From Ignavibacteria bacterium (lineage in GTDB: Bacteria > Bacteroidota > Ignavibacteria > Kapaibacteriales > Kapaibacteriaceae): a stretch of DNA of 50,638 nt. Every line of letters starts with the position of its first letter. Within the stretch, counting starts at the first letter, position 1. This document shows, in pieces, positions 1-50,638 of the stretch. Below the pieces are notes generated by a model that was not told the origin of the DNA, ran no database searches, and saw only the letters and a list, made by a program, of their open reading frames with translations. The stretch spans positions 1 to 50,638 of the forward strand of contig CANHFG010000006.1 of assembly GCA_947459875.1 (NCBI GenBank), written 5' to 3'. The position numbers and the translations under genes were made by a program.

Positions 1-1
1 A

Positions 2-39
2 ATGCCTCGCCATCAGGGGGGAATGAGATGGCAAGGCAT
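2..39 (-). terminator. long hairpin downstream of tRNA-Gly
   Basis: Two 13-base arms (2-14 and 27-39) are inverted repeats with a single difference and a 12-base loop. Read as minus-strand RNA the odd pair is a U-G wobble, so the stem is continuous only on that strand, which is the strand of tRNA-Gly. Any U-tract would lie beyond the window edge, so terminator function is inferred from strand and position. Confidence 0.4.
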
Positions 40-57
40 GCAGCATAAAGAGGAAGT

Positions 58-73
58 GACGACTTGCGTCGTC
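58..73 (-). terminator. short GNRA-capped hairpin just after tRNA-Gly
   Basis: GACGAC (58-63) and GTCGTC (68-73) form a perfect 6-bp stem. On the minus strand the loop is GCAA, a GNRA tetraloop, and it starts two bases after the tRNA discriminator. The next bases on that strand are pyrimidine-rich (positions 57 to about 45). It could be a weak terminator or a 3'-processing signal. Confidence 0.35.
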
Positions 74-147
<74 letters not shown>

Positions 148-166
148 ATTTCGATTGTCAACGATA

Positions 167-198
167 CAAACATACACGTCAGAGAGATATTATGTCAA
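167..198 (-). promoter_or_regulatory. Bacteroidetes-type promoter for tRNA-Gly
   Basis: The minus strand carries TATGTTTG at 167-174, a full match to the TAnnTTTG -7 element known from Bacteroidetes sigma-A promoters. TTG of TTGACA at 196-198 lies 21 bases upstream, within the known -33/-7 spacing range. Transcription would start about 13-15 bases before the mature tRNA 5' end. Confidence 0.6.
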
Positions 199-248
199 AA
201 CGAATTTTTCATGTCGCGCCAAGCCCCTTTACAGGTAATGACTTAGTT

Positions 249-343
249 TTTTCCACAGGGTATTCCACAGATACGTATTTTTACATATCTATGTTTGCGC
301 ACATTTACACCGGCAACACGACTGTGCGCGTAAGTGTGGATAA
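249..343. promoter_or_regulatory. cluster of DnaA-box-like sequences in an AT-rich gap
   Basis: The gap between tRNA-Gly and lipB holds TTTTCCACA (249-257, one mismatch to TTATCCACA), TATTCCACA (261-269, two mismatches) and, inverted, a perfect box TGTGGATAA (335-343). An AT-rich stretch (about 271-300) lies between them. This could be a DnaA-titration or regulatory site, or a minor part of an origin. No dnaA or other replication gene is next to it, and the 20 kb to the right is transcribed toward it, which is unusual beside an origin. Confidence 0.35.
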
Positions 344-379
344 CGCAATAACTTACCTAATTCTAGGAACTTAGAGCAA

Positions 380-1006
380 TCACTGGAAGTTGATTCTGAA
401 AGATTCGACTACTGCGGCTCGGACAGTTGACATATCTGGACAATACTCACGTTCTCGCTCGAGCGATGTTACACCGCGGTCTGTGATTCCGCAGGGAACG
501 ATATCTGAGAACAGCGAAAGGTCGTTATGGACATTCAGGGCGAAGCCATGCGAAGTGATCCATCGACTGCAGTGGATACCGATCGCGCAGATCTTGCGCT
601 GCTGTTCGACCCAGACACCCGTCAGACCCTGTACGCGCCCGGATTCGAGTCCAAGCCCTGCCAACGCATCAATGATCGACTGTTCGACGGTCCGCAAGAA
701 CCAATGGAGATCGGGCTTGGTCCTCTGCAGGTTGAAGATCGGATAGCCAACGAGCTGCCCTGGATTGTGCACGGTGGCTTCACCGCCACGATCGATCTCG
801 ATGACGTCGATGTTACGCATGGCCAGCAGATCCCGCTGCGCCAGAACGCTCCCCTGCTGCGTCGCACGACCTAGTGTGATAACGCTCGGGTGCTCACAGA
901 GGACGAGTGTATCGGGATGATCCTCATGCAAAATGGCGTCGACAAGCTCTCGCTGCCGACGCCATGCATCGCGAAATTCAATAGTACCCCAGGACTCAAC
1001 AAGCAT
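380..1006 (-). CDS. lipB: octanoyl-[acyl-carrier-protein]:protein N-octanoyltransferase LipB
   Basis: LipB moves octanoate from acyl carrier protein to lipoyl domains of 2-oxoacid dehydrogenases and the glycine cleavage H protein; it is the first committed step of lipoate attachment and acts in the cytosol. The 208-aa product is of family length. The catalytic pair is present: Lys138 in RKICAIGI and Cys172 in PCGITD, matching E. coli K135/C169. The signature RGGxxTYHGPGQ is here RGGEATVHNPGQ (73-84), with three positions changed, while His80 and PGQ are kept. It starts 3 bases after the lpd stop, so it is co-transcribed with the enzyme that reoxidises lipoyl groups. lipA is not in the window. 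Confidence 0.93.
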   Translation of the reverse strand: MLVESWGTIEFRDAWRRQRELVDAILHEDHPDTLVLCEHPSVITLGRATQQGSVLAQRDLLAMRNIDVIEIDRGGEATVHNPGQLVGYPIFNLQRTKPDLHWFLRTVEQSIIDALAGLGLESGRVQGLTGVWVEQQRKICAIGIHCSRWITSHGFALNVHNDLSLFSDIVPCGITDRGVTSLEREREYCPDMSTVRAAVVESFRINFQ

Positions 1007-1009
1007 ACC

Positions 1010-2413
1010 TTAGAGGTTCACGCATTCGTCATAGGCGAGTGCAGCTGACTCCATGATCGCTTCGCTCAGCGTAGGGTGAGCATGAATGGTCTTGAAGATC
1101 GAAGGTCCGGTAGCGCCCAGTGTGCGCGCGAGTCCGAGCTCTCCAATCATTTCCGTTACATCAGGCCCGATCAGATGCGCTCCGAGCAACTCGCCGTATT
1201 TGGCGTCAAACACGAGCTTGACGAAGCCCTGGGCCTTACCAATGCCGTGAGCCTTGCCGTTGGCTGTGAATGGGAACTTGCCAACCTTGACCTCGTGACC
1301 GGCTTCTTTAGCTTTTCGTTCCGTTAGACCGATGCTGGCAACCTGCGGTTGGCAGTATGTGCAGCCCGGAATGTTGTTGTAATCGACCCCGTCTGTATGG
1401 TGTCCGGCGATATGCTCCGCCGCGACAACACCTTCGGCTGATGCCTTGTGGGCCAGCCACGGCGCTCCTGCGACGTCGCCGATAGCATAGATATTCGGCA
1501 CGTTGGTGCGCAGGAACTTGTCGACCTTGATCCATCCGCGCTCGACGTTGATGCCGACATTTTCGAGGCCGATATTCTCGATGTTGCCCTGAACACCAAT
1601 GGCATTCAGTGCAAGGTCGGCCGTGAGCGTTTCCTTGCTTCCGTCCTTACGTTCGACCACCACCTCTACGCCTTTGCCCTTTTTCTTAGCCGAGACGACC
1701 TTAGTCTCGGTCAGGATCTTCATACCGTCTCGCTCAAATGTCTTGCGAAGCTCCTTGCACACGTCGTCATCTTCCACAGGCAGAATGCGATCCTGCATCT
1801 CGATCACCGTCACCGCCGCCCCGAAGGACTGGTAGAAGTAGGCAAACTCTATACCGATCGCTCCCGCGCCCATCACGATCAGCGACTTCGGCATCTTCTG
1901 TTGCAGCATGGCCTCGGTCGATGTAAGCACAAACTCCCGATCGACTTCGATACCTGGGATCATGCGCGGGCGTGCCCCCGTGGCGATCATGATCGTCTTG
2001 GCTGTGATCAGATCTGTCACCGCCCCCTGCTCATCTTTTACTTCGACTGTTGTGTTGGTCTTGATCGAGCCCCATCCCTTGATCTGAGCGATCTTATTCT
2101 TTTTGAACAGGAAAGCAACGCCCCCGCTCATCCGATCGGCCACACCACGAGAGCGCGAGATGACCTTCGGGAAGTCGACGTCGAGATTCTTTACGCCAAA
2201 ACCATAATCGTCTGCATGCTTCAGGAAGTTCATGTACTCGGCATTCTTGAGCAGCGACTTTGATGGGATGCAGCCCCAGTTTAGACAGACGCCTCCGAGT
2301 CGGTCGCGCTCGACGCAGGCGACCTTCAGGCCGAGCTGAGCAGCGCGGATAGCGGCAACGTATCCTCCGGGTCCGGATCCGATAACAACAAGGTCGAACG
2401 TATGAGTGTTCAT
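1010..2413 (-). CDS. lpdA: dihydrolipoyl dehydrogenase (E3)
   Basis: This FAD flavoprotein reoxidises dihydrolipoyl groups of pyruvate, 2-oxoglutarate and related dehydrogenases with NAD+. The 467-aa protein has the N-terminal FAD-binding GSGPGG (12-17), the redox disulfide GGVCLNWGCIPSK (Cys43 and Cys48), a second Rossmann motif GAGAIGIEFA, the FAD motif YAIGDVAG and the C-terminal HAHPTLSEA carrying the His-Glu active-site pair. It is first in a two-gene operon with lipB. The ATG is preceded by a TAACTTTG -7 box about 47 bases upstream. No E1 or E2 genes lie beside it, so it may serve several complexes. Length and motifs are all standard. Confidence 0.96.
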   Translation of the reverse strand: MNTHTFDLVVIGSGPGGYVAAIRAAQLGLKVACVERDRLGGVCLNWGCIPSKSLLKNAEYMNFLKHADDYGFGVKNLDVDFPKVISRSRGVADRMSGGVAFLFKKNKIAQIKGWGSIKTNTTVEVKDEQGAVTDLITAKTIMIATGARPRMIPGIEVDREFVLTSTEAMLQQKMPKSLIVMGAGAIGIEFAYFYQSFGAAVTVIEMQDRILPVEDDDVCKELRKTFERDGMKILTETKVVSAKKKGKGVEVVVERKDGSKETLTADLALNAIGVQGNIENIGLENVGINVERGWIKVDKFLRTNVPNIYAIGDVAGAPWLAHKASAEGVVAAEHIAGHHTDGVDYNNIPGCTYCQPQVASIGLTERKAKEAGHEVKVGKFPFTANGKAHGIGKAQGFVKLVFDAKYGELLGAHLIGPDVTEMIGELGLARTLGATGPSIFKTIHAHPTLSEAIMESAALAYDECVNL

Positions 2414-2459
2414 GGTGTGATTACGGTGAATCGGTGATAAATCGTGGTGATTTGCGCGA

Positions 2460-2467
2460 CAAAGTTA
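2460..2467 (-). promoter_or_regulatory. -7 box of the lpdA-lipB promoter
   Basis: The minus strand reads CCGTAACTTTG, containing a full TAnnTTTG match at 2460-2467. A start about 7 bases downstream would leave a leader of about 40 nt before lpdA. No clear -33 TTG is seen at the usual distance. Confidence 0.45.
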
Positions 2468-2483
2468 CGGAGTTTCCTTCAAC

Positions 2484-2518
2484 GAAAACGGCCCCGACAT
2501 CGTGTGACATCGGGGCCG
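2484..2518 (-). terminator. intrinsic terminator after actF
   Basis: CGGCCCCGA (2489-2497) pairs with TCGGGGCCG (2510-2518) in a 9-bp GC-rich stem. On the minus strand it is followed by GTTTTCG. It sits 25 bases after the actF stop and ends the act operon, separating it from lpdA. Confidence 0.75.
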
Positions 2519-2542
2519 CATTAAATGCGTTCAAGGGGCTCA

Positions 2543-3784
2543 TCAGGCGTGATACTCACCTGATTCGTGCAGCAGCGGATCGTTGATGGCAACGGAGTTA
2601 TTTGCCTTGAACTGACGCGCCGCCATGATGAGGAAGAGTCCAGCGAAGAAGAACCATCCCGTGAATTCCTGCCATCCAAACACCATTGAGTCGGACTTCA
2701 GAATGTGATGGCCAACGGCAGGCATGATGATCCAGGTGATGTCGATGAAGTGCGACACGAGAATGACAATACCAGCCGTGACGAGCATCTTCGATTTGCG
2801 CTTGACGTCCTGCCGCAGAAGCAGCATGAACGGAACGACAAAGTGCGTCAGCACAAGCGCATAGCCCATGTACTGCCAGCCGTGCGCCATGCGGTTCGTG
2901 AAATACACCGTTTCTTCCGGAAGGTTCGCATACCAGATGATGAAGTACTGCGAGAATGCGATGTAGGTCCAGAACACGGAGAACGCAAACATCAGCTTTC
3001 CGATATCGTGATAATGCTCATCACGAATGTATCCAGTCAGATACCCGTTGTTGCGCAGCACAACCAGCGTTAAAGCGATGATCGTAAGCGAAGCAACGAA
3101 GTGTCCGGCAAAAGCATACACACCCCAGATGGTCGAGAACCAGTGTGGCTCAAGCGTCATCAGAAGATCGAAAGCAGCAAACGTGATTGTGATCGCATAG
3201 AGCAGAACAAACGGGGCTGAACGCTTCCAGTTTGCACGCGTTGGGGAGATGTCACCCGGCATTGCATCCTGCTTGAGCGAGTTGCCCACGATGAACCGGC
3301 GCATAATGACCCACAGCACACAGTACATCACCAGGCGGATCGCAAAGAAGTCGAACGTAAAGATCCCCTGATCGAAGTAGGCCGCTTTCTTTTTCAGGAT
3401 CGGGTCTGCCTGCAGCAGACTTACGCCCTCTTCCGTGGAGTGCGCCCACTCGTAGATCGAGTGGTGGCCCATGTAGACGTTCGCAATGATGGGGATCATG
3501 GCGACGAGCAGGAACGGCACGAGACCGGTATAGTTCTCAGCGATACGTCGGATCGATGCACTCCATCCGGCACGGGCCAGGTACTGCAGAGCAGAGAAGA
3601 AGAGCATAGTCACGCTGATACCGGCAAAGTACCAGAAGCCCAGCAGGTAGTCAGCGAAGAACCTCTCGGAACCCGAGAGGGCATAGACACCGGCAAGACC
3701 GAGCGCACCAACGGCCGCTAGAGCCATTCCGATCTGATTCATTTTGCCGACGAATGGGGTTGACCCCAGTTGAACGTTACTCAT
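2543..3784 (-). CDS. actF: alternative complex III subunit ActF (NrfD-like quinol-binding membrane subunit)
   Basis: ActF is the second, shorter NrfD-like membrane subunit of alternative complex III, which oxidises menaquinol and reduces a c-type cytochrome or the oxidase directly. The 413-aa protein has about ten hydrophobic segments, starting near residues 18-36 and 45-68, with hydrophilic loops containing YMGHHSIYEW and HWFSTIWGVY typical of this family. It resembles ActC in hydrophobic pattern but is shorter and lacks ActC's histidine-rich tail. It is the last gene of actABCDEF, 19 bases after actE and followed by a strong terminator. Its order and neighbours match act operons of Rhodothermus and Flavobacteria. 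Confidence 0.93.
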   Translation of the reverse strand: MSNVQLGSTPFVGKMNQIGMALAAVGALGLAGVYALSGSERFFADYLLGFWYFAGISVTMLFFSALQYLARAGWSASIRRIAENYTGLVPFLLVAMIPIIANVYMGHHSIYEWAHSTEEGVSLLQADPILKKKAAYFDQGIFTFDFFAIRLVMYCVLWVIMRRFIVGNSLKQDAMPGDISPTRANWKRSAPFVLLYAITITFAAFDLLMTLEPHWFSTIWGVYAFAGHFVASLTIIALTLVVLRNNGYLTGYIRDEHYHDIGKLMFAFSVFWTYIAFSQYFIIWYANLPEETVYFTNRMAHGWQYMGYALVLTHFVVPFMLLLRQDVKRKSKMLVTAGIVILVSHFIDITWIIMPAVGHHILKSDSMVFGWQEFTGWFFFAGLFLIMAARQFKANNSVAINDPLLHESGEYHA

Positions 3785-3803
3785 GTGCGTGTGCTCCCCT
3801 TCC

Positions 3804-4424
3804 TCAGTTCGTGGCCGTCGAAGCGACGGCGTTACTGGCTACACCCTCCACACCTTGTAGCGTGCGCAGGTACCGGATAATGGCCCAGCGATCGACGGGA
3901 TCGATCTTGTCAGCATAGCTCGGCATAAGATTCTGTCCAGCGCTGATAATGTGGTAGATCCGAGCGTTGGACAGTGCGGCAGTTTCCGGGCGCGTCAGGT
4001 CCGGGATACCGGCCCATCCGCGCTTGGAGACGGCCGAGTTTTCACTCTTACCATTGTAGTAGTGACACGGCGAGCAAAACGTATTGAACCTGTTCTGACC
4101 GCGGGCGAGCACGAATTCCGTCTTCGGCAGGTTCGGATCAACGTTGGCCGTTTCGGCAGCATCGATGTCACCCGGACCCAGCTGATATGGCTGGGGACCG
4201 CGGGCGATAGAACCCTCGACAGGCTCACGCAAGCTCTTGCCATCGGCAAAGAAGGAGTTCGGCGACTGCGGAATGGCGCGGAACTGGTGATCAAGATTGG
4301 GCTGGATCTCCACAGGGGGCTCGGTGGAGAACCACGTCTTTTGTCCCGTGAAGAGCATGACGAGCAGCACGGCAACACCGACAACGGCGGCCAGCTGAAG
4401 AATTTGCGAGAAGCGAAGTTTCAT
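3804..4424 (-). CDS. actE: alternative complex III subunit ActE (membrane-anchored monohaem cytochrome c)
   Basis: ActE is the monohaem cytochrome c of ACIII and is thought to pass electrons out of the complex on the periplasmic side. From the chosen ATG the protein is 206 aa: a basic start MKLRFSQ, one hydrophobic anchor (about 8-26), a long linker, then haem-binding CSPCH (117-121) and a likely distal Met167 in NLMPSY. The open frame extends 22 codons upstream (to 4490), but that part overlaps actD and would bury the anchor, so ATG at 4424 is preferred although no clear Shine-Dalgarno precedes it. The anchor replaces the lipoprotein signal seen in some ActE proteins. It lies between actD and actF. 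Confidence 0.9.
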   Translation of the reverse strand: MKLRFSQILQLAAVVGVAVLLVMLFTGQKTWFSTEPPVEIQPNLDHQFRAIPQSPNSFFADGKSLREPVEGSIARGPQPYQLGPGDIDAAETANVDPNLPKTEFVLARGQNRFNTFCSPCHYYNGKSENSAVSKRGWAGIPDLTRPETAALSNARIYHIISAGQNLMPSYADKIDPVDRWAIIRYLRTLQGVEGVASNAVASTATN

Positions 4425-4449
4425 ACGTCGTGAGTAGTGAAATTCAACA

Positions 4450-4992
4450 TCAGTTGGCCGTCGCGTGCACGAGGTGCACATTACCCACACCGAGATTCGT
4501 CAGCAGCGATGCCGTTTCGGTGGCCGAAAACCGATCATCGTCGGCATCGATCGTGACCACGAACACGTCGTCGGTGGCCTTCTTGAAGGATTCGTCATCC
4601 TGATACCTGTTGTACCACGTTGGTATCCGGCACAGGTGGAAAAGGCCTACGACAGTAAAGATGGCCGTACCCAGGATCGACAGCTCGAAGTCGATTGGAA
4701 TCGAGAACTGCCAATCGAAGAAACCTTTGCCGCCAATGTTGAGCTTGTAATCAACTGCCCCAGTCCAGAACTGCAACCCAAGAGCGGTCGATATGCCCCC
4801 TAGAAGACCAGCGAAGGAGATGTATGTCAGGATCGACCTCTTGATCCCCATGGCCTTATCCAGACCGTGGACAGGGTATGGCGTGTAAATGTCCCAGTTG
4901 CGAAAACCTGCGTCGCGCAGCTTTTCGGCGACCTTCATGGTGAGATTCACATCGGTGATCTCGCCAATAACGCCAACGGGTTTCGTACTCAT
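4450..4992 (-). CDS. actD: alternative complex III subunit ActD (DUF3341)
   Basis: ActD is a two-helix membrane subunit of ACIII of the DUF3341 family. The 180-aa protein has an N-terminal cytosolic segment that begins with the family's KPVGVIGEITD motif and contains YTPYPVHGLDKAMG, then two hydrophobic segments (about 56-76 and 104-124), then a soluble C-terminal part with DDDRFSATE. The start is supported by AAGGT about 8 bases upstream. The family has no known cofactor, and none is visible here. It sits between actC and actE, as in characterised act operons. Confidence 0.92.
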   Translation of the reverse strand: MSTKPVGVIGEITDVNLTMKVAEKLRDAGFRNWDIYTPYPVHGLDKAMGIKRSILTYISFAGLLGGISTALGLQFWTGAVDYKLNIGGKGFFDWQFSIPIDFELSILGTAIFTVVGLFHLCRIPTWYNRYQDDESFKKATDDVFVVTIDADDDRFSATETASLLTNLGVGNVHLVHATAN

Positions 4993-5031
4993 AAGTGACC
5001 TTCGTTCTTCAGTGCAGGAGGTGTTTCAAAA

Positions 5032-6453
5032 TCAGTGGGCGTCACCATGATGGTCATGATGGTGCGTCGGCTGAGCGCCTGGCATGATGCTCTTGATCTC
5101 GGCAATGGCGATCACGGGAACGAACTTTGCAAACAGCAGGAACAGCGTCAGGAAGATGCCGAACGTGCCGATGAAAATTGAGATCTCGACCCATGTTGGT
5201 GAGTAGTATCCCCAGGATGCCGGCAGGAAGTCGTGATGTAGGGTCGTGGCGATGATCGTAAAGCGCTCAAACCACATACCGATGTTGATGAAGATCGAGA
5301 TCACGAACATCAGCGGGATGTTCCGACGAGCACTCTTGAACCAGAACACCTGCGGAGAGACCACGTTGCAGAGGAACATCGTCCAGTAGGCCCATGCGTA
5401 ATCACCGAACGCACGGTTGATAAAGATCCAACGCTCCCAGTCACTGCCCGAATACCACGCGATGAAGAACTCAAGAATGTAGGCATAGCCTACCATCATG
5501 CCCGTAGCGAGCATGATCTTGTTCATATTCTCAAAGTGCTTGAGGGTGATGAACTGCTTAAGGTCGAGGATCTCCCGTGTGATCACAAGGAGGGTCATCA
5601 CCATGGCAAAGCCCGAGAAGATAGCACCGGCAACGAAGTACGGCGGGAAGATCGTTGTGTGCCAGCCCGGAAGAATACCCACGGTAAAGTCGAACGAAAC
5701 CACTGAGTGCACCGACAGAACAAGCGGCGTCGAAATGCCTGCCAGGATCATGTAGGCGATCTCGTAGTGGTGCCAGCTGCGTGTTGAACCAGTCCAGCCG
5801 AGCGAGAGCACGCCGTAGACCTTCTTCGCCACAGAGCTCTTCACATAATTCCGAAGCGTGGCCAGGTCAGGAATGAGGCCAACGAACCAAAAGAGTGCCG
5901 AAACGGTGAAATAGGTATTGACGGCAAACACGTCCCACATCAGCGGCGAGCGGAAATTCACCCACATAGCCATCTGATTCGGATACGGCAGAAGCCAATA
6001 GAACAGCCACGGACGTCCCGTATGACTGAGCACCATCGTCAGTGCGCAGATCACAGCGAAGATCGTCATGGCCTCGGCTGAGCGGTTGATGGCCGTGCGC
6101 CACTTCTGACGGAACAGGAACAAGATGGCCGAGATCAGCGTACCGGCATGACCGATACCGATCCAGAACACGAAGTTGGTGATGTCCCATCCCCAACCGA
6201 TCGGGTTGTTCAGACCCCACACGCCGATACCGGTCGTGATCGTGTAATACAACGCGAAGAGCCCCCAAGCGGCCATAGCTCCGGTAACGCTGAGCGTGGC
6301 GAGGTACTTCATCGTGATCTTCGATTCCACGATGCTGGCGATGCGTGCCGTGACGTCACGCATCGTTGGATTACCGAGGACGAGGTCTTCGCGCACCGGC
6401 TCTTCGCCGTGCGCCATGGCCTGCAATCTCTCTTGTTCCTGGACCACCGTCAT
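5032..6453 (-). CDS. actC: alternative complex III subunit ActC (NrfD/PsrC-like quinol-binding membrane subunit)
   Basis: ActC is the main quinol-binding membrane subunit of ACIII, related to NrfD/PsrC. The 473-aa protein has about ten membrane segments. Family motifs include [42 protein letters not shown] and [22 protein letters not shown]. The first of these resembles the segment of PsrC-type proteins near the quinol site. An odd feature is the His-rich C-terminus [11 protein letters not shown], which might bind metal or be disordered. GGGAA about 10 bases upstream supports the start. It lies between actB and actD. Confidence 0.94.
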
Positions 6454-6503
6454 GATTGGTTCCCGTCAGTGAATCGTTTTGTTAATCAAATGCAGATACG
6501 GAG

Positions 6504-9473
6504 TTACGCCCTGTCGTTGATGACCTTCGCAAGGTAGGTCACCGACGGACGCGTGTTGGTCTCGGCAAGAACATGGAAGCTGCGCTCGCTCTTGCGTGCC
6601 ACAGACACTCGGCTGGCAGCATCGTTGGCGTCACCAAAGATGATAGCACCCGCCGGACATGCTTCCTGACATGCTGTGATGGCCTCTCCATCCTTGACGC
6701 GGGCGCGGCCCTCGTCACGGGCGTGCCACTTGGCTTCATGCAGGCGCTGCACGCAGAAGGTGCACTTTTCCATGATACCGCGCATGCGGCCGGACACTTC
6801 CGGGTTGAACACAAGGTCGAGCGGCTGACGCTCATCCTTGTAGTTGAGGAAGTTGAAGCGGCGCACCTTGTACGGACAGTTATTCAGGCAGTAACGCGTT
6901 CCGACACAGCGGTTGTAGGTCATCTCGTTGAGACCCTCCGGCGAGTGCGTCGTGGCCGCAACCGGACAGACATTTTCGCACGGAGCATTTTCGCAGTGCT
7001 GACACAGCATCGGCTCGATCACGGTCGACGATGGGTCCTGAAGTGAGCCGGAATAGTAGCGGTCCAGCCGGATCCAGTGCATTTCACGTCCAAGGAGCAC
7101 CTGATCCTTGCCAACAACCGGAATGTTGTTCTCACTTTGACAGGCGATAACGCATGAGGAGCATCCAGTACAGGAGCTCATGTCAATGACCATGCCCCAG
7201 CGATGTCCCTTGTATTGGTATTCACCAACGATGGAAAGGGGCTTACCAGCCTCATCCTTGATGTAGTCCGGCTCAAGCGATGTTACCGAAGCAAGGTCAC
7301 TGAGCTTCAGTGTCTGCGCAACGTTACGCTCGTTCTGCGTATCGCCCGGTGTTTCACTGAGCGTATGATGGTTCTGTGTTGTTGCAATTCGGTGACGTGC
7401 ACCTGTGACCGACACGCTTTCAACGGCGTGATAGCCACACGTTCCGGCAACAAACGCATTCGCGCCAATGCCTGTGCCGATGGATCCTCCAGCGGTGCGA
7501 CCATATCCGAGTTGAGTTGCAATGGTATCGTCGGCCATGCCTGGTTGAACCAACACGGGAAGCTCAACGCTTCCCTCTTTCGTGGTGATCGCCACCACGT
7601 TCTCATTTGCTTTCGACAGAGCCTTAAGGTCTTCCGTGCTTGATGCAAGTCCAAGCTTGACGGCCATAGCAGGACTGATGAGCGCGACATTGTCCCAGGT
7701 AACCTTGGTCACCGGGTCCGGAAGCTCCTGAAGCCAAGCGTTGTTGGCCAGACGTCCGTCATACAGAGCGTTCGATGGCACCGTCAGCAAAACCGTTCCC
7801 GTAGTCACCGATGCCTTTGACAGACCCGAAATCGCACCAGCATTCATGGGCAGATCCGATGCTGTGCGTCCGGTACCGGCGACAACTCCGCTTTGGAGTG
7901 TATCGACCCAGCTCATCGCAGGATAGGCGGCCATCATAGCCCCCTTCACGTAGTCGGCATAGCTGGTAGTTGCACCAAGGAACGCCGCATTGACCTTCTT
8001 GCCGACGGTCATGAGCGTGTCCTGCAGCGATGGTATTCCGTCACACAGTGGCGCAATGACGGGCTGCTGAATACTTACGTACCCGTCCGGGCTTACAGCC
8101 GTGCCCCAGGACTCAAGCCAATGGGCGGCTGGAATCGAGGCATCGGAGATCTGCGAAGTTTCGTCATCATACAAGTTGATGGTGCCGCGGAAGGCAACCT
8201 TTTTCAGGATCGCATTCTTGAAAGCGCGCGATGCGGAGTACTCAGGGTTGACATCTAAGAATATGGCCGCATGGATAGCGCCCGCCTCCATCTGCGAGGT
8301 GATGTCGGCTATGGCAGCCCCCTTCTCGCCGGAGTTCGGCAGTGTGCGGGATGCATCGATGATCTTCCCGGCACCAACACTGCCCAGAGCGCTGTTGATA
8401 GCAATACCGAGGCCATGAGCATGGGCCGAAAGGTGCGCTCCTACAAGTACGACACCCGTGCCTGCAGCGGCACTTTTGAGCCTCTTGGCTGCAGCACTCA
8501 CCGCTGCATTTGATGACGTCGCGCCACCGACCACCGCAGCATGTAGGTCCTGCAGGAATCCTTCAATCTGTGAAGGGGCTGTCCGAACCCGCACATCGGC
8601 GTTCATGCCGGTGCTGGAGTACTGCGACTCGACAACCGTCAGATGCGACATCTCGGCGTTAGCCTTGGAGGGAGTGCGCTTACCGGCGAAACGAGTCGCG
8701 TTATACAGTGCCAGTGTGTCTGCTCCAAGGAAATCTGCGTCCACACTTACGATCACCGATGCCTGCGAAAGATCCGGAACGATCTGCGCGTCACGTCCGA
8801 ATACAGCCTTGTTAGCAATCGCAGCACCATCATTGATGATCGCCGGAAGCGTCACAACGACAGCGTTCGGTACTGCTGCAACGAACTCATTCAGAAGCTG
8901 TGTGTAGGTTGGTGAGCAGTGCTCATCGACAAAAAGCGCGACCTTTTTTCCGGCGGTGATAGCCTCATTGATGGCACCAGCCATCTTGGAAGCAGCTGCA
9001 TCAAAGGACGTTTGCTGTCCGCCAACCTTTGGACGGCGGATGCGATCCGGATCATACAGCGAAAGCAGAGAGGCCTGCATTTCTGCGTTTGCCGCACCAC
9101 GCGCAAGGCCTGGATGCGACGCATTGCCCGTAACCTTGATCGGACGTCCCTCACGTGTCTTTACGACCGCACCGTAGGCAACGTTGCGATGAGAATAGAC
9201 CGACGCATAATAGATCGGCAATCCCGGAGTGGCATTCTGGAGCGACTTCACCGATGGGACCAGCTTTTGCTCAGGTCGACGACACGCAGCCGCTGTAAGC
9301 GCCATCGAGGCGGACACCAGAGCCATGAAGCTGCGGCGGCTGACGCCGGAATCGGCAAGGGCCGATGTCGTTGTGCCGGGTGCAAACTCAGCTGTCTCAC
9401 CACGACCTTCGGCGAGCTCGTCTATGCTCTTCCACATTGGATTGGTTGACGCATGGAGTGAACGGTCGGACAT
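6504..9473 (-). CDS. actB: alternative complex III subunit ActB (molybdopterin-oxidoreductase-like plus Fe-S fusion)
   Basis: ActB is the large periplasmic subunit of ACIII: a MopB-like domain without Mo cofactor (about 80-745) fused to an Fe-S ferredoxin domain. From ATG at 9473 (an in-frame TTG lies at 9479) it has 989 residues. The N-terminus has a Tat-type SRRSFMALVSASMAL followed by TAAAC, a lipobox-like site. The Fe-S part (from about 768) has 15 cysteines in groups CTGCSSCVIAC, CQHCENAPCENVC, CVGTRYCLNNC, CTFC and CQEAC. In the third group Thr replaces one cysteine. Fifteen ligands fit three [4Fe-4S] and one [3Fe-4S] cluster, as described for Rhodothermus ACIII. It follows actA in the operon. 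Confidence 0.94.
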   Translation of the reverse strand: MSDRSLHASTNPMWKSIDELAEGRGETAEFAPGTTTSALADSGVSRRSFMALVSASMALTAAACRRPEQKLVPSVKSLQNATPGLPIYYASVYSHRNVAYGAVVKTREGRPIKVTGNASHPGLARGAANAEMQASLLSLYDPDRIRRPKVGGQQTSFDAAASKMAGAINEAITAGKKVALFVDEHCSPTYTQLLNEFVAAVPNAVVVTLPAIINDGAAIANKAVFGRDAQIVPDLSQASVIVSVDADFLGADTLALYNATRFAGKRTPSKANAEMSHLTVVESQYSSTGMNADVRVRTAPSQIEGFLQDLHAAVVGGATSSNAAVSAAAKRLKSAAAGTGVVLVGAHLSAHAHGLGIAINSALGSVGAGKIIDASRTLPNSGEKGAAIADITSQMEAGAIHAAIFLDVNPEYSASRAFKNAILKKVAFRGTINLYDDETSQISDASIPAAHWLESWGTAVSPDGYVSIQQPVIAPLCDGIPSLQDTLMTVGKKVNAAFLGATTSYADYVKGAMMAAYPAMSWVDTLQSGVVAGTGRTASDLPMNAGAISGLSKASVTTGTVLLTVPSNALYDGRLANNAWLQELPDPVTKVTWDNVALISPAMAVKLGLASSTEDLKALSKANENVVAITTKEGSVELPVLVQPGMADDTIATQLGYGRTAGGSIGTGIGANAFVAGTCGYHAVESVSVTGARHRIATTQNHHTLSETPGDTQNERNVAQTLKLSDLASVTSLEPDYIKDEAGKPLSIVGEYQYKGHRWGMVIDMSSCTGCSSCVIACQSENNIPVVGKDQVLLGREMHWIRLDRYYSGSLQDPSSTVIEPMLCQHCENAPCENVCPVAATTHSPEGLNEMTYNRCVGTRYCLNNCPYKVRRFNFLNYKDERQPLDLVFNPEVSGRMRGIMEKCTFCVQRLHEAKWHARDEGRARVKDGEAITACQEACPAGAIIFGDANDAASRVSVARKSERSFHVLAETNTRPSVTYLAKVINDRA

Positions 9474-9521
9474 ATGCAAACCTTGAAGGGATGTTTCAAT
9501 CGTTGAGGATGAAGCTGTCGA

Positions 9522-10280
9522 TCAATAATGACACGACGAGCAGTTCTCTGGGCCGACGCCGGCTACCTTGGGGTGAGGTATTCCAGCAACCTCTACAGGC
9601 GGTACCTGCACATCATATCCGCCATATTGTGGAATCGTTAGCGGCTTGAGCGAGGCCTTATCGGCAACCTGTGCCTTGATCGGCGTGAAGATGTACGTGC
9701 TGTCAAGCAAGTTCTTCATGTCATGCACCTTACCGGTGAACACACCCGAAATCGGACGCGCACCGACGATGTTCTTCTCTGGATTGCGGTGACAGTCGAG
9801 ACACCAGCCCATGCTAAGGGGCTTGCTCTGTGAAACAACTCCCATCTCTTCGATAGGGCCGTGACACGATTTACAGTCGATCTGCGCACGGATGTGACGG
9901 CTGTGATTAAAGTGCGCATAGTCCGGCACCTTGTGGATGCGCACCCACGAAATCGGATTACCCGTCTCGTAAGAGTCACGCACAAGCTGGAGCTTCGGAG
10001 ACTCTGCCTTCACCGCCGTATGGCAGTTCATACAGGTCTGCGTCGTTGGCACCGGAGAGTGCGCGGACTTCTCAACGCCTGCGTGGCAGTACTGACAGTG
10101 GATCTGCAGCTGCCCGGCGTGAAGCTTGTGAGAGAATGGCACCGGCTGCTCGGGACGATAGCCAACATCGGCAAAATCGTTTCGAAACCCGAAGTAGCCC
10201 AGGAGGAAGAGAACACCGACGACGCCGCCTGCGACGGCGCCACCGACCTTGACCCCCATGTCAAACTTGCGTGAAAACAT
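9522..10280 (-). CDS. actA: alternative complex III subunit ActA (pentahaem cytochrome c)
   Basis: ActA is the pentahaem cytochrome c of ACIII, facing the periplasm. The 252-aa protein has one N-terminal membrane segment (about 10-31) and five CXXCH motifs at 62-66, 83-87, 136-140, 160-164 and 247-251. The spare histidines H51, H54, H123, H126 and H129 are candidate distal ligands. It is the first gene of actABCDEF. A full TAnnTTTG -7 box lies about 28 bases upstream, with GAGGGA as the ribosome site 6-8 bases before ATG. The final CSSCHY lies at the very end, so the fifth haem is bound by the C-terminus. Confidence 0.95.
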   Translation of the reverse strand: MFSRKFDMGVKVGGAVAGGVVGVLFLLGYFGFRNDFADVGYRPEQPVPFSHKLHAGQLQIHCQYCHAGVEKSAHSPVPTTQTCMNCHTAVKAESPKLQLVRDSYETGNPISWVRIHKVPDYAHFNHSRHIRAQIDCKSCHGPIEEMGVVSQSKPLSMGWCLDCHRNPEKNIVGARPISGVFTGKVHDMKNLLDSTYIFTPIKAQVADKASLKPLTIPQYGGYDVQVPPVEVAGIPHPKVAGVGPENCSSCHY

Positions 10281-10307
10281 TCGCTTCCCTCAGCAGTAAA
10301 TGTCGTG

Positions 10308-10315
10308 CAAATATA
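10308..10315 (-). promoter_or_regulatory. -7 box of the act operon promoter
   Basis: The minus strand reads GGTATATTTGC, a full TAnnTTTG match (10308-10315) in the gap between the oxidase operon and actA. It would give a leader of about 20 nt. A TTG at -33 is not evident. Confidence 0.5.
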
Positions 10316-10334
10316 CCGTTCCGCGTGAACCTAT

Positions 10335-10365
10335 GTCGCATGATTGTCCACATGAATCACGCGAC
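10335..10365 (-). terminator. hairpin at the end of the cytochrome oxidase operon
   Basis: GTCGCATGATT (10335-10345) and AATCACGCGAC (10355-10365) pair over 11 positions with one wobble. The hairpin overlaps the stop of the last oxidase-operon gene and precedes the act promoter. No U-tract follows on the minus strand, so it could be a factor-dependent stop, an RNA-stabilising hairpin, or both. Confidence 0.4.
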
Positions 10366-10584
10366 AGAATTTGGATGTTGTCGAAGTCGTCGTGCAATGA
10401 CCACGATGCCAACGATCAAGATGGTTATCGGTACGCTGAGCATCACGATTACCGACAATGAATAGGCATCTCCTACCGAGGCATTGCTTCCGTGCTTGGT
10501 AAAGCTGTCCTTGCATGCAGGACAGGCCATTGCATCCGATACGGCCGCAAGAGCTACGAGCAGACCTATGACCTTCTTGTTCAT
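10357..10584 (-). CDS. small exported membrane protein with CPAC motif, oxidase operon
   Basis: A 75-aa protein of unknown function. It has a signal-like N-terminus (MNKKVIGLLVALAAVSDA), then the short motif ACPACKDSF (about 20-28), then one hydrophobic segment (about 42-65) and a basic tail. The CXXC could bind a metal or act in thiol-disulfide exchange outside the membrane. Similar small proteins with a CPMCK/CPACK motif are known to me beside oxidase genes in other phyla. It overlaps the DUF420 gene by 4 bases and is last in the operon after SCO, so a role in copper or haem handling for the oxidase is plausible but unproven. Confidence 0.75.
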   Translation of the reverse strand: MNKKVIGLLVALAAVSDAMACPACKDSFTKHGSNASVGDAYSLSVIVMLSVPITILIVGIVVIARRLRQHPNSVA

Positions 10585-11027
10585 GACACCGGCCTAAACC
10601 ACTGGTACAACATGAAGTAGACGATCACGCCTGTAACAGACACGTAGAGCCAGATGGGCAACGTGATTTTCGCAATGCGGCGATGCGTCTCAACAGACAT
10701 GGCAAGCCCCCTGCGAATGGTGATGATCGCCAAGACCGGCACAGTAGCAGCAAGCGCAACATGCGTGATCAGAATCGTCAGATAAACAGCTCTCCATATC
10801 CCTTCGCCCGGAAAAACCGTGTTGTAGGATCCGGTAGTCGTGTAGAGATGCCACTTGTGCAGGAGGTAGCATCCGAGAAAGACAACGGAAACAACGAACG
10901 CGGTGATCATCACCATGCGATGCTGCTGCACACGGCGCTGACGGATGAGGCGATACCCTACAACGAGGAGCACGGTAGAGAGCGCGTTCAGCGTGGCATT
11001 GAGTGCCGGAAGCTGGTCGAGGTTCAT
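10581..11027 (-). CDS. DUF420 membrane protein of the oxidase operon
   Basis: A 148-aa membrane protein with four predicted helices (about 8-28, 38-58, 82-104 and 122-142) and the DUF420 signature around HRMVMITAFVVS and YLLHK. The histidines H36, H57 and H114 lie near helix ends and are typical of the family. DUF420 members (CtaM/YozB type) are needed for oxidase assembly in Gram-positive bacteria, probably in haem or copper insertion. Here it overlaps the SCO gene by 4 bases (ATGA) and the CPAC gene by 4 bases, so the three are translationally coupled and probably work on the same maturation step. Confidence 0.85.
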   Translation of the reverse strand: MNLDQLPALNATLNALSTVLLVVGYRLIRQRRVQQHRMVMITAFVVSVVFLGCYLLHKWHLYTTTGSYNTVFPGEGIWRAVYLTILITHVALAATVPVLAIITIRRGLAMSVETHRRIAKITLPIWLYVSVTGVIVYFMLYQWFRPVS

Positions 11028-11602
11028 GGAAGAGCCTTGAGAATGTTCCGAAGCTTCGCCACATCGGCAGGATCTGCACTGTCGTAATAGCCCCTGACCT
11101 GCATTGCAGTATCGATGAGTACAAACCGCGTTGAATGAAGGTCCGGTTCTGATGGAGAAACAAGACCAAGGTCATTGCTTGACACAGCGATCATCGAATC
11201 CAGGGGCATTGTGACAAAGGCCCATGTATTGCGCTCGGCACCATACTGGCGCGCGTACTCTCGCAGCACACTGGGCACGTCGTTCTCAGGATCGGAGGTC
11301 AACGAGACAAACGACACTTTCGAGGCAAACTCGCGATTGATGCCGGCAAGGACATTGTTTAACGCCGGACAGACCGTCTGGCATCTCGTGAAGAAAAATG
11401 ATGCGATCCACGCACGCCCGCGCAGAGCCTCTGCGCGGAAGGCCGCACTGTCCTGGTCAACCCCGGAGAACGAAGAGACAGCCCGCAAAACCGGAAGCGT
11501 GTCCCAGGGAGTTTTTTCGCGCACTGCATCGTCCGCACTCGGCTGGCACGAAGCAAGCGCGATAAGCAATGACAGCAGCCCGGTGATAACTGACAGTCGC
11601 AT
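11024..11602 (-). CDS. SCO1/SenC-family copper chaperone lipoprotein
   Basis: SCO proteins carry copper to, or reduce, the CuA site of oxidase subunit II. The 192-aa product has a lipoprotein signal ending in LASC (Cys19), a thioredoxin-like fold, the copper-binding CXXXC in FTRCQTVCPA and the distal His in DLHSTRF. I chose ATG at 11602. An in-frame GTG at 11614 would add four residues; AAGGG lies only 3 bases before that GTG and 15 before the ATG, so the start is uncertain. The gene lies after ctaF and overlaps the DUF420 gene, fitting CuA assembly for the CtaC in this operon. Confidence 0.9.
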   Translation of the reverse strand: MRLSVITGLLSLLIALASCQPSADDAVREKTPWDTLPVLRAVSSFSGVDQDSAAFRAEALRGRAWIASFFFTRCQTVCPALNNVLAGINREFASKVSFVSLTSDPENDVPSVLREYARQYGAERNTWAFVTMPLDSMIAVSSNDLGLVSPSEPDLHSTRFVLIDTAMQVRGYYDSADPADVAKLRNILKALP

Positions 11603-11620
11603 GTCTATTGGCACAATCCC

Positions 11621-11995
11621 TTAGTGTCCTGCCTTGTGATCGCCCGGATACAGTTGCTGATGCACCGTGCGGGTAACGTGATCATTAGAGGGGGCAGCAC
11701 CAAACTCAAGGTTCAAACCGAACGTCAGCACAAAGAACAGAAACACCGGCACGTACACGAAGAAGCGCAGGTACGGGTTGTCGAACTTCAGGTGCATGAA
11801 AATGTACATCACACAGATGACCTTGAAGACGGCAATGGCAAGACCAACCGTGATGTTGAGCACATATCCGTGGATGAACCCGACGTCCGGAAAGTGCACC
11901 AGCTTGGCGGCAGCTACCGTCAGCAGCGTCATGGCGCAAAGCGTGAAAAACACCTTCATGTAGGCAGGGATAACGTTACCGTGATCGTGACCCAT
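11621..11995 (-). CDS. ctaF: cytochrome c oxidase subunit IV (CtaF/CoxD type)
   Basis: Small membrane subunit of a caa3/aa3-type oxidase. From ATG at 11995 it is 124 aa, begins MGHDHGN and has three hydrophobic segments (about 13-31, 42-62 and 70-92), with the family pattern VCVMYIFMHLKFDNPYLRF. The longer open frame (to 12079) overlaps ctaE and has no hydrophobic start, so it is not used. The His-containing N- and C-termini recall the His-rich start of CtaD. It lies between ctaE and the SCO gene, the usual place for subunit IV. Confidence 0.85.
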   Translation of the reverse strand: MGHDHGNVIPAYMKVFFTLCAMTLLTVAAAKLVHFPDVGFIHGYVLNITVGLAIAVFKVICVMYIFMHLKFDNPYLRFFVYVPVFLFFVLTFGLNLEFGAAPSNDHVTRTVHQQLYPGDHKAGH

Positions 11996-12036
11996 TGTCG
12001 TGCTCCTGATTTCGGTCGTGAAATGTCGTGTGGATA

Positions 12037-12636
12037 TTAGGGGAAGATGAGATACAAGGCTGGAAAGATGAAGATCCACATCAGATCGACAAAGTGCCAG
12101 TAAAGACCGAGCGTCTCAACCTTGACAGGGTGCGGATACCCATTCTTCGTAAATGACTTCATGAGCATAAAGACCATCGGGATCATTCCCGCGATCACGT
12201 GCAGAGCGTGGAAGCCGGTCATGATAAAGTAGAAGGAGTAGAACAGCGTGTGATTCTCCTGCCCAGGGAACAATCCGTCCTGCCACTTGGCCCCGTACTC
12301 GAAATACTTGACGATAAGGAAGCCAAAGGCACCAAGAATGGTAAGTCCCAGATAGGTCTGGAACATTCCATTGTTCTTGCGCTCGAGGTTGTAGATGGCC
12401 AACGCCATCGTCAACGAGCTACCGATCAGAATGAACGTGTTAAGAAGTGCCAGGGGCCAGCTCAAGTGATGGGAAGCATCAAAAAAGGCCTGGTAATTCG
12501 TGTTGCGAAGCACGATGAAGGTTCCGAAGAACCCCGTGAAGAACATGAGCTCCGAGGCAAGAAACGCCCACATGGCCAGCTTGCCATTGGCGATCTTGGT
12601 GACCGGCTCGTGATTGAGATTCAGTGCTGCAGACAT
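12037..12636 (-). CDS. ctaE: cytochrome c oxidase subunit III
   Basis: Subunit III supports proton uptake and stability of haem-copper oxidases. The 199-aa protein has five predicted helices, as in caa3-type subunit III lacking the first two helices of the mitochondrial form. Family motifs are KLAMWAFLASELMFFTGFFG near the start, FYFIMTGFHALHVIAGM in the middle and YWHFVDLMWIFIFPALYL at the end. The conserved Glu of SELMFF and His of GFHALHV are present. It follows ctaB by 21 bases and precedes ctaF. Confidence 0.94.
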   Translation of the reverse strand: MSAALNLNHEPVTKIANGKLAMWAFLASELMFFTGFFGTFIVLRNTNYQAFFDASHHLSWPLALLNTFILIGSSLTMALAIYNLERKNNGMFQTYLGLTILGAFGFLIVKYFEYGAKWQDGLFPGQENHTLFYSFYFIMTGFHALHVIAGMIPMVFMLMKSFTKNGYPHPVKVETLGLYWHFVDLMWIFIFPALYLIFP

Positions 12637-12657
12637 GCTACCACCTGTTATGATTGA

Positions 12658-13587
12658 TCATTGTTTGTCGAGAAACATCAGTACGACGATTCCCATCAGA
12701 ACCGCGTACGAAGTGAGCAGAACCTTCCGCGCCGTTGCCGCGTCCGGGTTGCGGTAGAACAAAGCGCTCTGCACTGTCAGCCAGAGCCCTAGTGCGGACA
12801 CTCCCACGAGATACACCGTGCCGGTGACGCCAATGACCGTCGGCAGAACCGCACAGACCAGAAGCAGGAAGCTGGTAAGCGTCATCTGCACGGCAAGTGT
12901 CTTGCCCGATTCATCTGAAATCGCGCGAAGAATCATACCACCATCACGGTAGTCCGCACGGTACATCCACGACAGCGCATAGAAATGTGGCAGCTGCCAG
13001 AAAAACAGAATGGCAAACAGAACCCACGCCATTGTGTCGGCAGAACCGGTAACCGCAGTCCAGCCGCCCATAAACGGCAGGGCTCCGGGGATCCCACCAA
13101 CAATGACAGCCAGAGATGAACGGGTTTTCATCGGCGTGTAGACCATCACATAGCTGAGCCAGGTTGCAATGGCAAGCCAGAAGGTCAAGGCGTTCACCGT
13201 TAATAGCAGGGCAGCGCCACCGAGTGACAGAACGGCAGCAAAGATGGATGCGCTGCGCATGGAGATCGCCCCAGATGGGATGGGGCGCTTTGCCGTGCGC
13301 TTCATGCGCGCGTCAACATCGCGTTCGAGGATATGATTGACGACGCAGCTGCCACTGCTGATGAGCAGCGTGCCGAACATCGTAGCGGCCAGATGCGCCG
13401 CCTGTGTGGTTGAGAATAGAGACGTTGTGGACGGCAAGGCAAGATGATACCCCGCAAGGGTGGTCATCATCACCATCTTGCTGATTCCGGGCTTGGTAAG
13501 CTCGTAATACATCGATACGCGCGACGGCGCCTGCTCTGCCTCAGAGGCATTGATAGCCGCCTCGGTGTTCTGCGACGACATACTCAT
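12658..13587 (-). CDS. ctaB: protoheme IX farnesyltransferase (haem O synthase)
   Basis: CtaB (CyoE) attaches a farnesyl group to haem B to make haem O, the first step to haem A. It is a UbiA-family membrane prenyltransferase of 309 aa with about eight or nine helices. The first Asp-rich motif is NHILERDVDARMKRTAKRP and the second region has YRADYRDGGM. The residues NxxxDxxxD for the Mg-diphosphate are present. It overlaps the end of ctaA by 4 bases, so haem O and haem A synthases are coupled. The length is typical. Confidence 0.94.
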   Translation of the reverse strand: MSMSSQNTEAAINASEAEQAPSRVSMYYELTKPGISKMVMMTTLAGYHLALPSTTSLFSTTQAAHLAATMFGTLLISSGSCVVNHILERDVDARMKRTAKRPIPSGAISMRSASIFAAVLSLGGAALLLTVNALTFWLAIATWLSYVMVYTPMKTRSSLAVIVGGIPGALPFMGGWTAVTGSADTMAWVLFAILFFWQLPHFYALSWMYRADYRDGGMILRAISDESGKTLAVQMTLTSFLLLVCAVLPTVIGVTGTVYLVGVSALGLWLTVQSALFYRNPDAATARKVLLTSYAVLMGIVVLMFLDKQ

Positions 13588-14756
13588 CGTCCCCCCTCGT
13601 GGACCAGCCCATGAGCTTGCTCATGAACATCTAGGGTCAGGGGGCGCCCCTTCACACTCAGAAATGTGATGGCATTGGAAACGAGGATCACTACACCGAC
13701 CATGACGTGCAGCGTGGTGACGAGTTCGCCACGGGCGGTCCAGAGAATTCCGGCGCCAAGGGCGATCTGGACTCCGACAAGACACAGGGCAAGGAGTGAC
13801 GAGCGACGTACGTCCGTCGATGCACCTTCAGAACGAAGCCTGATGAACTGCCACACGATGGCAAGAGCGACAACGTAGGCCAACGAACGGTGCACCAGGT
13901 GAATCACAACCTGAGGATACTGCAGCAGATCAGCCGACGGAAAGAAGCCGGCTTCGCTCCAATGAGGGAAACTTACGCTAACGCCCCACGAGTCGGTGTG
14001 GCGCGTAAGAGCTCCGAGCACGAACTGTACGAACGTCAGCGCCCACGTCGTGGCAACAAGCGATGCCGTGCCTGAGCTGACCGTTCCCTGAGAGCGTAGA
14101 CGACGCCACGCAGCCGAAGACTGCAAGGTGATGGCGATAACGATCATCAGGAAAAGCTGCGCCAGCACGCCATGTGAGGTCGACGTCCAGTCGGGCAGAT
14201 TCTGCCTCACTGTGTAGCCGCCAAATGACCCCTGAAGACACACCGCCGTGAATGCGGCCATAGCCAGCCACACAATGCGGTGCTGACCGGTAACACGGAG
14301 GGCCTTGACGACGAACGTGACCGTCAGAAGACCGAGACCGACCATGAATGCTTCCATGAAATTCATCGGCATACTATTCATGCCCAGCACAGCAGAGGCG
14401 ATAGTCAGGAAGACAACCGCGATCAAGCCCGCAATGGCCCGGTTCGGACGCTGTCCCGCCGGCGTTGACCGATAGGCCAGCACCAGAAGTAGGGTCGTGA
14501 CCAGACCGACGACAGTTGCAAACAACCGATGTCCATGCTCCCAGAATCGATCCTTCGCCCACAACCATTCTGAGGGGGCATAGGTGACCATAGGAGCGAG
14601 GTTTGACGTAGGCCAATCGGGGAACGCCATGCCGCTGCGTGTGGTGTTGACGTGACCGCCCCAGACGATAAGTCCGAAGGTGAGCACACACAACACAAGG
14701 GCGACGCGATTGATCGCGCGGCTCGATCGGTCAGAAGCTGTTTCTTGAGGCGTCAT
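13584..14756 (-). CDS. ctaA: haem A synthase (COX15/CtaA)
   Basis: CtaA oxidises the haem O methyl group to a formyl, giving haem A for the oxidase. From ATG at 14756 it is 390 aa with about eight helices in two repeats. The histidine motifs include WEHGHRLFATVVG in the first half and VIHLVHRSLAYVVALA in the second. An early motif GGHVNTTRSGMAFPDWP is typical. The open frame runs 36 codons further upstream with a basic, Cys-containing stretch that overlaps the end of ctaD, so it is not used. It lies between ctaD and ctaB. Confidence 0.92.
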   Translation of the reverse strand: MTPQETASDRSSRAINRVALVLCVLTFGLIVWGGHVNTTRSGMAFPDWPTSNLAPMVTYAPSEWLWAKDRFWEHGHRLFATVVGLVTTLLLVLAYRSTPAGQRPNRAIAGLIAVVFLTIASAVLGMNSMPMNFMEAFMVGLGLLTVTFVVKALRVTGQHRIVWLAMAAFTAVCLQGSFGGYTVRQNLPDWTSTSHGVLAQLFLMIVIAITLQSSAAWRRLRSQGTVSSGTASLVATTWALTFVQFVLGALTRHTDSWGVSVSFPHWSEAGFFPSADLLQYPQVVIHLVHRSLAYVVALAIVWQFIRLRSEGASTDVRRSSLLALCLVGVQIALGAGILWTARGELVTTLHVMVGVVILVSNAITFLSVKGRPLTLDVHEQAHGLVHEGGR

Positions 14757-14782
14757 GCTTTTGGTTGTCGCCTTGAGGTACC

Positions 14783-16636
14783 TTAATGACTGCCGAACGA
14801 ACGTGAATCGTCTTCGACGGCAACAGTGTGGTGATGAACCGTTTTCGATGCACCAGGCTCCCATTGAGGCCAGTAGTCGCTCTTACGTCCTTCAACGCTG
14901 TATTCGTAAGGACCACGGTAGACCGTGATGTCACGATCGAAATTACCATGTCCCGGGTGCTCAGGTGCTGCCCACTCAAGTGTGTTGGCACGCCATGGAT
15001 TACGCGGAGCACGCTTACCGTTCTTGAGCGAATACAGAACATTGAAGACGAGGATCAACTGCGCGAATCCCAGTCCGATGGCACCGATCGTGATCACTTC
15101 ATTGACGTCTGAGAGTCCCTTGAGGAAGTCATACACGTTCGGATCGTAGATACGGCGCATATGTCCGCCAAGACCAAGAACGTGCATCGGGAAGAACGTC
15201 ACGTTGAACGTGATGAACGTCAGGACAAAGTGCAGGCGACCCCAGCGCTCATTGAGCATCTTGCCATACATCTTCGGATACCAATAGTAAATGCCGGCGA
15301 AGATCCCGAAGAGCGAACCACCGAAGAGCACATAGTGGATGTGTGCAACAATGAAGTACGTGTCGTGGATGTAGATGTCAACCGGCGCTGATGCCATGAA
15401 AACACCCGACAAGCCACCAATGATGAACATCGACACAAACGCCAACGCATTAAGCATAGCCGTTGAGAACTTGATGTTCCCACGCCAGAGAGTCCCAAGC
15501 CAGTTGAAGACCTTGATCGACGAAGGAACGGCGATCACGATGGTCGAAAGCATGAAGGTCGTACCGAGCAACGGGTTCATGCCCGACTGGAACATGTGGT
15601 GACCCCATACGATAAAGCCAAGGAAGGCAATGCCAGCAATGGCGAACACCATGGCCTTGTACCCGTAGATCGGCTTGCGCGAGAAAGTGGCCATGACATC
15701 TGACACGATGCCCATCAACGGAAGAATCATGATGTACACGGCTGGGTGCGAATAGAACCAGAACACGTGCTGGAAGAGGATCGGTTGACCACCACCGAAA
15801 TACTTGGAGCTCGTCACCAGATTGTCGGGCAGGAAGAAGCTTGTATGCAGGAAGTTGTCCATGAACAGCATGGCCAGACCCGCTGCGAGCACCGGCGTGC
15901 CGAGCGTCACAAGGATGGCCGTGATAAACAGTGCCCAAACGGTAAGAGGCATATCAAACAGTTTCATCCCCTTGGCTCGCTTGTTCAGCACCGTCGTGAC
16001 GTAGTTGACCGCGCCCATGATCGAGGAGAAGCCCACCAGGAACACGCTGATTAGCCAGAGCGTCTGGCCGCTGATCGTAAACTTCTCCAACCCGGTCATT
16101 GCCGAAAGGGGCGGGTATGACGTCCATCCGGCTGCCGCGTATCCTGTGTCGGTAAAAAAGCCGGCCAACATAATCAGACCAGCCGGTGGCACAAGCCAGA
16201 ACGACCACATGTTCAGTCGCGGCAGGGCCATGTCATCTGTTCCGATCATGAGCGGAATACAGAAATTGCCAAACATGCCGGCTGCAAACGGGATGATCAC
16301 GAAGAAGATCATGATCGAGCCGTGCATCGTAAGCAGCTGCGTATAGAATTCCGGAGTGATGATGCCACTGCCGGGCTCGGTCACCCACGTTGCCGGTAGG
16401 ATAGACCCGATCACCGGAACAGGCTTGCCCGGATAGGCCAGCTGCCAGCGTATGAAGAGCGCGAACGCTCCGCCAATGAACAGGAAGAACAGTGACGAGA
16501 GCATGAACTGCTTCGCGATCACCTTATGATCGGTCGAGAACACATACTTGCGGTACCACGGAAGGTCGTGATGATGCTCGTGCGCATGCTCTTCATGGGC
16601 AACAGGTGTTGCCGTCTCAATCGTTGCGGTACTCAT
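14783..16636 (-). CDS. ctaD: cytochrome c oxidase subunit I (A2-type haem-copper oxidase)
   Basis: Catalytic subunit that reduces oxygen to water and pumps protons. The 617-aa protein has the His-rich N-terminus HEEHAHEHHH, twelve core helices, low-spin haem ligand His105 (LLTMHGS), CuB ligands His297 and His346/His347 (WGHHMF), cross-linked Tyr301, and the haem ligand region IHDTYFIVAHIHYV. In helix VI the motif is YSHPAVY (295-301): the Glu of A1-type enzymes is absent and YS is present, the mark of A2-type oxidases such as Rhodothermus caa3. It follows ctaC by 24 bases. Haem type a is supported by ctaA and ctaB in the operon. Confidence 0.97.
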   Translation of the reverse strand: MSTATIETATPVAHEEHAHEHHHDLPWYRKYVFSTDHKVIAKQFMLSSLFFLFIGGAFALFIRWQLAYPGKPVPVIGSILPATWVTEPGSGIITPEFYTQLLTMHGSIMIFFVIIPFAAGMFGNFCIPLMIGTDDMALPRLNMWSFWLVPPAGLIMLAGFFTDTGYAAAGWTSYPPLSAMTGLEKFTISGQTLWLISVFLVGFSSIMGAVNYVTTVLNKRAKGMKLFDMPLTVWALFITAILVTLGTPVLAAGLAMLFMDNFLHTSFFLPDNLVTSSKYFGGGQPILFQHVFWFYSHPAVYIMILPLMGIVSDVMATFSRKPIYGYKAMVFAIAGIAFLGFIVWGHHMFQSGMNPLLGTTFMLSTIVIAVPSSIKVFNWLGTLWRGNIKFSTAMLNALAFVSMFIIGGLSGVFMASAPVDIYIHDTYFIVAHIHYVLFGGSLFGIFAGIYYWYPKMYGKMLNERWGRLHFVLTFITFNVTFFPMHVLGLGGHMRRIYDPNVYDFLKGLSDVNEVITIGAIGLGFAQLILVFNVLYSLKNGKRAPRNPWRANTLEWAAPEHPGHGNFDRDITVYRGPYEYSVEGRKSDYWPQWEPGASKTVHHHTVAVEDDSRSFGSH

Positions 16637-16660
16637 TGCTATAGGTCTCCTTGTTCGGGA

Positions 16661-17509
16661 TTACTTGGTGAGTGAGGCCACCGTGGCCGTGTCGGCCGAC
16701 GGTGCAACGGTTGGTTGAGGCGAGCGTGCAGCGATAGCCTCGGCGACTTTCTTATCGACCCATGCGTCGTATGATGACTTGCTGAGTACTTCGTACTCGG
16801 CTCGCATGGAATAATGACCACCTCCACAGAGTTCGGCACAGGCGAGTTCAAACTTGCCGGTCTTGAAGATGTTGTACCAGATGTTCATCCAGGTGCCGGG
16901 CACAACGTCCTGCTTCACGCGTGCATGAGGCAGGAAGAAGCTGTGCAGAACATCCTGCGACGAGCCATGCATCACCACGTTGGCATTGACAGGAACCTTG
17001 AATTGGTTCTCCGTCGTGAAGTCGTCCATGCTTCGTGGGTCTGTAGAATCGATACCAAACGGATTCAATCCCGTGATGAGTTTCCGGCAGTTGTCACGGT
17101 CGGTGTAGGCATTACGACCGAACTCACCGTCTGCTCCGGGATAGAGAAACTGCCAGCCGAATGTCTTGCCCATGACCAGGACCTGCACATCAGCCTGCGG
17201 CAGACGGGACGAGTATTTGGTGCGCTCCCAGATGTCATCCGAGTACAGACCGATCCATGCAAACAGGATGGTCGGTAGCACAGTCCACGTCAGCTCGACG
17301 ACGTTGTTTCCATGATAGTTGTATCCGCGGCGGTCGTGGCGGTAGCGATACTTCACAAGGAAGTAGCCCAGGATCCCGAACGTCAGGAAAAAGATCCCGA
17401 CGCTGATCCAGTAAATAATCGCAAACAGGCTGTCAAGCTCCCCGCCGAAGGTGGAGGTGTTCTCGGGGAACCATGGCAACATGTCGAAGTAGGACAGAAT
17501 GCGATCCAT
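16661..17509 (-). CDS. ctaC: cytochrome c oxidase subunit II (CuA)
   Basis: Subunit II takes electrons from cytochrome c or from ACIII through its binuclear CuA centre. The 282-aa protein has two membrane helices (about 25-52 and 68-92) and a periplasmic cupredoxin domain. The CuA ligands are His189, Cys224, Glu226 (backbone), Cys228, His232 and Met235 in CAELCGGGHYSM. There is no fused cytochrome c domain, unlike caa3 oxidases. The separate cytochrome lipoprotein encoded just upstream could take that role. An Ala/Thr-rich tail ends the protein. Confidence 0.95.
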   Translation of the reverse strand: MDRILSYFDMLPWFPENTSTFGGELDSLFAIIYWISVGIFFLTFGILGYFLVKYRYRHDRRGYNYHGNNVVELTWTVLPTILFAWIGLYSDDIWERTKYSSRLPQADVQVLVMGKTFGWQFLYPGADGEFGRNAYTDRDNCRKLITGLNPFGIDSTDPRSMDDFTTENQFKVPVNANVVMHGSSQDVLHSFFLPHARVKQDVVPGTWMNIWYNIFKTGKFELACAELCGGGHYSMRAEYEVLSKSSYDAWVDKKVAEAIAARSPQPTVAPSADTATVASLTK

Positions 17510-17551
17510 GCGAATCAGACTCCGATGTAGTGGTGTTTCGTGAGTGAATGG

Positions 17552-18085
17552 TTACGGAAGCTCGGCTTCCGTGTATTGCACGGTGCGCGAGGCCGTTTCT
17601 TCGCGCACGGCCTTCACCTCGTCTGCAGTCACGGGGCCGGCAGCATTGCCAAATGCGCTGCGGACATAGGTCAGCACATCGGCGATCTGTTGGTCATCTA
17701 GTTGATCCTTCCAGGCAGCCATCTGCCCGTTGATCTGCACGCCGTTGCGCTCGATAGGGCCGCGCAGACCGTGCAGAACGATGGCAATCGGCTTGCGAGC
17801 ATCGCCCTGGGCTAGCGCCGAACCCGCAAGCGCAGGTATGTTGTTGCCCGGTACGCCCTTGCCACTGCCCAGGTGACAGGCGGCGCAAATGCGGCCATAT
17901 ACGGCCTTACCCGGACCTCCCGCATCACCGGCTGCTGCGGTCTCGGCGGCAGCCGCATTGGGGTCGACCCACACCGGGTCGTCTCCGTAAGAGGTAAACA
18001 GGCCGCGTACATTACAGCCCGACAGTACCGACATTATTGCAAGAGCAAGAACGCCGACACACAACCGCTTGGTTAAAAACTGCAT
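17552..18085 (-). CDS. monohaem cytochrome c lipoprotein heading the oxidase operon
   Basis: Probable electron donor to the oxidase. From ATG at 18085 the protein is 177 aa. It has a lipoprotein signal with LSGC (Cys24), an Ala-rich linker, the haem motif CAACH (67-71), a distal Met122 in NGQMAAW and a class I cytochrome c C-terminal helix (IADVLTYVRSAFGN). The open frame extends 64 codons upstream but there it is basic, without a signal, and overlaps the epimerase. It is the first gene of the operon, 42 bases before ctaC, so it may stand in for the cytochrome domain that CtaC lacks. AGG lies upstream of the ATG. Confidence 0.88.
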   Translation of the reverse strand: MQFLTKRLCVGVLALAIMSVLSGCNVRGLFTSYGDDPVWVDPNAAAAETAAAGDAGGPGKAVYGRICAACHLGSGKGVPGNNIPALAGSALAQGDARKPIAIVLHGLRGPIERNGVQINGQMAAWKDQLDDQQIADVLTYVRSAFGNAAGPVTADEVKAVREETASRTVQYTEAELP

Positions 18086-18130
18086 CTTCACTGACCTCGG
18101 TTCATTGAATGCTTCGGTAGCAAAACGCGT

Positions 18131-18138
18131 CGAAATTA
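18131..18138 (-). promoter_or_regulatory. -7 box of the cytochrome oxidase operon
   Basis: The minus strand reads TAATTTCG, a TAnnTTCG variant of the -7 element, about 46 bases before the cytochrome c start. The same TTCG variant is found before purD, nuoD and the tRNA-Ser/Leu pair. No -33 TTG is seen. Confidence 0.35.
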
Positions 18139-18249
18139 CATTGGAAGCGCCACGTGGAAAAGCCCGGCGGTTCCTGTGCACTTCTTTTTTCACTCCCCTG
18201 CCCCCCCCAAACCTATCAGGGAACAGGTCGCTCAGACCCAGCAGAGCCT

Positions 18250-19173
18250 TCATTCGGCGCCCTGGCGCAGAAACCACGCCACTGTACTGCTGATTCCGTT
18301 GTGCAGATCAATCTTCGGCTTCCAGCCCGTGCATGAGCTGAACAAATCGTGCGAGGCACGCGTGCGCGCCGGATCACCGGCTTTTGCCGGGCCATACTGC
18401 ACTACACACTCGCGGCTCAGAGCATCGCGAAGAGCATGTACCACATCATTAACACTCGCAGCACTGTTTCGGCAAATGTGGAATGTGCCCTGCACACGCT
18501 GCTCGAGCGCAACCAGATTTGCCGCGGCAACATCATCGACATGTATGTAGTCACGCTCCTGCGTTCCATCACCGTGGATGACCGCAGAAGCCCCCTTCAT
18601 GAACTTTTCGAGAAAGATGGCAATCACGCCGCTTTCGCCATGTGGATTCTGCCGCGGTCCGTATACGTTGGTGTATCGTAATGTGGTGACGCTCATTCCG
18701 TGGGTGATACGCTCATAATCGGCGTAAAGTTCCATGGCACGCTTCGAGACACCGTAAGGGGCTATGGGGCGAACAGGATGGGACTCTGTTGCCGGTATGT
18801 CGATAAACTCGCCCAGCACGGCAGTCGTAGATGCAAGAATGACATGGCCAACACCCGATGCGCGTGCGGCCTCCAGAAGACTCAACGATCCGAGGATGTT
18901 GATGGTAGCGTCATGCACGGGCTTGTCCACACTTACCCGGAGCTCCATGTGCGCCGCGTGATGGTTGATCGCGTCAAACTGTTCCGCAGTGACAAATTGC
19001 TGGAAAGCAGCATCGTTGATCGACATCTGAACGAACCTGGCACCATCGGGAATGTTCTCGAGGAATCCCATGGACAGATCGTCGACGATAACCACATCAT
19101 GCCCGGCGCGCAGATATGCCTCAGCCACATGCGACCCGATGAACCCGGCACCGCCCGTTACTAGAATCTTCAC
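18250..19173 (-). CDS. NAD-dependent epimerase/dehydratase (UDP-glucose 4-epimerase-like)
   Basis: An extended short-chain dehydrogenase acting on a nucleotide sugar; the exact substrate cannot be read from sequence. The 307-aa protein has the NAD-binding GGAGFIGSH (7-15), Asp31-Asp32 for the adenosine ribose, the catalytic Tyr140-Lys144 (YGVSK) and the substrate motif YGPRQNPHGESG. The catalytic Ser/Thr region is ASTTAVLGE in place of the more usual SSaavYG. An early NHHAAHMELRVSV fits the HxAA...VS motif of GalE-like enzymes. It overlaps purD by 4 bases and so is translated from the same mRNA. A role in surface polysaccharide is likely. Confidence 0.85.
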   Translation of the reverse strand: MKILVTGGAGFIGSHVAEAYLRAGHDVVIVDDLSMGFLENIPDGARFVQMSINDAAFQQFVTAEQFDAINHHAAHMELRVSVDKPVHDATINILGSLSLLEAARASGVGHVILASTTAVLGEFIDIPATESHPVRPIAPYGVSKRAMELYADYERITHGMSVTTLRYTNVYGPRQNPHGESGVIAIFLEKFMKGASAVIHGDGTQERDYIHVDDVAAANLVALEQRVQGTFHICRNSAASVNDVVHALRDALSRECVVQYGPAKAGDPARTRASHDLFSSCTGWKPKIDLHNGISSTVAWFLRQGAE

Positions 19174-20438
19174 AGTGCCCTCTTGGCAATATCGGTGCGA
19201 TGGTACTTCGAGTCGTAGGAGATCTTATCACATGCCGCATACGAGCGAGCAACAGCTTGCGCGAGTGTATCACCGAGCGCGGTCACCCCGAGAACGCGGC
19301 CACCGCTGGTCAGCAGCACATCGTCAACTGCACGTGTGCCGGCGTGATAGACGGTCACGTACGGATCCCCCTCGGCGGCTTCAATTCCAGATATGGGTAG
19401 CCCCTTTTCAAAGGCATCGGGATATCCCTTGGAGGCAAGCACCACGTTGCAGGCAAAACCCATATGCGTCGAGCGAATCACTGATACATCCAGTGATCCG
19501 CGTGCCGCCGATGCGAAGAGTGCAGCGACATCGGCATCGAGTACGCTCATGACAGCCTGCGTCTCGGGGTCGCCAAAGCGGACATTGAACTCCACGACGT
19601 TCACGTCTTCCCCATCGATCATAAGCCCACAGAACAGACAACCCACAAAGGGCATCCCCTCAGCGGCCATTCCGTCGATAACTCTACGGATGACTTTCTC
19701 GCTGACCGTTTCCGTAATGGTGTGCGTTACGATCGGTGCTGGCGCATACGCACCCATCCCTCCGGTGTTCTTGCCTGTATCGCCATCGCCCGACCGTTTG
19801 TGATCCTGCGCCGGCGCAAGCACGACAAAATCGCGCCCGTCGCAAATGGCAAAAACGCTCGCTTCTTCGCCCTTTAGAAAGCCCTCGATCACAACTCCGT
19901 CATCGCCGAAGACTCCCTTGTACATCATTTCCACAGCTTCAATAGCTTGATGTCGCTCGGTGGCCACAACCACGCCTTTGCCCGCGGCAAGACCGTCGTA
20001 CTTGATCACTACCGGCAGATCGTGCATCTCTACAGCCGCGCGCGCCTCGACATACTGTCCGGCATCAAACCGCTGGTACGGGGCTGTCGGCACATGGTGT
20101 CGACGCATAAAGTCCTTGGAAAAGCCCTTGGACGTTTCGAGCTGCGCGGCCGCCTTCGACGGCCCGAATACATCAATGTTCTCCGCACGGAGCGCGTCGG
20201 CAAGACCCTCGGCAAGGGGCTGCTCGGGGCCGATCACGACCAGCGTGACATCATGCCGCATGCAGAACTTCTCAACCGCCACATGGTCGGAAATGTTCAA
20301 CGTCACGCATTCGGCCTCTCTGGCAATTCCGGGATTGCCCGGAGCAGCCCAGAGCTTTTCGCAAGACTCGGACGCTACCAGCGCCTTGGCCAATGCATGC
20401 TCACGTCCACCCGATCCGATTAGAAGGATTCTTTCCAT
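19170..20438 (-). CDS. purD: phosphoribosylamine-glycine ligase (GARS)
   Basis: PurD joins phosphoribosylamine and glycine with ATP, the second step of purine synthesis. The 422-aa protein is of normal length, with the N-terminal GSGGREHAL motif (8-16), an ATP-grasp domain containing VIKYDGLAAGKGVVVA and EGFLKGEEASVFAI, and the metal-binding NVRFGDPETQ. The start ATG lies only 6 bases from a TATCTTCG box, so its mRNA may have almost no leader. It overlaps the epimerase by 4 bases. It is divergent from the HAD gene across a repeat-rich gap. No other pur genes are near. Confidence 0.96.
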   Translation of the reverse strand: MERILLIGSGGREHALAKALVASESCEKLWAAPGNPGIAREAECVTLNISDHVAVEKFCMRHDVTLVVIGPEQPLAEGLADALRAENIDVFGPSKAAAQLETSKGFSKDFMRRHHVPTAPYQRFDAGQYVEARAAVEMHDLPVVIKYDGLAAGKGVVVATERHQAIEAVEMMYKGVFGDDGVVIEGFLKGEEASVFAICDGRDFVVLAPAQDHKRSGDGDTGKNTGGMGAYAPAPIVTHTITETVSEKVIRRVIDGMAAEGMPFVGCLFCGLMIDGEDVNVVEFNVRFGDPETQAVMSVLDADVAALFASAARGSLDVSVIRSTHMGFACNVVLASKGYPDAFEKGLPISGIEAAEGDPYVTVYHAGTRAVDDVLLTSGGRVLGVTALGDTLAQAVARSYAACDKISYDSKYHRTDIAKRAL

Positions 20439-20444
20439 AGATGG

Positions 20445-20452
20445 CGAAGATA
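20445..20452 (-). promoter_or_regulatory. -7 box abutting the purD start
   Basis: The minus strand reads CCGTAACTATCTTCG, with TATCTTCG (TAnnTTCG) ending 6 bases before the purD ATG. Transcription would begin at or next to the start codon, implying a leaderless mRNA. The same 14-base core recurs inverted before the HAD gene. Confidence 0.45.
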
Positions 20453-20652
20453 GTTACGGAATTACGGAGCGCTGCGCGCAATTACGGAGTTACGGAATTA
20501 CGGAGCGCTGCGCGCCGTGACTCATTTGTCATTCTGTCATTCCGTAACTGCGTCTCTCGTCTCTCGTCTCTCGTCTCTCGTCACTCGTCTCTCGTCACTC
20601 GTAACTCGTAACACTCCGTAATTCGGTCATTCCGTAACTCCGTAACTATCTT
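20447..20652. repeat. divergent intergenic region of tandem octamers and heptamers flanked by an inverted repeat
   Basis: Outer inverted repeats AAGATAGTTACGGA (20447-20460) and TCCGTAACTATCTT (20639-20652) match over 14 bases. Inside are degenerate octamers of the ATTACGGA type, two copies of a 16-base unit containing GAGCGCTGCGCGC (about 20466-20478 and 20503-20515), and nine heptamers CGTCTCT/CGTCACT/CGTAACT (20551-20613). There is no coding sequence. Confidence 0.85.
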
Positions 20653-20654
20653 GT
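20647..20654 (+). promoter_or_regulatory. degenerate -7 box before the HAD gene
   Basis: CCGTAACTATCTTGT mirrors the purD promoter across the gap. The ATG of the HAD gene follows 3 bases later. TATCTTGT matches TAnnTTTG less well than the purD copy, so this rests mainly on the shared inverted repeat. Confidence 0.3.
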
Positions 20655-20657
20655 CAC

Positions 20658-21764
20658 ATGCTTATCATCTGGGACATTGACGGAACGTTGCTACGCACAA
20701 CGCACGGTGTTGGCCGTGAAATGTATATCCGGGCGTTTCGCTCGGTCCTTAAGGCCGACGTGACCGAGACGGTAGCGTCAATGTCATTTGCCGGACGTAC
20801 AGATCGAAGCTTGGTGCATGAAATCGGCGAGGCTGTAGGGTTCTCGTCAGACGATGTCGAATCTGCGTGGCCACAGATCGAGCAGCATATGATTGATGCT
20901 GCGTTTGAACTGATTCGCCCTGATACAACGATAGCTCTCGAGGGGGCTCGTCAAACTCTGGAGATGCTATGTGAGCATGGCGTTGCGCATGCGCTGGTCA
21001 CGGGTAATGTCGAAACCATTGGATATCACAAGCTTGCAATGGCCGGACTCGACGGGTTCTTTGCGCATGGGGCTTTCGGTGGACATCACGCCGACCGAAG
21101 ACTTCTTCCACCGATCGCCATCGAGCGGTACAACACCTCACGCGGCACATCCTTCTCGACGGCCAGCGCCATCATTGTCGGTGATGCCATCGGTGATGTC
21201 GACTGCGCACGGGCGCATGGCATCACCTCGCTTGCCGTGACCACCGGTGTTCAATCGGCCGATGTGCTCCGGCAGGCCGGAGCCACACACGTCATCGACT
21301 CTCTACACCCGCCGGACAGAACGACGAAACTGATTCGTACACTTCTTCGACGATGGATCGTTATGCCCGTCTCTCAGGAATTGCTCGATCATTATCACAA
21401 CACGCGCTTCGAAGTCGAGGGACTCGAAACCATGCGCATCGGAAAGCCCCTTCCCGATTCCGTTATTGCCTGGGCAAAAAGTCAGGGGGCAAGCATGGTC
21501 GCCTTGCTTGGAGCAGAGAACCCGCAGTCGACGCTCACTACTGCTGAGGACAACGCCCGACGCCATGCCACGTTGATGGTCGAATGCGTAGAGCGCGGGC
21601 TTCCTTATCTGTCGGTCCTCGGGCTAACCAATGACTGGCGCGAGAATCATCTCCTGGTTGCCGGCCTCACCCGCGAAGAGGCCGAAGACTTCCGACGGCG
21701 CTATGATCAGACCACCGTGCTGCACGCAGCCATCGATGGTGCAGTTGAGCTCGTAGGTCTGTAG
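20658..21764 (+). CDS. HAD-superfamily phosphatase fused to a DUF3293 domain
   Basis: The 368-aa protein appears to be a two-domain fusion. Residues 1-225 form a HAD hydrolase of the phosphoglycolate phosphatase type: motif I DIDGTL (5-10, nucleophile Asp5, acid Asp7), a helical cap, motif II LVTGN and motif IV GDAIGDVDCA. Residues about 235-368 resemble DUF3293: ENPQSTLTTAEDNARRHA, then LPYLSVLGLTNDWRENHLLVAGL. The fusion joins a small-metabolite phosphatase with a domain of unknown function. The ATG lies 3 bases after a degenerate promoter box. It is divergent from purD and stands alone. The substrate is unknown. Confidence 0.8.
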   Translation: MLIIWDIDGTLLRTTHGVGREMYIRAFRSVLKADVTETVASMSFAGRTDRSLVHEIGEAVGFSSDDVESAWPQIEQHMIDAAFELIRPDTTIALEGARQTLEMLCEHGVAHALVTGNVETIGYHKLAMAGLDGFFAHGAFGGHHADRRLLPPIAIERYNTSRGTSFSTASAIIVGDAIGDVDCARAHGITSLAVTTGVQSADVLRQAGATHVIDSLHPPDRTTKLIRTLLRRWIVMPVSQELLDHYHNTRFEVEGLETMRIGKPLPDSVIAWAKSQGASMVALLGAENPQSTLTTAEDNARRHATLMVECVERGLPYLSVLGLTNDWRENHLLVAGLTREEAEDFRRRYDQTTVLHAAIDGAVELVGL

Positions 21765-21776
21765 CCGCGGCGGCTA
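21762..21776 (+). terminator. GC-rich hairpin at the HAD gene stop
   Basis: TAGCCG-CGG-CGGCTA forms a perfect 6-bp stem with a 3-base loop overlapping the TAG stop. No T-run follows, so termination here is only a possibility. A second short hairpin (AGCCCG-TGG-CGGGCT) lies at 21854-21868. Confidence 0.25.
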
Positions 21777-21968
21777 AGCGATCAGTTCCGATTGGATGCC
21801 TATAAGCAGATGCGGACCCGTGACGTGCATATGGCCAGTATGTCGATTGGACAAGCCCGTGGCGGGCTCTGCCAACGCTATCGGCACGAACTCGGCAGTC
21901 GGTCGTACAGGGATGTACACATGCTCTCGCGAAAACGTGGGAGTATCAGAGGCCCTCTCATGCCTTGC

Positions 21969-24422
21969 CTATTCCACATAGTACAACCTCCGCTCGGATG
22001 TGCTTATCACCATCACCACACTGCCGGGGGGCAACGGCATACGATCGATCGAGTCGCAGTCCTGCGACGTGCACAGCACGCGACCACCGAGGTCGTACAC
22101 CGTGGCAGCGTCGAGCGTTGAAACGTGGGCACGGAAGGCCTGGCGTGACATTGCCAGTGGCTCGCGCCGTGGCTGTAGCACTGGCGCTTGGCCGTCGACG
22201 CTGGTAACGCCATCAATGCGGTAGAGTCCGTCCTGGGCCGCCACAAGCAGGTCGTTGCCCGCAATGTGGATGTCGATGGCACGCATCGACGCCGGCACGC
22301 GATAGTCGAAGTCCCACGTGCGGCCACCATCGCTGCTTATCACTACCGATCCCGGCATAACGCCTAGCACGTAATCACCGCCAAGATCGATAACCTTGCC
22401 CGTACAGGGTACCCACTCGCCCGAGTAAAATAGCGGGGCCGACGACGTCCACGTCGCTCCCCCATCGGTCGAGCGGATGTAACGCATGTTCGTCAACTGT
22501 GGCGTCCGACGATCACCATCGGAAGAATCTTCGCGCATGGCTGCGGTCAAGGCCAGCAGCGTTCCGTCACTGAGGCGATGCATGGGATAGACGTAGCTAC
22601 CGCATTCGCCTGGCAGGGCTATGCTGCGCACCTCTTGGCTGCCATCCACCACGGCAAGGCCACCGTGGCGGTAGGGCTGCGGAACGAAGTCCGAGTCGCT
22701 ACGCGTAGTACCGTAGAACGACAGCAGCAAGCGGCTGGCGCTGCCCAGCGGCGTAATCGACGAAGGATAACCCGGAAGTAAGCCCTTGGCTGTGCGCAGA
22801 GGGGCAAGTTCGTACCGCACGGTGTCTGCACCGGTGCGCACCCACAGGGCGTCGTGGTTGGCCACGCTCCACGTGCTAGGGTCGATGCGGGCGAAGGCCG
22901 TGGTGAAGCCGCGCCACACTGTGTCTTGCACATCGCCACGGCTCAGCAGGCGGCGTACCACGCTACCGCTGTGCGCTAATGTATCGGTGCCCCCTACCTG
23001 CCATGGCTGGGGGGTACGCACGCCATACCAGGGTAGGGTGGAGTTGGGATCATCGACAAACGTATTGACTATTGTACGCTCATCGAACAACAGCCCAGGA
23101 TATATGACGTATGTCGGTTCGGTGGGGTTGTCAAGCTCGCGACGCAGCACGCGGCCATAGTCATCCAACACCATCGGCAAACCTCGGTCATCCGTCCATG
23201 TGCAGAGCATGCGTTGCAGCTGCAGATTGCCTAGTGAGGCCAACAAAGCGCCCAATGCCAACGGATACGGATGCTTGGGCGACGATATCATGGAGTTGGA
23301 GTTGGCACGGCTTAACGAAACACCGTGCGCGCCAAACAGCGAAATCGCAAAGGGATGATAATCATGACGCAGGCGGCTGAAGTCAGAATGAAGAGACCAC
23401 GTTGTCCATCGTGGATACTGCGCACGACTCGTAAAGGCCACACGTATCGAATCCACATCGTAGGAAAACACATATACCCACTCGCGTTCGGAGCGAACTT
23501 CGTCAACGCGTATAGGACACTGAAATGTATGGTTTCCTGTGGGTGTTAGGATACACTGCCAGCCGGCAGAATCGGCATAGAACACACTATCGGCCCACAT
23601 GTTGCTTACGATATGTGGCCGTAACGTGCGGTGCTTGCCATTTACCAACAGCGTATCAATGCGCGTTAACGTCGTATCACCCAACAAGCCAACTGCAAGA
23701 TTCCACTGCCGGCTATTTCGGGTGGGTCGAACAATCGTGTAGATCGTTAATGGAGCACTGCGCGATGACATGCGCGTGGTTGCATTACTGTTCTGTTTGA
23801 ACGGTGTTATCAAAAGCCGTGGAGTCGAATCGTTTAACCAAACGTACTTTCTACGGTCTGTGAGCGACTCGAACGTCAAAGTACTGTCGCCGAGATCCAG
23901 TTCCGTATAGTACTGTAGGGCAACCGTACTAGGTACTGTCTCGAAGAACGATAAACCAAGATCTTGCGACAACCGGTGACCTGCTTCTCCCGGAAGTGGC
24001 GTAAAATTGTTCAAGAAACCAGCATCATGAGTAATCTCAGATGGGGTCTGTACGAAAACTGAACCCCGAGGATCCACTCGTACACATAAACCGATTGGAT
24101 CAGACCGCAGTCTGGCGACTACGCCCAAATCTGACGCGGCAGGAAAGAAATAGTCCATGCCCGATAGGCTGGGAGAAGTCTCCAACCATCTGGAAGTCAG
24201 GTCTTCTACATCAACGACGCAGAGACTGCGCTTCTGGATAAACATTACAATCGACTTTCCATCGCCAAGAGCTATGGGACCCTGTAAGGTCCCACCTTGT
24301 CCAAGCACTGTAGTTCTTGCCACCCTTACCAAAGTATCTGTGAACTGCGCCGCTACAGCCGATTCACCTGCCATCAACAATGTGACACATAACAACATCC
24401 GTTGGGTCAACTTGAAATTCAT
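21969..24422 (-). CDS. large secreted protein with BNR/Asp-box repeats and type IX secretion sorting domain
   Basis: The 817-aa product has a signal peptide (about 1-22, MNFKLTQRMLLCVTLLMAGESAVAA). Its repeats look like beta-propeller blades with Asp-box motifs STDGGATW (near 650) and SSDGGRTW (near 697). The C-terminal stretch (about 740-817) has VYDLGGRVL, a glycine turn LPPGSVVMVIS and a final RRLYYVE. This matches the Por/type IX sorting domain that sends proteins across the outer membrane in Bacteroidota. The open frame begins 18 codons earlier (24476), but the signal peptide fixes ATG at 24422. No enzymatic motif is recognised; surface binding or glycan contact is possible. It lies 150 bases downstream of the cysteine-rich gene. 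Confidence 0.8.
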   Translation of the reverse strand: MNFKLTQRMLLCVTLLMAGESAVAAQFTDTLVRVARTTVLGQGGTLQGPIALGDGKSIVMFIQKRSLCVVDVEDLTSRWLETSPSLSGMDYFFPAASDLGVVARLRSDPIGLCVRVDPRGSVFVQTPSEITHDAGFLNNFTPLPGEAGHRLSQDLGLSFFETVPSTVALQYYTELDLGDSTLTFESLTDRRKYVWLNDSTPRLLITPFKQNSNATTRMSSRSAPLTIYTIVRPTRNSRQWNLAVGLLGDTTLTRIDTLLVNGKHRTLRPHIVSNMWADSVFYADSAGWQCILTPTGNHTFQCPIRVDEVRSEREWVYVFSYDVDSIRVAFTSRAQYPRWTTWSLHSDFSRLRHDYHPFAISLFGAHGVSLSRANSNSMISSPKHPYPLALGALLASLGNLQLQRMLCTWTDDRGLPMVLDDYGRVLRRELDNPTEPTYVIYPGLLFDERTIVNTFVDDPNSTLPWYGVRTPQPWQVGGTDTLAHSGSVVRRLLSRGDVQDTVWRGFTTAFARIDPSTWSVANHDALWVRTGADTVRYELAPLRTAKGLLPGYPSSITPLGSASRLLLSFYGTTRSDSDFVPQPYRHGGLAVVDGSQEVRSIALPGECGSYVYPMHRLSDGTLLALTAAMREDSSDGDRRTPQLTNMRYIRSTDGGATWTSSAPLFYSGEWVPCTGKVIDLGGDYVLGVMPGSVVISSDGGRTWDFDYRVPASMRAIDIHIAGNDLLVAAQDGLYRIDGVTSVDGQAPVLQPRREPLAMSRQAFRAHVSTLDAATVYDLGGRVLCTSQDCDSIDRMPLPPGSVVMVISTSERRLYYVE

Positions 24423-24572
24423 GCGGCAGTTCTTTAAATGACGCAAAGCACACTGCTCAAAGACATCAGGCGGCATGCCTCATTGAGCAACGATGCAAGC
24501 GATCTGAGAGTTTATAGTTGAACAAGTAATTGACTGCATCCAACAGAATACTGATGAATGCGGACATAGCTG

Positions 24573-25223
24573 TTATGGACAACATTGAATTGCGGGACAG
24601 CCCTCATTCTCTGTGCAGTTCTGACCGTTACAGTTAGGTCCGTCGCACCGAATCGATATTGTGTTAGCACAATTGCCACCAGCCCGTTGCCACTCAAACG
24701 CCCAAATACAATATTTACAGTCTTCACATGGTACAATGCAGCCATTTGCACGCATCGTACACTTTGGGACCTTGATTTCCCAGCAGTATCGCCTAACAGG
24801 CGGTCCTGGAACAACGAATCCAAACTCATTGGGCACATTACAGGCTGTTAAGCGGATATGACAGAGCAGATAGCCCATGATCTGCGCGTCGGTGTACCCG
24901 ATGGGCTGCGCACCAACAAAGCAGAACCTCCTTAGTGTTGATTTTCGATCTTGAAGCAAAGTTGTGCTGCAGTCACCTAAGACCGGCGGACTATAGTTCA
25001 CCTCACAAAAGTCCACATTCGCCGTATAGTTCGTCCCATCGATGCAGAACGTCACCGTTCGCGTTACATTCGCCTGACAGTTGCATGAGTCGTTCGCCAG
25101 AGCGGACGAAGGAGCCAGGCCCAAAAGGGCAACGGTTAGTATGGCAACCACTATGGCTGCCGAAGAGCGTAGAAGTATGCAGCTGCGTATTGCCATACCC
25201 GAGCACGGCACTACGTGATCCAT
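24573..25223 (-). CDS. cysteine-rich exported protein of unknown function
   Basis: The 216-aa protein has a Sec signal ending near SSALA-ND (residue about 44). About 21 cysteines follow in some 172 mature residues, including CNC, a dense stretch CIVPCEDCKYC and a C-terminal CPAIQCC. The spacing is irregular and not a CXXCH haem pattern, so disulfides or metal binding are likely. GAGGGAG about 10 bases upstream supports ATG at 25223; a second ATG nine codons on is possible. The gene is followed at 150 bases by the type IX-secreted protein on the same strand. I know no family for it. It is intact, with an ordinary stop. Confidence 0.72.
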   Translation of the reverse strand: MDHVVPCSGMAIRSCILLRSSAAIVVAILTVALLGLAPSSALANDSCNCQANVTRTVTFCIDGTNYTANVDFCEVNYSPPVLGDCSTTLLQDRKSTLRRFCFVGAQPIGYTDAQIMGYLLCHIRLTACNVPNEFGFVVPGPPVRRYCWEIKVPKCTMRANGCIVPCEDCKYCIWAFEWQRAGGNCANTISIRCDGPNCNGQNCTENEGCPAIQCCP

Positions 25224-25660
25224 AATCGAACTCCCTCATTTTCTACAGAACAATTTTAACGTTATGATGTTTCTGTCTTGAGTCAACACCGCCGTATGCC
25301 GCGGATCTGAGGACGCCGATGTGAATATAGAAAGAAGACAGCAATCCTAGCCAAACGTTTCATTTGTGTCCACTTGTTGGGTAACGCCTGCGATTCTGCC
25401 GGAGAGGAGCTTCAACGGTAGTCCTCAACCCAGTGTGTCGACGTCCCAATCTGGCGACTTCTACCACTCCCGCTGTCAACCAATGTGGGGGAAGATCACA
25501 GATTTCAGGTTTTAGGTTTCAGTCCGCACAATAATCTAACGGTGGGTTCGTGCCAACCACCTGACAGTCTTTCTCATCACGACGGTCTGAGGGACGCGGC
25601 CCTGTGAAGACCACCAACCGGTTTCGAGCCGGTGGTAATGCCGCGAACGATGAGGCCCAC
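25224..25660. other. non-coding divergent gap with a short heptamer run
   Basis: This 437-base gap separates the cysteine-rich gene (minus) from the unknown gene (plus). It holds three heptamers of the GGTTTCA type at 25501-25521 and a small hairpin ACCGG-TTTCGAG-CCGGT just before the plus-strand gene. On the minus strand TTGACT lies about 50 bases before the cysteine-rich gene, a weak -35 candidate. I see no RNA gene or open reading frame of note in the rest. Confidence 0.5.
25501..25521 (+). repeat. three GGTTTCA-type heptamers
   Basis: Units GATTTCA, GGTTTTA and GGTTTCA lie in tandem, upstream of the unknown gene at 25661. The same heptamer family is found directly after that gene. Confidence 0.7.
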
Positions 25661-26359
25661 ATGAATATCAAGCAGTATCTGGAGCGCCAGTGCGCGCTCC
25701 ACGGCATTCGTCGTGGAGATATCCCACGACTGCTCGGCTACACGAACAGGTCAAAAGCACTGCGACGATACGACAGTTTCGTCGCGTGGAACTGGTTCGA
25801 TGAAGGCTTCGCCCGGCGAATCAGGGCATGCCCCGAACTTGCGGGCGATGACTTTGATCTGATACGAGCCCAGCTTGCACACAAGGAACGGGCCGACCGC
25901 AAAGAGGTGTTCCGCACTGAGGCGTTACGCCGCCGCTACAGCTTCGTTCCTCACATCTGGTTCGAACATGAGAATCAAGTGCCCAAGCCCTTATTCGTTG
26001 TCGCCCAGCTAGGCGAAGAACGATTCCGGCGTCTTGAACTCCCCCCAGGATTCACCAGCGATCACCCTGCGGCACTGGTCCTATTCGAGATTCCCACGCT
26101 TCTCATGAGACTTCTGACCGATCAACCAGATTGCGTTCAGTTGAAGGGGCCATTCGGCAAGGCCGTTTCAGCCATCTACCGCGATACGTATGACCACGGC
26201 TACGTCTTTGACCTGACAACACTGGAATGCATCGGAGAATGCCACGAAGCGCCTCGGGTCTTCATGCTCCTGCCTGCCCCTACACCAAGGAAACACAAAA
26301 CCATTTCCACGGCACAGATCGTTCGCCGCGAACGAAGAGCACGCAGGAAGAGGACCTAG
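25661..26359 (+). CDS. unrecognised protein with HTH-like N-terminus, bracketed by heptamer repeats
   Basis: A 232-aa protein from ATG at 25661, with GATGAGG upstream; an in-frame GTG at 25604 would add 19 residues. The first 40 residues (QCALHGIRRGDIPRLLGYTN, then RSKALRRYDSF) look like a lambda-repressor-type helix-turn-helix with a following basic helix. The middle has RRYSFVPHIWFEHE and PKPLFVVAQLGEERFRRL, a pattern I associate with hypothetical proteins of other bacteria, with no known function. The tail is strongly basic (RRERRARRKRT). It lies alone on the plus strand, with GGTTTCA heptamers on both sides. A DNA-binding role is a guess from the N-terminus and tail. Confidence 0.6.
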   Translation: MNIKQYLERQCALHGIRRGDIPRLLGYTNRSKALRRYDSFVAWNWFDEGFARRIRACPELAGDDFDLIRAQLAHKERADRKEVFRTEALRRRYSFVPHIWFEHENQVPKPLFVVAQLGEERFRRLELPPGFTSDHPAALVLFEIPTLLMRLLTDQPDCVQLKGPFGKAVSAIYRDTYDHGYVFDLTTLECIGECHEAPRVFMLLPAPTPRKHKTISTAQIVRRERRARRKRT

Positions 26360-26435
26360 GTTTCGGGTTTCAGGTTTCGGGTTGCAGGTTTCGGGTTGCA
26401 GGTTTCGGGTTGCAGGTTTCGGGTTGCAGGTTTTG
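26359..26435 (+). repeat. eleven tandem GGTTTCG/GGTTGCA heptamers
   Basis: Eleven units of 7 bases run without a break. GGTTTCG and GGTTGCA alternate for most of the array, so the higher-order unit is 14 bases. The array begins at the last base of the preceding stop codon and ends about 50 bases before the DUF3127 gene stop. It belongs to the same family as the three units at 25501. Confidence 0.9.
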
Positions 26436-26486
26436 CCGTACGAAGCGTCCCTCTGCGCCGAAGGCGCCACTCTAGGCGAAGCGTCC

Positions 26487-26861
26487 TCAGAACGGAACGT
26501 CGTCAGTACCGTCCATCGCGCCGGCCTCGGCTGGAGAGATCTGTGAATAGTCGGGTGCGGCCTGTGTGGAAGGACCGGCTGCTTCGATGCGCCATGCTTC
26601 GAGATTCGTGAAGTACAAGGTCTGACCTTCACGGTTCTGGTATGGACGACCGCGCAGGTTGAAGAGGACCTTCAACTGCTGACCAACTTTGTAGCTGTCG
26701 AGCAGCGCGCAGCGGTCCTGTGTGACCTGGAACTTGATATGCTGCGGATAGTTTCCATCGGCGATCTCGAGCACGAACTCGCGCTTTTTGAAGGTGTCCT
26801 TCACCTGCTGTGTCTCGGTGAGGTGATGCAGCGTGCCGACGGCTTCGTAGGAGTTTGACAT
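26487..26861 (-). CDS. DUF3127 SSB-like OB-fold protein
   Basis: A 124-aa protein of the DUF3127 family, found mainly in Bacteroidota and related to the OB fold of single-stranded-DNA-binding proteins. Family features are the EAVGTLHHLTETQQV start, KKREFVLEI, YPQHIKFQVTQDRC and the GRPYQNREGQTLYFTNLEAWR strand pair. The last residues, DGTDDVPF, closely copy the acidic DDDIPF tip by which SSB recruits repair and replication partners. It follows alaS by 13 bases on the same strand. Whether it binds single-stranded DNA is not shown here. It is too short and divergent to be the main SSB. Confidence 0.85.
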   Translation of the reverse strand: MSNSYEAVGTLHHLTETQQVKDTFKKREFVLEIADGNYPQHIKFQVTQDRCALLDSYKVGQQLKVLFNLRGRPYQNREGQTLYFTNLEAWRIEAAGPSTQAAPDYSQISPAEAGAMDGTDDVPF

Positions 26862-26874
26862 GATTGCGTTCCTG

Positions 26875-29400
26875 TTAGAGGTTTGTGATCAGTGTTGGGA
26901 AGTTCGAAAGTACAGAATCAAGCCGCGAGATATCTCGGCCCCCTGCCGTGGCCATGTGAGGTTTTCCACCTCCACCGCCGCCAAGTTGCTTTGCCGCCGC
27001 GCCAACGAGCTTACCCGCAGAGAGAGTCTTGGTTAGATCATCGGTCACAACGCACACCAGCTGCACTTTGTCATCAATGACCGAGGCCAGCAGGCCTACA
27101 CCGGATGACTTCAGTGCCGAGCGCAGCTCGTCGCCCAAGGTCTTGAGCTGTTCAGCATCGGCTACATCAATCCGAGCCGTCGCAACGCGCACACCGTCGA
27201 TGTTTACGGCAGCATCGACGATTGAGGGGATCAGCCCCTTGAGCTCGTCAGACTTGAGAGCCGTGAGCTCCTTTTCGAGTTGCTTGATGCGCTCAGCCTG
27301 ACGAGCCATGTCATCACGCAGCCTGGTACGTTGCGCGTCGAGATCCTTCAGCCAGCTTGGAATGCTGCGGCCGGCAATGGCCTCGATTCGACGCACACCG
27401 CTGGCAACGCTCGACTCGCTGAGGATCTTGAACAGTCCGATCTCGCTGGAGTTGCGTACGTGCGTGCCACCGCAGAACTCCACAGAAAACTTCTCATCAA
27501 TAAAGACCACCCTCACGCTGTCGCCGTACTTGTCTCCGAAGAACATTTTGACGTTCGGGACGGTGCGCGCCTTCTCGATCGACATCTCTTCGATGTGTAC
27601 CGGAATGGCCTCGAAGATCTTCTCATTGACCATCTGCTCGATGGCCTCGATGTCTTCTTCCCGAACACGCTCGAAATGCGTAAAGTCAAAGCGCAGCCGC
27701 TCGGGCTCGACCAGCGATCCCGACTGCTGAACGTGCGTTCCGAGGACACGACGCAGCGCCTCGTGCAGAATGTGCGTGACGGAGTGCTCACGCTCGATGT
27801 CGCGCCGGCGCGGCACGTCAAGACGCGCAAGAGCAACATCGCCAACGTTGGCGTCAACGTCCGCATCGCAGATGTGGACGATGGCATCGCCAATCTTGCG
27901 GACATCGTCGATGCGGTAGGTTGAGCCCCCTACCATAAGCGTTCCGGTATCCGATACCTGGCCGCCCATCTCGACGTAAAATGGTGTTTCAGCTAGCACA
28001 ATGGTATTCCTTGAAACATGGAGAATGCTGGATGCACTCTCTATGTGCGAATACCCGGTGAAACGTGACACGGCATCAATGGTTTCGGTGACGGCTTCCT
28101 GCGCATGAGACTTGCGGGCAGCGCGCGAGCGGGCACGCTGCTCCTCGAGCAGACGGTCATATTCGGCAACATCTACCTGCAAGCCTCGCTCCCGAGCGAT
28201 CAGCTGCGTCAGGTCGAGCGGAAAGCCAAACGTATCATAAAGCTCGAAGGCATCCGACCCAGACACAGTATCGCCCACCATCGAAAGCGTATCAAAGCGC
28301 TGCAGACCACGGTCAAGCGTGGCAAGGAACGACTCTTCCTCGGCACGCACAACACGCTCGATGAGGTCCCGACGCTCGACGATCTCTGGAAACACATCTC
28401 CCATGGTATCGCAGAGGATCGCGACGTGCTTCCAAAGAACGGGCTCGGTTAGCCCAAGGTTTCGGGCATAGCGTGCGGCCCGACGAAGGATGCGACGCAG
28501 CACATAGCCTCTTCCCTCATTACCTGGCATTGCTCCATCGGCTATGGCAAACGAAAGCGTGCGGATGTGATCAGCGATCACGCGCATAGCCACGCCGTCG
28601 GGGTGGTCCAGCTCCGGGCGATACTCCCGACCGCAGAGTGATTCGGTATAGCTCAGCAGGGGGCGAAACACATCGGTGTCGTAGTTGGAATTCTTCCCCT
28701 GCATGACGGCGCACAGGCGCTCAAAGCCCATGCCCGTGTCGACGTGTTTCGACGGAAGCTCTTCGAGCGAACCGTCGGCCTTGCGGTTGTACTGAATGAA
28801 GACGTTGTTCCAGATCTCGATCACCTCCGGTACGCCGGCGTTCACAAGCGGTCCGCCGCTCAGGTCAGGCGTCCGATCGAAGTGGATCTCCGTGCACGGA
28901 CCACAGGGCCCCGTTTCGCCCATCTCCCAGAAGTTGTCCTTCTCGTCAAATCTGTGAATCTGCGTTTCCGGCAGATACTTCTTCCAGATCTCAAAGGATT
29001 CATCATCGGTGCGGTACACGGTCGCATGTAGTCGCTCAGGAGCAAGGCCGTATACCCCCGTCAGCAGCTCCCACGACCAAGCGATAGCTTCGCTTTTGAA
29101 GTAGTCCCCGAAGCTCCAGTTGCCCAGCATCTCGAAGAACGTATGATGGTAGGTGTCGTAGCCAACCTCTTCCAGATCGTTGTGCTTGCCGGAAACGCGG
29201 ATACACTTCTGCGTGTCAGCCGCACGGGTGTAGTCACGTTTGCCGGTGCCCAGAAACACATCCTTGAACTGGTTCATGCCGGCATTGGTGAATAGCAGCG
29301 TCGGGTCGCCGTGCGGAACCACCGGCGCCGAAGGCACGATACGGTGTGAACGGTCGCGGAAAAAGTCGAGAAAGGTCTGCCGGATCTGTCGTGATGTCAT
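26875..29400 (-). CDS. alaS: alanine-tRNA ligase
   Basis: AlaS charges tRNA-Ala and edits mischarged Ser/Gly. The 841-aa protein has the aminoacylation domain with TNAGMNQFKDVFLG and DYTRAADTQKCIRVSGKHND near the start, the tRNA-recognition helices, and the editing domain with HSVTHILHEALRRVLG (HxxxH) and the zinc site FCGGTHVRNSSEIG (CxxxH). The C-terminal C-Ala domain ends with a glycine-rich GGGGGGKPHMATAGG. It is slightly shorter than E. coli AlaS. It heads a two-gene operon with the DUF3127 protein. No -7 box is clear upstream, where a repeat region begins. Confidence 0.96.
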   Translation of the reverse strand: MTSRQIRQTFLDFFRDRSHRIVPSAPVVPHGDPTLLFTNAGMNQFKDVFLGTGKRDYTRAADTQKCIRVSGKHNDLEEVGYDTYHHTFFEMLGNWSFGDYFKSEAIAWSWELLTGVYGLAPERLHATVYRTDDESFEIWKKYLPETQIHRFDEKDNFWEMGETGPCGPCTEIHFDRTPDLSGGPLVNAGVPEVIEIWNNVFIQYNRKADGSLEELPSKHVDTGMGFERLCAVMQGKNSNYDTDVFRPLLSYTESLCGREYRPELDHPDGVAMRVIADHIRTLSFAIADGAMPGNEGRGYVLRRILRRAARYARNLGLTEPVLWKHVAILCDTMGDVFPEIVERRDLIERVVRAEEESFLATLDRGLQRFDTLSMVGDTVSGSDAFELYDTFGFPLDLTQLIARERGLQVDVAEYDRLLEEQRARSRAARKSHAQEAVTETIDAVSRFTGYSHIESASSILHVSRNTIVLAETPFYVEMGGQVSDTGTLMVGGSTYRIDDVRKIGDAIVHICDADVDANVGDVALARLDVPRRRDIEREHSVTHILHEALRRVLGTHVQQSGSLVEPERLRFDFTHFERVREEDIEAIEQMVNEKIFEAIPVHIEEMSIEKARTVPNVKMFFGDKYGDSVRVVFIDEKFSVEFCGGTHVRNSSEIGLFKILSESSVASGVRRIEAIAGRSIPSWLKDLDAQRTRLRDDMARQAERIKQLEKELTALKSDELKGLIPSIVDAAVNIDGVRVATARIDVADAEQLKTLGDELRSALKSSGVGLLASVIDDKVQLVCVVTDDLTKTLSAGKLVGAAAKQLGGGGGGKPHMATAGGRDISRLDSVLSNFPTLITNL

Positions 29401-29503
29401 GATGTAAGGGGGCTGTCAGTGAAAGTTTCCAGCGCAACCGCACTCGACACGGCTGTGCTCGATTACGCTTGCGAAGGCCGAAATTACGGCGAAATGTTGG
29501 GAT

Positions 29504-29548
29504 GCCCGGGGCGTCAAGCAGGTGGATTCCCGCTTTCGCCGGAAAGAC
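29504..29548. repeat. REP-like palindromic element
   Basis: A GC-rich stretch contains GGATTCCCGCTTTCGCCGGA. The arms TTCCCGC (29527-29533) and GCCGGAA (29538-29544) pair with one mismatch around a TTTC loop. It resembles the widespread REP-like repeat whose spurious translation contains WIPAFAG; that similarity is from memory. It lies between alaS and the heptamer array. Confidence 0.5.
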
Positions 29549-29553
29549 GATCA

Positions 29554-29637
29554 CGTACCCAGTACCCAGTACCCAGTACCCAGTACCCAGTACCCCGTAC
29601 CCAGTACCCAGTACCCAGTACCCAGTACCCAGTACCC
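29554..29637 (-). repeat. twelve tandem AGTACCC heptamers (GGGTACT on the minus strand)
   Basis: Eighty-four bases are 12 exact 7-base steps of AGTACCC, with CGTACCC variants. The reverse complement is the GGTACTG unit found at the right end of the window, in the opposite orientation. The gap between divergent alaS and the methyltransferase carries no coding sequence. Confidence 0.92.
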
Positions 29638-29655
29638 TCTTCGGCCTCCGCCCTT

Positions 29656-29663
29656 TAACTTCG
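29656..29663 (+). promoter_or_regulatory. -7 box abutting the methyltransferase start
   Basis: TAACTTCG (TAnnTTCG) lies 4 bases before the ATG at 29668. A transcript starting about 7 bases downstream would have no leader, as inferred for purD. Confidence 0.4.
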
Positions 29664-29667
29664 CAGA

Positions 29668-30837
29668 ATGTCCCCTCTACCCCCAGCCGCTTCGGCGTGT
29701 GTTGCGACGTTTTCCAAGCCGCCGAAGGGGGCGGCACACGCCCGTATTGTGGTTCATGCCGAACGTGACGCCCGAGGTTGGCAGGTACGTATTGTGCGGT
29801 TTACCGAGCGGCAGTCTTTTACCGACCCGGCCTGTGACGCAATTGAGTCCGTGGAATCTCTGATCGAACGCTTTCTCGACGACGGCTGGGGCCAGGTCCT
29901 GCTGCAGACCCCCGATGCAGACGTACACATCCTGCAGAAGTTCAAGCAAGGGGCCTGGAAGAGAACCATGCGGACGGGCAAACCCTCCCGAAGCGATTGG
30001 AGCAACATTACCCGTGACCGCGTGAAGCCTCGCGCACTGGATCCCATAACTGATGCTCAGCTTCTGCATGCGCTCGACATCTCGGACGCCGCCGGCACCA
30101 TCCGCACGGGAATGTCAGACAAATACCGACAGATCTGCCACCTCATCGACATAGCACGAGCGTCCATCACCGGCAGTGAGGTGCGCATCCTGGATGCAGG
30201 CTGCGGCAAGGCCTACCTTTCGCTGGCGCTGAGTTACGTGCTGCAGCGTGACGGATGCACGGTGCATCTTCATGGTGTTGACGCAAATGAACATGTGATC
30301 GAACACTGCCGCCGAACGGCCAATATCATCGGTCTGACGCATGCAAGCTTCGAGTGCGTAACCATCGCCGCATCACGTCCGCCCTGGACCGATGAGCATG
30401 CTTCTACAGACGTGCTCATTGCCCTTCATGCATGCGACACGGCCACCGATGAAGCCCTCGTGCTTGCACTGCGCCTGAAGGCTGCCACCATTCTGCTCGC
30501 CCCCTGCTGTCATCATTACGTGCAGACGCAGTTGCAACGCGAACGTGTTCCGGAGTGGGCCCGTCCCTTGCTCGATGACGGGATCACCCGTGAGCGGCTG
30601 GGTGATCTTCTGACCGATACCATGCGACGCGATATTCTGCGCTCACAAGGCTACACTGCACATCTGGAAGAATTCGTCTCCTTCGAGCATACTCCGAAGA
30701 ACATCCTCCTGAGGGCGGTGCGCTCTTCGATACCAGCCGATGACCGGCAGCGTATGGCCGGGGCCGTCGAGTCGATGCAGCATGCATGGGGCATTGTGAC
30801 TCGATGCGCAGAACTCCTGAAACATGACGACGCTTGA
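29668..30837 (+). CDS. class I SAM-dependent methyltransferase (Methyltransf_32/METTL25-like)
   Basis: The 389-aa protein has an N-terminal part (1-150) with no clear family, then a Rossmann methyltransferase domain. Motif I is ILDAGCGKAYLSLAL (about 173-187) and an acidic residue follows in HGVDANEHV. The later motifs ALHACDTATDEAL, LAPCCHHYVQTQL and FVSFEHTPKNILLRA are typical of the Methyltransf_32 group, related to eukaryotic METTL25 and GSTCD. The substrate of bacterial members is not known to me; rRNA or another RNA is possible. It begins 4 bases after a promoter-like box, divergent from alaS, and is 50 bases before the M61 peptidase gene. Confidence 0.82.
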   Translation: MSPLPPAASACVATFSKPPKGAAHARIVVHAERDARGWQVRIVRFTERQSFTDPACDAIESVESLIERFLDDGWGQVLLQTPDADVHILQKFKQGAWKRTMRTGKPSRSDWSNITRDRVKPRALDPITDAQLLHALDISDAAGTIRTGMSDKYRQICHLIDIARASITGSEVRILDAGCGKAYLSLALSYVLQRDGCTVHLHGVDANEHVIEHCRRTANIIGLTHASFECVTIAASRPPWTDEHASTDVLIALHACDTATDEALVLALRLKAATILLAPCCHHYVQTQLQRERVPEWARPLLDDGITRERLGDLLTDTMRRDILRSQGYTAHLEEFVSFEHTPKNILLRAVRSSIPADDRQRMAGAVESMQHAWGIVTRCAELLKHDDA

Positions 30838-30887
30838 CCGGGTCAAACCCCGAAGCATATACCTCCTTCCACCACCATCGACAGACC

Positions 30888-32711
30888 ATGCGGAATCTTC
30901 TCATCGCTCTTTTTGTGATCGCCGGATCTGCCTGTAGCCTTGCGCAGGACCATTACCGTGTGCATCTCGACCTTGCCGGCATCAAGAATGACCGACTGCG
31001 AGTGATCATCTTTCCCCCGAAGATCACTACCGACAGCGTCACGTGGGTCTTTGCAAACTCCGTGCCAGGCACCTACGAAGAACACTTCTGGCACCGCATG
31101 GTGTCGAACTTCCGTGCCTATGATGCCGGCTCCGTGCAATTGCCCGTCCATCGTTCGGCTGATTCAATGTTCGTTGTGAGCCGAGCGCAGGATCTGCGTT
31201 ATGTGTCGTACGAGCTTGATGATTCGTTCGACGACACGACGGGACGCAATGCGGTGTTTGCACCTGCCGGTACAGCCTTCGAAGAAGACAGCATCTTTGT
31301 TCTGAATCACGGCGGTATCGTGGCTTTCATCGACGGAATGCAGAAGCGTCAATTCAACGTCACCGTTCGACGTCCGCAACACCTGTTTGGAGGTTCATCG
31401 CTGCGCATCGAACGGCTCAATGACTCCGTTGACACGTATGCGGCACAAACGTTTGATGAGCTCGTCGATAGCCCAACGATCTTCTCACTACCCGACACGG
31501 CAACGTTCAGCGTTGCCGGCGTGGACGTGCTTGTGCAGTGTGCGCACTCCGGCGTCGACAACATTGCCAGAGTATATGCCGATGAACTTGCCAAGCATTG
31601 CGAGACCATTGCCAGGTTTCTACCGGCCATGCCCGTAAAGCGTTATGCGTTCCTGTTCTATCTCTGGCGCGGCGATCGGTCGAAGGTTGCCCGACCTTTT
31701 GAAATGGGTGCGCTTGAACACAATACGAGCTCTTTCTACTTCCTCGGTTTCCAGCGCAAGCCGATCGGATTGTCGGAGATCTCCATCCACGAGTTCCTGC
31801 ATATTCTGGTCCCGCTGAACCTGCACAGCCATGAGATCCACGAGTTCAACTTCCGCCGTCCGGTGATGTCGCAGCACCTGTGGCTGTATGAAGGTACCAC
31901 GGAGTATTTCGCTACACTGGCCCCTCTTCACGATAAGACGCTCAAGGAAGACCGTTTCCGTAGCGAGATGCAGAGTAAGCTTCGCAGCAGTAAGCTCCCG
32001 GCAACGTTCTCGCTTACTGAATTTTCCCGCGATGTGCTCAGTGAAGCCAATCAGGAACTGTATTCGCAGATATACACCTACGGTGCCGTGAATGCCTTCT
32101 ATCTTGATATTGTCATGCGATCTGCCTCAGGGGGCAAGCAGGGCCTGCTTGACGTTGTGCTGACGTTAATGAAGGAGTTTGGACCGAATCGCCCCTTTCA
32201 TGATGATTCCCTTTTCGATCACATTGAGCGCGTGACGGGTCCAAAAGTTCGTGCCTATCTCGACACCTACGTCAAGGGGCGCAACCCGATTCCATCGGCC
32301 GACATTCTACCATTGATCGGCTGGAAGTACATCCCGGAGAAACGCTCCAAAACCCTCGGCTATGCGATCGACGCAGACTTCACGATGGTCGACGGCAAAC
32401 CGGCAATGCGCCTTTCCCCGGAAGGTGAGATCAACCCATTGAAGCTCCAGGATGGTGATCTTCTGGTATCCGTCAATGATGTTCCAATGGCAGAACTGTT
32501 TGAGTCAGCCGAAGGCCGTAGCGTGATGCGCAAAATGCGTTCACCGGCCGATGGTGATACACTCAGGCTGGTGGTGCGCCGAAACGGTGTCGACGTCGAT
32601 CTCTCGGGTCAGGCAACGCAGGTCGATAAGATCGAACGACATTTCTTTGAGGTCGACCCCGCAGCAACACCAGAGCAGATCGCACTCCGCAACGCCGTGT
32701 TCTACGAATAG
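30888..32711 (+). CDS. exported M61-family metallopeptidase with PDZ domain
   Basis: An M61 (glycyl aminopeptidase-like) zinc protease acting outside the cytoplasmic membrane. From ATG at 30888 it is 607 aa with a signal peptide (about 1-20, ending SLAQ). An N-terminal beta domain follows, then the catalytic HEFLH (301-305) with third ligand Glu335 in LYEGTTEYFA. A C-terminal PDZ-like domain contains LQDGDLLVSVNDVPM and MRSPADGDTLRLVVRRNG. The open frame extends 18 codons upstream without a signal, so the internal ATG is chosen. trmH follows 4 bases after the stop. It probably trims periplasmic peptides; the true substrate is unknown. Confidence 0.88.
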   Translation: MRNLLIALFVIAGSACSLAQDHYRVHLDLAGIKNDRLRVIIFPPKITTDSVTWVFANSVPGTYEEHFWHRMVSNFRAYDAGSVQLPVHRSADSMFVVSRAQDLRYVSYELDDSFDDTTGRNAVFAPAGTAFEEDSIFVLNHGGIVAFIDGMQKRQFNVTVRRPQHLFGGSSLRIERLNDSVDTYAAQTFDELVDSPTIFSLPDTATFSVAGVDVLVQCAHSGVDNIARVYADELAKHCETIARFLPAMPVKRYAFLFYLWRGDRSKVARPFEMGALEHNTSSFYFLGFQRKPIGLSEISIHEFLHILVPLNLHSHEIHEFNFRRPVMSQHLWLYEGTTEYFATLAPLHDKTLKEDRFRSEMQSKLRSSKLPATFSLTEFSRDVLSEANQELYSQIYTYGAVNAFYLDIVMRSASGGKQGLLDVVLTLMKEFGPNRPFHDDSLFDHIERVTGPKVRAYLDTYVKGRNPIPSADILPLIGWKYIPEKRSKTLGYAIDADFTMVDGKPAMRLSPEGEINPLKLQDGDLLVSVNDVPMAELFESAEGRSVMRKMRSPADGDTLRLVVRRNGVDVDLSGQATQVDKIERHFFEVDPAATPEQIALRNAVFYE

Positions 32712-32715
32712 ACTG

Positions 32716-33315
32716 ATGCCCAACCCGGAATCGATCACTCCCGAACGGCGGCAACGCATCGAGCACGTTCTTCACCATCGCCAGCCTACGCTAACGGTGG
32801 TGTTTGAGAACGTGCATGACCCGCATAACGTGAGCGCCGTTATTCGATCATGCGATGCTGTGGGCGTTGCAGAGGCTCATGGTATTTACTCGGGTCGGCA
32901 GGTTTTCCCAGAACTCGGTGAAAAATCCAGCGCCAGCGCCCGCAAATGGGTCGATGTACACCTGCACCAGAGCGTCGACGCGTGCTATGCAGCACTTCGA
33001 GCACGCGGCATGAAAATCTATACCACGCATATGTCCAGCGATGCCGTGTCACTGCACGAGTTGGATCTGAGTCAGCCTGTGGCGCTGGTGTTCGGCAATG
33101 AAAAAGAGGGCGTAACGGCCGAAGCACGGGAAAAAGCCGATGGTAATTTCCTCATCCCACAGGTCGGCATGATTCAGTCACTGAATGTCTCAGTGGCCTG
33201 CGCAGTATCACTGTACGAGGCGTTCCGACAGCGTCAAGTTGCGGGTATGTACGACTCTGCACAACTCGGAAGCTCCGAGCTGGAGGCAAAGATCAACGAT
33301 TGGTGCTCGCGCTGA
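32716..33315 (+). CDS. trmH: TrmH-family (SpoU) tRNA/rRNA 2'-O-methyltransferase
   Basis: A SPOUT-fold methyltransferase that adds a 2'-O-methyl to a ribose, most likely Gm18 of tRNA. The 199-aa protein has motif 1 VHDPHNVSAVIRSCDAVGV (with Asn and Arg of the family), motif 2 VALVFGNEKEGVT and motif 3 IPQVGMIQSLNVSVACAVSLYE, which form the knotted SAM site. The C-terminal extension is short, closer to TrmH than to RlmB. The ATG at 32716 lies 4 bases after the M61 stop; the frame is open to 32551 but that overlaps M61. It converges on nuoD with only 18 bases between. Confidence 0.88.
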   Translation: MPNPESITPERRQRIEHVLHHRQPTLTVVFENVHDPHNVSAVIRSCDAVGVAEAHGIYSGRQVFPELGEKSSASARKWVDVHLHQSVDACYAALRARGMKIYTTHMSSDAVSLHELDLSQPVALVFGNEKEGVTAEAREKADGNFLIPQVGMIQSLNVSVACAVSLYEAFRQRQVAGMYDSAQLGSSELEAKINDWCSR

Positions 33316-33333
33316 GACTCTCCCCCAGAGGGA

Positions 33334-34626
33334 TCACTTATCAGCTTCGCCCATCACAGGGTCGATCGAACCAATAATGGCTACAACGTCAGAGACCATT
33401 GCCCCTTCGGCCATATGCTTCAGGGCCTGAAGGTTTGAAGATGACGGCGAACGGATCTTCAGCTTCCATGGGTGGCCCGTGCCATCGCTGACAATGTAAA
33501 AGCCCAGCTCGCCCTTGGGCGACTCGATCACGGTGTAGGTGTCTCCCTTTGGAGGCATTGTACCAAAGTTGATGATCATGAAGTCGTTGATGAGCTCTTC
33601 CATCTTGGTGTAGATGTTGGCCTTGCGCGAGAGCACCGACTGTGGCTGCTCTTCATTAAGTACCGAAGAACGTGGCATCGCTTCAAGCTTATCGAGTACT
33701 TGGTGACAGATCTTCATCGACTCCCAAATCTCTGCATTACGGCACATATAGCGAGAGTAGCAGTCGCCGTCGTTGCGCGTGATCACATCGAACTCGACCT
33801 GATCATAGAACATATACGGCTGATCACGGCGAAGGTCACGAGCAACACCAGAGCCTCGCAGCGTCGGTCCGGTCAGTCCCAGGGCGATTGCCTTTTCAGC
33901 TGTAATGTGCCCGACGCCTGCCATACGGTCGACAAAAATGCGGTTACGATTCACCAATCCTTCGACTTCTTTCATGCGCTCTGGTAGCTGATTCAGCCAC
34001 AGACGCGTGTCGCGGAGTACATCGTCCGGGATATCATTGGCAACCCCGCCGATACGGGCAAAGCTTGTCGTGAAACGTGCTCCGCAGATGCGCTCGAAAA
34101 GGTCGTACTGCTTCTCGCGCTCCGTAAACGTCCACAGAAACACCGTCATGGCACCAACGTCCATGGATGTTGCTCCCATAGCCAGCAGGTGCGACGAGAT
34201 ACGAGCCAATTCACTCACCAGCATGCGGATCCAGACAGCGCGCTCAGGCACATGCACACCGGCGGCTTTCTCGATGGCCATGCAAATGCCAACATTGTTG
34301 GAAAGGGGCGAGAGGTAATCCAGCCGGTCCGTGTGCGGAATGAACTCGTGATAGGTGCAGTTCTCGGCCAGCTTTTCGAAACCGCGATGCAGGTATCCGA
34401 GCTCAGGCACACACTTGACGATCGTCTCGCCATCAAGCCGCAGAAGCACGCGCAACACACCATGCGTTGCCGGGTGCTGCGGACCCATGTTGAGAACCAT
34501 GTCGTTCTCGAGTGGATCTTCGAACATGGCGACCGTGTCTTTGTCCTGCACTTCGCGGAGGATCTTGGCCTGACGCAGGGTCTCGACGCGTTCAATGGTA
34601 GCGGAGTTGGAGACGGGTATGGACAT
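33334..34626 (-). CDS. nuoD: NADH-quinone oxidoreductase subunit D (complex I 49-kDa)
   Basis: NuoD lies in the hydrophilic arm of complex I and forms the quinone site with NuoB. The 430-aa protein has NMGPQHPATHGVLRV near residue 45, ELGYLHRGFEK, the quinone-site HTDRLDYLS and the C-terminal DPVMGEADK. An N-terminal extension of about 40 residues precedes the usual start. It is a lone gene: trmH converges on it and an esterase lies upstream, with no other nuo gene in 50 kb. A TATTTTCG box lies about 39 bases upstream of the ATG. All key motifs are present, so it looks functional. Confidence 0.95.
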   Translation of the reverse strand: MSIPVSNSATIERVETLRQAKILREVQDKDTVAMFEDPLENDMVLNMGPQHPATHGVLRVLLRLDGETIVKCVPELGYLHRGFEKLAENCTYHEFIPHTDRLDYLSPLSNNVGICMAIEKAAGVHVPERAVWIRMLVSELARISSHLLAMGATSMDVGAMTVFLWTFTEREKQYDLFERICGARFTTSFARIGGVANDIPDDVLRDTRLWLNQLPERMKEVEGLVNRNRIFVDRMAGVGHITAEKAIALGLTGPTLRGSGVARDLRRDQPYMFYDQVEFDVITRNDGDCYSRYMCRNAEIWESMKICHQVLDKLEAMPRSSVLNEEQPQSVLSRKANIYTKMEELINDFMIINFGTMPPKGDTYTVIESPKGELGFYIVSDGTGHPWKLKIRSPSSSNLQALKHMAEGAMVSDVVAIIGSIDPVMGEADK

Positions 34627-34664
34627 AGGTGTCGCGGCGTTGTTTGTGATCGACGTAGTTCGGC

Positions 34665-34672
34665 CGAAAATA
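34665..34672 (-). promoter_or_regulatory. -7 box of the nuoD promoter
   Basis: The minus strand reads CCGTATTTTCG, with TATTTTCG (TAnnTTCG). It would give a leader of about 30 nt, supporting nuoD as a separately transcribed gene. Confidence 0.4.
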
Positions 34673-34679
34673 CGGAAGG

Positions 34680-35570
34680 TCAGCGGATGATGGACATGAT
34701 CCAGTTCCGCAGAGCAGCATCAACGGCGGGAGTCGGCCAGTGCCCGCCATCAAATGGCAGGAACATCAGCGAAAACCCGGAAGTTTCAAGAGCCGATCGA
34801 TATGCCGCCCCATACCTGGGTGGCACGACGGCATCGCTCTGGCCGTGAGCCAGGAAGACAGGCGGCCGCGCAACGCTCATCGCGTTGAAGCGCTGCAGCA
34901 CATCATACTGAGGGTAGTTCGACGCACAGATCGTCGCCACACCTGCTAAAGGCCGTTGTGAGCGTACCATAAGCACGTGAGCAAAGTAGCCTCCTTGCGA
35001 AAAGCCCACCACTAGCGGCGGTCGCGCGGTGTCGACGCGTAGCTGCGCCATCGCATTGTCGATCACCATTGCATACCAGTCCGCCGTAAGGACAATAGAC
35101 TCAGCCCGCACTGAGTCCGGTGCCCAGTTGGCATCGGCAACACCCGCATAGGCTCCGCGTCCGGATGTGACCGTTTCGGGGATCTTCGTGTAGGGGGCTT
35201 CAGGCGCAACCACGACCAGCGAGTCCAGTCCGAGGCCGCCAAACCAGTCCAACAACATCTGCGGATTATTGCCGTTTCCATGCAGCAGGACTACTAGACG
35301 GTATGATGCCGAAGAGGTCGCATAGGTTCTGGGCAGACGGACCTTGTAACGTCCAATGCGTCGCTGCTCGACAAAATGCCAAAGCCCAGACGTATCAAGC
35401 GGCGACGGCGCAGGCACCGGAGCCGTCGCGCTCCCGACACCAACGCTTCCGGCCGAAGATGCCCGCTTCTGCGCAGCGATGTCAAGCGGCGCCATGAGAT
35501 ACAGGCTACAAATCAAGAGTGCCGTCGAAAACGACACGAGCGGCCCTCGGCCGCTCGAATTCGTACGCAT
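34680..35570 (-). CDS. exported alpha/beta-hydrolase (carboxylesterase/phospholipase type)
   Basis: A serine esterase of the alpha/beta-hydrolase fold, with a hydrophobic signal (SFSTALLICSLYLMAPLDIAA). The oxyanion motif is VVLLHGNGNNP. The catalytic triad is Ser in GFSQGG, Asp in GQSDAVVPP and His in GGHWP. It resembles phospholipase/carboxylesterase and PHB-depolymerase-like proteins; the substrate is unknown. ATG at 35570 gives 296 aa, but the first codons run through a perfect hairpin likely to be the tRNA terminator. An in-frame GTG at 35537 would give a cleaner signal peptide and a start just after that hairpin. The open frame reading back through the tRNAs is spurious. Confidence 0.8.
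   Translation of the reverse strand: MRTNSSGRGPLVSFSTALLICSLYLMAPLDIAAQKRASSAGSVGVGSATAPVPAPSPLDTSGLWHFVEQRRIGRYKVRLPRTYATSSASYRLVVLLHGNGNNPQMLLDWFGGLGLDSLVVVAPEAPYTKIPETVTSGRGAYAGVADANWAPDSVRAESIVLTADWYAMVIDNAMAQLRVDTARPPLVVGFSQGGYFAHVLMVRSQRPLAGVATICASNYPQYDVLQRFNAMSVARPPVFLAHGQSDAVVPPRYGAAYRSALETSGFSLMFLPFDGGHWPTPAVDAALRNWIMSIIR
35520..35557 (-). terminator. probable terminator of the tRNA-Ser/Leu unit
   Basis: CGAGCGGCC (35537-35545) and GGCCGCTCG (35549-35557) form a perfect 9-bp stem with a 3-base loop. On the minus strand TGTCGTTTTCG follows. It lies 16 bases after tRNA-Leu and overlaps the 5' end of the esterase frame. Confidence 0.55.
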
Positions 35571-35572
35571 TG

Positions 35573-35656
35573 TGGGCGAAGTGGGACTTGAACCCACACG
35601 TTCTTGCGAACACGGGCTTCTGAGACCCGCCTGTCTGCCAATTTCAGCACTCGCCC
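35573..35656 (-). tRNA. tRNA-Leu (CAG anticodon)
   Basis: The minus-strand 84-nt sequence folds with a 7-bp acceptor stem GGGCGAG/TTCGCCC, discriminator A, a D-arm of leucine type, a long variable arm and T-loop GTTCAAGTC. The anticodon loop CTCAGAA gives CAG. CCA is not encoded. It follows tRNA-Ser by 9 bases. Confidence 0.95.
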
Positions 35657-35665
35657 AAGTGTGCG

Positions 35666-35752
35666 CGGAGAGGGAGGGATTCGAACCCTCGATAGGATTG
35701 CTCCTATAACGGTTTTCGAGACCGTCCGATTCAACCACTCTCGCACCTCTCC
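35666..35752 (-). tRNA. tRNA-Ser (CGA anticodon)
   Basis: The minus-strand 87-nt sequence has acceptor stem GGAGAGG/CCTCTCC, discriminator G, a serine-type D-arm, a long variable arm and T-loop GTTCGAATC. The anticodon loop CTCGAAA gives CGA. CCA is not encoded. It is the first gene of a two-tRNA unit. Confidence 0.95.
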
Positions 35753-35776
35753 GTGTCATTGTGATTGACAAGGCCG

Positions 35777-35784
35777 CGAAGATA
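35777..35784 (-). promoter_or_regulatory. -7 box for tRNA-Ser/tRNA-Leu
   Basis: The minus strand reads TTATCTTCG, with TATCTTCG (TAnnTTCG) 24 bases before tRNA-Ser. Upstream of it is the AATTACGG octamer array. Confidence 0.45.
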
Positions 35785-35797
35785 AGACCCAGTGACC

Positions 35798-35837
35798 AAT
35801 TACGGAATTACGGAATTACGGAATTACGGAATTACGG
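35798..35837 (-). repeat. five tandem AATTACGG octamers (CCGTAATT on the minus strand)
   Basis: Five exact 8-base copies lie immediately upstream of the tRNA promoter. The same unit, with variants, is found at 20447-20652 and 47936-47991. Confidence 0.92.
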
Positions 35838-35873
35838 AGGTTCGGAGTCGTGGGGTCGCAGCATGCGGCGACC

Positions 35874-36932
35874 CTACCGGTCACTTGTCTCGGCTCTGAT
35901 ATTCAGATACGACACATACCGCTCTTCGTCAACGAGGCCTTGTTCGACGGCGGACTTGACGGCGCAGCCGGGTTCGTGGGTGTGGGAGCAGGAGTTGAAT
36001 CTGCAGTTCTCTGCAAAGGGGACGAATTCTTCGAAGTAGTATGGGAGTTCGTCGAGGCCGAGTTCCCATAGGGCGAATTCGCGGATGCCGGGGGTGTCGA
36101 TGGCGGTGCCGCCGTTACGCAGTGGGATGACGATGGCGGCCGTGGTGGTGTGACGTCCCTTATCGTACTTGCGGGAGATCTCGCCGACGGTTTGGGGGAT
36201 ATCACTGATGAGGTTAATGATCGATGACTTCCCCACGCCGGAGGGCCCGGCAAGGAGCGACACGTGCGCCTGCAGATGCTGTTCAAGTTCAGAGATGCCT
36301 TCTCCGGTAGTGGTACTGGTGAACATTACCGGAATACCGAGCTCGTCGGAATAGACACGCAGATCATCGATAAAATCCGGCCTGTACTCGTCCGGGATCA
36401 GGTCGATCTTGTTCACCACGATCATCGGCGCCAGTTCACCTTTATCGGCCGCGATCAGATACCGGTCTATAAGACGCTTTTTGTAATCCGGCTGGGCGGC
36501 AGCCACCACGATGCAAAGCTGTTCGGCATTGGCCACCATTACCTGCTCGCGCCTGCTGCGTCCGGCGGCTTTACGTGAGAGCACCGTCGTTCGTTCTTCG
36601 ACCTTCACGATCGTTGCGGTCGACTCCTGGATATTGTCAGGAAGGATCCACACCGTATCGCCGACGGCCACAAGATTTGACGTGTGCGGCACGTCGACAA
36701 CCCCCGACACGGCACAGTCCCAGATACCATCATGCGAGGCAACCATCCAATGGGGTCCCAGCGGACGCATCACGGTGCCCTGCAGAGCCCCCTCAGGAAC
36801 GTCTCCGAGCTTTACGCGGGTGCGAGTTCTATCCAGCAGCTTGGCCCTCTGCCGTGTCCGAGCACTATACCCGAGATCTTGATCATCGGGGTCGTTTGGA
36901 CGTGCTGGATTGCCTTGGTTGCGTTTTGCCAC
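35874..36932 (-). CDS. rsgA: ribosome small-subunit-dependent GTPase A
   Basis: RsgA is a circularly permuted GTPase that acts late in 30S subunit maturation. The 352-aa protein has an N-terminal OB fold, then the GTPase motifs in permuted order: G4 NKID, G1 GPSGVGKSS, G2/switch KGRHTTT and G3 DTPG. A C-terminal zinc knuckle follows, CRFNSCSHTHEPGC. A longer N-terminal segment (1-50, charged) precedes the OB fold. The start codon is GTG at 36932 (the complement reads CAC). The gene is divergent from recJ with about 55 bases between the starts. Motifs and length are standard. Confidence 0.93.
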   Translation of the reverse strand: MAKRNQGNPARPNDPDDQDLGYSARTRQRAKLLDRTRTRVKLGDVPEGALQGTVMRPLGPHWMVASHDGIWDCAVSGVVDVPHTSNLVAVGDTVWILPDNIQESTATIVKVEERTTVLSRKAAGRSRREQVMVANAEQLCIVVAAAQPDYKKRLIDRYLIAADKGELAPMIVVNKIDLIPDEYRPDFIDDLRVYSDELGIPVMFTSTTTGEGISELEQHLQAHVSLLAGPSGVGKSSIINLISDIPQTVGEISRKYDKGRHTTTAAIVIPLRNGGTAIDTPGIREFALWELGLDELPYYFEEFVPFAENCRFNSCSHTHEPGCAVKSAVEQGLVDEERYVSYLNIRAETSDR

Positions 36933-36987
36933 TGGCTGCGGTGGTTCGTATCTTGGAGGAGTTTGTTTTCAAATTAACAGGAACCAA

Positions 36988-38688
36988 TTGAACTACCGGT
37001 GGATCACCCGGGAATGTACCGATGAACATGCCGTCCAGACGATAATCGCAACCCTCGATATCCCTCGCCCGATCGCCAAAGTGCTCGTAGGACGTGGGAT
37101 AAAAACCGTTGAAGATGTTCAACGGTTTTTCGAACCATCGCTCGACCACCTCCATTCTCCATGGCTCATGGATGGTATGGAGGTTGCTGTTGACCGTATC
37201 CTGCGGGCCATTTCGGACCGCGAGATGATATGGATACACGGCGATTATGATGTTGACGGCACGTCAAGTACTGCCATGACGCTCCATTTCCTGCGCAGGA
37301 TCGGAGCGACGGCAGACTATCACATTCCAAGTCGCCTGGATGAAGGCTTTGGTTTTACGCCACAGTCAGTAGACCGTGCTCACCGTGCCGGTGCGTCGGT
37401 GATCGTCACGGTCGACGTGGGCGTAACGGCCTCCAAAGCCGTCGATCACGCCCGCTCGCTGGGCATCGATGTGATCGTATGCGATCATCATCAGGCCGCC
37501 GAAGAGATCCCCTCGTGTCTGGCCCTGCTCAACCCACTCAAGCCCGGATGCCCGTATCCTTTCAAGGACCTAGCTGCATGCGGCGTGGCCTTCAAACTCC
37601 TTCAGGCTCTTAGTCAGCGTCAGGGCCACCCGGAACTGGCGTATGAGTACCTCGATTTCGTGGCGATCGCCTCGGCTGCCGATATCGCCCCCTTACACGG
37701 CGAAAACCGGGTTCTGAGCCTGTTCGGTCTCGAACTGCTGAACTCGTACACCAGACCCGGCTTCAAGGGGCTGGTCGACTGCGCCAGCCTGCCACTGGGC
37801 GAGCTGACGAATTCAAGCGTGATCTTTGGGATCGCTCCGCGGATCAATGCCGCCGGACGCCTGGGTGACCCCCGCCGCGCAGTCGAGATGATGATGCAGG
37901 ACGATGAGCTGCGCGCCTTCCATATCGCCCAGGAACTTGAACGCGATAACCGGCAACGCCGCTCGATCGATGAACATACGTTCGAAGAAGCAGCCATCAT
38001 GGCTCACGAACAACTCTCAAGCGGAAGCGGTAAGGCGTTGATTTTACACAATGAAGCGTGGCATGCTGGCGTCATCGGCATCGTTGCCTCCCGCCTAGTT
38101 GAGCGCTTCAATGTCCCGGCCATCATGCTCACGACAATCGACGGGATCGCCAAAGGTTCCGCACGCTCGGTTCGTCAGTTCGACATTCATGCCGCGCTGA
38201 AACAATGCGAGGATCTGCTGATCGAGTTCGGCGGACATATCCATGCGGCCGGCCTCTCGCTCAAGGTCGAGAACATCCCTGAATTGCAGCGCCGACTTGA
38301 CGAGATTGCCGGTGCGGCCCTGGCCACCATGGAGATGGAGCACGAAATTGTCATCGACACGGAGCTTCAGCTCACCGAACTATCGCCCTCATTTTTCAAG
38401 CACTTGGCAAAGTTCGCCCCGTACGGTCATCAAAACCCGCGCCCGATGTTTATGTCCGATAACGTGACCTCGGCAAACGGAGTTAAAGTCGTCGGCAATA
38501 ACCACTTGAAGTTCCGTGCCATGCAGCGGCACTTCCAGCTCGACGCCATTGGATTCGGTCTGGGCGGCAAGATCAGCGACGTGTCCCACGGACGCTCCTT
38601 CGCCATGGTCTATACCCTCGAAGAGAACCTGTTCAACGGCGGCTCGTCGCCACAGATCCGGATCAAGGATATCCACCCACATCGCTGA
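36988..38688 (+). CDS. recJ: single-stranded-DNA-specific exonuclease RecJ
   Basis: RecJ degrades single-stranded DNA 5' to 3' in recombination and mismatch repair. From TTG at 36988 it is 566 aa, with AACAGGA 5-11 bases upstream as the ribosome site; the open frame goes back to 36910 but that part is unrelated to RecJ and runs into rsgA. DHH motifs are HGDYDVDGTSS (Asp ligands) and VIVCDHHQA. The DHHA1 domain has FGGHIHAAGLSL, and an OB-fold C-terminal domain follows. A TATCTTGG box lies about 30 bases upstream. It starts a run of DNA-repair genes: recJ, a Dna2-like nuclease-helicase, yebC and ruvC. Confidence 0.93.
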   Translation: MNYRWITRECTDEHAVQTIIATLDIPRPIAKVLVGRGIKTVEDVQRFFEPSLDHLHSPWLMDGMEVAVDRILRAISDREMIWIHGDYDVDGTSSTAMTLHFLRRIGATADYHIPSRLDEGFGFTPQSVDRAHRAGASVIVTVDVGVTASKAVDHARSLGIDVIVCDHHQAAEEIPSCLALLNPLKPGCPYPFKDLAACGVAFKLLQALSQRQGHPELAYEYLDFVAIASAADIAPLHGENRVLSLFGLELLNSYTRPGFKGLVDCASLPLGELTNSSVIFGIAPRINAAGRLGDPRRAVEMMMQDDELRAFHIAQELERDNRQRRSIDEHTFEEAAIMAHEQLSSGSGKALILHNEAWHAGVIGIVASRLVERFNVPAIMLTTIDGIAKGSARSVRQFDIHAALKQCEDLLIEFGGHIHAAGLSLKVENIPELQRRLDEIAGAALATMEMEHEIVIDTELQLTELSPSFFKHLAKFAPYGHQNPRPMFMSDNVTSANGVKVVGNNHLKFRAMQRHFQLDAIGFGLGGKISDVSHGRSFAMVYTLEENLFNGGSSPQIRIKDIHPHR

Positions 38689-38721
38689 GCCCCTTGGCGG
38701 AGTTCGCCGGACGAATATCGG

Positions 38722-41535
38722 ATGACAACGCATCTGGACATTTCATCGGCCCGATTCGGGATCATTACCGATGTCGACCAATCCGGCCAGACAGTGGTGG
38801 AAACGGAAGACGATGGCTCGTGTGTGCATGTGCCCTTCACACTCGACAAGGGGCTCCTTGGCAACGTTGTCGAGGCCCGCACGCTCCTTATCGGACGCCG
38901 AGTGGCGGCACTGGAACAGCGTCTGCCACGTAGCCATGAGCCCCTTCTCGTTCTCGAGCCCGAGATCACCATTGATGTGACCGACGCTTCGTCACTTCTG
39001 AGCGATTACGGCCTTCTCAGCGGCTCAATTGCCATAAAACGCCTCCGTCAGATCGGACCGCCGACACCGGCCATGCTCGCAGGGACGGTGGTCAATGGTG
39101 CGCTTGATGCTCTGGTGCGGCGTCCCGATCTTGGCGACGCCGAGGTGATCGCCGAGGCGATGCAGTCTCGTCCCCTGGCAATGGCAGCCCTGGCTCGGGA
39201 TAGTCAGAGGTACAGTGAACTGCTTACCACCGTGCGGCACCTGTTATCCCCGCTTAGGCAAATGGTGCATGCTTGGAATGGTGCCGACGTGGTTCTGGAA
39301 CCCTTCCTCATCTCGCCCGTGCTCGGCCTGCAGGGCCGGGCCGATATCGTGGTCCGACGCGACAAGGATCTGACCGTGATCGAGCTCAAGGTCGGACGTC
39401 CGCGGGCGCTGGACCGGCCCGACCATATCTCGCAGGCGGCCAGCTACATGGCGCTGCTGGAGGCCACCCGTGACTCTCCGGGTGCGATCATGGGTCAGAT
39501 GTGGTACATCACCGATCAGAAGAACCCGCTTCGCGACGTCGAGGACTTCGACAACCCGATGCGATCGATCCTCGATGCACGCAATGCCATTGTCCTGAAT
39601 GATCTGCGGGTGCAGAGAGGCGACATGAAGATGCTGCGGATCGCTCAGCTAGGGCCGACGTACCACAAGGGTATATCGAGCTATGAACGCGACGAGTGGG
39701 AACGTCTCAGCAAGAGTCTTCAGAGTCTTGGTCTGACCGAGCGGTTCATGATCGCCGAATGGCTTCGCATGGCCGCCAATGAACAAGCCACAGCCCGACT
39801 GGGAGGGGGCTCTGGGCGTTGTGCGGCTGACCTTTGGCGGTTGTCGCCCGAAGAGCGCAAACTCTCCCCCACGGTGTTGACAGATCTGACGTTCGACCGC
39901 GAACGCTCGAACATGGAAACAATGCACCTGACGTTTCTGCGACGTCCGCAACCGCTTCCAACGGCTATCCGCGTCGGCGATGCCGTGGTGCTGCGACGGT
40001 TGGGGATGGACCAGTATACAGGAGCATCAAAGACCGGACTCGAACTCTACAAAGGCTCCGTCAGATCGATCGATGTTGAGCACGTCACCATTTCACTTCG
40101 CAACAAATACGCCGATGTGTCCCGCCGCGATGACGGATGTTGGATGATCGAGCAGGACGTCACCGACACCGGAACGCGCGCCACGTCCACCTCGATCCGA
40201 TCGCTGATCGATGCCAACCCGCGGCGCCGTAGCGTTCTTTTGGGGCTTTCCGCTCCGCAGCATGACGCGCCCTCGCCTTCACAAGCCCCCGGGCTGACCG
40301 ACGTTCAGCGCGGCATTGTGGAGCGCGCCGTTGCAGCCCGCGAGCTCTTCCTCATTCAGGGTCCACCGGGCTCCGGCAAAACCTCGGCCGTTCTGCGCGC
40401 GATCGTTCAGGAACTTCTGCGCCAGCCCCGACATCACATTCTCGTCGTGGCGTTCACCAACAGAGCAGCGAACGAAATCTGTGATGTGCTTGGAAAGCAT
40501 GATGTCCGCTTTCTGCGTCAGGGCAGCCTCGAGGGTGCCACCGGTGCCGGATCGATACCACGGCTGGCCCGTGATCTTACGCCAGAGGATCTGGCCGACA
40601 CTGTTTCTTCGACAAGGGTGATCGTAGCGACTGTCGCATCAATGCACTCGGCACCAGAGCTCTGGAGCCTGTCAGAGTTTAACACCGTGATCGTTGACGA
40701 GGCCTCGCAGATCATCGAACCACAACTGATCGGCCTTCTGGTGCGATGTGAGCGCACGATCATGATCGGCGACCATTGTCAGTTGCCGGCGGTGATCGCG
40801 CAGCCGGCGGAACTTCTCAAGGTCGAAACAAAGCACCTGGATGAGGCCTGCCTGACCAACCTCGGGATGTCGGGCTTCGAGCGACTGATCCGCTGCGCCA
40901 ACCGGCGTGGCGATGTGGCCACCGTGGCCATGCTTACCCAGCAGGGACGCATGCACGAGGATGTCATGCGCTTTCCGTCGGTGGCGTTCTACGGCGGACG
41001 CCTGACGTGTCTGAAAGACTCACAGCGAAGCCGCACTCCCCTGCCCTGGGCTGACGTTGTCAGTCATCGCGCATGCATGATCGAGGTCGAGGCCCAGCAG
41101 CAACAGCTGGCCGAGGCCTATCTCCTGCGCGACCTGGCCAAGCGCATCGTGACCCAAGCCGTTGGGACCGCTCAGCCCCCTTCCATCGGCATTATCACGC
41201 CGTTTCGCGCGCAGAACACCACCGTCATGCAGCTGCTCGATGAGGAGCTGCCACCCGAGCTGCGGAGTTGCATAACGGTCGACACTGTAGAGCGCTTTCA
41301 AGGGAGCGAATGCGACGTCATTCTTTACGGCACCGCCGTTACCAATGAGCAGGAGTTCGATTCCATCCGCTCGGACGTGCAGATCGACGATGTGATGGTG
41401 GACCGCAAGCTCAACGTCGCTATCACGCGCGCCCGTGAGCAGTTCATCCTCGTGGGCAACCCCACCGTGCTTGCACTGTCACCGATCTACAAGCGCCTGA
41501 TGGACTCAATACCTCACCGTCCGTACACATCGTAG
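38722..41535 (+). CDS. Dna2-like nuclease-helicase (PD-(D/E)XK plus SF1B helicase)
   Basis: The 937-aa protein joins a PD-(D/E)XK nuclease domain to a superfamily 1B helicase. The nuclease residues are Asp208 (GRADIVV), Glu221-x-Lys223 (VIELKVGR), Gln238 and Tyr242. The helicase has Walker A GPPGSGKT (547-554), Walker B VDEAS (658-662), motif III GDHCQLPAV, motif V TVERFQGSECDVILYG and motif VI VAITRAREQFILVG. The cysteine set that binds an Fe-S cluster in eukaryotic Dna2 is not seen. A role in end resection or flap/Okazaki processing is plausible by architecture. It lies 33 bases after recJ and before yebC and ruvC, so the context is DNA repair. Confidence 0.85.
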   Translation: MTTHLDISSARFGIITDVDQSGQTVVETEDDGSCVHVPFTLDKGLLGNVVEARTLLIGRRVAALEQRLPRSHEPLLVLEPEITIDVTDASSLLSDYGLLSGSIAIKRLRQIGPPTPAMLAGTVVNGALDALVRRPDLGDAEVIAEAMQSRPLAMAALARDSQRYSELLTTVRHLLSPLRQMVHAWNGADVVLEPFLISPVLGLQGRADIVVRRDKDLTVIELKVGRPRALDRPDHISQAASYMALLEATRDSPGAIMGQMWYITDQKNPLRDVEDFDNPMRSILDARNAIVLNDLRVQRGDMKMLRIAQLGPTYHKGISSYERDEWERLSKSLQSLGLTERFMIAEWLRMAANEQATARLGGGSGRCAADLWRLSPEERKLSPTVLTDLTFDRERSNMETMHLTFLRRPQPLPTAIRVGDAVVLRRLGMDQYTGASKTGLELYKGSVRSIDVEHVTISLRNKYADVSRRDDGCWMIEQDVTDTGTRATSTSIRSLIDANPRRRSVLLGLSAPQHDAPSPSQAPGLTDVQRGIVERAVAARELFLIQGPPGSGKTSAVLRAIVQELLRQPRHHILVVAFTNRAANEICDVLGKHDVRFLRQGSLEGATGAGSIPRLARDLTPEDLADTVSSTRVIVATVASMHSAPELWSLSEFNTVIVDEASQIIEPQLIGLLVRCERTIMIGDHCQLPAVIAQPAELLKVETKHLDEACLTNLGMSGFERLIRCANRRGDVATVAMLTQQGRMHEDVMRFPSVAFYGGRLTCLKDSQRSRTPLPWADVVSHRACMIEVEAQQQQLAEAYLLRDLAKRIVTQAVGTAQPPSIGIITPFRAQNTTVMQLLDEELPPELRSCITVDTVERFQGSECDVILYGTAVTNEQEFDSIRSDVQIDDVMVDRKLNVAITRAREQFILVGNPTVLALSPIYKRLMDSIPHRPYTS

Positions 41536-41540
41536 TTTTG
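41533..41540 (+). promoter_or_regulatory. -7 box abutting yebC
   Basis: TAGTTTTG, a full TAnnTTTG match, overlaps the stop codon of the helicase gene and ends 4 bases before the yebC ATG. If used it would give a leaderless yebC mRNA. No -33 TTG is seen. Confidence 0.35.
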
Positions 41541-41544
41541 CCCC

Positions 41545-42276
41545 ATGGCAGGACATAGTAAATGGGCCAACATCAAACGTCGCAAGGCGGTAGTTGACGC
41601 CAAGCGCGGCAAACTCTTCACGAAGGTCTCGAAGGAGATCATCGTTGCGGCAAAGCTGGGAGGGGGCGACCCTGACGGTAACGCCCGTCTGCGCATGGCC
41701 ATCGAAAATGCTCGCTCTGTATCAATGCCGGTCGACACGATCAAGCGCGCCATTCTGCGTGGCACTGGTGAGCTCGAGGGAACCACCTACGAGGACGTTA
41801 TCTACGAAGGTTATGGTCCGGGCGGAGTGGCCGTGATCGTTGTCTGCACGACCGACCACCGTAACCGCACCACACAGGAGCTGCGTGCATACTTCTCGAA
41901 GTACGGCGGCAACCTTGGCGAGACAAACTCCGTCAGCTGGAACTTCACGCGCAGAGGCGAGATCCGCATCGAGACCAACCGATCCGAGGATGACCTTCTG
42001 GTCGTGGCTCTTGAGGTTGGCGCCGAAGATGTCCTCATGATCGATGATGGGGCTCTGATCTTCTGCAGCATCGACACGTTGGGAACAGTTGGCAATGGAC
42101 TTGCAATGTCAGACCTGGATGTACGCGAGCAGCGCATTGTTTTCGAGCCCGGCACAATGGTCACGGTCGATGATCCGGAACACGTCCGGCTCATGGAGAA
42201 ATTCCTTGATGTCCTCGATGACTATGATGACGTGCAGAATGTCTTCCACAACGCCATCCTTCCCGACGAGGACTGA
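41545..42276 (+). CDS. yebC: YebC/PmpR-family regulatory or translation-associated protein
   Basis: A 243-aa protein of the YebC/TACO1 family. It opens with MAGHSKWANIKRRKAVVDAK, then the conserved VDTIKRAILRG and YEGYGPGGVAVIV. The family was long described as DNA-binding regulators; recent work ties several members to relief of ribosome stalling. It lies between the nuclease-helicase and ruvC, and the yebC-ruvC pairing is found in many bacteria. Its start lies 4 bases after a -7-like box that overlaps the helicase stop. Length is normal. Confidence 0.93.
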   Translation: MAGHSKWANIKRRKAVVDAKRGKLFTKVSKEIIVAAKLGGGDPDGNARLRMAIENARSVSMPVDTIKRAILRGTGELEGTTYEDVIYEGYGPGGVAVIVVCTTDHRNRTTQELRAYFSKYGGNLGETNSVSWNFTRRGEIRIETNRSEDDLLVVALEVGAEDVLMIDDGALIFCSIDTLGTVGNGLAMSDLDVREQRIVFEPGTMVTVDDPEHVRLMEKFLDVLDDYDDVQNVFHNAILPDED

Positions 42277-42279
42277 CCC

Positions 42280-45087
<2,808 letters not shown>

Positions 45088-45090
45088 TCC

Positions 45091-46029
45091 ATGTCGTCAT
45101 TCTTTGGCCAGGGCCGCGGCCTGAGCGCCTTCCCGCCGGTGATCAAGTTCTTGCTGATCTCCAATGTCGCGGTCTTTTTGTTCCAGTCCCTGATGCTCTC
45201 CGGACTAACGCTCGACGGTGTCCCGATCGACAATGTCGTGACGCAGATGTTTGCGCTCTGGCCGGTGGAAAGTGGGATGTTCTTTCCCTGGCAGGTGCTG
45301 TCGTATCAGTTCATGCACGGTGGTCTGGGGCATCTGTTCTTCAACATGCTGGCCCTTTGGATGTTCGGCATGGAGCTTGAGCACCTGTGGGGCTCTCGTC
45401 GGTTTGCCGTCTACTACCTGCTCTGCGGAATCGCCGCGGCGGCAGTGCATTTGTCGGTTCATCCGCTGATCGACGGAAGCATGGTGCCAACGATCGGGGC
45501 ATCTGGATCGATCATGGGAGTGCTCCTGGCCTTCGGGATGACGTATCCTGATCGGCCGATCATGATGTTTCCGCTCTTCTTCCCGATTCCGGCTCGCATC
45601 TTCGTGATGATCTATGCCGGATTCGACCTGCTGAACGGGCTGATGAATACCAGCGATGGGGTGGCCCACTTTGCCCACCTGGGGGGTGCGCTTGGAGGCT
45701 ACCTGCTGATGAAGTTTGGTTCCGGCCTCATGCAGCGCGTCGACCCGGGGTCGGGTGGCCTGTACGCTTCGCGGCGTCCGGATGTCATTGACGTGGAGTA
45801 TCGTGACATCCCAACACCCCCTTCATACACGTCCAGTTTCCGCAGCCCCGAGCCCCCTACCGTGCATCAGATGCCAACGAGCAAGACCCCCACGCGATTT
45901 GTCGTTAATGGTGAGCCGGTCTCACAGGAGCAGATCGATGGCATCCTGGATAAGATCTCGGCCGGTGGGTATCACGGCCTGAGCGAGCGAGAGAAGAATA
46001 TTCTGTTCGAAGTGAGCCGCCAGCTGTAA
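45091..46029 (+). CDS. rhomboid-family intramembrane serine protease
   Basis: A rhomboid protease that cleaves membrane proteins within the bilayer. The 312-aa protein has about six helices. The catalytic dyad is Ser138 (GASG, 136-139) and His196 (AHFAHLGG); the oxyanion-side His81 and Asn85 lie in HGGLGHLFFN. A soluble C-terminal part (220-312) has a Pro-rich linker and a small conserved module ending DKISAGGYHGLSEREKNILF, common in rhomboids of this phylum. It lies between pgk and the ispG ORFs, each junction nearly or fully overlapping. A link to carbon metabolism is not evident; the operon may simply group housekeeping genes. Confidence 0.9.
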   Translation: MSSFFGQGRGLSAFPPVIKFLLISNVAVFLFQSLMLSGLTLDGVPIDNVVTQMFALWPVESGMFFPWQVLSYQFMHGGLGHLFFNMLALWMFGMELEHLWGSRRFAVYYLLCGIAAAAVHLSVHPLIDGSMVPTIGASGSIMGVLLAFGMTYPDRPIMMFPLFFPIPARIFVMIYAGFDLLNGLMNTSDGVAHFAHLGGALGGYLLMKFGSGLMQRVDPGSGGLYASRRPDVIDVEYRDIPTPPSYTSSFRSPEPPTVHQMPTSKTPTRFVVNGEPVSQEQIDGILDKISAGGYHGLSEREKNILFEVSRQL

Positions 46030-46931
46030 TGTCCACACCGCAACCATCGGCCCCTTACTGTGATTCGCTGACCGAGTATCGCAGGCGCGAGACCATCACG
46101 GCACTGATCGGTGAGCTAACGATGGGCTCGTCAGCACCGATTCGTGTGCAGTCGATGACGACCACGAACACCATGGACACCGAAGGCACGATCGAGCAAT
46201 CGATCCGCATGATCGACGCCGGCTGCGAGCTGGTGCGCATAACTGCGCCAAGCATCCGCGAGGCCAAGAATCTGGAACACATTCGAACAGGTCTGCGTCA
46301 GAGAGGCTACACAACGCCCCTTGTGGCCGATATTCACTTCACGCCGAATGCAGCAGAGATCGCCGCGCGGCTTGTCGAAAAGGTTCGGATCAATCCGGGC
46401 AATTACGTCGACAAAAAACAGTTCAACATCATCGAATACACCGATGCGCAGTATGCCGAAGAGCTTGAGCGTATTCGTGACAGGTTTGTGCCGCTGGTGA
46501 ATATCTGCAAGGAATATGGCACGGCCATGCGCATCGGCACGAATCATGGCTCTCTTTCCGACCGGATCATGAGTCGCTACGGCGACAGTCCGCACGGCAT
46601 GGTCGAGTCAGCCCTTGAGTTTCTGCGTATTGCCGACGACGAGGGCTTCGACAACATCGTCCTGTCGATGAAGTCGAGCAATCCCATCGTGATGATCCAT
46701 GCCTACCGACTGTTGGTTGCAACGCTCAACGAGCAGAACATGAAGCCGTATCCCCTTCACCTCGGCGTGACCGAGGCTGGCGATGGTGAGGACGGACGCA
46801 TCAAGAGCGCTCTGGGCATCGGTACACTTCTGGCCGACGGTCTCGGTGATACAGTGCGTGTTTCGCTGACGGAAGAACCCGAAGCCGAAATTCCCGTGGC
46901 GCGCGCGCTCATCCGGAGATACGCCCAATGA
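46029..46931 (+). CDS. ispG: IspG N-terminal part (TIM-barrel domain) of a two-ORF HMBPP synthase
   Basis: IspG turns MEcPP into HMBPP in the non-mevalonate isoprenoid pathway. This 300-aa ORF carries the TIM-barrel domain: IRVQSMTTTNTMDT near residue 38, ADIHFTPNAAEIAARLVEKV, RINPGNY, RIGTNHGSLSDRIM and VSLTEEPEAEIPVARALIRR at the end. It lacks the Fe-S domain, which is in the next ORF. The stop overlaps the next start (ATGA). In the long IspG of Bacteroidota and plants the two parts are one chain, so this is either a gene split or a frameshift. The ATG overlaps the rhomboid stop by one base. Confidence 0.9.
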   Translation: MSTPQPSAPYCDSLTEYRRRETITALIGELTMGSSAPIRVQSMTTTNTMDTEGTIEQSIRMIDAGCELVRITAPSIREAKNLEHIRTGLRQRGYTTPLVADIHFTPNAAEIAARLVEKVRINPGNYVDKKQFNIIEYTDAQYAEELERIRDRFVPLVNICKEYGTAMRIGTNHGSLSDRIMSRYGDSPHGMVESALEFLRIADDEGFDNIVLSMKSSNPIVMIHAYRLLVATLNEQNMKPYPLHLGVTEAGDGEDGRIKSALGIGTLLADGLGDTVRVSLTEEPEAEIPVARALIRRYAQ

Positions 46932-47944
46932 GGTCACCCTACGTCTATCACCGACGTCAGACGCACGCCGTGGCCGTGGTGGGTCATGACAACGTGCCAC
47001 GTGTGCTGGCTGATCTGCGTTCGGTGGCGATCGCTGGCATGGAAGACCTGGCACAGATCGGGCACGTGTATGACCCGATCACGGACAAATGGTCGACCTC
47101 CGACCAGGCGGCCGAGTTCCTCTACATGGGGTCAGCCCCCTTGCCCTTTATGGCTCCGGCGGGCACGCGTCAGCTGCTTGATGTTTCGGCGTGGCTAGAG
47201 CACGATGATCATTTCTTCTGCGTACCGGTGTTTTCCATCAACGAGTTCCGCAGTATTCCGCAGAGGCACACCGTCATGAATGTGGTGCGCTGCGCTTCAG
47301 ATGATCTTGCCACCGATGTCCTGCATGAACTGGCCGAGGATGCCAGCGTCGTGCTTATGATCGGAAGCGCCTCGGCTACATACTTTACTGACATGCGCCA
47401 ATGCGCAGACCGTCTGATTGCTGCGCACGTGCACATGCCGGTGATACTTGAGTATCACAGCCACACGGATACCATCGACGACGCTGTACTGGATGCATCG
47501 ACAGACGTCGGCGGGTTACTGGTGGAAGGCTTCGGTGACGCCGTCATGATGACGCTCTCGTCGGACAGGGGGCTTGATACTGCCACGTCCGTCAGAACTG
47601 CCTTCGGGATCCTGCAGGCTGCGCGCACGCGCATGACCAAGACCGAATACATCAGCTGCCCGTCATGCGGGCGCACGCTGTTTGACTTGCAGGAAACAAC
47701 GGCCATGATCCGCTCCCACACTGACCACCTCAAGGGCGTCAAGATCGGCATCATGGGCTGCATCGTCAATGGTCCGGGAGAAATGGCCGACGCCGACTAC
47801 GGCTACGTCGGCTCGGGTCCCGATCGTATCACACTCTACCGCGGACAGGAAATCGTGCAGCGCAATATCGCCTCAGCCGGCGCTGTGGAGGCCCTCATCG
47901 ACATCATTCGAAATGATGGACGATGGGTGGAGAAGAGTTACTGA
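46928..47944 (+). CDS. ispG: IspG C-terminal part (insert domain and [4Fe-4S] domain)
   Basis: This 338-aa ORF continues IspG. It begins MRSPYVYHRRQTHAVAV, which fits the SPYEYxRR start of the insert (A*) domain in long IspG proteins. The insert domain (about 1-230) precedes the Fe-S domain with Cys244, Cys247 (SCPSCGRT) and Cys278 (MGCIVNGPGE), plus Glu285 that ligates the cluster. No residue of the active site is missing. It overlaps the first ORF by 4 bases in the -1 frame. The split falls in the linker between the barrel and the insert, and coupling like this is used at other operon junctions here, so a true two-subunit enzyme is quite possible. Confidence 0.88.
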   Translation: MRSPYVYHRRQTHAVAVVGHDNVPRVLADLRSVAIAGMEDLAQIGHVYDPITDKWSTSDQAAEFLYMGSAPLPFMAPAGTRQLLDVSAWLEHDDHFFCVPVFSINEFRSIPQRHTVMNVVRCASDDLATDVLHELAEDASVVLMIGSASATYFTDMRQCADRLIAAHVHMPVILEYHSHTDTIDDAVLDASTDVGGLLVEGFGDAVMMTLSSDRGLDTATSVRTAFGILQAARTRMTKTEYISCPSCGRTLFDLQETTAMIRSHTDHLKGVKIGIMGCIVNGPGEMADADYGYVGSGPDRITLYRGQEIVQRNIASAGAVEALIDIIRNDGRWVEKSY

Positions 47945-47991
47945 ATTACTCAATTACTCAATTACTGAATTACGGGATTACTGAATTACGG
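47936..47991 (+). repeat. tandem AATTACTC/AATTACGG octamers
   Basis: Seven 8-base units run from the last codons of the second ispG ORF: one AGTTACTG, two AATTACTC, one AATTACTG, two AATTACGG and one GATTACTG. They fill the 61-base convergent gap with the OmpA gene. No hairpin terminator is seen there. Confidence 0.88.
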
Positions 47992-48005
47992 AGTCATCCG
48001 TCATC

Positions 48006-49481
48006 TTACTCCGTGATCTTCATTTCGACGCGACGGTTCTGTTGCCGATCTTCATCGGTATTGCCACGGACCATCGGGCGACGCTTTCCAAAGCCTTTGG
48101 CGCTAAGGCGCGAGGCATCGATACCGGCGGAGATCACGTACGTGCGCACGGCATCGGCTCGGCGTTGTGACAGACCGTCGTTGTAGTCATCTGTACCTTG
48201 ATCGTCGGTATGTCCTTCGAATTGCATGCGGACTGAACTGTTTTCTCTCAGCAGTGCCACCACACGTTCAAGTTCGGGCATCGACTCAGACTTGAGTTCA
48301 GATTTATCCGTGTCGAAGAAGACCAGAAGCTGGCCACCGCCACCGCGGATACGTGAAAGATCGATGTCCTTTTTGACCGTGCGTCCCTTTGCACCGGCTG
48401 GGACCTCGTAGCGTTCTGAATGGAACACGTGATCCTCTGAAATCGCGGTGATCGAGTAGACACGGCCTGCCGTCAGCGTCACGTAATACGCACCCGTAGC
48501 GTCGTCACTACGAAGACTTGCAACGCGCTTCCCGGTCTTGAGATCCGTCACTGTGATCTCCGCACCCAGTGGGTCACGGGATGCTTCGTCGCGGACCACA
48601 CCCTCGACCAAAGTCACGGCATCACCGGGGAACGGATTCGGTGTGACCGTGAAGTTGTCGTAGTCTCCGCTGGCAGTTGTGCGCGACATCATCGCACGAT
48701 CTGAGTTTGGCAAAGCCGTGTAGAACAACTCATCTGCAGGCGAATTGATCGGCTCACGAAGGCGGCGCACGTTAGAGACCGAACCATTCTGTACGGTGGC
48801 AACGTAGATATCATACCCCCCTGCCCCGCCAGAGCGATCCGATGCAAAGTAGAGGGTTCGGCCATCCGGTGCAATCACCGGAGACATCTCTCCCGACGCT
48901 GTATTCAGTCCTGCAACTGGAGTCGCAATGCTCCACTCTCTACCATCCCACATGCTAGTGTAAATGTCGGTTGCACCCTGACCACCTGGACGATCAGACG
49001 CGAAGTAAAGAGTGCGTCCATCAGAACTCAGCGATGGTTGGGCATCGTAGTAGAACGAGTTTACCGCGGAACCGAGGGGAGCAATATCCCGCCACTTGCC
49101 ACCACGACGCTGAGCAATGTAAAGATCCGTGCGACCAGCCCCCTGTACATCATGATTGGTCGCCGAAAAGATCATTGACTGACCGTCGGGCGTCAGCGTG
49201 CCCACACCAGCATGCTCGGCGTCATTGACATCGCCATTCAATAGCTTTGATGACGACCACATGCCATTGGACTGTTCCATCGACATCAGTCGCTGCCCCT
49301 TACCATCGCGGTCTGAGGAGTAGATGATCAGGCGACCATGATTCGTGATCGACGGTGCGAAATCATCGTATCTGGTGTTATTGGGAATCGGCTCGATCGT
49401 GACCGTCTGAGCGCCGATGTTGACGATGCACAGAAGCACCGTCAGAGAAAGCATAGCAAAAGAGCGTAGGCAGTTCTTCAC
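48006..49481 (-). CDS. OmpA-family protein with PD40 propeller and regulatory-like domain (PorE-like order)
   Basis: An envelope protein of 491 aa with a signal peptide (about 1-24). A PD40/WD40-like propeller follows, with repeats such as LSSDGRTLYFASDR and IAPDGRTLYFASDR. A carboxypeptidase-regulatory-like beta domain comes next (about 300-370, VVRDEASRDPLGAEITV), then a C-terminal OmpA peptidoglycan-binding domain (FEGHTDDQGTDDYNDGLSQR). This order, apart from the missing TPR and lipobox, is that of PorE of the type IX secretion system. The start is GTG at 49481 with a strong AAGGAG 8 bases upstream; the frame is open 11 codons further. It lies 10 bases after the barrel protein gene. Confidence 0.85.
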   Translation of the reverse strand: MKNCLRSFAMLSLTVLLCIVNIGAQTVTIEPIPNNTRYDDFAPSITNHGRLIIYSSDRDGKGQRLMSMEQSNGMWSSSKLLNGDVNDAEHAGVGTLTPDGQSMIFSATNHDVQGAGRTDLYIAQRRGGKWRDIAPLGSAVNSFYYDAQPSLSSDGRTLYFASDRPGGQGATDIYTSMWDGREWSIATPVAGLNTASGEMSPVIAPDGRTLYFASDRSGGAGGYDIYVATVQNGSVSNVRRLREPINSPADELFYTALPNSDRAMMSRTTASGDYDNFTVTPNPFPGDAVTLVEGVVRDEASRDPLGAEITVTDLKTGKRVASLRSDDATGAYYVTLTAGRVYSITAISEDHVFHSERYEVPAGAKGRTVKKDIDLSRIRGGGGQLLVFFDTDKSELKSESMPELERVVALLRENSSVRMQFEGHTDDQGTDDYNDGLSQRRADAVRTYVISAGIDASRLSAKGFGKRRPMVRGNTDEDRQQNRRVEMKITE

Positions 49482-49491
49482 AGATGTCTCC

Positions 49492-50394
49492 TTACAAACG
49501 GAACCACAGTGCAATGGAAGCCTGCAGGCTGCTCAGCGTGGCAGGACGGGCAATGAAATCGCGCGCTGGAGGGTCAGTACTCGCGCGCGTGAAGTCTGTG
49601 CCGGACGACTCGTTATCATACGAGGTGATCATCAGCTGATAGCCGATGCGCGGCACTAACTCCAAACCATCAGCAATAGCATAGCGGTAACCGACCGCCG
49701 CGTCAAGTCCAAGGCGCAGGGCCGGAATATTATCGTCTTCTGCGCTGACCGTGCTGACCTTTGATTCATTCGGTTGGCCAAAGTTAAACGAGCACTGTTC
49801 GGACGGATCGATCGTAAGTGTCGTAGTGACCTGGGAATTCTGCGTCGGCAGGTGAATCGTTGGTCCAACCTGTGCGAAGAAGTTGTCCATCAGATCAACC
49901 CGTACAACCGGTGTGAACGTGAAGAACGTGAGTGAATGCGTGAACTCCCCACTCATTGCAACAACCGAGAATGTGCTGTTTCCATAGGGGTCGAAGGTCT
50001 CACAATCTTGAAGCAATCCGCTTTTTGACCCAGAAACACTCTTGTGATCGACCATCATGCGAAGACCAAGCGACACCGTTGGGCTGAGCTCCATCTCCGC
50101 ATAGACTCCGTACATGGGAGAAATCCCGGTACCGGAACTCAGAAGTCCCAGTGGTGAGGTGGTCAGTATCCCCTCGATCGTCCGCTGAAAAACGTTCAGA
50201 CCGAGACCGCCCTCGATTCCGCCCCGAAGAACCAGACCAGGACCGCTCTCACGCGGACGCTCAATGGTCGCAGCAGAACCTTCTGCCGTGGCAGCCACTC
50301 GGGCCCTTCCGTTCGGTCGTAACACGTCCTCCTGTCCATAGGCACCTACGTGCACTAGGACGGCTACGATAATGGCAAATGCAAAAGCACGCAT
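49492..50394 (-). CDS. outer-membrane beta-barrel protein
   Basis: A 300-aa protein with a signal peptide (MRAFAFAIIVAVLVHVGAYG) and alternating polar/hydrophobic strands. The strands LVLRGGIEGGLGLNVF, SLGLRMMVDH, FTPVVRVDLMDNFFAQVGPTIH, LRLGLDAAVGYRYAI and LVPRIGYQLMI end at the C-terminal ASIALWFRL, with a terminal hydrophobic residue. This fits a small (about 8-12-strand) outer-membrane barrel of the type common in Bacteroidota. The exact family cannot be told. ATG at 50394 is used, since the eight codons before it lack signal character. It is upstream of and probably co-transcribed with the OmpA/propeller gene, which may anchor it to peptidoglycan. Confidence 0.78.
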   Translation of the reverse strand: MRAFAFAIIVAVLVHVGAYGQEDVLRPNGRARVAATAEGSAATIERPRESGPGLVLRGGIEGGLGLNVFQRTIEGILTTSPLGLLSSGTGISPMYGVYAEMELSPTVSLGLRMMVDHKSVSGSKSGLLQDCETFDPYGNSTFSVVAMSGEFTHSLTFFTFTPVVRVDLMDNFFAQVGPTIHLPTQNSQVTTTLTIDPSEQCSFNFGQPNESKVSTVSAEDDNIPALRLGLDAAVGYRYAIADGLELVPRIGYQLMITSYDNESSGTDFTRASTDPPARDFIARPATLSSLQASIALWFRL

Positions 50395-50479
50395 AAAAAG
50401 CCCCCGCTTGTTGTGCATTAATGACTGCGCAACATACTACACAAGGTGACTATTCTGGTGTTTATTATTCGTACAAAGC

Positions 50480-50520
50480 CATAAAACGAAAACGTCGAAC
50501 GTGATCGCTCACGTTCGACG
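50480..50520 (-). terminator. intrinsic terminator (minus strand) for a gene right of the window
   Basis: CGTCGAACGTGA (50493-50504) and TCACGTTCGACG (50509-50520) form a perfect 12-bp stem with loop TCGC. On the minus strand GTTTTCGTTTTATGG follows. It would end a transcript coming from beyond the window, ahead of the barrel gene's own promoter. Confidence 0.65.
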
Positions 50521-50531
50521 CTGATTTACTA

Positions 50532-50638
50532 GGTACTGGGTACTGGGTACTGGGTACTGGGTACTGGGTACTGGGTACTGGGTACTGGGTACTGGGGACT
50601 GGGGACTGGGTACTGGGTACTGGGTACTGGGTACTGGG
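50532..50638 (+). repeat. GGTACTG heptamer array, cut by the window end
   Basis: At least 15 tandem 7-base units, mostly GGTACTG with two GGGACTG variants, reach the last base. It is the same unit as the 29554-29637 array but inverted. It carries no coding sequence. Confidence 0.92.

Follow-up and report, generated by a model that had tools for sequence, protein, structure and literature searches.

Ignavibacteria-type genomes contain a gene for a small exported protein crowded with cysteines, and at the locus considered here it is followed on the same strand by the gene for a much larger propeller-like protein. What does such a protein do, and does it act together with the product of the neighboring gene? 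Both genes lie on the minus strand of the window, the term used here for the whole stretch of 50,638 nucleotides that was analyzed. A first-pass annotation had described an exported protein with 21 cysteines and of no known family, followed by a type IX-secreted (T9SS) propeller-like protein, and had offered either a surface module formed by the pair, for instance a disulfide-rich adhesin with its partner, or a metal-binding product. The features of the locus are:

24573..25223, minus strand: cysteine-rich exported protein, 216 aa (from the sequence and family alignments A1 and A3)
25095..25223, minus strand: its predicted signal peptide, residues 1-43, with an ALA end before NDSC (by eye and from the alignment)
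24576..25094, minus strand: its mature cysteine-rich domain, 173 aa with 21 Cys, predicted with confidence as beta-rich
24783..24785, minus strand: codon of Cys147 (mature Cys104) in the YCW motif, a candidate unpaired cysteine
24477..24572, no strand: intergenic gap of 96 bases between the cysteine-rich and propeller genes
21969..24476, minus strand: partner gene, for an 835-aa Asp-box beta-propeller protein
21969..22184, minus strand: the partner's C-terminal T9SS type A sorting-like domain, about residues 765-835 (from alignment with members matching TIGR04183 or PF18962)

The cysteine-rich protein and its relatives

The cysteine-rich ORF is confirmed as a real gene of the minus strand. A GAGGGAG Shine-Dalgarno-like stretch lies 7 bases upstream of its ATG, and it is not a chance ORF, because the same neighbor is kept by 44 further genes outside one genome, G017, to which we return below. 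Its product holds 23 cysteines, 21 of them among the 173 residues past the predicted signal peptide; against the 1.4% cysteine found in 35 selected window ORFs of at least 200 aa (this ORF included), the chance of at least 21 cysteines in 173 residues is p = 1.4e-13. The first-pass annotation was accurate on this point and on the two strings that it singled out, CIVPCEDCKYC and CPAIQCC, both of which are found in the protein. The signal sequences of this protein and of the propeller were read by eye, as were the hydrophobic N-terminus and ALA/AQ sites that recur across A1, a profile of 28 relatives.

The protein belongs to a family that is unnamed. Neither Pfam nor NCBIfam matched the window protein, and none of the 28 relatives matched Pfam at E up to 0.1, in agreement with the earlier description. 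The family and its pairing with a propeller were likewise not found in the open literature searched on T9SS, which is no proof of absence in print. A scan of genome contigs with the window protein as single query found nothing; with the A1 profile, 15 of 23 genomes from the window's GTDB family proved to contain it, often in many copies: G017 has 13 matches, G011 has 11 (fragments included) and the genome of the window has 8, of which two are weak. At the level of the order it was found in 16 of 123 genomes, the sole one beyond the GTDB family being G057, a short match with stops that is doubtful. The class sample gave 15 of 391 genomes (14 in the GTDB family plus G029) and the phylum sample 8 of 395, every one within the GTDB family; the three samples overlap, and at most 8 candidates per genome were scored for class and phylum. 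In the genomes sampled, the family is thus nearly confined to one GTDB family of Ignavibacteria-type metagenome-assembled genomes (MAGs), among them Ignavibacteria bacterium bin.189, uncultured Ignavibacteria bacterium SRR6670123_bin.14 and Bacteroidetes bacterium UBA10438. A mobile or viral origin was considered and set aside, with no relative in phages, in plasmids, or in viral contigs searched with two peptide patterns only; PADLOC gave no match, and PHROGs gave weak matches only (E 0.092 and 0.006).

AlphaFold2, given the 48 aligned mature sequences of A3, predicted a compact beta-rich domain with one 15-residue helix at a mean pLDDT of 90.4 and a pTM of 0.87. Foldseek returned nothing at E < 0.001 from either the PDB (best 0.091, TM about 0.2) or the viral models of BFVD (best 0.057), and the best VIA-align match reached a Z of 5.1 over 92 residues at 4.9 A. 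Histidine racemase CntK, Atg7 and fluorescent proteins were rejected as fold relatives because their matches are too weak. The structure prediction called for by the first-pass annotation has given a confident fold with no significant PDB or viral match, and the model, compared with these two sets, is possibly that of a new fold.

In each of the 48 sequences, three pairs of cysteines (mature numbering) are either both present or both absent: Cys85 and Cys142 (37 with both, 11 with neither), Cys123 and Cys160 (46 and 2, a case that depends on two losing sequences) and Cys58 and Cys119 (47 and 1, one losing sequence). This joint retention and loss suggests that the three pairs form disulfides. 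A further proposed pair, Cys78 and Cys171, is not clean, with 16 sequences holding both, 4 neither and 28 only one.

Disulfides raise the question of how they would be made. DsbB and VKOR were each found in none of the 23 genomes of the GTDB family, by a search that found them in 6 and 3 of 14 control genomes, respectively; Thioredoxin_4 was found in 1 of the 23 and in 9 of the 14. The absence of DsbB and VKOR counts against ordinary periplasmic disulfide formation and, with the high cysteine content, speaks for a metal-binding protein serving in storage, in scavenging or as a cluster carrier. Such a product is nevertheless highly improbable: the joint retention and loss of three cysteine pairs argues against it, as does the 173-residue model, which is compact and beta-rich, unlike the short chain of metallothionein.

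Cysteine counts in family members run from 18 to 27. They are odd in all 23 members of subfamily I (19, 21 or 23), 26 in 10 of the 12 members of subfamily II and 27 in the other two, and even in all 13 members of the G017 clade. All 35 aligned members from genomes other than G017 have Cys104, which lies in the YCW motif, and none of the 13 G017 members does; because the G017 clade is a single event on the tree, this contrast in Cys104 and parity is one comparison and not thirteen. The simplest reading of these gains and losses is that Cys104 would be unpaired in subfamily I, matched by an extra cysteine in subfamily II, and lost in G017. Cysteine-dense exported proteins are common in the 23 genomes, despite the fact that neither DsbB nor VKOR was found there.

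The partner propeller and conservation of the pair

The view of the neighbor as a T9SS-secreted propeller-like protein holds with one qualification. An Asp-box propeller does lie on the same strand, 96 bases away, with an Asp-box match below the curated cut-off, and a sorting domain is present at the level of the propeller family; the window propeller by itself has no such match and none in NCBIfam. In A2, the alignment of 24 propellers, TIGR04183 is matched by 14 members at E up to 0.1 (best 8.5e-7), and PF18962 by 11 at E up to 0.01 (best 4.1e-9). From this homology within the family, the window propeller would also end in a T9SS sorting domain. SprA, the T9SS translocon, is found in 22 of the 23 genomes, including the window's own. 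No C-terminal sorting domain (TIGR04183, PF18962) was found in the cysteine-rich protein of the window, or by Pfam in any of 28 members of its family.

Within a known class of propellers, this one forms a new branch. Its best sequence matches are GH74 chains (E 3.9e-20), and sortilin chains are also matched by the partner profile (best E 3.1e-7), with PF15902 matched by 15 of the 24 A2 members at E up to 0.01. Its structural model is weak (mean pLDDT 63), being better over about residues 480-755, and the best Foldseek match obtained with this model is again GH74 (5fkr, E 6.6e-12, TM about 0.25). WD40-type and RACK1 folds also came up and were discounted as common-propeller matches. In A2, Gly, Ser, Trp, Gln and Met make up the invariant columns, and the only Asp or Glu in invariant or near-invariant columns are D611 and D671, which lie within Asp-boxes; no conserved catalytic acid was seen in the A2 columns, of which the N-terminal half is poorly aligned (14-23% identity). 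The idea that a fixed cysteine of the propeller forms a mixed disulfide with the cysteine-rich protein was rejected as a general rule, since no propeller cysteine column is common to more than 8 of the 24 members and subfamily II, with its mostly even count, is still paired with a propeller.

Conservation of the neighbor had been named as a check on the annotation. Forty-five cysteine-rich genes from genomes other than G017 pass the profile. In 44 of these cases a propeller-profile match follows 3' on the same strand, the paired frames overlapping or lying at most 259 bases apart. The 45th case runs into its contig end, and the propeller ORF there is 52% identical to another propeller. The pair is therefore kept in 45 of 45 genes outside G017, but in 0 of 13 in G017, so that the proposed surface module stands as a conserved gene module, with the 13 G017 genes that have no adjoining propeller against it. 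The count omits those 13 genes, G022 C191 (whose contig also bears a propeller match), the contig-end fragment G011 C27, and G000 C93 (L103), which has an RHS-like 3' neighbor rather than a propeller. It includes remnants or genes cut by contig ends (the second copy of L042, L047, L049), broken genes at L044 and L095 taken as one count each, and short or weak propeller matches at L047 and L102 (82 and 34 bits). In L033 a small sorting-domain gene stands between the two partners. A scan listed no minus-strand terminator-like site inside the 96-base gap at 24477..24572.

The distances of paired proteins correlate (r = 0.86, Mantel p = 0.0005) across 36 intact pairs, short, low-scoring and truncated ones having been left out, and there is no sign of partner swapping in this correlation. 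Such co-divergence is equally expected from plain co-inheritance of neighbors. Propellers also occur without the cysteine-rich gene: they are found in 22 of the 23 genomes, and of 20 propeller places with no known partner, several have no upstream cysteine-rich gene (L119, L120, L121, L137), while others are cut by contig ends.

One explanation of the pair makes the cysteine-rich protein the propeller's own periplasmic folding factor, which would bind the nascent propeller after Sec export and stay behind when the propeller leaves through T9SS. A gene directly upstream of the propeller, a product with no detected sorting domain, and partners that diverge together all fit this explanation. We consider it unlikely, because solitary propellers of the same family exist, ten tandem copies with no propeller in G017 make little sense for a dedicated chaperone, and one distant copy of the domain lies in the same chain as a T9SS domain and would go outside.

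Small sorting-domain-like proteins of about 116-118 aa lie directly 3' of some propellers (L118:267-623, L039:7576-7922, L123:373-723) and are a possible third component. In the window, the divergent upstream neighbor at 25604-26359 (plus strand) encodes 251 aa with no family match above the curated cut-off. Module genes lie on differing sides of alaS between genomes (window 26875-29400, L040, L130), the alaS-adjacent cases, with genes recognized by eye, being the window, G003 and a propeller fragment in G007; the alaS region is possibly an insertion hot spot.

Several paralogous propellers diverge in their N-terminal part and are homogenized in their C-terminal part. Same-genome propellers (G014 a-c, and C1/C37 and C1/C30 of G011) are mostly 32-66% identical over their first six tenths, with up to 87% in one tenth for G014 b/c, and their fourfold-degenerate sites agree there at mostly 14-50%, mostly near saturation. 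Over the last three tenths the same propellers are 81-100% identical, with 50-98% agreement at fourfold sites. A G000 pair shows only a weak gradient (82 and 70% in the last two tenths), as does G014 d/e, whose members are fairly alike along their whole length, and the orthologs of G010 and G003 follow the opposite trend and differ most at the C-terminal end. In the cysteine-rich proteins of G014 a-c the last fifth is 41-66% identical and the remaining fifths 62-100%, and in the G011 and G000 pairs the first fifth is the most variable. In G014 and G011 these patterns fit old variable heads on a base homogenized recently by gene conversion or recombination. The combination of variable head, constant base and multiple copies per genome is reminiscent of recognition systems that experience diversifying pressure.

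Copies away from the propeller

The G017 genes show the cysteine-rich family in another setting. On contig C24 (L045:5575-14166), ten tandem cysteine-rich genes are followed by a small T9SS sorting-domain protein (L045:4977-5723) that matches TIGR04183 (E 6e-6) and PF18962 (E 3.2e-6), above both curated cut-offs.

More distant copies of the domain are found within or beside proteins of other kinds. In G029, a member of another family of the order, two stretches of an 809-aa ORF match the profile (24.7 and 18.2 bits) and are followed by a Peptidase_S74 domain (E 3.8e-12) and a T9SS domain (TIGR04183, E 2.7e-6). This protein failed the default hmmsearch filters and was found with filters off. 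Its score of 30.6 bits compares with 16.9 for the best shuffle, and is not a cysteine effect, because it was reached by 0 of 2000 full and 0 of 2000 cysteine-fixed shuffles. In G089, a BLAST-level relative of the G029 protein (E 4.6e-6) has S74 and YadA-head repeats; against A3, the G089 and G107 relatives score only 6.7 bits each.

In G019 C106 (L149:976-10214) the order is a sorting-domain protein, a divergent cysteine-rich protein, and an RHS-type protein of 2558 aa (RHS_repeat E 2.6e-13) with a HELYGH motif near its C-terminus. The order is similar in G000 C93 (L103:5033-7528), although there a contig end truncates the third ORF, for which Pfam gave no match, and both sorting-domain matches are below the Pfam cut-off. 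A profile of four distant domains aligned with A3 over 78 columns (probability 93, E 3.4e-7). A profile comparison with A5 was not counted, because A5 includes the window protein and the result would be circular. The three-gene order suggests that the cysteine-rich domain is also used with polymorphic-toxin-like proteins. A further locus, G107 C4 (L148:1-4962), encodes a 656-aa cysteine-containing protein followed by an ORF with SpvB and TcdB-middle domains.

Copies of this kind would suit an independent secreted product, for instance a toxin-like or matrix protein, that shares only an operon with the propeller, the latter possibly being its receptor or carrier. Both the G017 copies without a propeller and the distant copies adjoining RHS-type genes point in that direction. 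We think it improbable, given the unbroken pairing outside G017 (45 of 45) and the co-divergence of the partners; furthermore, no constant immunity-like third gene was noticed in an unsystematic look.

The same copies could instead be read as uses of a general T9SS adaptor with a new fold. The domain would act as a disulfide-locked plug, either binding passengers that lack a sorting signal or being carried itself, and whole complexes would cross the outer membrane by means of one member's sorting domain. Its reuse would then extend from the propellers of the main family to the mini sorting-domain protein of the G017 array, to a position between sorting-domain and RHS-type proteins (G019 C106, probably G000 C93), and to fusion with S74-type fibers (G029, more doubtfully G089), and in subfamily I Cys104 would be kept free for a mixed disulfide. 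We regard this broader role as doubtful.

A proposed two-chain module and known systems

The reading that we prefer, with a probability of about 45%, is that the two genes encode one T9SS-displayed, diversified two-chain recognition module, of which the secretion, the contact between chains and the ligand are all inferred. Both proteins would be exported by Sec, and the cysteine-rich protein would fold, in the periplasm or outside, into a disulfide-locked domain. It would bind the propeller, which would carry it and hold it at the cell surface; such carriage is proposed because the cysteine-rich protein itself lacks a sorting domain. A ligand, for example a glycan, matrix or a neighboring cell, would be bound by a face made up of the propeller's variable N-terminal part and the variable ends of the cysteine-rich protein, and the propeller's constant C-terminal third would serve as base and anchor.

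With no detected sorting domain, the cysteine-rich protein is either periplasmic or leaves with a partner, and leaving is favored by the fact that the domain recurs next to, or within, sorting-domain proteins that differ widely in kind. T9SS is described in PMC9251779 as moving folded proteins. In favor of the module are the T9SS sorting domains of the propeller family, the steady linkage and joint divergence of the partners, the presence of SprA in 22 of 23 genomes, the sorting-domain protein that closes the G017 array, the G029 fusion, the three cysteine pairs retained or lost jointly, and the multiplication and diversification of the copies. Counting against the module are the solitary propellers, the 13 G017 copies without a propeller, the lack of a propeller cysteine column common to more than 8 of 24 members, the absence of DsbB and VKOR, the few sequences behind two of the cysteine pairs, the head-to-base gradient that is weak or missing in some pairs, and the weak propeller model. 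If the module is real, the locus brings to light a protein family that is unnamed and whose fold may be new, implies that T9SS surface proteins can be two-chain modules in an Ignavibacteria-type lineage, and offers a testable case of co-export for a protein lacking a T9SS signal. In these little-studied environmental bacteria, the two proteins may constitute a type of surface-recognition device not described before.

Several known systems resemble parts of this arrangement. GH74 xyloglucanases are the best match of the propeller by sequence and by Foldseek, but A2 has no invariant acid, and the propeller here has a T9SS domain and a cysteine-rich neighbor. PorZ, a T9SS surface component, likewise combines propellers with a T9SS-type C-terminal domain (Foldseek E 4e-11 to 5m11), and one A2 member matches the PorZ model. 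In contrast to PorZ, which is a single conserved machine part, the partner family here is multi-copy and variable. TANFOR polymorphic toxins have Sec signals and genes near those of T9SS-domain proteins, and are hypothesized in PMC7073777 to be T9SS substrates; their domains differ from those described here, and the word cysteine is absent from the main text of that paper.

A further parallel is Vps10p/sortilin, in which an Asp-box propeller is closely tied to a disulfide-rich partner. According to PMC5700061, the two 10CC domains of sortilin are stabilized by disulfides and themselves stabilize the propeller. Here, the cysteine-rich part is instead encoded by a separate upstream gene, has 18-27 cysteines and no significant fold match; the propeller is followed in its chain by a sorting domain and not by two 10CC domains, and its best matches are GH74 chains rather than the ten-bladed sortilin. 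Sortilin serves as a working analogy, and not as a claim of kinship.
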